A stretch of 29,395 nucleotides of DNA, taken from positions 1 through 29,395 of the IMG/VR virus record IMGVR_UViG_3300021371_000077; one strand, written 5' to 3'. Made by a program: the position numbers and the translations under genes. How positions within the stretch are numbered: the first letter of the stretch is position 1; the number at the start of each line of letters is the position of its first letter. This stretch comes from a virus. This document shows positions 1-29,395 of the stretch, one piece after another. Below the pieces are notes generated by a model, which was not told where the DNA came from, made no database searches, and saw only the letters and a program-made list of their open reading frames with translations.

Positions 1-26
1 CTCTGATTAATTGCGACACTCATCAT
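1..26 (-). CDS. Start of a leftward gene in the cI repressor position (partial)
   Basis: Only the first eight or nine codons are inside the window, reading Met-Met-Ser-Val-Ala-Ile-Asn-Gln with no stop before the edge. A GGAG ribosome site lies at 36-39 on the minus strand, nine bases before the ATG at 26. A second ATG follows at 23. The gene diverges from the cro-like gene, which is where lambdoid phages keep the lysogeny repressor. The assignment as repressor is from position only; nothing in these few residues shows a fold. Confidence 0.4.
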
Positions 27-63
27 AGCTTATTTCTCCAAAAAATAAAATAGAAAGCTCGCG

Positions 64-91
64 TTGACAGCATGCCCAAATGGTATATAAT
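64..91 (+). promoter_or_regulatory. Promoter of the cro-like gene (PR equivalent)
   Basis: A perfect -35 TTGACA (64-69) and a perfect -10 TATAAT (86-91) are separated by 16 bases. Transcription would start near 98, about 45 bases before the cro-like ATG at 144. This is the expected place for a lambdoid rightward early promoter, and it would drive the whole early operon. Confidence 0.8.
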
Positions 92-104
92 TCCATTTAG
101 GAAT
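78..104. promoter_or_regulatory. Operator-like dyads over the early promoter
   Basis: Two overlapping inverted repeats sit on the -10 element and start site. The first is AAATGG, nine bases, CCATTT (78-83 and 93-98), centred inside the -10 box. The second is ATTCC, five bases, GGAAT (90-94 and 100-104). A repressor or Cro-like dimer bound here would block polymerase. Which protein binds is inference. Confidence 0.5.
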
Positions 105-143
105 ATAAGAGAGCTGTTTTTTAAAAAATCGGAGACTAAAATC

Positions 144-365
144 ATGAATTCAAGAGTTGTAAAAAAAATTGCTTTGGCAATAGAGCAAATAGGAACGCAG
201 GAAGAAGTGGCTGAAATCTTTGGAGTTACGCAGCCTACAATATCTAAATGGAAGAGAAATGGGGTTTCAGTTGCAAAAACAGTTCTTTTTTGCAATGTTT
301 TAAATGCAAGGCTTGATGGTGTGCGGCTAACTGCATCAGACATACACCCTGATGTTTTTTTGTAA
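144..365 (+). CDS. Cro/YdaS-like transcriptional regulator
   Basis: A 73-residue basic protein with one helix-turn-helix (about residues 17-37, around the stretch EEVAEIFGVTQPTISKWKR). The end, with its xxDIHPDVF pattern, is typical of the short YdaS/Cro-type phage regulators, which have a bare HTH and no catalytic domain. The frame opens earlier at 72, but the ATG at 144 is preferred: it has GGAG at 131-134 and starts the HTH domain at the usual distance, and the extra 24 residues would cover the promoter and operator. It is the first gene of the rightward early operon and diverges from the cI-position gene, so its likely job is to bind the dyads at 78-104 and hold down repressor synthesis. 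Placement and fold are convincing; binding specificity cannot be seen. Confidence 0.8.
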   Translation: MNSRVVKKIALAIEQIGTQEEVAEIFGVTQPTISKWKRNGVSVAKTVLFCNVLNARLDGVRLTASDIHPDVFL

Positions 366-403
366 TGAATTGCTACTTGTTGCGTCATAACCCCTATTAT
401 ACA

Positions 404-433
404 TCGACAATATCGCACGTCAACATTTATAAC
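404..433 (+). promoter_or_regulatory. Possible second early promoter before the replication genes
   Basis: TCGACA (404-409) and TATAAC (428-433), each five of six matches to consensus, are 18 bases apart in the 102-base gap between the cro-like gene and the O-like gene. There is no terminator in that gap, so read-through from the upstream promoter could serve equally well. Weak call. Confidence 0.28.
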
Positions 434-467
434 GGGTAGGAATAAATAAATAACCAAGGAGTAAAAA

Positions 468-1220
468 ATGCAGTGGTTTAAATTAAATATTGCCGATTTT
501 CCGATCACATTAACGAACGCTCAGGCTGGGTCTTTAGTGAAGCTGATGATGATTACAGCGAGTCGTGAAGTGATTCCAAACCATGCAACTATGATCAAAC
601 TCGTGACCAAGAAGGGACTAACTTCGTTAGAAGTAGCACTCAACACAGACTCAAGTAGCGTTGAACTGCAGCTCAACTCCTTGCTAACTGATATCGAAAT
701 AAACGCCAAGTCAAGATCTGATACCTCGAAAAGACAGCAGAAATACAGGGATTCTAAAAAAAGTAACGCGTTACGTAACATCGATAGTAACGGCACACAA
801 TACACTACAAACCAAGACACTACAGTAGAGGAGAGTAAAGGCGTTACGCCTCCCCCCTCTGAAGCGACTTTTAAATCTCAATTTTACCTTGATGACTTGT
901 ACAACGATTTCTGTGAGAAGACGGAGCTGAGCCCGAAGTGGTCGGAGGCTCTGCATTTGATTAAAACCAAGATTAACAAAATTGTCGGTGATGACGACTA
1001 TGGGTGCTCGACGGCAGAAGAGGCTCGAGACCTGTTGTTTGAGATTCACAAAGTGGCTCAGGCCAAGAAGCAGGAGAACGCAGCGGTAAATGTGTCGCTT
1101 GAGAAAATATATGCGCTTAGATTTCCTGAGAGGTTTAATGAGCTTTACTCGACATTGACTGATAACAAATTTGTAGGAGAAGGAGGATGGGCAAATGAAG
1201 ATCCCAGCAATTGGCAGTAA
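468..1220 (+). CDS. Phage replication initiator-like protein (lambda O position)
   Basis: 250 residues. The first ~90 look like a winged-helix region similar in layout to phage O/YdaU-type replication proteins. A polar, low-complexity linker follows (about 90-130, rich in Lys, Ser, Asn, Thr), then a helical C-terminal part (about 135-240). AAGGAG at 456-461 sets the start. The gene after it is P-like and overlaps it by 26 bases, which is the lambda O-P arrangement. The DNA for the linker carries a cluster of GTAAC repeats, as the lambda O gene carries the origin; an O-like protein would bind these and recruit the helicase loader. I recognise no diagnostic motif, so the function rests on order, architecture and the repeats. 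It could be a DnaT- or DUF1376-type protein instead. Confidence 0.5.
   Translation: MQWFKLNIADFPITLTNAQAGSLVKLMMITASREVIPNHATMIKLVTKKGLTSLEVALNTDSSSVELQLNSLLTDIEINAKSRSDTSKRQQKYRDSKKSNALRNIDSNGTQYTTNQDTTVEESKGVTPPPSEATFKSQFYLDDLYNDFCEKTELSPKWSEALHLIKTKINKIVGDDDYGCSTAEEARDLLFEIHKVAQAKKQENAAVNVSLEKIYALRFPERFNELYSTLTDNKFVGEGGWANEDPSNWQ
763..850. other. Candidate replication origin: GTAAC repeats inside the O-like gene
   Basis: Five copies of GTAAC(G/A) or its complement lie in 88 bases: 763, 769-774 (reverse), 775, 787 and 842-847 (reverse). They form a perfect 12-base palindrome GTAACGCGTTAC (763-774), an overlapping perfect 10-base palindrome GTTACGTAAC (770-779), and GGCGT-T-ACGCC (840-850). 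A run of A residues (755-762) lies just before. One more GTAACG occurs at 1217. Lambda keeps its origin as iterons in the middle of O, in DNA encoding the linker; the position here is the same. Origin activity is inference. Confidence 0.45.
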
Positions 1221-1857
1221 CGTAATAAAAATGCCGAAACTAAATGCCATAAGCGTTGGTGAGTTTATCGGCTGGATGCGAAGCATGTACGGCAAGAAGT
1301 TTATATCTGCGTACCCAGCTGCCGTGATGAACGGACACATTGACCCAGTTTGGAAAAATGCGATTGGCTCGTTTACGGCTCAGATTGGTGAAACTGTAAA
1401 ACAAAAAATCATTGACGGAGATACAGAACATAGCACTTATGTTCCAACCCCGGCTGAGCTTAGAAAACTTTTCATCGTTGAAGACCAAAAAGAAAAGGCT
1501 AAAAGAGTTAGTGAAAAATCATATGAAGAGCAGGAGGCGCAAAGAGACCCAGCAGGGATTACAACTGCTGAAATGATTATTGAAATTGAATACTGGTTTA
1601 CGAAAGCTAACCCAAGCTGGCGAGCTGACGCAGCAAGAGTTCGGAAAGACCGAGGGTGGGACGGGTATAGCGATTGGATACGCGAGCTGAGCGATGATGC
1701 AAAAAAAATAAAAAAAGAGTGCAGGAAAAACCCGCAGAGATGGGCAGAGTCAGATCGGGAAATTTATGAAGAGCGAAAACAATATCGATATGAAAAACAC
1801 ATGCAGGCAAAAATCAGAGAAGGGAGGATAGCGAATGCCACGCAAGAAAGAGACTGA
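1195..1857 (+). CDS. Lambda P-like replication protein (probable helicase loader)
   Basis: 220 residues, close to lambda P (233). The N-terminal ~95 residues match the layout of P-type proteins: a GEF and FxxxYP segment, then VWxxAI, then a helix leading to GD and the pattern YVPTPAELRKL (about residues 82-92), which parallels the PSPGQF pattern in P. The rest is charged and helical, with aromatic clusters (EYWF, WRAD, WDGYSDW). There is no Walker motif, so it is not a DnaC-type ATPase. AGGAGG at 1181-1186 sets the start inside the end of the O-like gene, giving translational coupling. Expected role: load the host DnaB helicase at the origin bound by the O-like protein. The family call is from remembered pattern and synteny. 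Confidence 0.5.
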   Translation: MKIPAIGSNVIKMPKLNAISVGEFIGWMRSMYGKKFISAYPAAVMNGHIDPVWKNAIGSFTAQIGETVKQKIIDGDTEHSTYVPTPAELRKLFIVEDQKEKAKRVSEKSYEEQEAQRDPAGITTAEMIIEIEYWFTKANPSWRADAARVRKDRGWDGYSDWIRELSDDAKKIKKECRKNPQRWAESDREIYEERKQYRYEKHMQAKIREGRIANATQERD

Positions 1858-2059
1858 GGAAGCAAAAGAGATTCGATTGGCTCATGATGAGAAAGTGCGA
1901 GAACAAAAAAGGGCTATAGATTTATCTGATGTTGAGATTGAGTTAAATTTGGCTTGTAACAAATGGATTGGCGGCTTAGATAAAAAGTTGTATTTGGCGA
2001 TGGCAAACAAAGTGATTGAGGAAAGAATTTTGGAGGATATGAAAGATGAACTTACGTGA
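1835..2059 (+). CDS. Small charged early protein, unknown function
   Basis: 74 residues, overlapping the end of the P-like gene by 23 bases, with a good ribosome site (GGGAGG, 1822-1827). The first third is Lys/Glu-rich and probably helical; the remainder has an EIELNLACNKWIGG stretch and a helical end. No signal or membrane segment is visible and I do not recognise the family. It is the third gene of a tightly overlapped early operon. Confidence 0.65.
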   Translation: MPRKKETEEAKEIRLAHDEKVREQKRAIDLSDVEIELNLACNKWIGGLDKKLYLAMANKVIEERILEDMKDELT

Positions 2060-2222
2060 TTATATATATATTGCAAATAATTCGATTCTTTGCTTGTGCA
2101 TTGTTTTCATTTGTTATGGGGGGGGGCAATTACGAACTAAAATAGATCACATAAAACATCAAACAGTACAGCTAAGCAAAAAAATCATTCAACTTGAAAA
2201 GGATATAAAAAATGACAGATAA
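2046..2222 (+). CDS. Small membrane protein with coiled-coil tail (58 aa)
   Basis: A 58-residue protein. GGAGG at 2032-2036 lies nine bases before the ATG, and the gene overlaps both neighbours (by 14 and 11 bases). Residues 13-24 are hydrophobic and Cys-rich (ILCLCIVFICY), followed by three glycines encoded by an unbroken run of nine G (2118-2126). Residues 28-58 then form a short heptad-like charged helix. It looks like a single-pass inner-membrane peptide with a cytoplasmic tail, similar in build to small Rz- or host-takeover peptides, but no family is recognised. The G run is a place where slippage would break the frame. Confidence 0.6.
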   Translation: MNLRDYIYIANNSILCLCIVFICYGGGQLRTKIDHIKHQTVQLSKKIIQLEKDIKNDR

Positions 2223-2652
2223 TTTAATTTTAGTTGGCGGCATTGGGTTTGGCTTATCGCTTTTATGCAATGCAGCACTTGTTGTTTGGATTCTTGTCAG
2301 AAAAGAAAGCGCGAACCAAACAGAATGGGAATTAAAATCACTTAAATACAAGAAGGATGAATATGCAGGCAAAATGTTTCGTTTGATGGAAATATTAAAC
2401 CTAGGTGACAACCAAATGGGACAAGTGATTGATGCGTATGAATCTGAGATTGAGAGGCTGAAAGAATTGGTGAAGCCTGGGAATGCTATTGAAGCTGATT
2501 TTGGACCCCAGCTCGATGATGATGATGAAACTATTGAGACAACTGATTTCTTTGATGACGATGAATTGTTAGGCCTTGTAGAAGAGTCCGATAATGAAAC
2601 TATTGAGACATATGAAAAGGAGAGCGAGAATAATGAGCCAAGTAAAGTATAA
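2212..2652 (+). CDS. Single-pass membrane protein with acidic tail, unknown
   Basis: 146 residues. Residues 4-30 form one strong transmembrane segment (LILVGGIGFGLSLL, then VVWILV), followed by a positively charged RKE, which fits an N-out, C-in anchor. Residues 35-85 are likely helical. The C-terminal ~50 residues are very acidic and hold a duplicated DxETIET motif from a direct 17-base repeat in the DNA (2525-2541 and 2594-2610). The gene overlaps the 58-aa membrane protein before it, so the two may act together at the membrane. Function unknown. Confidence 0.65.
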   Translation: MTDNLILVGGIGFGLSLLCNAALVVWILVRKESANQTEWELKSLKYKKDEYAGKMFRLMEILNLGDNQMGQVIDAYESEIERLKELVKPGNAIEADFGPQLDDDDETIETTDFFDDDELLGLVEESDNETIETYEKESENNEPSKV

Positions 2653-2857
2653 AATCAAATATAGTGAAATTAATCATCCGCCACCAAAGCGTACTGTTTA
2701 TTTCGAAGATGGGTCATATGCATACGACCATGGCGAAAAATGGATGTATAAGGGTAAAGAGCTGGCAAAACATCCTGACAAGCAGTTGATTGTTGATGCT
2801 ATGCAGGATTGGTTCTTGACTGAAGATTTTAATGAAGAGGGTATTGATGAAGACTAA
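2633..2857 (+). CDS. Small early protein, unknown (74 aa)
   Basis: The frame is open from 2594, but the ATG at 2633 has AAGGAG at 2617-2622 and overlaps the upstream stop, as its neighbours do. The 74 residues include an aromatic pattern (TVYFEDGSYAYDHGEKWMYKG) suggesting a small beta sheet, then a helix and an acidic end. No family is recognised. It sits just before ninG and overlaps it by 11 bases. Confidence 0.6.
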   Translation: MSQVKYKIKYSEINHPPPKRTVYFEDGSYAYDHGEKWMYKGKELAKHPDKQLIVDAMQDWFLTEDFNEEGIDED

Positions 2858-3263
2858 GCTTACAATTGCTAAGCTTGTTGATAAAACAGCGACTGATTTG
2901 CAAAAGCTTGTTAGGCTGAAAGCAGCTGATGCTGTGGGCTTTTGTCAGTGTGTATCTTGCGGAAGTCGAAATCATTTTACGAAGATGGATGGTGGGCACT
3001 TCTTTAGCAGAACGCACTTGAGGTTTAAGTTGTTTATTGAAAATATCCACCCACAATGCAAGCGCTGCAATATGTTGATGGGCGACGCAAAGGTTCACGA
3101 GGGGTATAGGAAATACATGATTGATATGTACGGAGAGCGAAGAATTCAAGCAATGCATCGATTGCTAAACTGGAAAAAGCCCAAGTTTAAGCGTGTTGCT
3201 GTACTTGAGTTTCGAAAAGATATTAAACGACAAATTAAAGAGCTGGAGAATAGATATGAGTAA
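2847..3263 (+). CDS. ninG: NinG (Rap-like) recombination endonuclease
   Basis: 138 residues, shorter than lambda NinG (about 200). It has the family's zinc-binding pair Cys35-x2-Cys38 and Cys71-x2-Cys74. Between them is the HNH-like core: GGHFFSR (residues 49-55), then LRF and ENIHPQCKRCN (65-75). A helical basic C-terminus follows. Lambda NinG/Rap cleaves branched recombination intermediates such as D-loops and Holliday junctions. The ATG at 2847 is chosen because GAGG lies at 2837-2840; the earlier ATG at 2832 has no ribosome site. Finding it right after O/P-like genes supports a lambdoid nin-type region, although few other nin genes are present. Confidence 0.85.
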   Translation: MKTKLTIAKLVDKTATDLQKLVRLKAADAVGFCQCVSCGSRNHFTKMDGGHFFSRTHLRFKLFIENIHPQCKRCNMLMGDAKVHEGYRKYMIDMYGERRIQAMHRLLNWKKPKFKRVAVLEFRKDIKRQIKELENRYE

Positions 3264-3426
3264 AATATTAAAAGTTGATTTTAGCAAGAAAGCATCTAGG
3301 CAATGGGATGAATCAGGATGCTTAGCGGATATTTATCGAAACGCTAATGAGCGGGTAACGGCAGAAAACAATGTTTTGAAACAGGTACTAAAGGAAATAG
3401 TAGAGGAAATAAATAATTATATTTAA
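3256..3426 (+). CDS. Small early protein, unknown (56 aa)
   Basis: It begins inside the last codons of ninG (overlap of eight bases) with TGGAG about eight bases upstream. The frame opens at 3193, but that start would be buried in ninG without a ribosome site. The 56 residues begin basic (SKKASRQW) and end in an amphipathic acidic helix. No family is recognised. It is the last gene of the tightly overlapped early operon. Confidence 0.55.
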   Translation: MSKILKVDFSKKASRQWDESGCLADIYRNANERVTAENNVLKQVLKEIVEEINNYI

Positions 3427-3506
3427 CAATTTGGCAGATATTGAGAAGAGAATTTAAATGCAAATATGTGTTATATTATAAATTTGTTTAATTAGGAGAT
3501 GTTGAG

Positions 3507-3686
3507 ATGATTGTTTTATTGGTAATAGTTTTGGTGGTAGTTGTTTTTGGATGGATGAATTCAGCGGCTGCTTTTAGAAATACCCGCGTTATGCTAGAGA
3601 ATCAAGAAAGAGTTTTTCGCGCAATGGAAACGCAAGGTTCTAAACTAGAGAGACGGTTTGACAGGATTGATAACAAAATATTTTAA
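3507..3686 (+). CDS. Small N-anchored membrane protein (59 aa)
   Basis: 59 residues with AGGAG at 3494-3498, eight bases before the ATG. Residues 2-16 are almost entirely Val/Ile/Leu (IVLLVIVLVVVVFGW), a clear membrane anchor, followed by a charged helical tail of about 40 residues. It stands alone between the early operon and the terminase genes, after an 80-base AT-rich gap. This is where lambda would keep Q or lysis genes, but it resembles neither a Q antiterminator nor a classical holin. Its single anchor and basic tail would allow a pinholin-like or membrane-adaptor role; that is speculation. Confidence 0.6.
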   Translation: MIVLLVIVLVVVVFGWMNSAAAFRNTRVMLENQERVFRAMETQGSKLERRFDRIDNKIF

Positions 3687-3699
3687 ATTGGAGAGATAA

Positions 3700-4269
3700 A
3701 TGGCCACAAGAAAAACAACAACAAAAAAAGCAACAACAAAAAAGAAAGCTTTAGCTAAAAAGCCTGAAGATTATCTTGTGGCTAGTGATGAGCCTGTATA
3801 TTTAAACGAAGATTTGGCAGTCTGGGATAGGTCAAGCGGGAACGTGAAGCGTGAGTTTACTCAAAAGATGATTGAAGAGGTTAAGACGTCTTTTAAGGCT
3901 GGTGGAACTAAATATCACGCAGCTAAGATTTTAGGCATACATCCGCAGACCTTCAACAAAATTAAGAGAGGTGATAAGCCTTATGATAATGCAAAATTTA
4001 ATCATCTGCGGGCAATTTTTGAACAGGGCAGAATTGATGCTGCATTGTGGCACGTTGACTTTGTAAGACAGCAAATGATTATGAGCGAAGGCAAGCCTGT
4101 AGACATAAAAGCTGTTAACTGGCTAACTAGGTTCCAAAATGAAGTTGAAGAATTTGGCCCAGAAGAAAAAAGGCTTGATGTGAATTTGAAGAGCACGAGT
4201 CTTGAGAGTATACAGGAACAAATAGCTACAAGCTTAATAGAAACTTACGGAAACCCTGATGAATCGTAA
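3700..4269 (+). CDS. Terminase small subunit (probable)
   Basis: 189 residues directly before the large terminase subunit and overlapping it by 11 bases. The first 20 residues are a Lys/Thr-rich tail. Residues 67-91 form a helix-turn-helix (GGTKYHAAKILGIHPQTFNKIK), the DNA-recognition element typical of small terminase subunits. The middle is helical (AIFEQGRIDAALWHVDFVRQQM) and the C-terminus ends in a Leu/Ile-rich helix that would contact the large subunit. It would select the pac or cos site and deliver DNA to the motor. GGAGAG before the ATG supports the start. Confidence 0.7.
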   Translation: MATRKTTTKKATTKKKALAKKPEDYLVASDEPVYLNEDLAVWDRSSGNVKREFTQKMIEEVKTSFKAGGTKYHAAKILGIHPQTFNKIKRGDKPYDNAKFNHLRAIFEQGRIDAALWHVDFVRQQMIMSEGKPVDIKAVNWLTRFQNEVEEFGPEEKRLDVNLKSTSLESIQEQIATSLIETYGNPDES

Positions 4270-5746
4270 AGAGTTTTCAGAGTCAAAAGTAATTTTGAAA
4301 CAGATTGCGAAAAGCCTTAAGAAAAACCCCAGATTTGAGTTTGACTATCAAGCGGTCGGAGAACTTAAGCGAAGAGTTGATGATTATACGGGGCTTTACG
4401 ATTTTAAGCCTTACCCTTGGCAGTCTGAATTTTTCGCGGCCTCAAAAGAAAACAAGCAAAAATGTCTTTGTGCTGCCAACCAGGTCGGAAAATCACAATG
4501 TGGTTGCGTTGAAATGGCCTATCATCTGACAGGCTTGTACCCAGATGATTATCCGGGCTTTAAATTCGAGCATCCCATAACCGCATGGGCATTGGGTTAT
4601 TCAGGAGAGCAAATACGAGATGTTGTGCAAAAGAAGCTTTTCGGTATTCTAACTCGAGAACAAGGGTTTATTAGTAATTCAATCATACCCAAGGATTTGA
4701 TTGCTTCCGAGCCGGTAAGAAGTCAAACAACAGGGTTGGCCAAAGATGTTTATGTTAAGCACGTTTCAGGCAAAAGCTCAGTAATATCATTCAAATCATA
4801 TAGCCAGGGACACCATGCGCTAATGGGCGCAATTGTTGACTTGGTCTTAATTGACGAAGAGCCAACAGATAAGAACATATTTCCTCAAGTGCTTACGCGT
4901 ACCGCTAATGGGAACAAGAATAAAGGTGGCCATACAATTCTTACCTTCACGCCTGAAAACGGTGTAACTGAACTTGTTGATTCATTTATGAACAGAAGAC
5001 AAAAAGGGCAGTTTTTTTTAAATGTGGGCTGGGATGATGCGCCTCATCTAGATGCAGAGACGCAGGCCCAGCTATTAAGCTCGTACCCATCTTATCAACG
5101 CGACATGCGAAGCAAAGGTATTCCCGCTCTTGGCCACGGCTTGGTGTTCCCAATTGATATTGAAACGATAAAAGCTGACTACGAAATTCCTGCACATTTC
5201 GCAAGAGTTAACGGGATTGATTTCGGCTGGGACCATCCTACCGCCGTTGTATGCATTGCCATAAACAGAGATAGCGGAATGGTGTATGTGTACGATTGTA
5301 AGACTTGGCGCGAAGAGGTTCCGAGTGTAATAGCCTCAGGAATTAAGAAGATGTCGCCCGCTTTCGTGCCGATGAGCTGGCCCCACGACGGCCTATCCCA
5401 CGACAAAACAAGCGGACAGACTCTTGCAGATAGTTACCGAGACGAAGGGATAAACATGCTTTCTGAGAGGGCAACTTGGGAGGATGGAAGCAACTCTGTC
5501 GAATCTGGATACATTAAAATGCTTGATATGATGAGGCAAGGGATGCTTAAGATATCGTCATCCTGCGTTGAAATATTTAAGGAAATATTAATGTTTCATC
5601 GAAAAGATGGCAAGCTGGTTAAGGTTAATGATGACTGCTTAAGCGCTTTGCGGTACGCAATCATGATGATTCGCTTTGCAGATACTGAGCCAATGTACGG
5701 CGCCTATAACGACGAAGATTATGCGGAAACTAGAATGGGATACTAG
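4259..5746 (+). CDS. Terminase large subunit (packaging ATPase and nuclease)
   Basis: 495 residues, the usual size (P22 gp2 is 499). The ATPase domain has Walker A AANQVGKS (72-79), Walker B LVLIDEE (196-201) with its catalytic Glu, and the coupling motif LTFTPENG (228-235). The C-terminal nuclease has the RNase H-like acidic set: Asp321 in NGIDFGWDHP, Asp377 in WPHDG, and Asp458/459 in VNDDCLSALRYA. It docks on the portal, pumps DNA into the procapsid and cuts the concatemer. The start overlaps the small-subunit gene. Whether packaging is headful or cos-type cannot be told from the sequence. Confidence 0.95.
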   Translation: MNRKEFSESKVILKQIAKSLKKNPRFEFDYQAVGELKRRVDDYTGLYDFKPYPWQSEFFAASKENKQKCLCAANQVGKSQCGCVEMAYHLTGLYPDDYPGFKFEHPITAWALGYSGEQIRDVVQKKLFGILTREQGFISNSIIPKDLIASEPVRSQTTGLAKDVYVKHVSGKSSVISFKSYSQGHHALMGAIVDLVLIDEEPTDKNIFPQVLTRTANGNKNKGGHTILTFTPENGVTELVDSFMNRRQKGQFFLNVGWDDAPHLDAETQAQLLSSYPSYQRDMRSKGIPALGHGLVFPIDIETIKADYEIPAHFARVNGIDFGWDHPTAVVCIAINRDSGMVYVYDCKTWREEVPSVIASGIKKMSPAFVPMSWPHDGLSHDKTSGQTLADSYRDEGINMLSERATWEDGSNSVESGYIKMLDMMRQGMLKISSSCVEIFKEILMFHRKDGKLVKVNDDCLSALRYAIMMIRFADTEPMYGAYNDEDYAETRMGY

Positions 5747-5784
5747 CAAATTCATGTAGTTATACATCATACATAATGTGTTAC

Positions 5785-5813
5785 TTGACATATACTCTGT
5801 AAGTGTATATTAT
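5785..5813 (+). promoter_or_regulatory. Strong promoter for a leaderless portal transcript
   Basis: TTGACA (5785-5790), a 17-base spacer, and TATTAT (5808-5813, five of six). The expected start of transcription is about seven bases on, at or next to the ATG of the portal gene at 5820, so the message would have no leader. An inverted repeat ATATAC, nine bases, GTATAT (5790-5795, 5805-5810) lies across the spacer. Another, ATGTA, four bases, TACAT (5754-5758, 5763-5767), is just upstream. Both could be protein-binding sites. Confidence 0.6.
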
Positions 5814-5819
5814 TACTGC

Positions 5820-8045
5820 ATGTACGAACCCCAAGAAGTAGAAGTCGAAATTGATTCACCAGAAATGGGCTTGCTCATAACTGAAGAAGCCGAGCCTATT
5901 CACCCGTACTCAAATGTTAAGTCAATGAAGCAGCTTCTTAAGTTCTTCGACATCATTAATCAAAACGAAAAGTTCTACTACCTTCCAAGAAACATGGCTC
6001 TTCCGGAGTCAAAGCTTTCTGACATCCTTGATGAAGTACGATTAATAAAAATTGGTTCTGATTGCAAATCTGGATACGATTCAGATAAGCAAACAATGAA
6101 TGATTGGAGCCAGCACGTCAAAGAAGCTCGCGAGACTTATTCATATTCAAATGAATCAAGCATAGCTACAAAATCAGATGCCAAGGGTGCGAATTATTGT
6201 ACGCCGTTATTCAGCTCGATTTGTCAAAACTTTTCAAACGTCAGCTTCAATGAGCAACTAAGACGCAAAGACATGGTCTCTTTTACTGCTTGCGGCTCTG
6301 ATTTGCTAACGGAAGATGAAGAAGACGCAGCCGAGAGATTGGCTAAGTTTATGAACTATCAAATCAACACGTCAATGAAAGGTTGGCGAGATGAGCACAG
6401 AAAGCTAATTTATGATTTGCCAGTTGTTGGAACAGTATTTAAGCGAATGTACTATGACCATTTGTCAGGAACAAATAGGTCTGATTTAATCACTTATCCC
6501 AACTTTGCTGTTAATAATCACGTCTCAAGTCAAGCCAGAATCACAAGGTTCTCGCAAACATATAAACTTACGCGCTTTGAAATTGAAGAAAAGATGCATT
6601 CCGGTTACTGGCGTGAAGACGGTGAATTCAATCCGCTTGATGACCAAGAAGATTCGTATATTGATGAAAATTTAATAGGAATAATTGAGCAAGAATGCTG
6701 GTTTGATATTGATAATGATGGCGTTCCTGAGCCTTACAGCGTCACAATTATTGAAAACTCTTCACATGTTTTAGCAATGTACCCAAGATTTGAAATAAAC
6801 GAAGGGTATGGCTCAATTGTATTTAAAACTGATGAAACTGACGACTTAGCGTTAGAGTCAATTTCTCCAAGTGAAATACCCGCCGATGCTGAAATTAGAA
6901 GAATCGAGGAATCAACCAGTATTGTAAAATATGGTTTTCTTCCTGACCCCAAAGGCGGATATTTAGATGTCGGATTTGCACCCGTTCTAAGCAAAGGCAT
7001 AGATACTGTAAATACCACGACAAATCAAGCGCTTGACGCGGGGACGCTGAAAAATCGCCCGACGATTATTAAAACCTCATCTTACCCTGAAAAATTCCAA
7101 GTTGGAAAAATAAACTATACAAATAAAAGCGCATCACAAATAAATGGCGCTATTCAAATGCCTTTTATTGGCACAGGCGTTGACTCTTCAACTCTTGCAT
7201 TAAAACAGGTTGAAGAAGGACACATTAAAAACTATGGAGGCTCAGTTGACTTTGCATCAATGGCTGCAAACACGCCGGCTTTAACTGCGATGGCTCAAGT
7301 TGAGCAATCGTCTAGCTCTGCCGGTGCAATTACTACGCAAATGATTGCATCAATGACCAAAGAGTTCAACATTCTTCACAAGCTAAACAAAGCTTTTGTT
7401 TCAGATGCTGAGTATGCAAAAGTCGTTAATAAACCTGTCAGCTTCTATGATGATTGTAAGATTGTTAACTGGGAGCTCAAGCCAACTGCAAGCCCAGAAT
7501 TTAGTTCTAAAGCGATGAGATTGCAAAAAGCAAGCATGCTCATTCAAACATTAACATCACTCTCACAGGTAAATATGGGTACGCCACTTGTAGGTTTTGA
7601 CCCAACACCTATGGCAAAAAAAGCCGTCGAGCTAATGGGTGAAGAAGTTAGCGAAGTCTTCCCAGAGCAGCAGCCTATGCAAAAGCTTGAAGAATTGATG
7701 AAAGACCCAGAAGTTAACGAATTTGTTACTAAGTCTCAAGAACAGGCGGATGAGGCCATGGACAACGCAAACATGATAGCTGAGACTCAAGCGCAAGCGA
7801 TTAATAAGGAGCGCGATGCAAAAACAGACTTACTTCAGGCTGATGCTGTTAAGCGTGGTGCTGAAACTGAAAAAGTTATTGCTGAGACAGACAAGGTGGA
7901 GGCTGACGAGGGCAAATCTCTGGCTCAAACAGAAGAAATTATAACTGAATCTCAAAAGAACCGCGTTGCTACGGCTCAAATTGCGAGATTTGGAGAAGAA
8001 AAAGAAGTAGAAGTGGAAACGGCGGAGTCTATCGTTTCAAAATGA
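5820..8045 (+). CDS. Portal protein (P22 gp1-like)
   Basis: 741 residues from the ATG at 5820 (P22 portal: 725). The frame also opens at a GTG at 5778, but that start would cover the promoter. Neither start has a Shine-Dalgarno site, which fits a leaderless message at 5820. The body contains portal-like alternating alpha/beta regions with many acidic helices. The last ~100 residues (about 640-735) are a long Ala/Glu/Gln/Lys helix, like the C-terminal barrel of P22-type portals. It forms the dodecameric ring at the capsid vertex through which DNA is packaged and ejected. The position after terminase and before scaffold supports the call. Confidence 0.85.
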   Translation: MYEPQEVEVEIDSPEMGLLITEEAEPIHPYSNVKSMKQLLKFFDIINQNEKFYYLPRNMALPESKLSDILDEVRLIKIGSDCKSGYDSDKQTMNDWSQHVKEARETYSYSNESSIATKSDAKGANYCTPLFSSICQNFSNVSFNEQLRRKDMVSFTACGSDLLTEDEEDAAERLAKFMNYQINTSMKGWRDEHRKLIYDLPVVGTVFKRMYYDHLSGTNRSDLITYPNFAVNNHVSSQARITRFSQTYKLTRFEIEEKMHSGYWREDGEFNPLDDQEDSYIDENLIGIIEQECWFDIDNDGVPEPYSVTIIENSSHVLAMYPRFEINEGYGSIVFKTDETDDLALESISPSEIPADAEIRRIEESTSIVKYGFLPDPKGGYLDVGFAPVLSKGIDTVNTTTNQALDAGTLKNRPTIIKTSSYPEKFQVGKINYTNKSASQINGAIQMPFIGTGVDSSTLALKQVEEGHIKNYGGSVDFASMAANTPALTAMAQVEQSSSSAGAITTQMIASMTKEFNILHKLNKAFVSDAEYAKVVNKPVSFYDDCKIVNWELKPTASPEFSSKAMRLQKASMLIQTLTSLSQVNMGTPLVGFDPTPMAKKAVELMGEEVSEVFPEQQPMQKLEELMKDPEVNEFVTKSQEQADEAMDNANMIAETQAQAINKERDAKTDLLQADAVKRGAETEKVIAETDKVEADEGKSLAQTEEIITESQKNRVATAQIARFGEEKEVEVETAESIVSK

Positions 8046-8179
8046 TTTTAAAGATACCAAATAAAAATATATGGGTTTTAAAAAACAAGTCAGGCACAAA
8101 AACGCTCGGCACTTATCCAACAAAAGAGGCAGCAGAAAGAAGAGAAAAACAAGTACTTTACTTTAAAAACAAATCATAG
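8042..8179 (+). CDS. Small basic protein with LGTYPTKEAAERRE motif (45 aa)
   Basis: Its ATG overlaps the portal stop (ATGA at 8042-8045), so it is translationally coupled. The 45 residues are basic: a short beta hairpin (WVLKNKSGTKTLGTYPTKEAA) and one helix. The pattern Gly-Thr-x-Pro-Thr-Lys-Glu-x-Ala is common in small phage proteins encoded near portal or capsid-protease genes, where it occurs alone or as a tail domain. No enzymatic function is known to me. Confidence 0.6.
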   Translation: MILKIPNKNIWVLKNKSGTKTLGTYPTKEAAERREKQVLYFKNKS

Positions 8180-8188
8180 GACGCAAAT

Positions 8189-8437
8189 ATGAAACAAATA
8201 ACAAAATCTCAATATATTGAGTGGAAAAGCCACCCCGTAACAATCTATCAAGAAAAGCTCAAAGAAGAGCATATACAGTCCATGACTGATGAAATGGTCA
8301 TGCATTATCAAAATAATCTCACAGACGCGCCAGCAACAAGATTTGCATCAATATTACTAGCTTATAAAACAATTATAAAGGCTATTGATGAAAAAATTAA
8401 CGATGAAAGTGAACGGAAGGATAGCGAAGATGAATGA
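8189..8437 (+). CDS. Hypothetical protein (82 aa) between portal and scaffold
   Basis: 82 residues, mainly helical, with an acidic C-terminus; AGGA lies about eight bases before the ATG. It has no membrane segment and no motif I know. It overlaps the GroES-like gene by eight bases, so it belongs to the portal-scaffold operon. A head-assembly role is only suggested by position. Confidence 0.55.
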   Translation: MKQITKSQYIEWKSHPVTIYQEKLKEEHIQSMTDEMVMHYQNNLTDAPATRFASILLAYKTIIKAIDEKINDESERKDSEDE

Positions 8438-8894
8438 ACATGAAGAAGAAATTAACCAGCGTTGGCATGAAATGGTTCTTTATTTAATTAATATCGGCGT
8501 CAAGCCTTGTGGATATCATTTAATTGTACATGCACAAGATTTCGATGGTCAGCTTAAAGAAAAAGGCATTATTGAGTTGCCAGATGAGTTTAAAGATAAA
8601 GAACGCGCTGGAACTGATTGCGGCACAGTTCTTATGATAGGCCCTCAATGCTACATTGGATACGACGGCGTCAAGGCATCTGAGTCTATACCTGCGGCTA
8701 ATCAATGGGGCGTAGAGCAGGGTTCGTTTGTAGAGTTTAATCGCTACGACGGAAAAGAAAGCGCAATTATTCGCAATTACATGAATAAAAATGACATAAA
8801 AAAAGGCCATGAGGATTATGATTTTTTGTCTGCAATTAAAATAATACACGATAACAAAATATTGTCTGCAATAAAACCAGGAGTAATGACATGA
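8430..8894 (+). CDS. GroES-like (Cpn10-fold) phage co-chaperonin, probable
   Basis: The frame opens at 8385, but the ATG at 8430 has AAGGA upstream and sits at the end of the previous gene. From it, 154 residues. Residues 22-105 follow the Cpn10 order: VKPCGYHLIVHAQD (first strand), a flexible stretch with Lys/Gly before GIIELPDEF (the mobile-loop position), GTVLMIGPQCY, then WGVEQGSFVEFNRYDG. This parallels GroES, with its IxPxxDRVxV, GIxLP, GxVxxxG and GDxVxFxxYxG pattern. T4 gp31 is the known case of a phage Cpn10 used with host GroEL to fold the capsid protein. The location between portal and capsid genes suits that role. Residues 110-154 are an extra tail. Recognised by pattern only. Confidence 0.5.
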   Translation: MNEHEEEINQRWHEMVLYLINIGVKPCGYHLIVHAQDFDGQLKEKGIIELPDEFKDKERAGTDCGTVLMIGPQCYIGYDGVKASESIPAANQWGVEQGSFVEFNRYDGKESAIIRNYMNKNDIKKGHEDYDFLSAIKIIHDNKILSAIKPGVMT

Positions 8895-9733
8895 GTAATA
8901 TAGACGAAAAAATAGAAGATATTATAGAGCCAGAGGAGGCCGATCAACTTGATAATGACGAAATTGAAAAGGTAGATAAGCAGGGCGGCTTTGATAATTT
9001 CAGCGATGAAGAAAAAAAGGCTTATGCTGATGGATGGAGACCCAAGGATGAATACGATGGAGAAAACTGGGCGCCTGCTTCTACATTTAATCGTATAAAA
9101 TCTCAGAACGACGAAATTAAAAAGCTTAAAAAGCAAAATGAAGACAATAATCATCTTCGTGATAGGCTAGAAGAATTAGAAAAAACGGTGACCTCAAATT
9201 CTGAATCAAGTATTGAAGCATTGGAAGTACAGGCTCAAGAAGATTTCGATAACGGTGATCGTGAAGCATATGAGCAAAAACAAGAAAAGATTAGGCAGCT
9301 TAAAAAGAAAAGTGTAAAACAAAATGATCCGCAACAACCATATGAAATAAAAGAATGGCAGGAAAAAAATGAATATATTTTTGAGGTATCAGATAAATCA
9401 TATTTTGCAAAAGAGGCATTCAAAAATCTAAATGAACATTTTCCTGACGCCCCCCTGAGTCAAAAATTAAAGAGGCTCGATGAGCTAGTAGATGAAAAAT
9501 TTTCCAAAAAATCACAAAAGAATTTAAATCGCGAACGGCCTTCTATGACATCCTCAAGACCAAGTCAAGGAGGAAGAACTGTTTATGCTAATTTTAAAGA
9601 TCTTCCAAAAGCTGAAAGAGAAAAATGCCACAAAAGCACTGTTTACAACCATCGCAATGAGGATATGTGGAAAAAAAGGACTGAAGATAATTATCTAAAA
9701 AATTATAACCAAAAATTACAGGAGAAAAACTAA
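8891..9733 (+). CDS. Scaffolding-like protein
   Basis: 280 highly charged residues, starting on the stop of the gene before (ATGA). The first ~30 are acidic. A YADGWRPKDEYDGENWAP segment (about 46-63) is a short motif seen in many phage scaffold or internal head proteins. A coiled coil follows (about 70-140), and then a basic, disordered C-terminus ending in Lys/Asn-rich helices. An acidic start, a central coiled coil and a basic capsid-binding end are the general build of scaffolds such as P22 gp8 (303 residues). Position between portal and coat protein agrees. No protease domain is seen. Confidence 0.65.
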   Translation: MSNIDEKIEDIIEPEEADQLDNDEIEKVDKQGGFDNFSDEEKKAYADGWRPKDEYDGENWAPASTFNRIKSQNDEIKKLKKQNEDNNHLRDRLEELEKTVTSNSESSIEALEVQAQEDFDNGDREAYEQKQEKIRQLKKKSVKQNDPQQPYEIKEWQEKNEYIFEVSDKSYFAKEAFKNLNEHFPDAPLSQKLKRLDELVDEKFSKKSQKNLNRERPSMTSSRPSQGGRTVYANFKDLPKAEREKCHKSTVYNHRNEDMWKKRTEDNYLKNYNQKLQEKN

Positions 9734-10098
9734 TGCCATCAAAAAAACAACCCAAGACACCTAAGTCACCCGAAATTCAAAAAGAACCGAAAGCTAGAGC
9801 AGAAAGAAAAAGAGTGCCGCTGGGCATAGGTTCATTACAATTCGTTGTTCCGCAGGAGCTAGAAGACACCATTGATGAATATGTTTATAACTACCCGATT
9901 GATGACAATATTTCATTACCAGGAATGCTTAGAGCCGGTTATGAAATTGTTTTAGACAATAACAATAATCGTTATGAAATATCGGCCGGAGCACATAATC
10001 ATGTTCTTGTTAGAATCAAAGCAGAATATGCCAAGCAAGATGAAGATGCAGAGCACGAAATAATTGCAAATAGATATCAATCAACTATGCCAATTTAG
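9733..10098 (+). CDS. Hypothetical structural-module protein (121 aa)
   Basis: The first ~28 residues are a Lys/Pro-rich basic tail; the rest looks like a compact alpha/beta domain (LQFVVPQELEDTIDEY, ISLPGMLRAGYEIV, HNHVLVRIKAEY). It starts on the last base of the scaffold gene. No family is recognised; a capsid- or scaffold-binding role is possible from position alone. Confidence 0.5.
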   Translation: MPSKKQPKTPKSPEIQKEPKARAERKRVPLGIGSLQFVVPQELEDTIDEYVYNYPIDDNISLPGMLRAGYEIVLDNNNNRYEISAGAHNHVLVRIKAEYAKQDEDAEHEIIANRYQSTMPI

Positions 10099-10106
10099 GT
10101 TTGTTA

Positions 10107-10313
10107 ATGCCTGAAAACTTAATGATGACGCTATATAGATTAAAGCTTAAGGCTCAAAAAGCTTTCGATATTGAGCTGCTAACGCTTCTTCTAAAGAATT
10201 GGCCATTTCTGTTTAGCGCAGAATTTGAAAAAAAGCTGAATAAACAAGCTCTACAGGTAAAGCAGATACATGCAGAGCTTTACGCGGCGGCTAATGACTA
10301 TAAATATTACTAA
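10107..10313 (+). CDS. Small helical protein (68 aa), unknown
   Basis: A TTG at 10101 is in frame, but the ATG at 10107 has AGG seven bases before it and is preferred. The 68 residues are leucine-rich, basic and helical (LYRLKLKAQKAF, LLTLLLKNWPFLF), and end in a Tyr-rich tail. It overlaps the following fusion gene by 20 bases. No function can be assigned. Confidence 0.5.
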   Translation: MPENLMMTLYRLKLKAQKAFDIELLTLLLKNWPFLFSAEFEKKLNKQALQVKQIHAELYAAANDYKYY

Positions 10314-10887
10314 AACAGCAGTTGATAAACTTGTTGCTCCCACGATTGGAAATCAATCACGCCATTATGATAATCAGCTCAAAGGATTTGGTGTTAGGAT
10401 TACTTCAAAAGGTGTTAAAGCATTTTTTCTTGAGACAACGATTGGCGGGAAGCGGAAAAGGCTAACGCTTGGCAGATATCCTTCTTTGTCAGTTGAGATG
10501 GCAAGAAAGGAAGCGCAAAAGTTCTTAGGTAAGCTTGCAATTAAAAAAAACAAACAAAGGCTGTCAGTCTTAACAAAAAATAAAGGCAAAGATGGTTCTA
10601 AGGAATCTACAAAAGTCTACGTCATGATAGATAAAAATACTGGCTACTACAAAATCGGCAGGTCTAAAAACCCTAAGATTAGGGAGAAAACATTGCAATC
10701 AGAAAAGCCAACAATTGAAATGCTGTTCAATCATGACGCTAAGACTGTTGATGAAAAGGTTCTTCATTCAAAATTTTCAGAAAAAAGAGTTCGTGGGGAA
10801 TGGTTTGACTTGTGTGGCTCAGATTTATCAATGATTTCAGATTATTTTAACAAGCAAAACAAGCAAGAATCCTTCACAAACATTTAA
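10294..10887 (+). CDS. Integrase arm-binding domain fused to T5orf172 (GIY-YIG-like) domain
   Basis: 197 residues from the ATG at 10294. Residues 1-85 match the N-terminal arm-DNA-binding domain of P4-type tyrosine integrases (DUF4102): start helix TKTAVDKL, then YDNQLKGFGVRIT, FLETTIGGKRKRLTLGRYPSLSVEMAR and EAQKFLG. The integrase core and catalytic domains are absent. A Lys/Ser linker (86-106) leads to a T5orf172/MUG113 domain (107-175): VYVMID, YYKIGRSKNPKIRE, Glu154 in DEKVLH, and GEWFDL. This family is related to GIY-YIG nucleases, and Tyr109, Tyr118/119, Arg123 and Glu154 sit where the conserved residues are expected. An in-frame ATG at 10270 is possible, but the integrase homology starts at 10294. 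It lies among head genes, 18 kb from the phage's own integrase. A homing-type endonuclease or a DNA-binding regulator are the obvious options. Confidence 0.75.
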   Translation: MTINITKTAVDKLVAPTIGNQSRHYDNQLKGFGVRITSKGVKAFFLETTIGGKRKRLTLGRYPSLSVEMARKEAQKFLGKLAIKKNKQRLSVLTKNKGKDGSKESTKVYVMIDKNTGYYKIGRSKNPKIREKTLQSEKPTIEMLFNHDAKTVDEKVLHSKFSEKRVRGEWFDLCGSDLSMISDYFNKQNKQESFTNI

Positions 10888-10889
10888 TG

Positions 10890-10918
10890 TTGACAAAACA
10901 ATATATATAATATATAGT
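10890..10918 (+). promoter_or_regulatory. Strong promoter ahead of the capsid genes
   Basis: TTGACA (10890-10895), 17 bases, TATAGT (10913-10918, five of six), inside a run of alternating A and T. It begins just after the stop of the fusion gene and would give an approximately 142-base leader before the decoration-like gene. A dedicated promoter here would raise capsid protein output above the rest of the late operon and would bypass any polarity from the inserted fusion gene. Confidence 0.6.
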
Positions 10919-10938
10919 TACGCACATGACCTAAGAAA

Positions 10939-11013
10939 GTACTTTAAGTACAGCTCTCAACGTAGAGCTAAATCATGCCTTGTAATGTCTCGATGCTGAT
11001 TTGTTGTAACAAC
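10939..11013 (+). promoter_or_regulatory. Structured leader of the capsid transcript
   Basis: Three hairpins can be drawn in the untranslated leader: GTACT-TTA-AGTAC (10939-10951), AGCTCT, six bases, AGAGCT (10952-10969), and GTTG-TAA-CAAC (11003-11013). The first two abut. None is followed by a T run, so they do not look like terminators. A role in mRNA stability or translation control of the capsid genes is inference. I see no gene in 10888-11066. Confidence 0.4.
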
Positions 11014-11066
11014 TCATATTAAATTGAGTATAAAAAGTTCAACTTATTATTATTGGAGAAAACAAA

Positions 11067-11585
11067 ATGGCAGGATTTACATTAATCGAATCTGCACCTG
11101 ATGATTCTTTAACTACTGTAGAAGTCAAAGCCGCTCATGGCCAAGACGTAGCAGTAGGGGATATCGTTAGTTTAATCGGTGAAATCTCACCACACGCAAA
11201 TCCTTATGTAGCGCACACAGTATCAGGCGCAGGCAACCCAATTTTTGGCGTTGTAATAGCAATAGACTGGGAAACTGCAACAGATACAAACAAAAGCTAT
11301 TTGCCAGCTGGTACTGCTGGTACTTTAAAAGTCGTAACAGATGGCCTTTTTTCATGTGAAGCCGATGCTGCAGTTCTTGTAACAAATTTCGGTCAAAACC
11401 TTGCAGTTAATGTAACTGTTCCCGCCGCTGGTCGCAGTCAGATGACACTAAACGTTGCGAGTGCAGGAGCTGCATCAGATCAAATGAGACTTGTAGGATG
11501 TGAATCAGCGAGCAAACTAGCTGCTGGCGACAAATTGTATGTCCGCATTAATGAATCACAAGTCAAACAAGAAGCAGGAGTATAA
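11067..11585 (+). CDS. Capsid decoration/stabilisation-like protein
   Basis: 172 residues, first gene after the capsid promoter, with GGAG at 11055-11058. The sequence is Ala/Val/Gly-rich and beta-forming (VAVGDIVSLIG, PIFGVVIAID, GTLKVVTDGLFSCEAD, GDKLYVRIN), the pattern of small trimeric beta-barrel decoration or head-fibre proteins encoded next to the coat gene. It has no Cys-rich, membrane or catalytic motif. Partner of the major capsid protein encoded four bases downstream. The call rests on composition and position. Confidence 0.55.
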   Translation: MAGFTLIESAPDDSLTTVEVKAAHGQDVAVGDIVSLIGEISPHANPYVAHTVSGAGNPIFGVVIAIDWETATDTNKSYLPAGTAGTLKVVTDGLFSCEADAAVLVTNFGQNLAVNVTVPAAGRSQMTLNVASAGAASDQMRLVGCESASKLAAGDKLYVRINESQVKQEAGV

Positions 11586-11588
11586 GCC

Positions 11589-12515
11589 ATGACTATGACA
11601 CGAGGAACTTTAGTTGAAGCGTTGAGAAAAGATTTAGATGAACTAATTGAAGTTAGTGCAAATAATGAACCTGATGCGCCAAGCCAATATATGACTGTAA
11701 AAAATTCAGTCTTAGCAGAAGAAAAAGGAATTTTGTATCAACCTCTCGGTGCTGCCTTAATAAAGCCTGAAGGGGCAAATATTAAGGAGGACATGTTTAA
11801 CTCGATTCTTACGTTTAGGCAAAAGCATGATACGTATGCAAAAAGCGTTGCTTTTACAAAAGAATGCATCGCTGACATCGAAGGCGCTGGGAATGGTAGT
11901 ATTTTAGATCGAACTGCAAAACTTATTTCTGTGATGGAAAAAGCAAAACATCAACAAGCTACGGACGTATTAAACAACGCGACCAATGCTGCTAATGTTA
12001 TGAGTCCAGGTGGTCAGCCGCTAATTAGCCTGGCACAAGATGGCGGTGTCGGTGGCGTTAACTATTCTAACCGATTGGCTGCGCTAGGTGCTTTATCTAT
12101 TGCAAGTTTAAAAGATGCCGTTACTGCAGTACACAATATGCGTGATGCTAGAGGAATGCGCCAAAACATCAAGCCTACACGCTTACTATGTGGCTCAACC
12201 CTTGAGTTTACAGCAGCGGAGCTTTTAGGCAGCGATCATTTACCAAATAGCGACTTTAACAATATCAACAGTGTGAAAACACTTGGCGTATTGTCGAAAG
12301 GTTACATGGTGGATAGCTATATTGATAGTCAAACGCGATGGTTCTTGCAAACTGACGTGCAAGATGCTAACGAAGGCCTTATTATCTACAATCGTCAAGA
12401 CATCGAAACAAGAACACACATCGATGAGAAAACCTTGAATGTTATCGTTAGCTCTGACTTCCGTCGTAGCGCTGGCTGGATGAACCCACAAGCAATATTT
12501 ATGGGTAATATCTAA
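11589..12515 (+). CDS. Major capsid protein (HK97-fold expected)
   Basis: 308 residues, a normal length for a compact HK97-type coat protein. It has an N-terminal helical stretch, then beta/alpha segments with features seen in coat proteins: KEDMFNSILTFRQKHDTY (extended-loop-like), the long central helix SVMEKAKHQQATDVLNNATNAA, the domain IKPTRLLCGSTLEF, and the C-terminal RWFLQTDVQDANEGLIIYNRQDIETRTHIDEKTLNVIVSSDFRRSAGWMNPQAIFMG. That ending, with paired Phe/Arg/Gly-Trp near the C-terminus, is like Mu gpT-type and podovirus coat proteins. AGGAG precedes the start. It follows the scaffold, has its own promoter, and the connector genes come next. Confidence 0.8.
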   Translation: MTMTRGTLVEALRKDLDELIEVSANNEPDAPSQYMTVKNSVLAEEKGILYQPLGAALIKPEGANIKEDMFNSILTFRQKHDTYAKSVAFTKECIADIEGAGNGSILDRTAKLISVMEKAKHQQATDVLNNATNAANVMSPGGQPLISLAQDGGVGGVNYSNRLAALGALSIASLKDAVTAVHNMRDARGMRQNIKPTRLLCGSTLEFTAAELLGSDHLPNSDFNNINSVKTLGVLSKGYMVDSYIDSQTRWFLQTDVQDANEGLIIYNRQDIETRTHIDEKTLNVIVSSDFRRSAGWMNPQAIFMGNI

Positions 12516-13150
12516 TGCGGGCCGCGTCTACAATTACGGTACAAGGGAACGTCGTTAACGACGGCGTTTCCCTTGATCAACAGCTAGGCGCTGCTGGTAA
12601 TCTGCTTATTAATGGGGCTTTGGCTTCCTCCGGCATTGCTAAAATGCTCTACAACTCAACCAAAGCTTCATTAATTTCTACAGGAAATCTATCCGCTGTA
12701 AATTTCACTATAACAGGCGAAGATGATAATCAAAGACCTGTTGTTGAAACAATTGCTGGGCCGAATAACAATACTGTCTATACAACAAAATACTTTAAGA
12801 CCATAAGCAAGATTAGTGCTGATGCCGCTGTTCCAGTCAATGTGAAAGTGGGCTCAAGTCAGTACAGTGTATCAAACATTGCTGTTGCTGACCCTGACAA
12901 CACAAGAGTGGTTGGTATTAACACTATTTCTGAGGCAACAGGTGGTGGGCCACTTGGCGTAACGCACACTGTTCAATACACACTAAGCGATATACAAACT
13001 TCTGTTGATTCAGCTATTTGGCATGATGTGACTACTCATTCAAATATTGTAAACGGTAATTATGCGTCTGCATTCAAAACACCGTCTCGCGGCTACAGGA
13101 TTAAACTTGATAGTTTCAGCAACGGTAAAGTAACGGCAAATTTTGTATAG
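12515..13150 (+). CDS. Probable structural protein after the coat gene, unknown
   Basis: 211 residues, its ATG overlapping the coat-protein stop (TAATG). The composition is Thr/Ser/Val/Asn-rich and all-beta, with tracts such as STITVQGNVVND, NFTITGEDDNQ, PVNVKVGSSQY and VTHTVQYTLSD. This suggests a jelly-roll or Ig-like virion surface protein. No membrane or catalytic features. It has no obvious ribosome site, so its translation probably depends on that of the coat gene, which would tie its amount to the coat protein. Confidence 0.55.
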   Translation: MRAASTITVQGNVVNDGVSLDQQLGAAGNLLINGALASSGIAKMLYNSTKASLISTGNLSAVNFTITGEDDNQRPVVETIAGPNNNTVYTTKYFKTISKISADAAVPVNVKVGSSQYSVSNIAVADPDNTRVVGINTISEATGGGPLGVTHTVQYTLSDIQTSVDSAIWHDVTTHSNIVNGNYASAFKTPSRGYRIKLDSFSNGKVTANFV

Positions 13151-13157
13151 GTGCTAA

Positions 13158-13343
13158 ATGAAGTATCCGCTTGTGCAATCAGATAGAAGCGGTGGTTATT
13201 TTCCATCAAATGAGATGGTGAAGGTCACGTTTGGGATTCACAAGGGGAGCGTCGTTCATCGCAGCGAAATGGACAAAAGGCCTGATGATGGCCCAGTTTA
13301 TATGAAGCCAAGGCAGCGGCCAAGGTTTCCAGGCAAGGGTTGA
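13158..13343 (+). CDS. Small basic head-module protein (61 aa), unknown
   Basis: 61 residues, basic and rich in Pro/Arg/Lys (ending KPRQRPRFPGKG), with an AGGTG site before the ATG and neighbours on either side within eight bases. It has a possible beta core (KVTFGIHKGSVVHRSE). No known family is recognised; small basic proteins of this type near coat genes can be head-completion factors, but that is a guess. Confidence 0.5.
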   Translation: MKYPLVQSDRSGGYFPSNEMVKVTFGIHKGSVVHRSEMDKRPDDGPVYMKPRQRPRFPGKG

Positions 13344-13346
13344 TAA

Positions 13347-14291
13347 ATGGCTACAAGTGGAATTACAGAGCTTAACATTACCGCGAAAAAGGTAATTGAA
13401 AAAGCACTTTTGAGTTTGGGTGTCGGGTCCGCCGGTTCACAGCTCACTGCGTCCGAGCTTACTGACGGACTCGATTCACTCAACAACTTAATAAAAAGTT
13501 GGCAAAACTATCATCTTCCATGGCTATCAACAAATGTTATTGTTTTCTTTGATACTAACAAGCGTATTTATAAGCTTGGTGAAGGTGGAGATAAGCAGGC
13601 AATGGCTAGCGATTTCCGAGAAGCTACAGTTAACGCAGACGTAGCATTAGGCGGCGCAACAATTGCATGTGATACAACACAATTTTCTGTTAACGACAAC
13701 GTTGGCATTGAGTTAGATTCAGGTATTCGTTTTTGGAGCACGGTTGCAGTTGTAAACGCAGGCGCAGGAACTATCCAGCTTAATAACGCGGTGCCATCTG
13801 CTTCATCAACAGGAAAATCTATATTTTGCTGCACAAATTTCATATCTCTTCGCCCATTATCAATAGATTATGCATCAAAAGGTGTCTATAACGAAAACAC
13901 AGATGATGAGATAACGCTTTATGTTAAAGATACTTACTTAGACATTGTTGATAAGAAAAACACAGGAGAGCCAACAATTGCTTATTATAACGCCCAACTT
14001 GGCGCTGGCGAATTGTTTGTATATCTTGTTCCTGACTCTTGTAATTATTATGCAAATGTAAATTACAAGCGTGGTCTTGAGGTTGTTACTAACCAGAACC
14101 AAACGCTAGATTTTCCGGACGAGTTTGTAAGGGCATTAATACCAAGCCTTGCTGTTCTTATGGCGCCAGAATACTCAACATCTGCCGAAAGAACTGCATC
14201 TGTAATGCGTTCTGCTGATGAAAATTTAGGGCTAGCGCTATCTAATGCTGTTGAGACTGGCTCAGAGCCTTTGGAGTATCCATATGGCTAG
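13347..14291 (+). CDS. Head-to-tail connector protein (P22 gp4-like)
   Basis: 314 residues. The opening fits gp4-type adaptors: two helices with the pattern LLSLGVGSAGSQLTASELTDGLDSLNNLIKSW, which parallels the LRKLGV, LTD, L.MM.EW pattern of P22 gp4. The C-terminal region (about 255-314) also has the helical DEFVRALIPSLAVLMAPEYSTSAE pattern of that family and ends near PYPYG. Between them lie about 150 residues of beta structure (70-225) that P22 gp4 (166 residues) lacks, making this a longer variant with an inserted domain. It would bind below the portal ring to lengthen the channel. Next gene overlaps by eight bases. Confidence 0.7.
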   Translation: MATSGITELNITAKKVIEKALLSLGVGSAGSQLTASELTDGLDSLNNLIKSWQNYHLPWLSTNVIVFFDTNKRIYKLGEGGDKQAMASDFREATVNADVALGGATIACDTTQFSVNDNVGIELDSGIRFWSTVAVVNAGAGTIQLNNAVPSASSTGKSIFCCTNFISLRPLSIDYASKGVYNENTDDEITLYVKDTYLDIVDKKNTGEPTIAYYNAQLGAGELFVYLVPDSCNYYANVNYKRGLEVVTNQNQTLDFPDEFVRALIPSLAVLMAPEYSTSAERTASVMRSADENLGLALSNAVETGSEPLEYPYG

Positions 14292-15732
14292 AGTCAATAT
14301 CGCAGCAACAGGCGGAAGCTATGAAAGCAAGGCATTACCGTTAAGCTCACAAAATTGCATAAACTGGATACCTAAAAAGCTAGAAGCTGCTGAGGGTGGC
14401 CTAAATTCTGAAATGCTGTTTGAAGCTGATGGAATATCAGAAATGGCAAATGCGAGCATACCCTATCCGACAAGAAACGCTATAAAAATGAACAATATAG
14501 CTTATTTCATAATAGGAAATTATTTTTATAGATTAAATGATGATATGAGCCTAACAAATTTAGGTTATATCTCCGGCCATGGCCATGTGTCAATTGCTGC
14601 AAGTGCGCAATATATCGTAATTAATGTGCCAAATGACAGGGCTTATGTTTTTACTGAGGCAGACGGCAGCCTAAAAATGATTACCGACCCAAATTACAAA
14701 AAGGCTGCTTCTGTTGTTTATCTTGATGGATACTTTATATTTAATGAATACATGAGCAACTTGTTCTATTGCAGCCAGCTTAACAATCCTTTTTCGATAG
14801 ACCCGCTTGATATTGGAAGCGCTGAAATATCACCAGACCCAATCATTTCGCTTCATGTTTCTGATAATACACTATTTGTTTTGGGTGAAAACACTATTGA
14901 GCTGTTTTCAAACATCGGTGGCACTGGCTTCCCATTCAAGCGAATTCAGGGCGCATTTATACAAAGCGGATTATATAGCCCAGGCTCTATCGTCAACGCC
15001 AGCGCCGGATTTGCATACTTGGGCAAACAAAACAAAAAGGCTGGCATATTGATAGCGGGAGCATCAAGTAGAGCAACAAGAATATCAACGCCGCCAATCG
15101 ATGAGTTTATACAAGAATACAGCGAATCAGACTTGAAAAAAACAATAGCATTTTCTTACGGTTCCGGCAGCTCTTTGTTTTTAGCATTCACTTTTTTTAG
15201 TGAAACAAGACCATCTAAAACATTTGTATACGATATTGAAACAAGCAGAGCAGCTGGTTCTCCAAAATGGCACGAGCGTCAATCTGGCTATATTGAGGAT
15301 AAGTGGCGTGCTTGCTATACGGTCGACTGCTACGGTAAACAGCTGTGCGGAGATTTGATTGATGGCCGCATTGGTGAAATTGAATCTGTTGGCACAGAAT
15401 ACAATCAAATTATATTTCGTGAAAAAAATTCAGTTCCTCTTTCGAATAAAGGAAGGTCAATGATTTTTTCTGAAGTAGAGGTCATGATGGACACTGGAAT
15501 TGCTGAGCAAGGAGACACGCCCAAGCTCGGAATGAAAGTTTCAGATGATGGCTCAAGAACATGGAAGCACCTTGGCCATAGGTCATTTGGAACTATCGGT
15601 GAATATAATACTCGCATGATATGGCGCAGAATCGGAAGAACGCCAGTTCAGAGGGTAATTAAGCTTTTTTGCAGTTCCGTAACGCCGCCTCGAATTCTCC
15701 GCGTAGAAGGCGAAATATTGGGGGGAACATAA
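14284..15732 (+). CDS. Packaged-DNA stabilisation protein (P22 gp10-like)
   Basis: 482 residues (P22 gp10: 472) from the ATG at 14284; the frame opens at 14245 but that would add a segment within the previous gene. It is all-beta with propeller-like repeats. Parallels with gp10: SSQNCINWIPKKLE near the start, VSIAASAQYIVINVPNDRAYVF, SLHVSDNTLFVLGENTIELFSNIGG, a stretch on the tail-tube surface (IAFSYGSGSSLFLAF, then TFVYDIE), SPKWHERQSGYIED, and the ending TRMIWRRIGRTPVQRVIKLF with ILRVEGE. In P22 this hexamer plugs the portal with gp4 and gp26. Gene order gp4-gp10-gp26 is kept here. Confidence 0.8.
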   Translation: MARVNIAATGGSYESKALPLSSQNCINWIPKKLEAAEGGLNSEMLFEADGISEMANASIPYPTRNAIKMNNIAYFIIGNYFYRLNDDMSLTNLGYISGHGHVSIAASAQYIVINVPNDRAYVFTEADGSLKMITDPNYKKAASVVYLDGYFIFNEYMSNLFYCSQLNNPFSIDPLDIGSAEISPDPIISLHVSDNTLFVLGENTIELFSNIGGTGFPFKRIQGAFIQSGLYSPGSIVNASAGFAYLGKQNKKAGILIAGASSRATRISTPPIDEFIQEYSESDLKKTIAFSYGSGSSLFLAFTFFSETRPSKTFVYDIETSRAAGSPKWHERQSGYIEDKWRACYTVDCYGKQLCGDLIDGRIGEIESVGTEYNQIIFREKNSVPLSNKGRSMIFSEVEVMMDTGIAEQGDTPKLGMKVSDDGSRTWKHLGHRSFGTIGEYNTRMIWRRIGRTPVQRVIKLFCSSVTPPRILRVEGEILGGT

Positions 15733-16178
15733 TGCCGAATATAACTGCACCAAAACGCATGGCGCCAATCATAAACAGTGACGGCACCCCAACTTCAGTT
15801 TTTGCAAATTGGGCTGAAGAAGTTTCACGTGACACAAATACTGGGTCTGAGCCTGACCAATTTGGAGAAATAACATCAGTATTCGCATTGATGTTCAAAG
15901 CAGATTTTGACGTACAAAAAATAAATCAACAATTAGCTGCACTTCAGGTATTAATTAGTCAGGCACAAGCAGACATAACAACGCTTCAAGGAAATATATC
16001 TGTAATTAACGGCCAAATAAATGCAATTACTACAGATATATCGGCAATCGGAGCGCAAATATCAACAATAACCTCTGATATAACATCACTTCAATCGAGT
16101 GTTGCTGCAAACACAGCAAGTATTGCTAGCGCTGAAGTCGATGCATACAGCCCAATTTATAATAAGGTGGTGATTTAA
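15732..16178 (+). CDS. Tail needle-like trimeric coiled coil (P22 gp26 position)
   Basis: 148 residues; the ATG overlaps the previous stop (TAATG at 15730-15734), so the longer open frame from 15669 is not used. Residues 1-60 are a small N-terminal domain. Residues 82-137 are eight near-perfect heptads with Ile or Val at the first position (ITTLQGN, ISVINGQ, INAITTD, ISAIGAQ, ISTITSD, ITSLQSS, VAANTAS, IASAEVD). This predicts a long parallel trimeric coiled coil. In P22 the gene after gp10 is gp26, the needle that seals the portal and pierces the envelope; it is 233 residues with a similar heptad shaft. The shorter length and different head leave room for a fibre-like alternative. Confidence 0.65.
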   Translation: MPNITAPKRMAPIINSDGTPTSVFANWAEEVSRDTNTGSEPDQFGEITSVFALMFKADFDVQKINQQLAALQVLISQAQADITTLQGNISVINGQINAITTDISAIGAQISTITSDITSLQSSVAANTASIASAEVDAYSPIYNKVVI

Positions 16179-16516
16179 TGGCAACTAACATAGCACTTAC
16201 AACTGGGAATATGCCAAGCGTAACAACAGAGGTAAGCCTTTATACAGCCCCAACAAATTCCGGCGGCACAAGAATTATTCAATTTACAGTAAATAACACT
16301 ATTGCATCAGCAGCGTCTTATTCTCTTATTGTTAGAGCATCGGGAGCAACGAGTGCGCTTAAAGATGAGCTTATATCAAATAAATCAATTGCGGCAAACG
16401 ATTACGATATTCTTTCAGGAACAATTTTGTATTTAATTCCACCAGGATATGAATTATTAGTAAAAGTCGATACTGCTGATTCATTGACATTTTTCGCAAG
16501 CGGGGTGGCATTTTGA
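16178..16516 (+). CDS. Beta-rich virion protein (112 aa), unknown
   Basis: 112 residues, starting on the last base of the needle-like gene. It is an Ala/Ser/Thr-rich beta domain (TRIIQFTVNNTI, SYSLIVRASG, ILYLIPPGYELLVKVDTADSLTFFASG), as in small virion capping or fibre-tip domains. It sits where P22 carries gene 14, but I see no resemblance to gp14. The protein of 121 residues at 22960 has a somewhat similar ending (LYIFSADQTTVNVEL), so the two may share a fold. Confidence 0.5.
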   Translation: MATNIALTTGNMPSVTTEVSLYTAPTNSGGTRIIQFTVNNTIASAASYSLIVRASGATSALKDELISNKSIAANDYDILSGTILYLIPPGYELLVKVDTADSLTFFASGVAF

Positions 16517-16983
16517 TTGAAATCATAAGTGATTTAAATCCCGTTAAAGATTTTTTTCTGGCAGATGATTACTGGAAAACGTTTGTAGATGACAACATCG
16601 ATTCTGACCAACTAGTCAATGAAAACGATGCCAGCGTATGGCTATCATATTTAAAAAATGATGAGATTATAGGGTATATATCTATAAATAAATCAAGCGC
16701 AATAGGCTTTGAGATGCATCCGGTTATAAAACAATCGCTAAGGTCACAAGGCATAGGAAAAGAAATGATTGTTGAGTTTTTAAAATGGCTTGATGAAACA
16801 GCGCCTGAATATATGCACAAAGTCAATGTCACTATTCCCGTAATATTTTCTGGGTTAATTAACACGGCAATCGCAATTGGCTTTAGGCCTCAAGGCGCAG
16901 ATTTAGAATCTTATTATAAAAACGGCAAGCTTATTGACAGGCTATCGCTCGGTTTAACAAGAAAATACTGGAGTATATCATGA
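16513..16983 (+). CDS. GNAT-family N-acetyltransferase
   Basis: 156 residues, starting at a TTG (TTGA overlap at 16513-16516) after a GGGGTGG site. The acetyl-CoA motif is clear: HPVIKQSLRSQGIGKEMIVEFLKWL (69-93), with the Arg77-x-x-Gly80-x-Gly82 pyrophosphate loop. Before it, EIIGYISINK forms the central strands; after it, NTAIAIGFRPQG is the usual helix and loop containing the C-terminal motif. It would transfer an acetyl group to an unidentified amine. Its location amid virion genes, between needle-like and ejection proteins, is unusual for an enzyme and suggests a virion, ejected or host-directed substrate. The overlaps on both sides suggest it is made with the structural proteins. Confidence 0.8.
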   Translation: MIEIISDLNPVKDFFLADDYWKTFVDDNIDSDQLVNENDASVWLSYLKNDEIIGYISINKSSAIGFEMHPVIKQSLRSQGIGKEMIVEFLKWLDETAPEYMHKVNVTIPVIFSGLINTAIAIGFRPQGADLESYYKNGKLIDRLSLGLTRKYWSIS

Positions 16984-17888
16984 GCTCAGCAATTGGAAGC
17001 ATAGGGGATATGTTCACCGGAAGAAATAGAGAGGCAGAAGCAGCGCAAGAAGCATCACAAATAGGTCAAGCAGCTGCGAGGGAAGCTGGTGATATAAATC
17101 TAGCTGCCATTGATGAATCTCAAGGGTTAACTCAAGCAGGATTTGATGAAGCCAGAGGGCTATCTCAGGCGGGATTCGACGAAGCATCAGCATTAACAGG
17201 CACAGCTTATGATGAGGCCGGAAATATCATTTCTGACCAATCGGCGCTAGCTCAAAGCAGGCTTGACCCTTACACGCAAACTGACTCTTTAGATGCTCAG
17301 CGGGCATCGCTTGGCCTAGACGGGGCGGCTGCTCAAGAAAAATACTTTGCTGACGTGGAGGCTAGCCCTTATCAAAAATGGCTCAATAAGAAAAATGAAA
17401 AGGCAATAATGAGAAATGCTGCCGCGTCAGGTGGCCTAATGTCTCCTGACACATACCAAGCATTACTTCAGAATAATAGTATGTTTAATATGCAAGTTGC
17501 TGACGACAGATACAACAAGTTGCAAGGATTAACTAACCGCTCGTATGATGCAAATTTAAATAGAGTTAATCTTGATACTCAACTCGGTTCAAACCTATCA
17601 AACAATCGTATTCAGCGAGGAGGGTTGCAAGCTGGTTATAGACTTGGTGGCTCTCAACAAGCTGCTAATTATGCAACTGGTCTGGCTGACAGAATGGCAG
17701 GTTATGAAATGCAGGGCGCTAACGCAGCATCGAATGCATTATTAGGCCAAGCAACACAACAACAATCAGGAGTTTTGGGGGCAGCAAAAGCACGTTCAGA
17801 CAGAGCAAAAGGTGAGCTTGATTTAGGATTTAAAGTTGGCTCAGCAATATTTGGCGGTGGGGGCAAAGCTCCTTCAGCAGGAGTTTAA
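16980..17888 (+). CDS. DNA-ejection protein with hendecad repeats (P22 gp7 position)
   Basis: 302 residues rich in Ala, Gly and Gln, as in P22 gp7 and other podovirus internal proteins. Residues 44-87 are four tandem 11-residue repeats: IDESQGLTQAG, FDEARGLSQAG, FDEASALTGTA and YDEAGNIISDQ. Eleven-residue repeats favour a right-handed coiled coil. The second half contains SPYQKWLNKKNEKAIMRNAAASGG, a pattern common to internal virion proteins, and a Gly/Ala end. Such proteins travel in the head and are ejected with the DNA to form a channel. It overlaps the acetyltransferase gene by four bases. Confidence 0.7.
   Translation: MSSAIGSIGDMFTGRNREAEAAQEASQIGQAAAREAGDINLAAIDESQGLTQAGFDEARGLSQAGFDEASALTGTAYDEAGNIISDQSALAQSRLDPYTQTDSLDAQRASLGLDGAAAQEKYFADVEASPYQKWLNKKNEKAIMRNAAASGGLMSPDTYQALLQNNSMFNMQVADDRYNKLQGLTNRSYDANLNRVNLDTQLGSNLSNNRIQRGGLQAGYRLGGSQQAANYATGLADRMAGYEMQGANAASNALLGQATQQQSGVLGAAKARSDRAKGELDLGFKVGSAIFGGGGKAPSAGV
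17109..17240 (+). repeat. Four 33-base repeats in the ejection protein gene
   Basis: The DNA for residues 44-87 consists of four diverged 33-base units, each encoding an (F/Y/I)DEA-type 11-residue block. The first two are the most alike (GGATTTGATGAAGCC against GGATTCGACGAAGCA at their junctions). They probably arose by slippage or unequal exchange and then diverged at synonymous sites. Confidence 0.7.
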
Positions 17889-17890
17889 AC

Positions 17891-19156
17891 ATGGCACTAA
17901 TAAGAGCACATGAAGTAGATTTAGGCGCAAATTACGGCAGCGCTATTGGGGGAGCGATTGAAAGAGGCCAGCAAATGGCGCTAAATTCGCAAGCAGACCA
18001 ACGGGCAGAGCGAAGCCTAGGGCTAATGGAGGCCAGAGACGCTAGGCAAGTTGAACAACTTCAAAAAAATGAAGCTTTAATGGCACAGCAGCAGCAGCAA
18101 GCTGCAGCATTGGCAAAGCAACAGCAAGCGGAAGCTCAAAAGTTACAAACTCTTACTGTAAGGTGTGCTAAGGGTGATAGAAATGCTTGTTTGATGCTGC
18201 CTTCTGAGGAAAGACTAAAAGTATCAAATGCACAGAAGCAAGAGTTTGAAAACCGCGGAGTTGACAGCGAATTTAAAATAAAAGACCACGCCGATTTTTC
18301 AAGAGGTCTGCAATCAAAATCTTATGACGAACAAACAAAAGCATTACAGAAGCGCGTTCAAAGGCTAAAAGAAGAGGGCCGAGACCCAGCAGACACGCAG
18401 GAAATTTTAGATATAACTGACCCACTGCAAAGAAACCAAGTAATTGACGGCTATTCTTCAGCCACAGAAAATATACTAGCGCTCAATGAAGACAGAAGAA
18501 AAGAAAGCAAAGAAGCGCGCGACCAAGCAAAGTATGATGCTGAAGTTGAAGCTCTAAACAACCCTCAAGCTGTTGCAGATAAATCAATGCAGCAATCAAC
18601 AGAACAAAAGAAAAATGAAAGCTTTTATAAAAGATTGGTAGCTTCTAACGCAACTGGGGAATCACAAACAAATGCAAAAACGGGCGGAAGCTTTGACCCA
18701 ACAAGTAAATTGGATGTGTTTCAGGATTCTACAATCGGCTGGATTGTAGGTGATCAAGAAGGAAGGCGAATATACGACCAAGCCAAGAAAGATTGGACGG
18801 CTGCATGGCTTCGTAAAGAATCAGGGGCAGCAATTAGCGAGGAAGAGTGGAACCTCGGGTCCAGCTATTGGCCTAGAGCAGGCGATACCCCAAAAGTTGT
18901 TGCTATGAAGAAGAAACAGCGTGAGTTGATACAACAAAACATGCTTAATGAGGCCGCCCCAGAAGGTTGGTACTCGATAGATGAAAGTGGAAAACGCGTT
19001 TTAGATCCTGCAAAAATGCCTGCTTTTTCTGTTAACGATAAACAGGCAGGTTCCGCCACATCGTCTGGAGGCTCTTCGCAAGCTGAACTATCTAAAGGAA
19101 CTTTAACGGCTGAACAAGTAGCCTCAAGAGTTGACGCATTAATGGCGGAATTTTAA
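17891..19156 (+). CDS. DNA-ejection protein (P22 gp20 position)
   Basis: 421 residues, near the size of P22 gp20 (471). The N-terminus (MALIRAHEVDLGANYGSAIGGAIERGQQ) is like the start of other internal virion proteins. Residues 40-95 are a Gln/Ala coiled coil with a run of five Gln, then a charged helical region (100-240) and a partly disordered end rich in Ser/Gly. It has no signal sequence or catalytic motif. It lies between the gp7- and gp16-position genes, and all three are likely to form the trans-envelope conduit for the genome. Identified by order and composition. Confidence 0.65.
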   Translation: MALIRAHEVDLGANYGSAIGGAIERGQQMALNSQADQRAERSLGLMEARDARQVEQLQKNEALMAQQQQQAAALAKQQQAEAQKLQTLTVRCAKGDRNACLMLPSEERLKVSNAQKQEFENRGVDSEFKIKDHADFSRGLQSKSYDEQTKALQKRVQRLKEEGRDPADTQEILDITDPLQRNQVIDGYSSATENILALNEDRRKESKEARDQAKYDAEVEALNNPQAVADKSMQQSTEQKKNESFYKRLVASNATGESQTNAKTGGSFDPTSKLDVFQDSTIGWIVGDQEGRRIYDQAKKDWTAAWLRKESGAAISEEEWNLGSSYWPRAGDTPKVVAMKKKQRELIQQNMLNEAAPEGWYSIDESGKRVLDPAKMPAFSVNDKQAGSATSSGGSSQAELSKGTLTAEQVASRVDALMAEF

Positions 19157-21583
19157 ATGAATCCTGAAAGAACAGCACAATTAAGAAGCAAAATAACAGA
19201 GCTTGTTCAAAATGGAACTGATAGAGCCGTTATACTCGAGTTTGGCAGAAGGTTCAAAGACAAATTTTCTATTGAATCAGACAAGGTTAAGCCTTTGCAA
19301 TATTCAGGAAAAATGCCAACGCAAGAAAAATTATCACAAACATCAATGCCAACTTTAGAAGAAGAGATGGCAGATGTATCTAGTCCTGACGCTCTGCTCA
19401 AAAGAGATGTGCAGGGAATGAACACTAGGTTGGCCGCATTAACAGGCGTTAATACACCTCAAAAATACAACACTACAGAAGGCCAGCAGTATGTCAAAGA
19501 AGATGCAAAAGCTGCTGGATTAGAGGGGCTAGATTCTGGACTTGCCGCATCTTTGCTCGGTGTTAGAGAAGGTGCCTTGGATATGGCGTATGGCGCAAGA
19601 GATATCGTAGGCGAAGGTAGACCTCAAGCTTCAATTGACAGAAACAGAGCGATTGCGCGTGACGCTAAAGGTTTTGAATCTGCGAAGTTGGTGCCTCAAA
19701 TTGCTATCGGTAGCCTAGCTGCTGGGCCAGCTGGCGCAATTGGGTCAATTGTTGGTAGAGGCGCTCTGATGGCAGGAATTTCAGCTGCCGAAATGGGGAC
19801 ATCAGCCTTGGGCGAAGGAGCAACGGCAGGCGAAGCTCTGACTCAAGCCGGAATAGGCGCTGCATTAGGCGTTGGTTCAGAAGCATTGGCTCCTATTGCA
19901 AAGGGAATGATTAAAGCTATTAACAAAGCATCAAAAGCAAAGATAGCTAAAAATGCATTGAAAGCGAATGGCGGCATTACAAAAGCTGCTGAAGAGTCAG
20001 CGCGTAAAGCAGGTCTTACTGGCGAAGAATTTCTAGAAGAAATGGTGACATCTGTGCCCGTTGAAGAAGTAAAGAATATTTATGAGCCATTAGTACAAGC
20101 CACCAAAAACATTAAAGGCAAAAAATTTGATGCCTCAGCTGAGCAGATTGCTAAGCAAGCAGACCCAAATTTAGATGTTGTTAGAGCGTCCGTTGATTTA
20201 GGCATTCCTATAGATGAAATTCCATTATCAGTTGTATCACAAAACCCATCTGTGAGAAACGTATCAGCATCACTTGAGGCAAAAACAAGTACAAAATCTG
20301 CTGCCCTTATGGAAAAATTTAAAAAATCTCTAGATAATGCAACAGAAGACTTTAGGGCCGCAGATTCTGCCGCAATTTCAGAAGAAAACAAATCAAAGCT
20401 TCAAAAAGTAATTAACAATATAAAGTCAGAAGAATCAGCAGCTTACAAAAAGTTAGATGATGTAATACCTGGCGAGACTAAGGTTGAAATACCAGAAATT
20501 AAAAAATATTATGATGAGCAAGCATTAAAGTATGAAGGCTCAAAGCTTCCACAGCATTTATCTAAATTAAAAAATTATTTTAAAGGAATCGATAAAGGTA
20601 ACGTTACGCCAACATATGAAAGCATAAAAGCTTTTAAGAATGAAGTCGGGGCATCTTTAAATTATGGTTCTGATTTATTTAGAAATTTAAATGATGCAAA
20701 TAAAAATCAACTATACGGAGTTCTTAGAGATGCGCAAGGAAGGGCGGCTGCAGCTAAAGGTTTAGGTGATGTTTTTGAAGAAGCGAGCTCATTAACTGTC
20801 GCAAAAAAAGCTGCTGCAGATAGATTAAAGCAAGCATTTGGCAAAGACCTTGACATCAATTCTGTGCAAAAGCTGACCTCAGGAATAAGAGGTCTTTCTG
20901 ATAACAAAGATGCAGCATTTAAAAAAGCTTTTAAATCATTGGAGGGATTAAAGCGTCCTGAAAAAATAGAATCAATAGCTGCATCGCTCGGTGAAATATT
21001 TACCAACCCTGCGCAATCAAGAAAGTTTCACAAAGCGTGGAAAGAAAACAAAAGAAGCATGCAAATTCTAAAACGTCTTTTACCAGCTGGAATGAAACGG
21101 CGCGTCAATGCTGTTGGTGAGCTTATGAATGCTATGCCTGGTGCTCAAGGGGCTCGAACTGGGATACATACAGCTGTTGATAAAGGTGTAGAGCAAGCAT
21201 CTCCCAGACTTGAAGTAATGCTAAATAAGCTTGCAAATTCAGCCGAAGTTACTGGTGCCGTAGCCGGTGGCGCTGGTGGTGGATTAGTGGGCGCTGGAGT
21301 GGGTGCAGCTGTCGGAGCTGTGGCAAAAGCTGGCATCAATGCTGTTTTCAGAACGCCTAATGCCCTTGCAGTCGACAAAATGCTTACAAACCCACGCTTT
21401 CAAACAGTAATGAAGCGCTTGTATACCGGCGACATCAAAGCAGCTAAAAAAGCATCTAACACATTAGAAAAATCAAGCGTTTTTAAGAAATGGTTGATGC
21501 TGCAAAAACCAAGCACAATGCGTGCAATTTCAACATTAGGATTTGCCAACTGGATAAATTCAGGAGAAAACAATGAAAGGTAA
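19157..21583 (+). CDS. Large DNA-ejection protein (P22 gp16 position)
   Basis: 808 residues, larger than P22 gp16 (609). Two long Ala/Gly-rich hydrophobic stretches stand out: about 178-255 (VPQIAIGSLAAGPAGAIG, then further Ala/Gly helices) and about 697-725 (a VAGGAGGGLVGAG segment). They are glycine-zipper-like and could insert into the inner membrane. The remainder is charged and helical with segments such as VKNIYEPLVQ and KFDASAEQ. No lysozyme or transglycosylase motif is visible, unlike T7 gp16. It starts immediately after the previous stop and the tail fibre gene overlaps its end by 11 bases. Confidence 0.7.
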   Translation: MNPERTAQLRSKITELVQNGTDRAVILEFGRRFKDKFSIESDKVKPLQYSGKMPTQEKLSQTSMPTLEEEMADVSSPDALLKRDVQGMNTRLAALTGVNTPQKYNTTEGQQYVKEDAKAAGLEGLDSGLAASLLGVREGALDMAYGARDIVGEGRPQASIDRNRAIARDAKGFESAKLVPQIAIGSLAAGPAGAIGSIVGRGALMAGISAAEMGTSALGEGATAGEALTQAGIGAALGVGSEALAPIAKGMIKAINKASKAKIAKNALKANGGITKAAEESARKAGLTGEEFLEEMVTSVPVEEVKNIYEPLVQATKNIKGKKFDASAEQIAKQADPNLDVVRASVDLGIPIDEIPLSVVSQNPSVRNVSASLEAKTSTKSAALMEKFKKSLDNATEDFRAADSAAISEENKSKLQKVINNIKSEESAAYKKLDDVIPGETKVEIPEIKKYYDEQALKYEGSKLPQHLSKLKNYFKGIDKGNVTPTYESIKAFKNEVGASLNYGSDLFRNLNDANKNQLYGVLRDAQGRAAAAKGLGDVFEEASSLTVAKKAAADRLKQAFGKDLDINSVQKLTSGIRGLSDNKDAAFKKAFKSLEGLKRPEKIESIAASLGEIFTNPAQSRKFHKAWKENKRSMQILKRLLPAGMKRRVNAVGELMNAMPGAQGARTGIHTAVDKGVEQASPRLEVMLNKLANSAEVTGAVAGGAGGGLVGAGVGAAVGAVAKAGINAVFRTPNALAVDKMLTNPRFQTVMKRLYTGDIKAAKKASNTLEKSSVFKKWLMLQKPSTMRAISTLGFANWINSGENNER

Positions 21584-22949
21584 TAGTATATTTTACAATC
21601 CAGCGCCAACATTTTGCGACGCAGCAGGTAATGCGTTGGTGGGCGGAAAAGTATATTTCTATGCAACAGGCACAGTCAACCTAAAAAACACTTACAGTGA
21701 TGCAGCGCTAGCTGTACCCAATCCTAATCCTATCACATTGGATGCAAATGGTAGGCCTGCTGCAGCAAATGGTAACCCAATCATGATATTTTATGATGAA
21801 GGGGATTATGCCATTAAGCTTGAAAATGCTCAGGGCGTCGAGCAATGGACTCGTGACCCTGTTAACGGCAATGATTTTAAGGGATTGACGGCAACTGTAG
21901 ATGAGCTTAATGCTACAAATACTTCATGTAAGTCTATCAGCGCTAATTATACAATGCTGGCTAGCGACCGCGGGAAGCTTTTAAAAGTTGATACCACAGC
22001 AGGGGATGTAACCATAACAATGCTTGCAGGTAATGTGGCTGGCAATGGGTATACTTTTAAATGCGTCAAAGACAGCAATGATACAAATAAAGTCATTATC
22101 ACTGGCGCAACAATCAATGGGGTAGCAGACGCGTACCTTAATGATCAATATGAATATATTGAAGTCGTAGGAGATGGCGTTAATTACATTTTAGCTACAA
22201 ATTTTGATATTTCTCAAAGCCCTACAGGAATGCTTATTTATGTAATGGATAGTGATGCTCCAGAGGGCTATATTCCCCATAATGGCGGAACGATATCAGG
22301 CCCTGGTTTTGGAGGAACAATACGCGCTTCTACTGATATGCTCCCTCTCTATACAAAGCTTTGGAACAAATTTAGTAATACATCAACTAATGTTAAATAC
22401 GTTGTTAGCGGTGGCTTAGGTGCTTCTGCCCAAGCAGATTTTACTGCTGGAAAAACGATGACGCTTGCCAATATCAATAATATGCCTTTGATTGGTGCGC
22501 CATCAGCAACTGATGCTGGCTCAATTACTGGCTCAGATACTCAGGCGCTAACAGAAGCTAATTTAGCTGCGCACACTCATACAATTACGAATACCCCTAC
22601 AACGACGGCGATAACAGCCTCATCACCACCTCATGCCCACACAGTTACCGACCCAGGCCATGCACATAATGCACTTTCTAATTTTAAGGCATGGATTAAA
22701 TCGCCTCAGGGCGACGGCCCAGAGCAGGTCGTGATGAGAAACAAGCCGAATCGAGTTCCAGATGTTTCTGAACTTGGAGCGCTTACAGTAACAAACACTA
22801 CGGGAATAACACTTGGCTCTGCTACAACAAGTGTAGCCATATCTGACCCCGGACATACCCACACAGCGACCGCCGCACCAACAGGTTCTGGAACAGCATT
22901 TAACATTAGACAACAAGCATTTAACGCTTACTTATACATTAAATATTGA
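21573..22949 (+). CDS. Tail fibre with P22-like head-binding start and collar-type tip
   Basis: 458 residues, AGGAG upstream of the ATG. Residues 1-105 look like the virion-binding domain of podovirus tail proteins (GGKVYFYATGT, NPITLDANGRP, YDEGDYAIKLENAQG). The middle (106-220) is beta-rich. The C-terminal half resembles collar or fibre-tip domains: MLIYVMDSDAPEGYIPHNGG, LTEANLAAHTHT, and the end SGTAFNIRQQAFNAYLYIKY. Three His-x-His groups (AAHTHT, PGHAH, PGHTH) are like the metal-binding pairs that stabilise T4-type fibre tips. It probably attaches to the tail hub next to the needle and contacts the host. No endoglycosidase site is visible. Confidence 0.8.
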   Translation: MKGNSIFYNPAPTFCDAAGNALVGGKVYFYATGTVNLKNTYSDAALAVPNPNPITLDANGRPAAANGNPIMIFYDEGDYAIKLENAQGVEQWTRDPVNGNDFKGLTATVDELNATNTSCKSISANYTMLASDRGKLLKVDTTAGDVTITMLAGNVAGNGYTFKCVKDSNDTNKVIITGATINGVADAYLNDQYEYIEVVGDGVNYILATNFDISQSPTGMLIYVMDSDAPEGYIPHNGGTISGPGFGGTIRASTDMLPLYTKLWNKFSNTSTNVKYVVSGGLGASAQADFTAGKTMTLANINNMPLIGAPSATDAGSITGSDTQALTEANLAAHTHTITNTPTTTAITASSPPHAHTVTDPGHAHNALSNFKAWIKSPQGDGPEQVVMRNKPNRVPDVSELGALTVTNTTGITLGSATTSVAISDPGHTHTATAAPTGSGTAFNIRQQAFNAYLYIKY

Positions 22950-22959
22950 GGAAATTATT

Positions 22960-23325
22960 ATGCCACTAGCTACATTAGAAATGGGAAAAGACGAAGCCGG
23001 GAATACTTTATACAAGCGCGCTGGGAGCAAGACAATTAAGCTTGAGCTTACATACGTATTAGAAAACAGCGAGCATTCAATCCCCGCAGCATCCATCGGG
23101 AATGCTTCATATGCCATCATAAGCTCAACATCAGCGCCTGTGCGTGTTGCCAACTCTACATTAGACACAATAAGCACATCTGCTTTTACCGAAACCAATG
23201 CAACTGCTATTGAAGGCACTCAATTGTTAGAGATTGAGCCTAATACTAATTTATATATTTTTTCAGCTGACCAAACAACTGTAAATGTTGAGCTATATAA
23301 AGCACCAGGAAGCTTCAATGTATAA
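22960..23325 (+). CDS. Beta-rich tail-module protein (121 aa), unknown
   Basis: 121 residues after a good GAGG site. Beta strands alternate with Asn/Thr loops (TIKLELTYVLE, ASYAIISSTSAPVRVAN, NLYIFSADQTTVNVELYK). It lies between the two fibre genes, so it may cap or connect fibres, and its fold may resemble the 112-residue protein at 16178. No chaperone-type or enzymatic motif. Confidence 0.5.
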   Translation: MPLATLEMGKDEAGNTLYKRAGSKTIKLELTYVLENSEHSIPAASIGNASYAIISSTSAPVRVANSTLDTISTSAFTETNATAIEGTQLLEIEPNTNLYIFSADQTTVNVELYKAPGSFNV

Positions 23326-23488
23326 ACGATTTGTAAGAAAGGACAGTATTTACAAGCTTGGTGGCGCAGAGATAACTCGTCATCCTATAAATCCTGTAAC
23401 CGATTTATGGATTCTTGTGAATGAAGATGGCGATACATGGCTGACGAATGAAAACGACGATTATTTAGTATTAAACAATTTTAACTAG
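23318..23488 (+). CDS. Small protein between fibre genes (56 aa), unknown
   Basis: The frame opens at 23285, but the ATG at 23318 has AGGA seven bases before it and overlaps the end of the gene before by eight bases. The 56 residues include two short repeated-looking strands (LWILVNEDGDTWLTNENDDYLVLNN), as if two copies of a Leu-x-x-Asn-Glu-Asp beta unit were joined. Often such small genes accompany fibre or adhesin genes as adaptors, but I have no evidence for that here. Confidence 0.45.
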   Translation: MYKRFVRKDSIYKLGGAEITRHPINPVTDLWILVNEDGDTWLTNENDDYLVLNNFN

Positions 23489-23499
23489 GAGATTTAAAA

Positions 23500-25941
23500 A
23501 TGGCCGATGATAAAGTAAAGGCTTCAGAGCTGCCAGCGAAGTCAGTAGGAACGTCAACCACTCTTGTAGGATTAGACACAGGCGATAACACTTGCAGTAG
23601 ATATGATATTACAAATATACCTGTTGCTCAAACTGTAGCAACACAAACTATTACAGGTGATCAAACTGTAGAAGGAACTAGTTATGTAAACGTTGTAAAT
23701 ATTGATTCTGGGAATGCCCAAATTACAACCCTTAACAATAATCTCGAAATCAATAACACGTACGCAGCCTCTATAAAAGGCGTTATCAACGGACAAACCA
23801 ACTTTGATGCTAATTACGATGGCACTGACAATACCTTTACCGTAAACGGAAAAGTTGAAACTGACTTGCTTAAAGTCACAACAGGCGCTGCAGTGGGTAA
23901 AGTCTTAAAATCTGACGCTGATGGCAACGCAACTTGGCAAACTGATAACACAGGCTCTGGAGATGTGGTAGGCCCATCATCACCAGTGGTAGACAGCAAT
24001 CTTGCAGCTTTCGATAGCGCGACTGGAAAGCGTATCAAAGACGCCGGCGTTCCTGCAAGCCAAGTAACTACAAATATGGGCAATATTTCTGCAAACACAA
24101 TTAATATTGCAACCAATGTTACTGCAATTGCAACTAAGTTAGATGAGGCCAACTCGATCTTCAGAGCTGGTTATTCAAAATATTGCGCTGATGGCCGTGA
24201 CGATTTAGCAACTGTGATTAACTCAATAACAAACGAAGGAACGATTGTTAACTTATCTTCAGGTAGTTTTGGAGGCACAACACCCGTAACAATTAATAAA
24301 AACAATATTGCGATATTTGGGCCGCCCAGCACGCCAGGCCTGGTTGAGTTCTTATACGAAATCACAACAGCTAGTACTGCTGATAGAATAAGAATGCGCT
24401 ATATGATGTTTGATGCTGACTTTACAGCAGCAGCGAAACGCAGTACTTACAATCATTGTTCATTTACTGAGAATTTAAGCATAGAAACTAGCGCCACGCC
24501 TGGGTACATGACGTTTGCGAACTGTGGTTTTGCAGCTGAAAAGATAATATCAGTGCAGAATACTTTTGCTTCAGTAATTTACTTCATTAATTGTAATTTT
24601 AGCGGTTGTAGCTTTTCTTTAAATCAAGCGACTAGCCAGCAAGTTATTTTCAGCAATTGCGGAGGATTCACATCATTTCCCGCTAATGCGACGTATGCTG
24701 GCATTAATACGCTTACTAGCGGATATATTCAGAACACCGTGACTAAGACAGAGCTAGCATCTGGCTCTGGGACAGCAGGACAAGTCTTAACGTCGGGCGG
24801 TGCAAATACCCCAGATACATGGACAACCATTTCTCCTGGTGGTTCGGGCGATGTCGTGGGGCCAAATTCTGCAACGTCAGGTAATTTAACGTCTTTCAAT
24901 ACAGCCACTGGCAAACTGGTTCAAGACTCAGGTATTTCTAGCTCATCTGTATTGACTACTGCTAGTAACATCAATTCTCTGAACAACGTATCTACAACTG
25001 CACCAACGAACGGACAGATTCTTGTTTATAATAGCACTTCAAGTGAGTGGGAGCCTGGAGAAGATTCCGGCAATAATACGGTAATTGTCAACACCGCTGG
25101 CACTGGAACTGTAACAGCGCCCCAAAATACCAAATCGGTTCGTATCACTCTTGGTGGCGCGGGTTCTGGCGGTAGTGGCGCGGGACAGAGCCAGGCAAGC
25201 GGGCAGACCAGCGCCTACCATGGGGCAGGTGGCTCAGGTGGGTCCCAGGGTGACGTAAAGAAATTTGAAATCCCATCGAATGCTGGAAGCGTTTATTTTT
25301 ACGACCTAAAAGCTGGCGGAGCAGGTGGCACAGGGCAAGGGCTATCGGGCTCAGCGACTGCAGGCTTGGAGTCTTTTGGGTTTTCAAAGGTATACGTAGG
25401 CTCTTCTGCAGGAGGCCACGAACTTGTTTCATGTTCTGGCGGCCTTGGAGGCTATGCACCGCAAACCACCCCGGGTGGCTCTGCTAATACGCAAAGCTCA
25501 TCGGCGCAAGGGGCCAATGGTTATTTAAGTGGTGGTGGTGCTGGAGCGCCTGGGTATTACCAGGACAATTCAGGAAATCGAAATAATGGAATTACTGCCA
25601 TGGGCGGCTCTGCTGGCGGAAACTCTGGCCCTGGGCCATTTATTGGCACTGACAACTTCAGCGGCCAAGCATCCACTATCACGGGAATTGGTAACAGCGC
25701 TGTTATTCAGGCTGGTGCTGGAGGACTATCAACCGCCCCGCTAGCTGGCTATGGCGTTGGCGGCTCAGGTGGAGGGGCCTTCGGCGGTGTGGTCACCAGC
25801 GTTTCTGCAAATGGCGTAAATGGCACAATGGGCTGCGGAGGCAGCGGTGGCTCGGCAAGGCAAAACGGAAGCGCCTACACCCCAGGAACAGATGGCGGAA
25901 ATGGTGGAGACGGATATGTAATTTTCGAGTTTATAAGGTAA
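23500..25941 (+). CDS. Tail fibre/adhesin with duplicated module, beta-helix and glycine-rich tip
   Basis: 813 residues. 1-126: virion-attachment and shaft. 127-200 and 420-500: two copies of a module with the order VLKSDADGNATWQ / VLTSGGANTPDTW, then GSGDVVGP, a FxxATGK motif, and a Ser-rich end. Between them, 218-415 form a beta-helix-like section (TIVNLSSGSFGG, NNIAIFGPP, YMTFANCGF, VIYFINCNFSGC). 525-813: a glycine-rich tip with repeats such as GGAGSGGSG, AGGAGGTG and GVGGSGGGAFGG, ending GGDGYVIFEFIR. This resembles the polyglycine-II receptor-binding domain of T4-like gp38 adhesins. The tip DNA is visibly richer in G and C than its surroundings. It is probably a second host-recognition fibre, and the module duplication and tip are likely sites of exchange. 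Confidence 0.75.
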   Translation: MADDKVKASELPAKSVGTSTTLVGLDTGDNTCSRYDITNIPVAQTVATQTITGDQTVEGTSYVNVVNIDSGNAQITTLNNNLEINNTYAASIKGVINGQTNFDANYDGTDNTFTVNGKVETDLLKVTTGAAVGKVLKSDADGNATWQTDNTGSGDVVGPSSPVVDSNLAAFDSATGKRIKDAGVPASQVTTNMGNISANTINIATNVTAIATKLDEANSIFRAGYSKYCADGRDDLATVINSITNEGTIVNLSSGSFGGTTPVTINKNNIAIFGPPSTPGLVEFLYEITTASTADRIRMRYMMFDADFTAAAKRSTYNHCSFTENLSIETSATPGYMTFANCGFAAEKIISVQNTFASVIYFINCNFSGCSFSLNQATSQQVIFSNCGGFTSFPANATYAGINTLTSGYIQNTVTKTELASGSGTAGQVLTSGGANTPDTWTTISPGGSGDVVGPNSATSGNLTSFNTATGKLVQDSGISSSSVLTTASNINSLNNVSTTAPTNGQILVYNSTSSEWEPGEDSGNNTVIVNTAGTGTVTAPQNTKSVRITLGGAGSGGSGAGQSQASGQTSAYHGAGGSGGSQGDVKKFEIPSNAGSVYFYDLKAGGAGGTGQGLSGSATAGLESFGFSKVYVGSSAGGHELVSCSGGLGGYAPQTTPGGSANTQSSSAQGANGYLSGGGAGAPGYYQDNSGNRNNGITAMGGSAGGNSGPGPFIGTDNFSGQASTITGIGNSAVIQAGAGGLSTAPLAGYGVGGSGGGAFGGVVTSVSANGVNGTMGCGGSGGSARQNGSAYTPGTDGGNGGDGYVIFEFIR

Positions 25942-25950
25942 GGTGAAAAA

Positions 25951-26430
25951 ATGAACGCAAATGAACTTAAAACAACAATAATAGAACCGGTTCTTGAGAA
26001 GATGTATATGTCATCTCCTCGCGCGACACAAATGCTTCTCGGTATCGCCGCTGTTGAGAGCGATATGTGCAAAAACTTAAAAAACACAATATGCTCGTCA
26101 CTAGGGCCATGGCAGATTGAAAAGAAGACCTTCGAAGACATCAAGAACAGATATTTGATGCGTGATGACAAGCAGCAGCTACGTGATGACGTTGAAAACG
26201 CCTGTGGCGTTAAGCTTGAAAATTTGCCTTTTGAGGAGCTTTTAACAAACTTTAAATTAGGGTGCGCATTCGCAAGAATTCGGCTCTGGTGGGTAAGTAC
26301 GCCACTTCCTTTGGCTACGGATGTTGAAGGCATGGCTGAATACTGGAAACAGCATTACAACACAGCAGAAGGCGCCGGGAAAGAGCAAGATTTTTTTGAT
26401 AAATATAATAAATATGTAATAGGAGAATAA
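25951..26430 (+). CDS. Transglycosylase-like endolysin
   Basis: 159 residues. The helix LLGIAAVESDMC carries Glu36 at the place of the catalytic glutamate in lysozyme-like/SLT folds, followed by a SSLGPWQIEKKTFEDI segment (Gln-Ile and Gly positions as in GPxQI active-site strands). The C-terminal part (about 100-155) has the ARIRLWWVSTPLP and EYWKQHYNTAEG pattern seen in viral lysin-like proteins of this type. It would cleave peptidoglycan for host lysis, with the holin-like gene directly next to it. No signal sequence, so release needs the holin. Family assignment is by pattern. Confidence 0.65.
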   Translation: MNANELKTTIIEPVLEKMYMSSPRATQMLLGIAAVESDMCKNLKNTICSSLGPWQIEKKTFEDIKNRYLMRDDKQQLRDDVENACGVKLENLPFEELLTNFKLGCAFARIRLWWVSTPLPLATDVEGMAEYWKQHYNTAEGAGKEQDFFDKYNKYVIGE

Positions 26431-26432
26431 TG

Positions 26433-26801
26433 ATGATAACTTTTTTTAAATGGGTTTTTTCACTTTTTAAGGTAACGGGAATAAAAGATATCGCTGATTC
26501 CGTTATTGGCGATACAAAACTAACAGGTAAAGAAAAGGATGCTTATTTACAAGCAAAATCACAATATTTAAATGCCTGTATGCCTTTCAATGTTGCAAGA
26601 CGCTTTATAGCTATATGTTTTAGCTTCCTGTACTTGCTCTTAATTGTCGCTGTTTGCATTGCACATTATTGGTCACCTGATTACAGCAAGTTCTTAAGCA
26701 GCATTGTGAGAGACGACTTATCCACATCTATGAACTTAATCATCGGCTTTTACTTTGCGATTGGCGGAGTTAGCAAAATAGGGGAGTTGCTAAGAAAATG
26801 A
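26433..26801 (+). CDS. Holin-like membrane protein
   Basis: 122 residues from the second of two ATGs; AGGAG (26421-26425) lies seven bases before it but only four before the first (26430). An amphipathic N-terminal helix (FFKWVFSLFKV) is followed by a charged segment. Then come two membrane segments, RRFIAICFSFLYLLLIVAVCIA (about 57-78) and SMNLIIGFYFAIGG (about 99-112), and a short basic tail (ELLRK). This matches the layout of 3TM-type phage holins. Neighbouring an endolysin, it would permeabilise the inner membrane at the timed moment of lysis. Confidence 0.65.
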   Translation: MITFFKWVFSLFKVTGIKDIADSVIGDTKLTGKEKDAYLQAKSQYLNACMPFNVARRFIAICFSFLYLLLIVAVCIAHYWSPDYSKFLSSIVRDDLSTSMNLIIGFYFAIGGVSKIGELLRK

Positions 26802-27163
26802 GTGACGACCAAATAAGGATACTGCTAGAAGAGCGATACGACGCAATAAAAAATCATCTCGAAACAATTGGAGCAGATGTCAAAGAGTTGTCAGTGGTTA
26901 CTAACTCACATACTACAGCAATAAAGATTCTCGAAACAAATTATAATTCATATCAAAAAAGTATCGAAAGCATTGAAAACAAGCTGGACAAGGAATCTTT
27001 CTTTAGCAAGCACGGCCACAAGATTTTTGTCGTTGCAATTACTTTGATTGGGATGATTGTTACTTACACAACTTGGAAACATGACCAGACAATGCAAGAT
27101 AAAATTCAAAATGAACAGTTGCTGGAGTTAAAAGCGCTGATTACTGAGGGAAAATCAAAATAA
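26798..27163 (+). CDS. Coiled-coil protein with one membrane segment in the lysis cluster
   Basis: 121 residues; the ATG overlaps the holin-like gene stop (ATGA). Residues 5-65 are a charged, heptad-like coil. Residues 72-92 form a single transmembrane helix (HKIFVVAITLIGMIVTYTTW), then a charged tail. The topology, with the long coil before the anchor, resembles XhlA-type haemolysin or accessory holin proteins more than Rz, whose anchor is N-terminal. No Rz1-like lipoprotein motif was found. It is the last gene of the late operon, and its stop lies in the terminator hairpin's first arm. Confidence 0.55.
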   Translation: MSDDQIRILLEERYDAIKNHLETIGADVKELSVVTNSHTTAIKILETNYNSYQKSIESIENKLDKESFFSKHGHKIFVVAITLIGMIVTYTTWKHDQTMQDKIQNEQLLELKALITEGKSK

Positions 27164-27184
27164 CCCCTGACCGAAACCAGGGGT
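27163..27184. terminator. Terminator between the lysis operon and the leftward gene
   Basis: A hairpin with a 7-bp stem: ACCCCTG (27163-27169), eight-base loop, CAGGGGT (27178-27184). Its position at the meeting point of convergent operons is right for a shared terminator. On the minus strand it is followed by TTATTTTGATTTTC, a good T-rich tail, so it should stop the 27270-27896 gene well; on the plus strand the T run is missing, so termination there may be weaker or factor-dependent. Confidence 0.6.
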
Positions 27185-27269
27185 CGAACTTTCAACGTGC
27201 TCGCTTTCCCTGGCAAGCATGATTAGGATATCATTTTTTTGTGAGCTTAGAAACCTTATTCTTTCTGAG

Positions 27270-27896
27270 CTATTTTCGTTCAAGGTTTCTGACATCCCAT
27301 TCAAGGTTATCAATAGCCTTACTTCTCGTCTCGCCACTCGCAGTGCAATTAGGGTGTTCGCAAATTCTAGCCAAAAACCCACCGCCTTCTTCTTCTGATT
27401 TTTTACGAACAATTACGTTATATTTTTTTTTAGAACGTCTAAAAAACATAACTATTTTCTCTTCATCCTTTTTAAGCTCATCTGCTGACACATAACCAAG
27501 GGAGAAAAGCCATTCAAAAATTGACCAAAGCATTAAACCCAAAAGAAACAAAAATAACCCGCCGACAGCAATAGCGCCTAGAGCGCCAAGCGGGTACATT
27601 ATTGCTACCCATACAAAGCGGCCAAAGGAGGATAAATCCTTAATGTGGTCGCCATAAAACCCAAAGTGATAAAGAGCTGCTGAAATAGAGGAAGGCGAGA
27701 GCCATAAGAAAAGATATAGCGCAGCTAATTTCTTTCCGGTGCGGGAGCTATATACCATGCCGTGAGGCCAGTTAGATCTTTCGCTTTCTGCTCTATGACG
27801 CAGATTTTCTATATGCTGATTTTCAAACATATACGCTTTTTCAAATCTTTTCTTAAAATCAGGATCTTTCATTTCTTTGTCAAATGTACTCTTCAT
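27270..27896 (-). CDS. Two-pass membrane protein with HicB-like C-terminal domain
   Basis: 208 residues from the ATG at 27896, six bases after the upstream gene's stop; AGGGG lies upstream and the ATG at 27917 would start inside that gene. Residues 1-45 are charged and helical, with the run STFDKEMKDPDFKKRFEKAY, similar to the start of some antitoxins. Residues 55-78 and 92-130 are hydrophobic (two or three membrane segments). The C-terminal ~50 residues read YNVIVRKKSEEEGGGFLARI, then CEHPNCTASGETRSKAIDNL. This is the pattern of HicB antitoxins (YxVxxxxDxxGGYVAxxPDLPGCxxxGxTxxEA), a partial RNase H fold. No HicA-type gene is adjacent. The odd fusion and its place beside attP suggest a lysogeny-expressed gene. 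Confidence 0.6.
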   Translation of the reverse strand: MKSTFDKEMKDPDFKKRFEKAYMFENQHIENLRHRAESERSNWPHGMVYSSRTGKKLAALYLFLWLSPSSISAALYHFGFYGDHIKDLSSFGRFVWVAIMYPLGALGAIAVGGLFLFLLGLMLWSIFEWLFSLGYVSADELKKDEEKIVMFFRRSKKKYNVIVRKKSEEEGGGFLARICEHPNCTASGETRSKAIDNLEWDVRNLERK

Positions 27897-27900
27897 ATTC

Positions 27901-28110
27901 TCATTTCCCCTTACCATAACATGAAAGCTTAAACGGCAGCGTACAATAAAAATCTTTTATGCACCCCTTGCGCTTTAGCTTTCCATTTTCCTCGGCAGAA
28001 TCAAGAAACTTATAAAAGTAAAGCAAGCTGCCATCTTTCGATTTATAATTTATTTCTAATTGTTTCAAAATAGCACAAAGCATTTCTTCTAATTCGTCTG
28101 CATATGTCAT
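27901..28110 (-). CDS. Small protein upstream of the HicB-like membrane gene (69 aa)
   Basis: 69 residues, AGGAGG (28117-28122, minus strand) six bases before the ATG, and coupled to the next gene by a gap of four bases. The first 25 residues form an amphipathic acidic helix (ADELEEMLCAILKQLEI), followed by a beta-like and basic end with several Cys and Lys residues. It does not look like HicA (no His in a dsRBD-like fold is visible), and I recognise no family. It is probably transcribed with the membrane gene from the region next to attP. Confidence 0.5.
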   Translation of the reverse strand: MTYADELEEMLCAILKQLEINYKSKDGSLLYFYKFLDSAEENGKLKRKGCIKDFYCTLPFKLSCYGKGK

Positions 28111-28177
28111 TTCATTCCTCCTCTGTTTGTTGTCCCAAAAGTAGTGCTTGCATACGCTAAAACAATACCTTATAATT

Positions 28178-28246
28178 CGCTCAAGAGCGTTGATTTGCGA
28201 CAGCCATACTCTCTAAGTTGTTGTTGTAAATCAAAAACAAGATTTA
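28178..28246. repeat. Inverted repeats beside attP (possible Int, excisionase or repressor sites)
   Basis: CGCTC-AA-GAGCG (28178-28189), and TAAATC, eight bases, GATTTA (28227-28232, 28241-28246). The second ends eight bases before the tRNA fragment, where arm-type or core-flanking sites of a tyrosine integrase would be expected. No other use for them is visible, and no gene lies in 28111-28337. Confidence 0.35.
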
Positions 28247-28253
28247 AACTTTT

Positions 28254-28302
28254 AACCTTGCCAAGGTTGAGGTCGCGAGTTCGAATCTCGTTTCCCGCTC
28301 CA
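28254..28302 (+). other. attP: attP core: 3' part of a tRNA-Gly(GCC) gene
   Basis: The 49 bases correspond to a tRNA from the anticodon stem to CCA. Parts: half the anticodon stem (AACC), loop with TT-GCC-AA (GCC anticodon at 28260-28262), GGTT, variable loop GAGGTC, T-arm GCGAG-TTCGAAT-CTCGT, acceptor 3' strand TTCCCGC, T and CCA. The DNA upstream (28200-28253) does not resemble a D-arm or acceptor 5' strand, so it is not a working tRNA. Phage genes lie on both sides and an integrase begins 0.9 kb downstream. This matches a phage attP that restores the 3' end of a host tRNA-Gly gene on integration. Confidence 0.85.
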
Positions 28303-28337
28303 AATTCAAAGGGTTACAATCATTGCTATTTGCATTG

Positions 28338-28550
28338 TCACATATCATTAATTTTGTCCCATATATAGAAAATAAAATAGCCCGTAAAAGATAAAAGCAA
28401 GTCTAAGAAAAATAGGCCACCAACGACGCAGAAAGAACGCTTCCACGACAAGTCAACGAGATAGACCATAGCTAAAACACCCAAGCCAAATTGCATAGCG
28501 CCTATGATTGCCAAACGCCAAGCGTACTCATCTTCATCTTCCCTTATCAT
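28338..28550 (-). CDS. Small membrane protein, paralogue A (70 aa)
   Basis: 70 residues. An acidic N-terminus (REDEDEY) precedes two membrane segments (about 12-32 and 40-62), ending IFYIWDKINDM. The middle DLSWKRSFCVVGG matches HLSSQRSFCIAVI of the gene upstream, and the C-terminal IFYIWDKIND is identical, with matching DNA (30 bases with one difference). The start overlaps the upstream gene's end by 17 bases. The family is unknown, but two related genes in a row and a third with the same junction suggest local duplication. As small, doubly spanning membrane proteins near attP, superinfection exclusion would be a plausible but unproven role. Confidence 0.55.
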   Translation of the reverse strand: MIREDEDEYAWRLAIIGAMQFGLGVLAMVYLVDLSWKRSFCVVGGLFFLDLLLSFTGYFIFYIWDKINDM

Positions 28551-28778
28551 TGATTTTGTCCCATATATAGAAAATTATATAAACAATAGCCAATAAAAAA
28601 TAAATAATAAGTAAGCATAAGAAAGATATGATGACAGCAATGCAGAAAGAACGCTGCGACGACAAGTGAACGAAGTTGCTCATTACTAAAGCCCCGAAGA
28701 AACACGCATTAAAAGCTAAAAGTGCATCTAACATGCTCATCTTTACTCCCCCCCCTTATCATTGATTTTGTCCCATAT
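28344..28778 (-). repeat. Three direct copies of a gene-junction repeat
   Basis: Copies at 28344-28373, 28546-28575 and 28753-28778. The first two match in 29 of 30 bases. The third matches the second exactly over 26 bases (28541-28566 against 28753-28778). Each copy sits at the end of a small membrane gene: it encodes the shared C-terminus in A and B, a frame-shifted end in the third, and the start codon of A. A further 32-base block (28428-28459 and 28642-28673, three differences) links A and B. This is direct evidence for tandem duplication. Confidence 0.8.
28534..28740 (-). CDS. Small membrane protein, paralogue B (68 aa)
   Basis: 68 residues; GGGG-rich ribosome site (minus strand, from 28755) five bases before the ATG. 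It has two hydrophobic segments (about 4-22 and 31-57: IAVIISFLCLLIIYFLLAIVYIIFYIW), with HLSSQRSFC between them and DKINDKGR at the end. It shares that layout and the ending with paralogue A downstream, and 32 bases around the RSFC codons match with three differences. The run of eight G (28748-28755, as C on the plus strand) makes up the ribosome site, so slippage there could change expression. Confidence 0.55.
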   Translation of the reverse strand: MSMLDALLAFNACFFGALVMSNFVHLSSQRSFCIAVIISFLCLLIIYFLLAIVYIIFYIWDKINDKGR

Positions 28779-28908
28779 TTTCTATTAAAAACCTCACAAA
28801 GTACCAAACGACGACCAATCCAACTGGAACCCAAGGCGCAAAAGCAGCGAAGAAAAGGGCAGGAATCATTGCATAACGTATTGTTAGCTCTATCTTTTCA
28901 ATGCTCAT
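28759..28908 (-). CDS. Small membrane protein (49 aa), first of the tandem cluster
   Basis: 49 residues from the ATG at 28908; it overlaps the end of the 106-aa gene by 11 bases. A short charged start is followed by a hydrophobic stretch of about 25 residues (IPALFFAAFAPWVPVGLVVVWYFV) and a MGQNQ end. Its last codons lie in the same 26-base repeat that ends paralogue B, but read in another frame, so here the repeat encodes a different C-terminus and stop. It is either an independent gene that shares the junction or a degraded third copy. Confidence 0.45.
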   Translation of the reverse strand: MSIEKIELTIRYAMIPALFFAAFAPWVPVGLVVVWYFVRFLIENMGQNQ

Positions 28909-29218
28909 CGCCACCATCCACTATGCTCTTAATAATATTCATAAGCTCCTCAACATTTTCCATAGCTATCTCACATTCATCATAAGTATATGACAGCACC
29001 CACCAATAGGCTTTTTTTTGCCAATCTAAATTATTGGAAACATCCAATGAAACAATACAATATTTATCGCCCTTACAAACCATAAACTTAATAAATTTGC
29101 CAGTATGTGGCGGAAGTATGCGAACACACCATGATGAATCAAAATTTAACTCCGGTATTTTCATGGCCAAGTTTGCCAACTCAAGCGCTTTATCACGTGC
29201 TATTTTCTCAAAATTCAT
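28898..29218 (-). CDS. Protein of 106 aa in the integrase operon, unknown
   Basis: 106 residues; AAGGAG lies before the ATG, which overlaps the integrase stop (ATGA), so the two genes are coupled. An N-terminal helix (FEKIARDKALELANLAMKI) is followed by a beta-rich middle (SWCVRILP, KFIKFMVCKGDKYCIVSLDVS, KKAYWWVLSYT) and an acidic helical end. No HTH is obvious, so it is not a clear excisionase. The alpha-beta build is like small immunity or regulatory proteins, but no family is recognised. Confidence 0.6.
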   Translation of the reverse strand: MNFEKIARDKALELANLAMKIPELNFDSSWCVRILPPHTGKFIKFMVCKGDKYCIVSLDVSNNLDWQKKAYWWVLSYTYDECEIAMENVEELMNIIKSIVDGGDEH

Positions 29219-29395
29219 CTTGTTGGCTCCTTTTTATGCTCGTCTCTAAAATACACTTTGCGGACCATTTTTTCTGAGCTATGACCAGCTTTTTCAGCTG
29301 CAACGCCATAGCCGTCTGTGTTAACAATATACGTTATTGCGTATGCTCGTATGTCATACAATGTAAATGATTCTGCCAAAAGGCCGGAATCGATG
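29215..29395 (-). CDS. int: Tyrosine integrase, C-terminal end (partial)
   Basis: Only the last 59 codons are inside the window; the N-terminus lies beyond 29395. They contain the end of a phage tyrosine recombinase: FTLYDIRAYAITYI (Arg16 of the visible part, in the position of the second catalytic Arg), KAGHSSEKMV (His38), and VYFRDE with the nucleophile Tyr48. The family's usual His in HxLR is Tyr here (Tyr13), a known variation in some integrases. It would recombine attP (28254-28302) with the host tRNA-Gly gene. It is the first visible gene of the leftward operon and overlaps the next gene by four bases (ATGA). In-frame reading has no internal stop. Confidence 0.85.
   Translation of the reverse strand, partial: IDSGLLAESFTLYDIRAYAITYIVNTDGYGVAAEKAGHSSEKMVRKVYFRDEHKKEPTR

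Follow-up and report, generated by a model that had tools for sequence, protein, structure and literature searches.

The sequence analyzed here is the IMG/VR viral record IMGVR_UViG_3300021371_000077, positions 1 to 29,395, and all 29,395 nt of it are referred to below as the window. Within its head operon lies a chimeric gene, which encodes in a single reading frame an arm-type DNA-binding domain followed by a lysine-rich linker and then by a GIY-YIG superfamily domain of the T5orf172/MUG113 type (Table 1). An alternative in-frame ATG is present upstream of the gene; the start given in Table 1 is favored because it coincides with the start of the homologous integrases.

Table 1. Features of the window at the chimeric gene, in the neighboring head operon, and at the right end of the record
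Feature	Position	Strand	Remarks and basis
Conserved small head-operon gene, left flank, after the scaffold gene	9733..10098	+	Alignment with five relatives, synteny
70-codon ORF overlapping the start of the chimeric gene by 20 nt	10101..10313	+	No family
Alternative in-frame start (ATG) upstream of the chimeric gene	10270	+	
Chimeric gene	10294..10887	+	One intact frame, 197 codons plus stop
Arm-type DNA-binding domain, Arm-DNA-bind_3 (old DUF4102)	10294..10542	+	Residues 1-83; Pfam, model
Lysine-rich linker	10543..10608	+	Residues 84-105; translation; low model confidence
T5orf172/MUG113 domain, GIY-YIG superfamily	10609..10854	+	Residues 106-187; Pfam, alignment, model
Strong promoter-like site, TTGACA-17-TATAGT, just after the chimeric gene	10890..10918	+	
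172-codon gene, right flank, placed like the ~190-codon pre-capsid gene	11067..11585	+	Synteny; no family hit
Major capsid gene, Mu gpT-like	11589..12515	+	
Candidate attachment core, 47-bp match to a tRNA-Gly gene 3' end	28256..28302	+	
Likely phage tyrosine integrase, last 59 codons plus stop	29215..29394	-	Cut by the record end; by eye

When the chimeric protein was compared with Pfam, Arm-DNA-bind_3 was matched with E = 6e-14 and 52.4 bits (cut-off 27), followed by MUG113 (E = 1e-9) and T5orf172 (E = 8e-7), all of which exceed the curated Pfam cut-offs. The original prediction, which had proposed DUF4102 similarity for residues 1 to 85 and a T5orf172 nuclease-like domain behind it, was therefore right about both halves, with MUG113 scoring slightly higher than T5orf172. 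It was also right that the integrase core and catalytic domains are lost, as Pfam matched neither at the chimeric locus; the R-HxxR-Y catalytic domain of a tyrosine recombinase is absent from the chimeric protein, which has the arm domain only. The rest of the window likewise gave no convincing hit for either integrase domain, core or catalytic, and therefore the gene is not a frameshifted integrase. Indeed, the frameshift named earlier as a possible refutation, one that would have removed the rest of an integrase, was not seen: the ORF is uninterrupted, no other integrase fragment is present at the locus, and a truncated or frameshifted integrase was rejected on this ground. A remnant of an excised element was likewise rejected, as no direct repeats were found on the flanks of the gene.

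The gene was expected to lie inside the head operon, and it is indeed located between head genes and a strong promoter-like site. In five distant relatives (L069 and L168 to L171; about 28% capsid identity), the gene order is portal, GroES or small genes, scaffold, a ~150-codon gene, a ~190-codon gene, and capsid, with nothing between the ~150-codon and ~190-codon genes. The window keeps this order, plus the chimeric gene and the overlapping 70-codon ORF between the two small genes, of which the left one aligns weakly with its counterparts in the five relatives (18 to 30% identity). This survey of the same site in related phages, which had been proposed as a check, found the flanking head genes present and the chimeric gene absent in all five. 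Because the gene order is kept in relatives without it, the chimeric gene is accessory, and the 70-codon ORF may belong to the same insertion. A capsid search of IMG/VR found no close relatives of the phage. At some distance from this locus, a NinG-like gene (2832-3263) lies upstream of the packaging genes.

The closest arm domains to that of the phage belong to full-length integrases of Legionellales, with 58 to 65% identity, and the similarity of the chimeric protein to these integrases ends at residue 83, i.e., at the end of the arm domain. The phage arm retains 18 of the 19 positions at which at least 95% of 51 Legionellales integrases agree. An AlphaFold2 model of the arm half, built with relatives supplied, reached a pLDDT of about 90 and matched the arm domain of the HPI integrase (3jtz) with a Z score of 13.1 over 77 residues at 1.3 Å, and 3rmp, whose title refers to attP recognition by P4-like integrases, with a Z score of 12.2. 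Across the P4-like integrases (HPI, HAI7; 3jtz, 3ju0, and 3rmp), the same arm fold was found with Z scores of 12 to 13 over 75 to 78 residues; unlike these enzymes, the chimeric protein contains no core-binding or catalytic recombinase domain. Altogether, the comparisons point to a P4-like tyrosine integrase, encoded by a satellite-like island of the Legionellales type, as the likely source of the captured phage arm.

The donor integrases reside in Legionellales elements of 8 to 23 kb with tRNA-end repeats. All five elements fetched (L180 to L184, e.g., L181:163-11087) have a doubled site near both ends and, just outside the doubled sites, terminal direct repeats of 45 to 73 bp that are 92 to 100% identical and can be read as tRNA 3' ends. 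The elements sampled contain an AlpA-like helix-turn-helix gene (HTH_17, phrog_2528), and a DUF927 primase (phrog_1139, E 2e-101) was matched in the two elements tested, and two further elements have equally sized ORFs; their cargo consists of AbiE, a DUF1016/YhcG (PDC-S02) nuclease, or DUF4238. In content, this set of genes corresponds to that of P4/PICI-type satellites carrying anti-phage cargo, hence the term satellite-like, and the five fetched elements look like a satellite family. In helper-embedded Gram-negative PICIs, a doubled, co-oriented attP motif flanks the core, and binding of this motif by the integrase arm has been suggested (PMC10111431). Like PICIs, which represent the likely kind of target, the Legionellales elements have int, alpA, and primase genes and a doubled motif on either side of the core; in contrast to PICIs, no packaging genes were identified among the element genes sampled. 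A 69%-identical integrase together with the doubled site was also found on an IMG/VR contig (L176).

The doubled site is an 11-bp repeat, TTCGACACRYRTTCGACAC, located just inside each end of the elements. Upstream of the Legionellales integrase start, the best period of the tandem repeat was 11 bp in 39 of 45 distinct regions, and in most cases shuffled sequence rarely equaled it. The first integrase group carries the repeat TTCGACAC(A/G)(T/C)(A/G) in 2 to 7 copies, and the second, the GTCTACAT-type group, whose arm domains form one clade (support 98/100), carries the repeat GTCTACATGG. The doubled TTCGACAC-type repeat was present in 49 of 140 Legionellales genomes and in 0 of 228 other gammaproteobacterial genomes, aside from one Legionella genome included as the center, and a reversed control pattern was never found in the genomes scanned. 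After merging, 83 repeat sites were obtained: 31 precede an arm-domain integrase of the same strand by no more than 200 nt, 18 are co-oriented partners 7.8 to 22.9 kb downstream of integrase-linked sites, and 34 are tied neither to a detected arm integrase nor to its partner site and may belong to other integrases, contig ends, or remnants. Given the layout at the element ends and the doubled motif of PICIs (PMC10111431), the repeat is inferred, with good support, to be the arm-type site of the integrase. Since the repeats are found just inside both element ends, they would lie on either side of the core in the excised circle.

Eleven arm positions fully separate TTCGACAC-type from GTCTACAT-type integrases. 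At six of these, the phage arm has the TTCGACAC-type residue (R23, Y25, A43, F45, R61, and P63), S22 is the residue exclusive to GTCTACAT-type integrases, and the other four match neither set. In a tree, the phage arm falls outside the GTCTACAT-type clade (support 98/100). It departs from both integrase groups at strand positions including K39, T49, and R54, and therefore its own site may differ. A tandem site of the TTCGACAC/TCTACAT type was not found in the window, the flanks of the chimeric gene included; the exact octamer is expected 0.3 times in a 29-kb record, and its absence is thus weak evidence. Avoidance of the site by the phage was considered and set aside, as TCKACAYR is absent against 3.5 to 4.2 expected occurrences but is a degenerate motif picked post hoc.

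The nuclease domain of the chimeric protein retains Y109, K120-I121-G122, R130, E154, H158, and G168-F171 (GEWF), and this tyrosine, the K-I-G motif, R130, E154, H158, and GEWF are invariant in 16 of 16 aligned relatives. Its AlphaFold2 model, also built with relatives supplied, had a pLDDT of 89. The ten best structural matches to this model were all GIY-YIG-fold proteins, with modest Z scores of 6.0 at best; the rows for HIGLE, Slx1, and I-TevI span Z scores of 3.8 to 6.0, with Z 6.0 for HIGLE, up to 5.8 for Slx1, and 3.9 for I-TevI, and a UPF0213 protein was also among the ten. Foldseek alone gave no significant match for the domain, with GIY-YIG proteins rising to the top after realignment; assignment of the nuclease half to the GIY-YIG family rests mainly on Pfam.

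The nuclease half is 48 to 77% identical to proteins encoded on environmental viral contigs, and the N-termini joined to this module elsewhere fall into four groups, which share no relationship with one another or with the arm domain. By these alignments, the nuclease half is a mobile module passing between proteins, and the two halves of the chimera have separate histories. On IMG/VR contigs L054 to L067, closely similar T5orf172/MUG113 C-termini sit on several unrelated N-termini, an apparent case of N-terminus exchange among related phages. Vibrio phages 1.265.O (L036:3761-4357) and 1.016.O (L037:3722-4303) each encode, upstream of capsid or head-morphogenesis genes, a T5orf172 protein whose size is similar but whose N-terminus is unrelated. 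A search of 369 gammaproteobacterial genomes at E 1e-10, run without a positive control, did not recover the module. A Streptomyces plasmid match across both halves of the chimeric protein was discarded, as it contains no arm domain. The arm-nuclease fusion is known from this single sequence; a rigid DNA pattern, LGRYP...GEWF, which recovers the chimeric gene in the window and would miss other spacings or motifs, gave no second fusion in IMG/VR.

The fusion had been described as no standard phage gene, a claim that stands in part. T5orf172 on exchangeable DNA-binding domains is a known kind of phage gene (PMC8263062; main text of PMC10448857), and its combination with a DNA-binding domain derived from a mobile element is already known from Odn and its coliphage counterparts. 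Coliphage T5orf172 proteins include homing endonucleases and RepA_N-T5orf172 proteins, some of them satellite-derived and some encoded near capsid genes; the partners given in the main text are zinc-finger (CapR, DUF723, and DUF4397) and RepA_N domains, and the term "Arm DNA" is absent from that main text (PMC10448857). The part that holds concerns the integrase-arm version, which was absent from the open-access literature searched, as well as from IMG/VR by the rigid pattern.

The closest precedent in design is Odn (Gp88/ORF88) of Vibrio phage ICP1, an origin-directed nuclease composed of RepA_N and T5orf172 whose function has been tested (PMC8263062). In that study, a retained arginine and glutamate were taken as a sign of nuclease activity, and 42% identity between the RepA_N domains of Odn and PLE1 was enough for cleavage (PMC8263062), a value exceeded by the identity of the phage arm to the donor integrases. 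Like Odn, the chimeric protein has an N-terminal domain akin to a DNA-binding protein of a mobile parasite and a C-terminal T5orf172 domain, in the same order, and the two are of similar size (226 aa for Odn and 197 aa here). Unlike Odn, in which RepA_N is paired with a satellite replication origin, the captured domain is an integrase arm, and the predicted target is therefore an attachment region. The T5orf172 domains of the two proteins are only distantly similar, and with Arm-DNA-bind_3 in place of RepA_N, the chimeric protein is therefore an Odn-type variant, not a strict member.

We consider the odds about even that the product of the chimeric gene is an element-directed nuclease whose targets are the attachment arms of rival islands. 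Because its docking piece is most like those of small, defense-carrying islands of Legionella relatives, the phage may use it to cut rival elements. In the proposed mechanism, the arm domain would dock the protein on the arm-type sites of an element, predicted to be tandem 11-bp TTCGACAC-type repeats, and the GIY-YIG domain would then nick or cut the DNA near these sites; with the attachment region destroyed, excision, integration, or spread of the element would be blocked. With sites on either side of the attachment core, the nuclease would hit integrated and circular forms of the element alike, and as the phage record contains no such site, the phage would not cut itself and would be spared. 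Binding, site preference, cleavage, host, and benefit to the phage are what we infer in this model. Against it stand the host searches described below, the arm residues shared with neither integrase group, the late position of the gene, the single known sequence, and the 34 unassigned repeat sites. A putative nuclease against rival integrated elements, one of the roles originally offered, draws support from the donor integrases, the candidate arm site, and the Odn precedent, whereas action on the phage's own attP, also offered, is unsupported, with no matching site in the window.

Domain-capture nucleases described in the literature searched are only those directed at satellite origins. If the proposed function is true, there would be a second route, besides replication origins, for turning a satellite's DNA-binding protein against the satellite, with the element's own recombination sites serving as the cutting address. 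With slightly less than even confidence, we propose that phages build attachment-site-directed nucleases from the integrase arm of a rival and a mobile GIY-YIG module; if cutting at arm sites is true, domain capture from rivals would be a general phage strategy, and attachment sites would be a second weak point of satellites and defense islands. The finding supplies a candidate address, TTCGACACRYRTTCGACAC, a list of carrier elements, and donor integrases for comparison. It also yields a set of Legionellales satellite-like defense islands with matched integrases and candidate arm-type sites.

The main rival of the element-directed nuclease is a free-standing homing endonuclease that would cut the junction of the small head gene and the ~172-codon gene in phages without it and be copied there by repair, with the arm as its DNA-binding part; we regard this as unlikely, but far from negligible. 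T5orf172 is a recognized phage homing lineage in which DNA-binding domains are shuffled and which occurs around capsid clusters as well (main text of PMC10448857), and T5orf172 homing endonucleases share with the chimera a nuclease domain and a DNA-binding domain at the opposite end. Moreover, the gene breaks an order otherwise conserved in the five relatives, which lack a gene there, and Vibrio phages also have T5orf172 genes upstream of capsid genes. The late head operon is later than expected for a defense-breaking nuclease and fits a homing endonuclease at least equally well. However, neither the flanks nor the whole window contains a TTCGACAC/TCTACAT-type tandem site, the protein's own site being a predicted one, and the nearest relatives of the arm are the integrases of a single host-borne element family rather than members of a phage homing lineage; moreover, the five relatives are all too distant for a base-level view of the empty site.

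Alternatively, the protein might regulate either integration of the phage itself or a resident integrase, holding arm sites without cutting, as a competitor or excision factor. Binding to arm sites would be expected of a lone arm domain, and the phage probably has a temperate lifestyle, as suggested by its candidate tRNA-Gly core. The phage's own integrase was originally placed 18 kb away from the chimeric gene, and a likely C-terminal fragment is indeed found there, but only 59 codons of it are in the window and Pfam lends it no support; nothing similar was found in the phage collection either. The visible end of this integrase is unlike the arm-donor integrases, which together with the retained catalytic residues and the lack of a matching doubled site near the candidate core makes a regulator improbable. 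The arm domain as a copy from the phage's own integrase found no support in the same comparison, which covered the C-terminal end of that integrase.

We likewise give little credence to a by-product, i.e., a chance recombination fusion in the head operon that is expressed but lacks a selected function, or a decaying homing gene: one sequence is known and the IMG/VR fusion pattern gave no second example, but the conserved residues are kept in both halves and the frame is intact. An assembly chimera in the metagenome record, conceivable for a single viral contig for which no second assembly was found, is highly improbable, as the junction is in frame and coincides with a domain boundary that includes a linker, the same head operon continues on either side, and both halves are close to the neighboring genes in base composition.

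Exact copies of the candidate tRNA-Gly core were found in four sampled gammaproteobacteria, and in the Legionellales searched every match differed at one or more positions; no close arm domain was present in ten genomes that match the core closely. A closely related prophage was not found among 140 Legionellales genomes, and Legionellales as the host is unsupported by the core and prophage searches. Beside the core, the 26-nt sequence CCCTTATCATTGATTTTGTCCCATAT is present at 28339-28778 in three copies about 205 nt apart, along with longer partial repeats of 91 and 69 nt with 73 to 75% identity; small membrane-protein genes have probably been duplicated here in tandem.

Follow-up and report, generated by a model that had tools for sequence, protein, structure and literature searches.

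A leftward gene pair beside a putative phage attachment site encodes a membrane protein with HigA-like and HicB-like ends, a possible antitoxin mimic

The antitoxin HicB is known as a soluble protein. To our knowledge, none of the phage antitoxin mimics known so far is membrane-bound, and each copies a single antitoxin. Phages carry antitoxins or antitoxin mimics (PMC11594946, PMC11481870), and in the case of the DarTG antitoxin mimic the phage gene resembles, or is derived from, an antitoxin while the toxin is absent (PMC11481870). The large HicBs of HicA classes 7 and 8 are long proteins without a DNA-binding domain, and in class 8 the HicB fold is C-terminal, after an unrelated N-terminal part (PMC10865869). 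Their genes belong to hicBA operons, and the publication, which nowhere uses the word 'membrane', does not describe them as membrane proteins (PMC10865869). A membrane-spanning member of a type II toxin–antitoxin (TA)-like arrangement is found in ToxM-ToxR, presented in a 2025 survey as the first possible membrane-associated type II complex; there it is the toxin, of BECR fold, that lies in the membrane (PMC11980606). The 2024-2025 work on HicA contexts and RelE/ParE toxins describes no membrane HicB (PMC10865869, PMC11980606).

The gene pair considered here (27270-28110) belongs to a virus record of 29.4 kb, analysed over its whole length of 29,395 nucleotides (the window). The terminase, portal, head and Hc3 connector proteins are related to those of podovirus-like phages, the relatives of the terminase being 37-50% identical at most. 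Late genes run rightward and end with genes for an SLT-like lysin, a TM protein and an Rz/hemolysin-like protein; a hairpin terminator separates them from the pair, which runs leftward (Table 1). The orientation opposite to the lysis genes and the closeness to attP, both pointed out in the initial annotation, are confirmed by this map. We take a 48-nt stretch of tRNA-Gly(GCC) as the attP core because it is matched, with 1-2 mismatches, in 33 of 398 Pseudomonadota genomes, and because ARAGORN found no whole tRNA in the window; the matches are widespread across Pseudomonadota. After integration, the pair would lie just inside the prophage end opposite int, at the far edge on the attR side, a position that, judging from the map, would be typical for lysogenic accessory genes.

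Table 1. Features of the leftward gene pair and its surroundings
Feature	Position	Strand	Basis or remark
Terminator-like intrinsic hairpin	27162..27185	(-)	closes the leftward pair
Membrane protein ORF, 215 aa from ATG 27917	27270..27917	(-)	likely start ATG 27896 (208 aa)
HicB-like partial RNase H domain, aa 162-215 (beta-beta-beta-alpha1)	27273..27434	(-)	sequence searches, profile, structure model
Second, long hydrophobic segment, aa ~101-142	27492..27617	(-)	hydropathy up to 2.45; AF2 helix 95-140
First hydrophobic segment, aa ~62-88	27654..27734	(-)	hydropathy; helical in the AF2 single-sequence model
HigA-type antitoxin N-terminal motif, aa 8-29 (MKSTFDKEMKDPDFKKRFEKAY)	27831..27896	(-)	matches HTH antitoxin N-termini beside Gp49/HigB toxins
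Coupled 69-aa protein, family unassigned	27901..28110	(-)	in-frame codon bias
Putative attP core, corresponding over 48 nt to the 3' half of a tRNA-Gly(GCC) gene (from the anticodon loop to CCA)	28255..28302	(+)	
Integrase C-terminus	right end of record		sequence inspection by eye, not profile

The record breaks inside the integrase gene on the right (29215-29395) and starts on the left (1-365) just before a Cro-like gene, so that the repressor and most of the integrase are absent. The stretches 28338-28740 and 28753-28778 take in two tandem paralogous small membrane proteins of 70 and 68 aa, ~50% identical over 50 aa (73-75% at the DNA level), and a third copy of their 26-nt end repeat, which falls in the next gene (52 aa) in another reading frame. 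A leftward 106-aa protein, encoded at 28898-29218 between int and these small membrane proteins, has no family match and no relatives in IMG/VR.

Coding capacity was assessed with a codon-usage model trained on the large genes of the phage, the 215-aa ORF being scored in three parts (aa 8-60, 61-150 and 151-215). Each part is coding when taken separately, and so is the 69-aa frame. The 215-aa ORF is a single continuous coding frame; as the codon bias is continuous, a separate fused or frameshifted gene for the HicB part was rejected as unneeded. A good ribosome-binding site (GAGGAGGAATGAAATG) precedes the 69-aa gene, and ATG 27896 of the membrane gene, with AAGGGG upstream of it, lies 4 nt beyond the TGA (27901-27903) of the 69-aa gene. 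We chose this ATG as the likely start, in place of ATG 27917, because the HigA-like homology begins there. An internal start at M158 (MFFRRSKKKY...), with a weak ribosome-binding site only, is possible.

A HicB-like pattern had been reported for the C-terminus of the membrane protein in the initial annotation. Pfam, NCBIfam and PADLOC gave no match for this region, and Pfam returned no HicB family even at E 10; the family libraries alone would have led to the answer 'no HicB', which was overturned by genome-scale single-sequence searches. The whole protein, searched against 369 + 398 genomes at E <= 0.01-0.02 per genome, gave 44 matches (best E 4.8e-6), 37 of which fell on aa 140-209. The proteins matched there are stand-alone HicB-like ORFs of the form YPxxIRPLSxEEGGGYLxxFPDLPGCxADGETxEEA, and representatives score above the Pfam PF15919 HicB cut-off where checked. 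Several adjoin recognisable HicA genes, and the plasmid matches are annotated 'HicB family antitoxin'. A profile of 12 HicBs, partly circular as these were picked via the focal protein, with the HicB identity of three representatives checked independently, scored 43.9 bits on the focal C-terminus against 6.2 for the best of 5000 shuffles. Among the window ORFs only the focal one scored with this profile, which also matches solved HicB chains, and hhalign gave 96.6% over aa 162-207. Weak hints of DUF5673 (E 0.35) and DJ-1 (E 1.6) were dismissed as chance.

An AlphaFold model of aa 143-215, built with 21 HicB rows (pLDDT 82, order beta-beta-beta-beta-alpha), can be superposed on HicB structures (1.1-1.7 Å over 48-50 residues, Z 4-6), and Foldseek probabilities against HicB reach 0.98 at E-values > 0.3; Z values of this order are modest and are nearly equalled by unrelated dsRBD chains, and the alignment steered the model, which consequently speaks for consistency and is not proof. 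The profile and shuffle test are independent of it. By the sequence comparisons, the final ~54 residues form a true partial RNase H domain of the HicB type, as first proposed; the lack of a HicB-like profile match, named in the initial annotation as grounds for refutation, did not materialise. Like HicB_lk_antitox (PF15919) and the solved HicBs (6g1c, 6hpb, 4p78, 6u0i), the domain has the partial RNase H core, beta-beta-beta-alpha1, with the P, C, G-x-T and A-I-x-N helix pattern of HicB. Unlike them, it is C-terminal and membrane-tethered, has neither the DNA-binding domain nor hicA beside it, carries HPN in place of LPG (LPGC to HPNC) and scores below the curated Pfam cut-off. The complete HicB fold is absent from this divergent domain, since the ORF ends after helix alpha-1, without beta-4/alpha-2. 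Helix alpha-1 itself is kept (aa 198-212; model helix 56-70), the helix of HicB reported to pack on or bind HicA (PMC10865869). In the model, the place of the missing beta-4 may be taken by an additional strand that precedes the domain (aa 152-159). Length and the missing DNA-binding part recall the HicBs of classes 7 and 8, and the C-terminal placement that of class 8.

The opposite end of the protein also resembles an antitoxin. Residues 8-29 are 50-62% identical to the start of HTH proteins of 100-117 aa (loci L209, L210, L212 and L213), which are HigA-type antitoxins of Gp49 (PF05973)/HigB modules opening with STF[DE]xEMxDPxF. A toxin gene lies immediately upstream of the HTH antitoxin in L209, L210 and L212, where the neighbour was read; the toxin of L210 is Gp49 by Pfam. 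The motif with an adjoining toxin is also present in a phage (L219), and on a Treponema plasmid it stands beside a RelE/ParE toxin, the match being weak (E 6). A HigA-motif profile, somewhat circular as it was built from the focal protein's own matches, scored 35.0 bits on the focal N-terminus, whereas the best of 5000 shuffles reached 15.5. The resemblance of the first part to antitoxin N-termini, already suspected in the initial annotation, is real, and the motif is that of the Gp49-linked HigA subfamily. Unlike the HigA-type antitoxins, the membrane protein has no HTH match, hydrophobic segments standing in its place, and no toxin gene upstream. The same motif opens a 144-aa non-HTH protein (KSTFEREMENPAFKAEFEKEY) encoded at 2959-3393 of a 366-kb jumbo phage contig (L220), and is thus detachable.

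Between the two ends lie the hydrophobic segments. The two-pass topology proposed earlier is plausible for the protein as a whole; the second stretch, 42 residues in length, may form a single long helix or a pair of helices. In the case of two passes, the K/R residues before the first segment and RRSKKK after the second suggest that both tails are cytoplasmic. The single-sequence AlphaFold model of the full-length protein is poor (pTM 0.34) and gave no fold match with E <= 0.001. Weak matches of the hydrophobic part to transporters and an NADH dehydrogenase-like protein (L136, L203, L205) were judged compositional.

We found no relatives of the whole membrane protein in IMG/VR, GTDB contigs, INPHARED, PLSDB or the genome samples, in searches that reach close relatives, or samples only, so that absence is not proof. 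The pair was likewise sought in other prophages, with none found. The fetched loci contain ~85 other HicB-domain ORFs; none has a membrane segment before the domain, and their 19-residue mean hydropathy is <= 1.4, against 2.45 here. The view that a membrane-tethered partial RNase H fold would be a new arrangement is supported, no relative of the same architecture having come up in the collections above, and we found no earlier description of a membrane-anchored antitoxin mimic in the open-access literature. A viral contig (L178, 852-1900) apparently has two adjacent HicA/HicB-like pairs, with two HicA-like and two HicB-like ORFs.

No cognate toxin is recognisable in the record. With local profiles, and in a record incomplete at its int end, none of the 450 window ORFs matched HicA, in agreement with the initial annotation, and no HigB (Gp49) match was found in the window; of the BECR-fold (RelE/HigB-like) families, Gp49/HigB-like profiles found nothing within the membrane protein ORF either. 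The small partner, whose stop/start coupling to the membrane gene is evident, retains its description as a protein of unassigned family: this small, basic 69-aa protein has no family in the libraries searched, no HicA or HigB profile match and no relatives in direct searches. It contains no histidine and cannot carry the catalytic His of HicA.

Our tentative preference is to regard the second gene of the pair as encoding a lysogeny-expressed, membrane-anchored antitoxin mimic. The pair would be an accessory ('moron') pair expressed in lysogeny from the attR-side end of a podovirus-like prophage, and the product of the second gene would sit in the inner membrane, its two ends in the cytoplasm. 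The N-tail copies the start of HigA-type antitoxins, and the C-tail is a partial RNase H core of HicB type in which alpha-1 is kept. Such a mimic could bind and sequester the toxins of higBA/hicAB modules encoded by the host or by rivals, so that the lysogen would not be killed and the growth of this phage would not be aborted; the role of accessory partner would fall to the 69-aa protein, which is coupled to it and translated immediately ahead of it. This reading draws on the retention of the HicA-contacting helix alongside loss of the DNA-binding part, and on the operon layout and attP position. The fuller proposal, in which HigA-like and HicB-like tails on the cytoplasmic face act as a tethered double mimic and capture toxins of two TA families, is rather doubtful. 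Like the DarTG mimic, the candidate would be an antitoxin-like phage gene whose toxin is absent; unlike known mimics it would be membrane-bound and copy two antitoxins. As in ToxM-ToxR, a TA-like arrangement would have a membrane-spanning member, here with antitoxin-like domains instead of the toxin. Several points speak against mimicry: the HicB domain is divergent, below the Pfam threshold and truncated; the HigA-like motif comprises ~22 residues only, its toxin-binding role being inferred; a membrane location of such a protein has no explanation; and there is no homologue to reveal selection.

The sensor or exclusion/defence role put forward in the initial annotation found no direct support, and two antitoxin-derived ends suit a mimic at least as well. 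A two-gene exclusion or abortive-infection system, which we hold to be rather unlikely, would make the membrane protein the effector, acting as a pore or a block to DNA entry, with the antitoxin-like tails keeping it inactive or binding the 69-aa partner until infection by a related phage releases it. The pair's place at the edge of the prophage, its orientation against that of the late genes, its own terminator and the tight two-gene coupling would suit such a system; ToxM, a type II TA toxin that includes a membrane domain, was proposed to respond to DNA entry (PMC11980606), and phage TA toxins that depolarise membranes exist (PMC10440598). However, the membrane part is unlike any exclusion/Abi family in PADLOC-DB, annotated PHROGs and Pfam, and other prophages have yielded no relatives. 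It is unlikely that the HicB core and the HigA-like helix are interaction modules recruited by an unrelated membrane protein (e.g. for regulation or phage assembly), or parts of a decaying recent chimera. The partial loss of HicB motif residues, the truncated domain, the want of homologues of the whole and the motif on the non-HTH jumbo-phage protein would fit this, but codon usage is intact along the entire frame and two independent antitoxin-derived ends are improbable by accident. More unlikely again is that the two genes form a type II TA-like pair, with a new toxin in the 69-aa protein and a tethered antitoxin in the membrane protein. The order of the genes, with the small protein ahead of the larger one that has the antitoxin domains, the stop/start coupling and the small, basic nature of the first product agree with this, but that product lacks toxin family, profile match and relatives, and HicB partners HicA, whose catalytic site needs the missing histidine. 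A mimic fits better than an addiction pair, because the ends come from two TA families and the record contains no recognisable toxin of either.

If the antitoxin mimic proposed here is real, its membrane-anchored HicB domain, combined with a HigA-like N-terminus and unaccompanied by a toxin, would bring type II antitoxins to the membrane, and would suggest how several toxin-based defences could be disarmed by one protein of a temperate phage.
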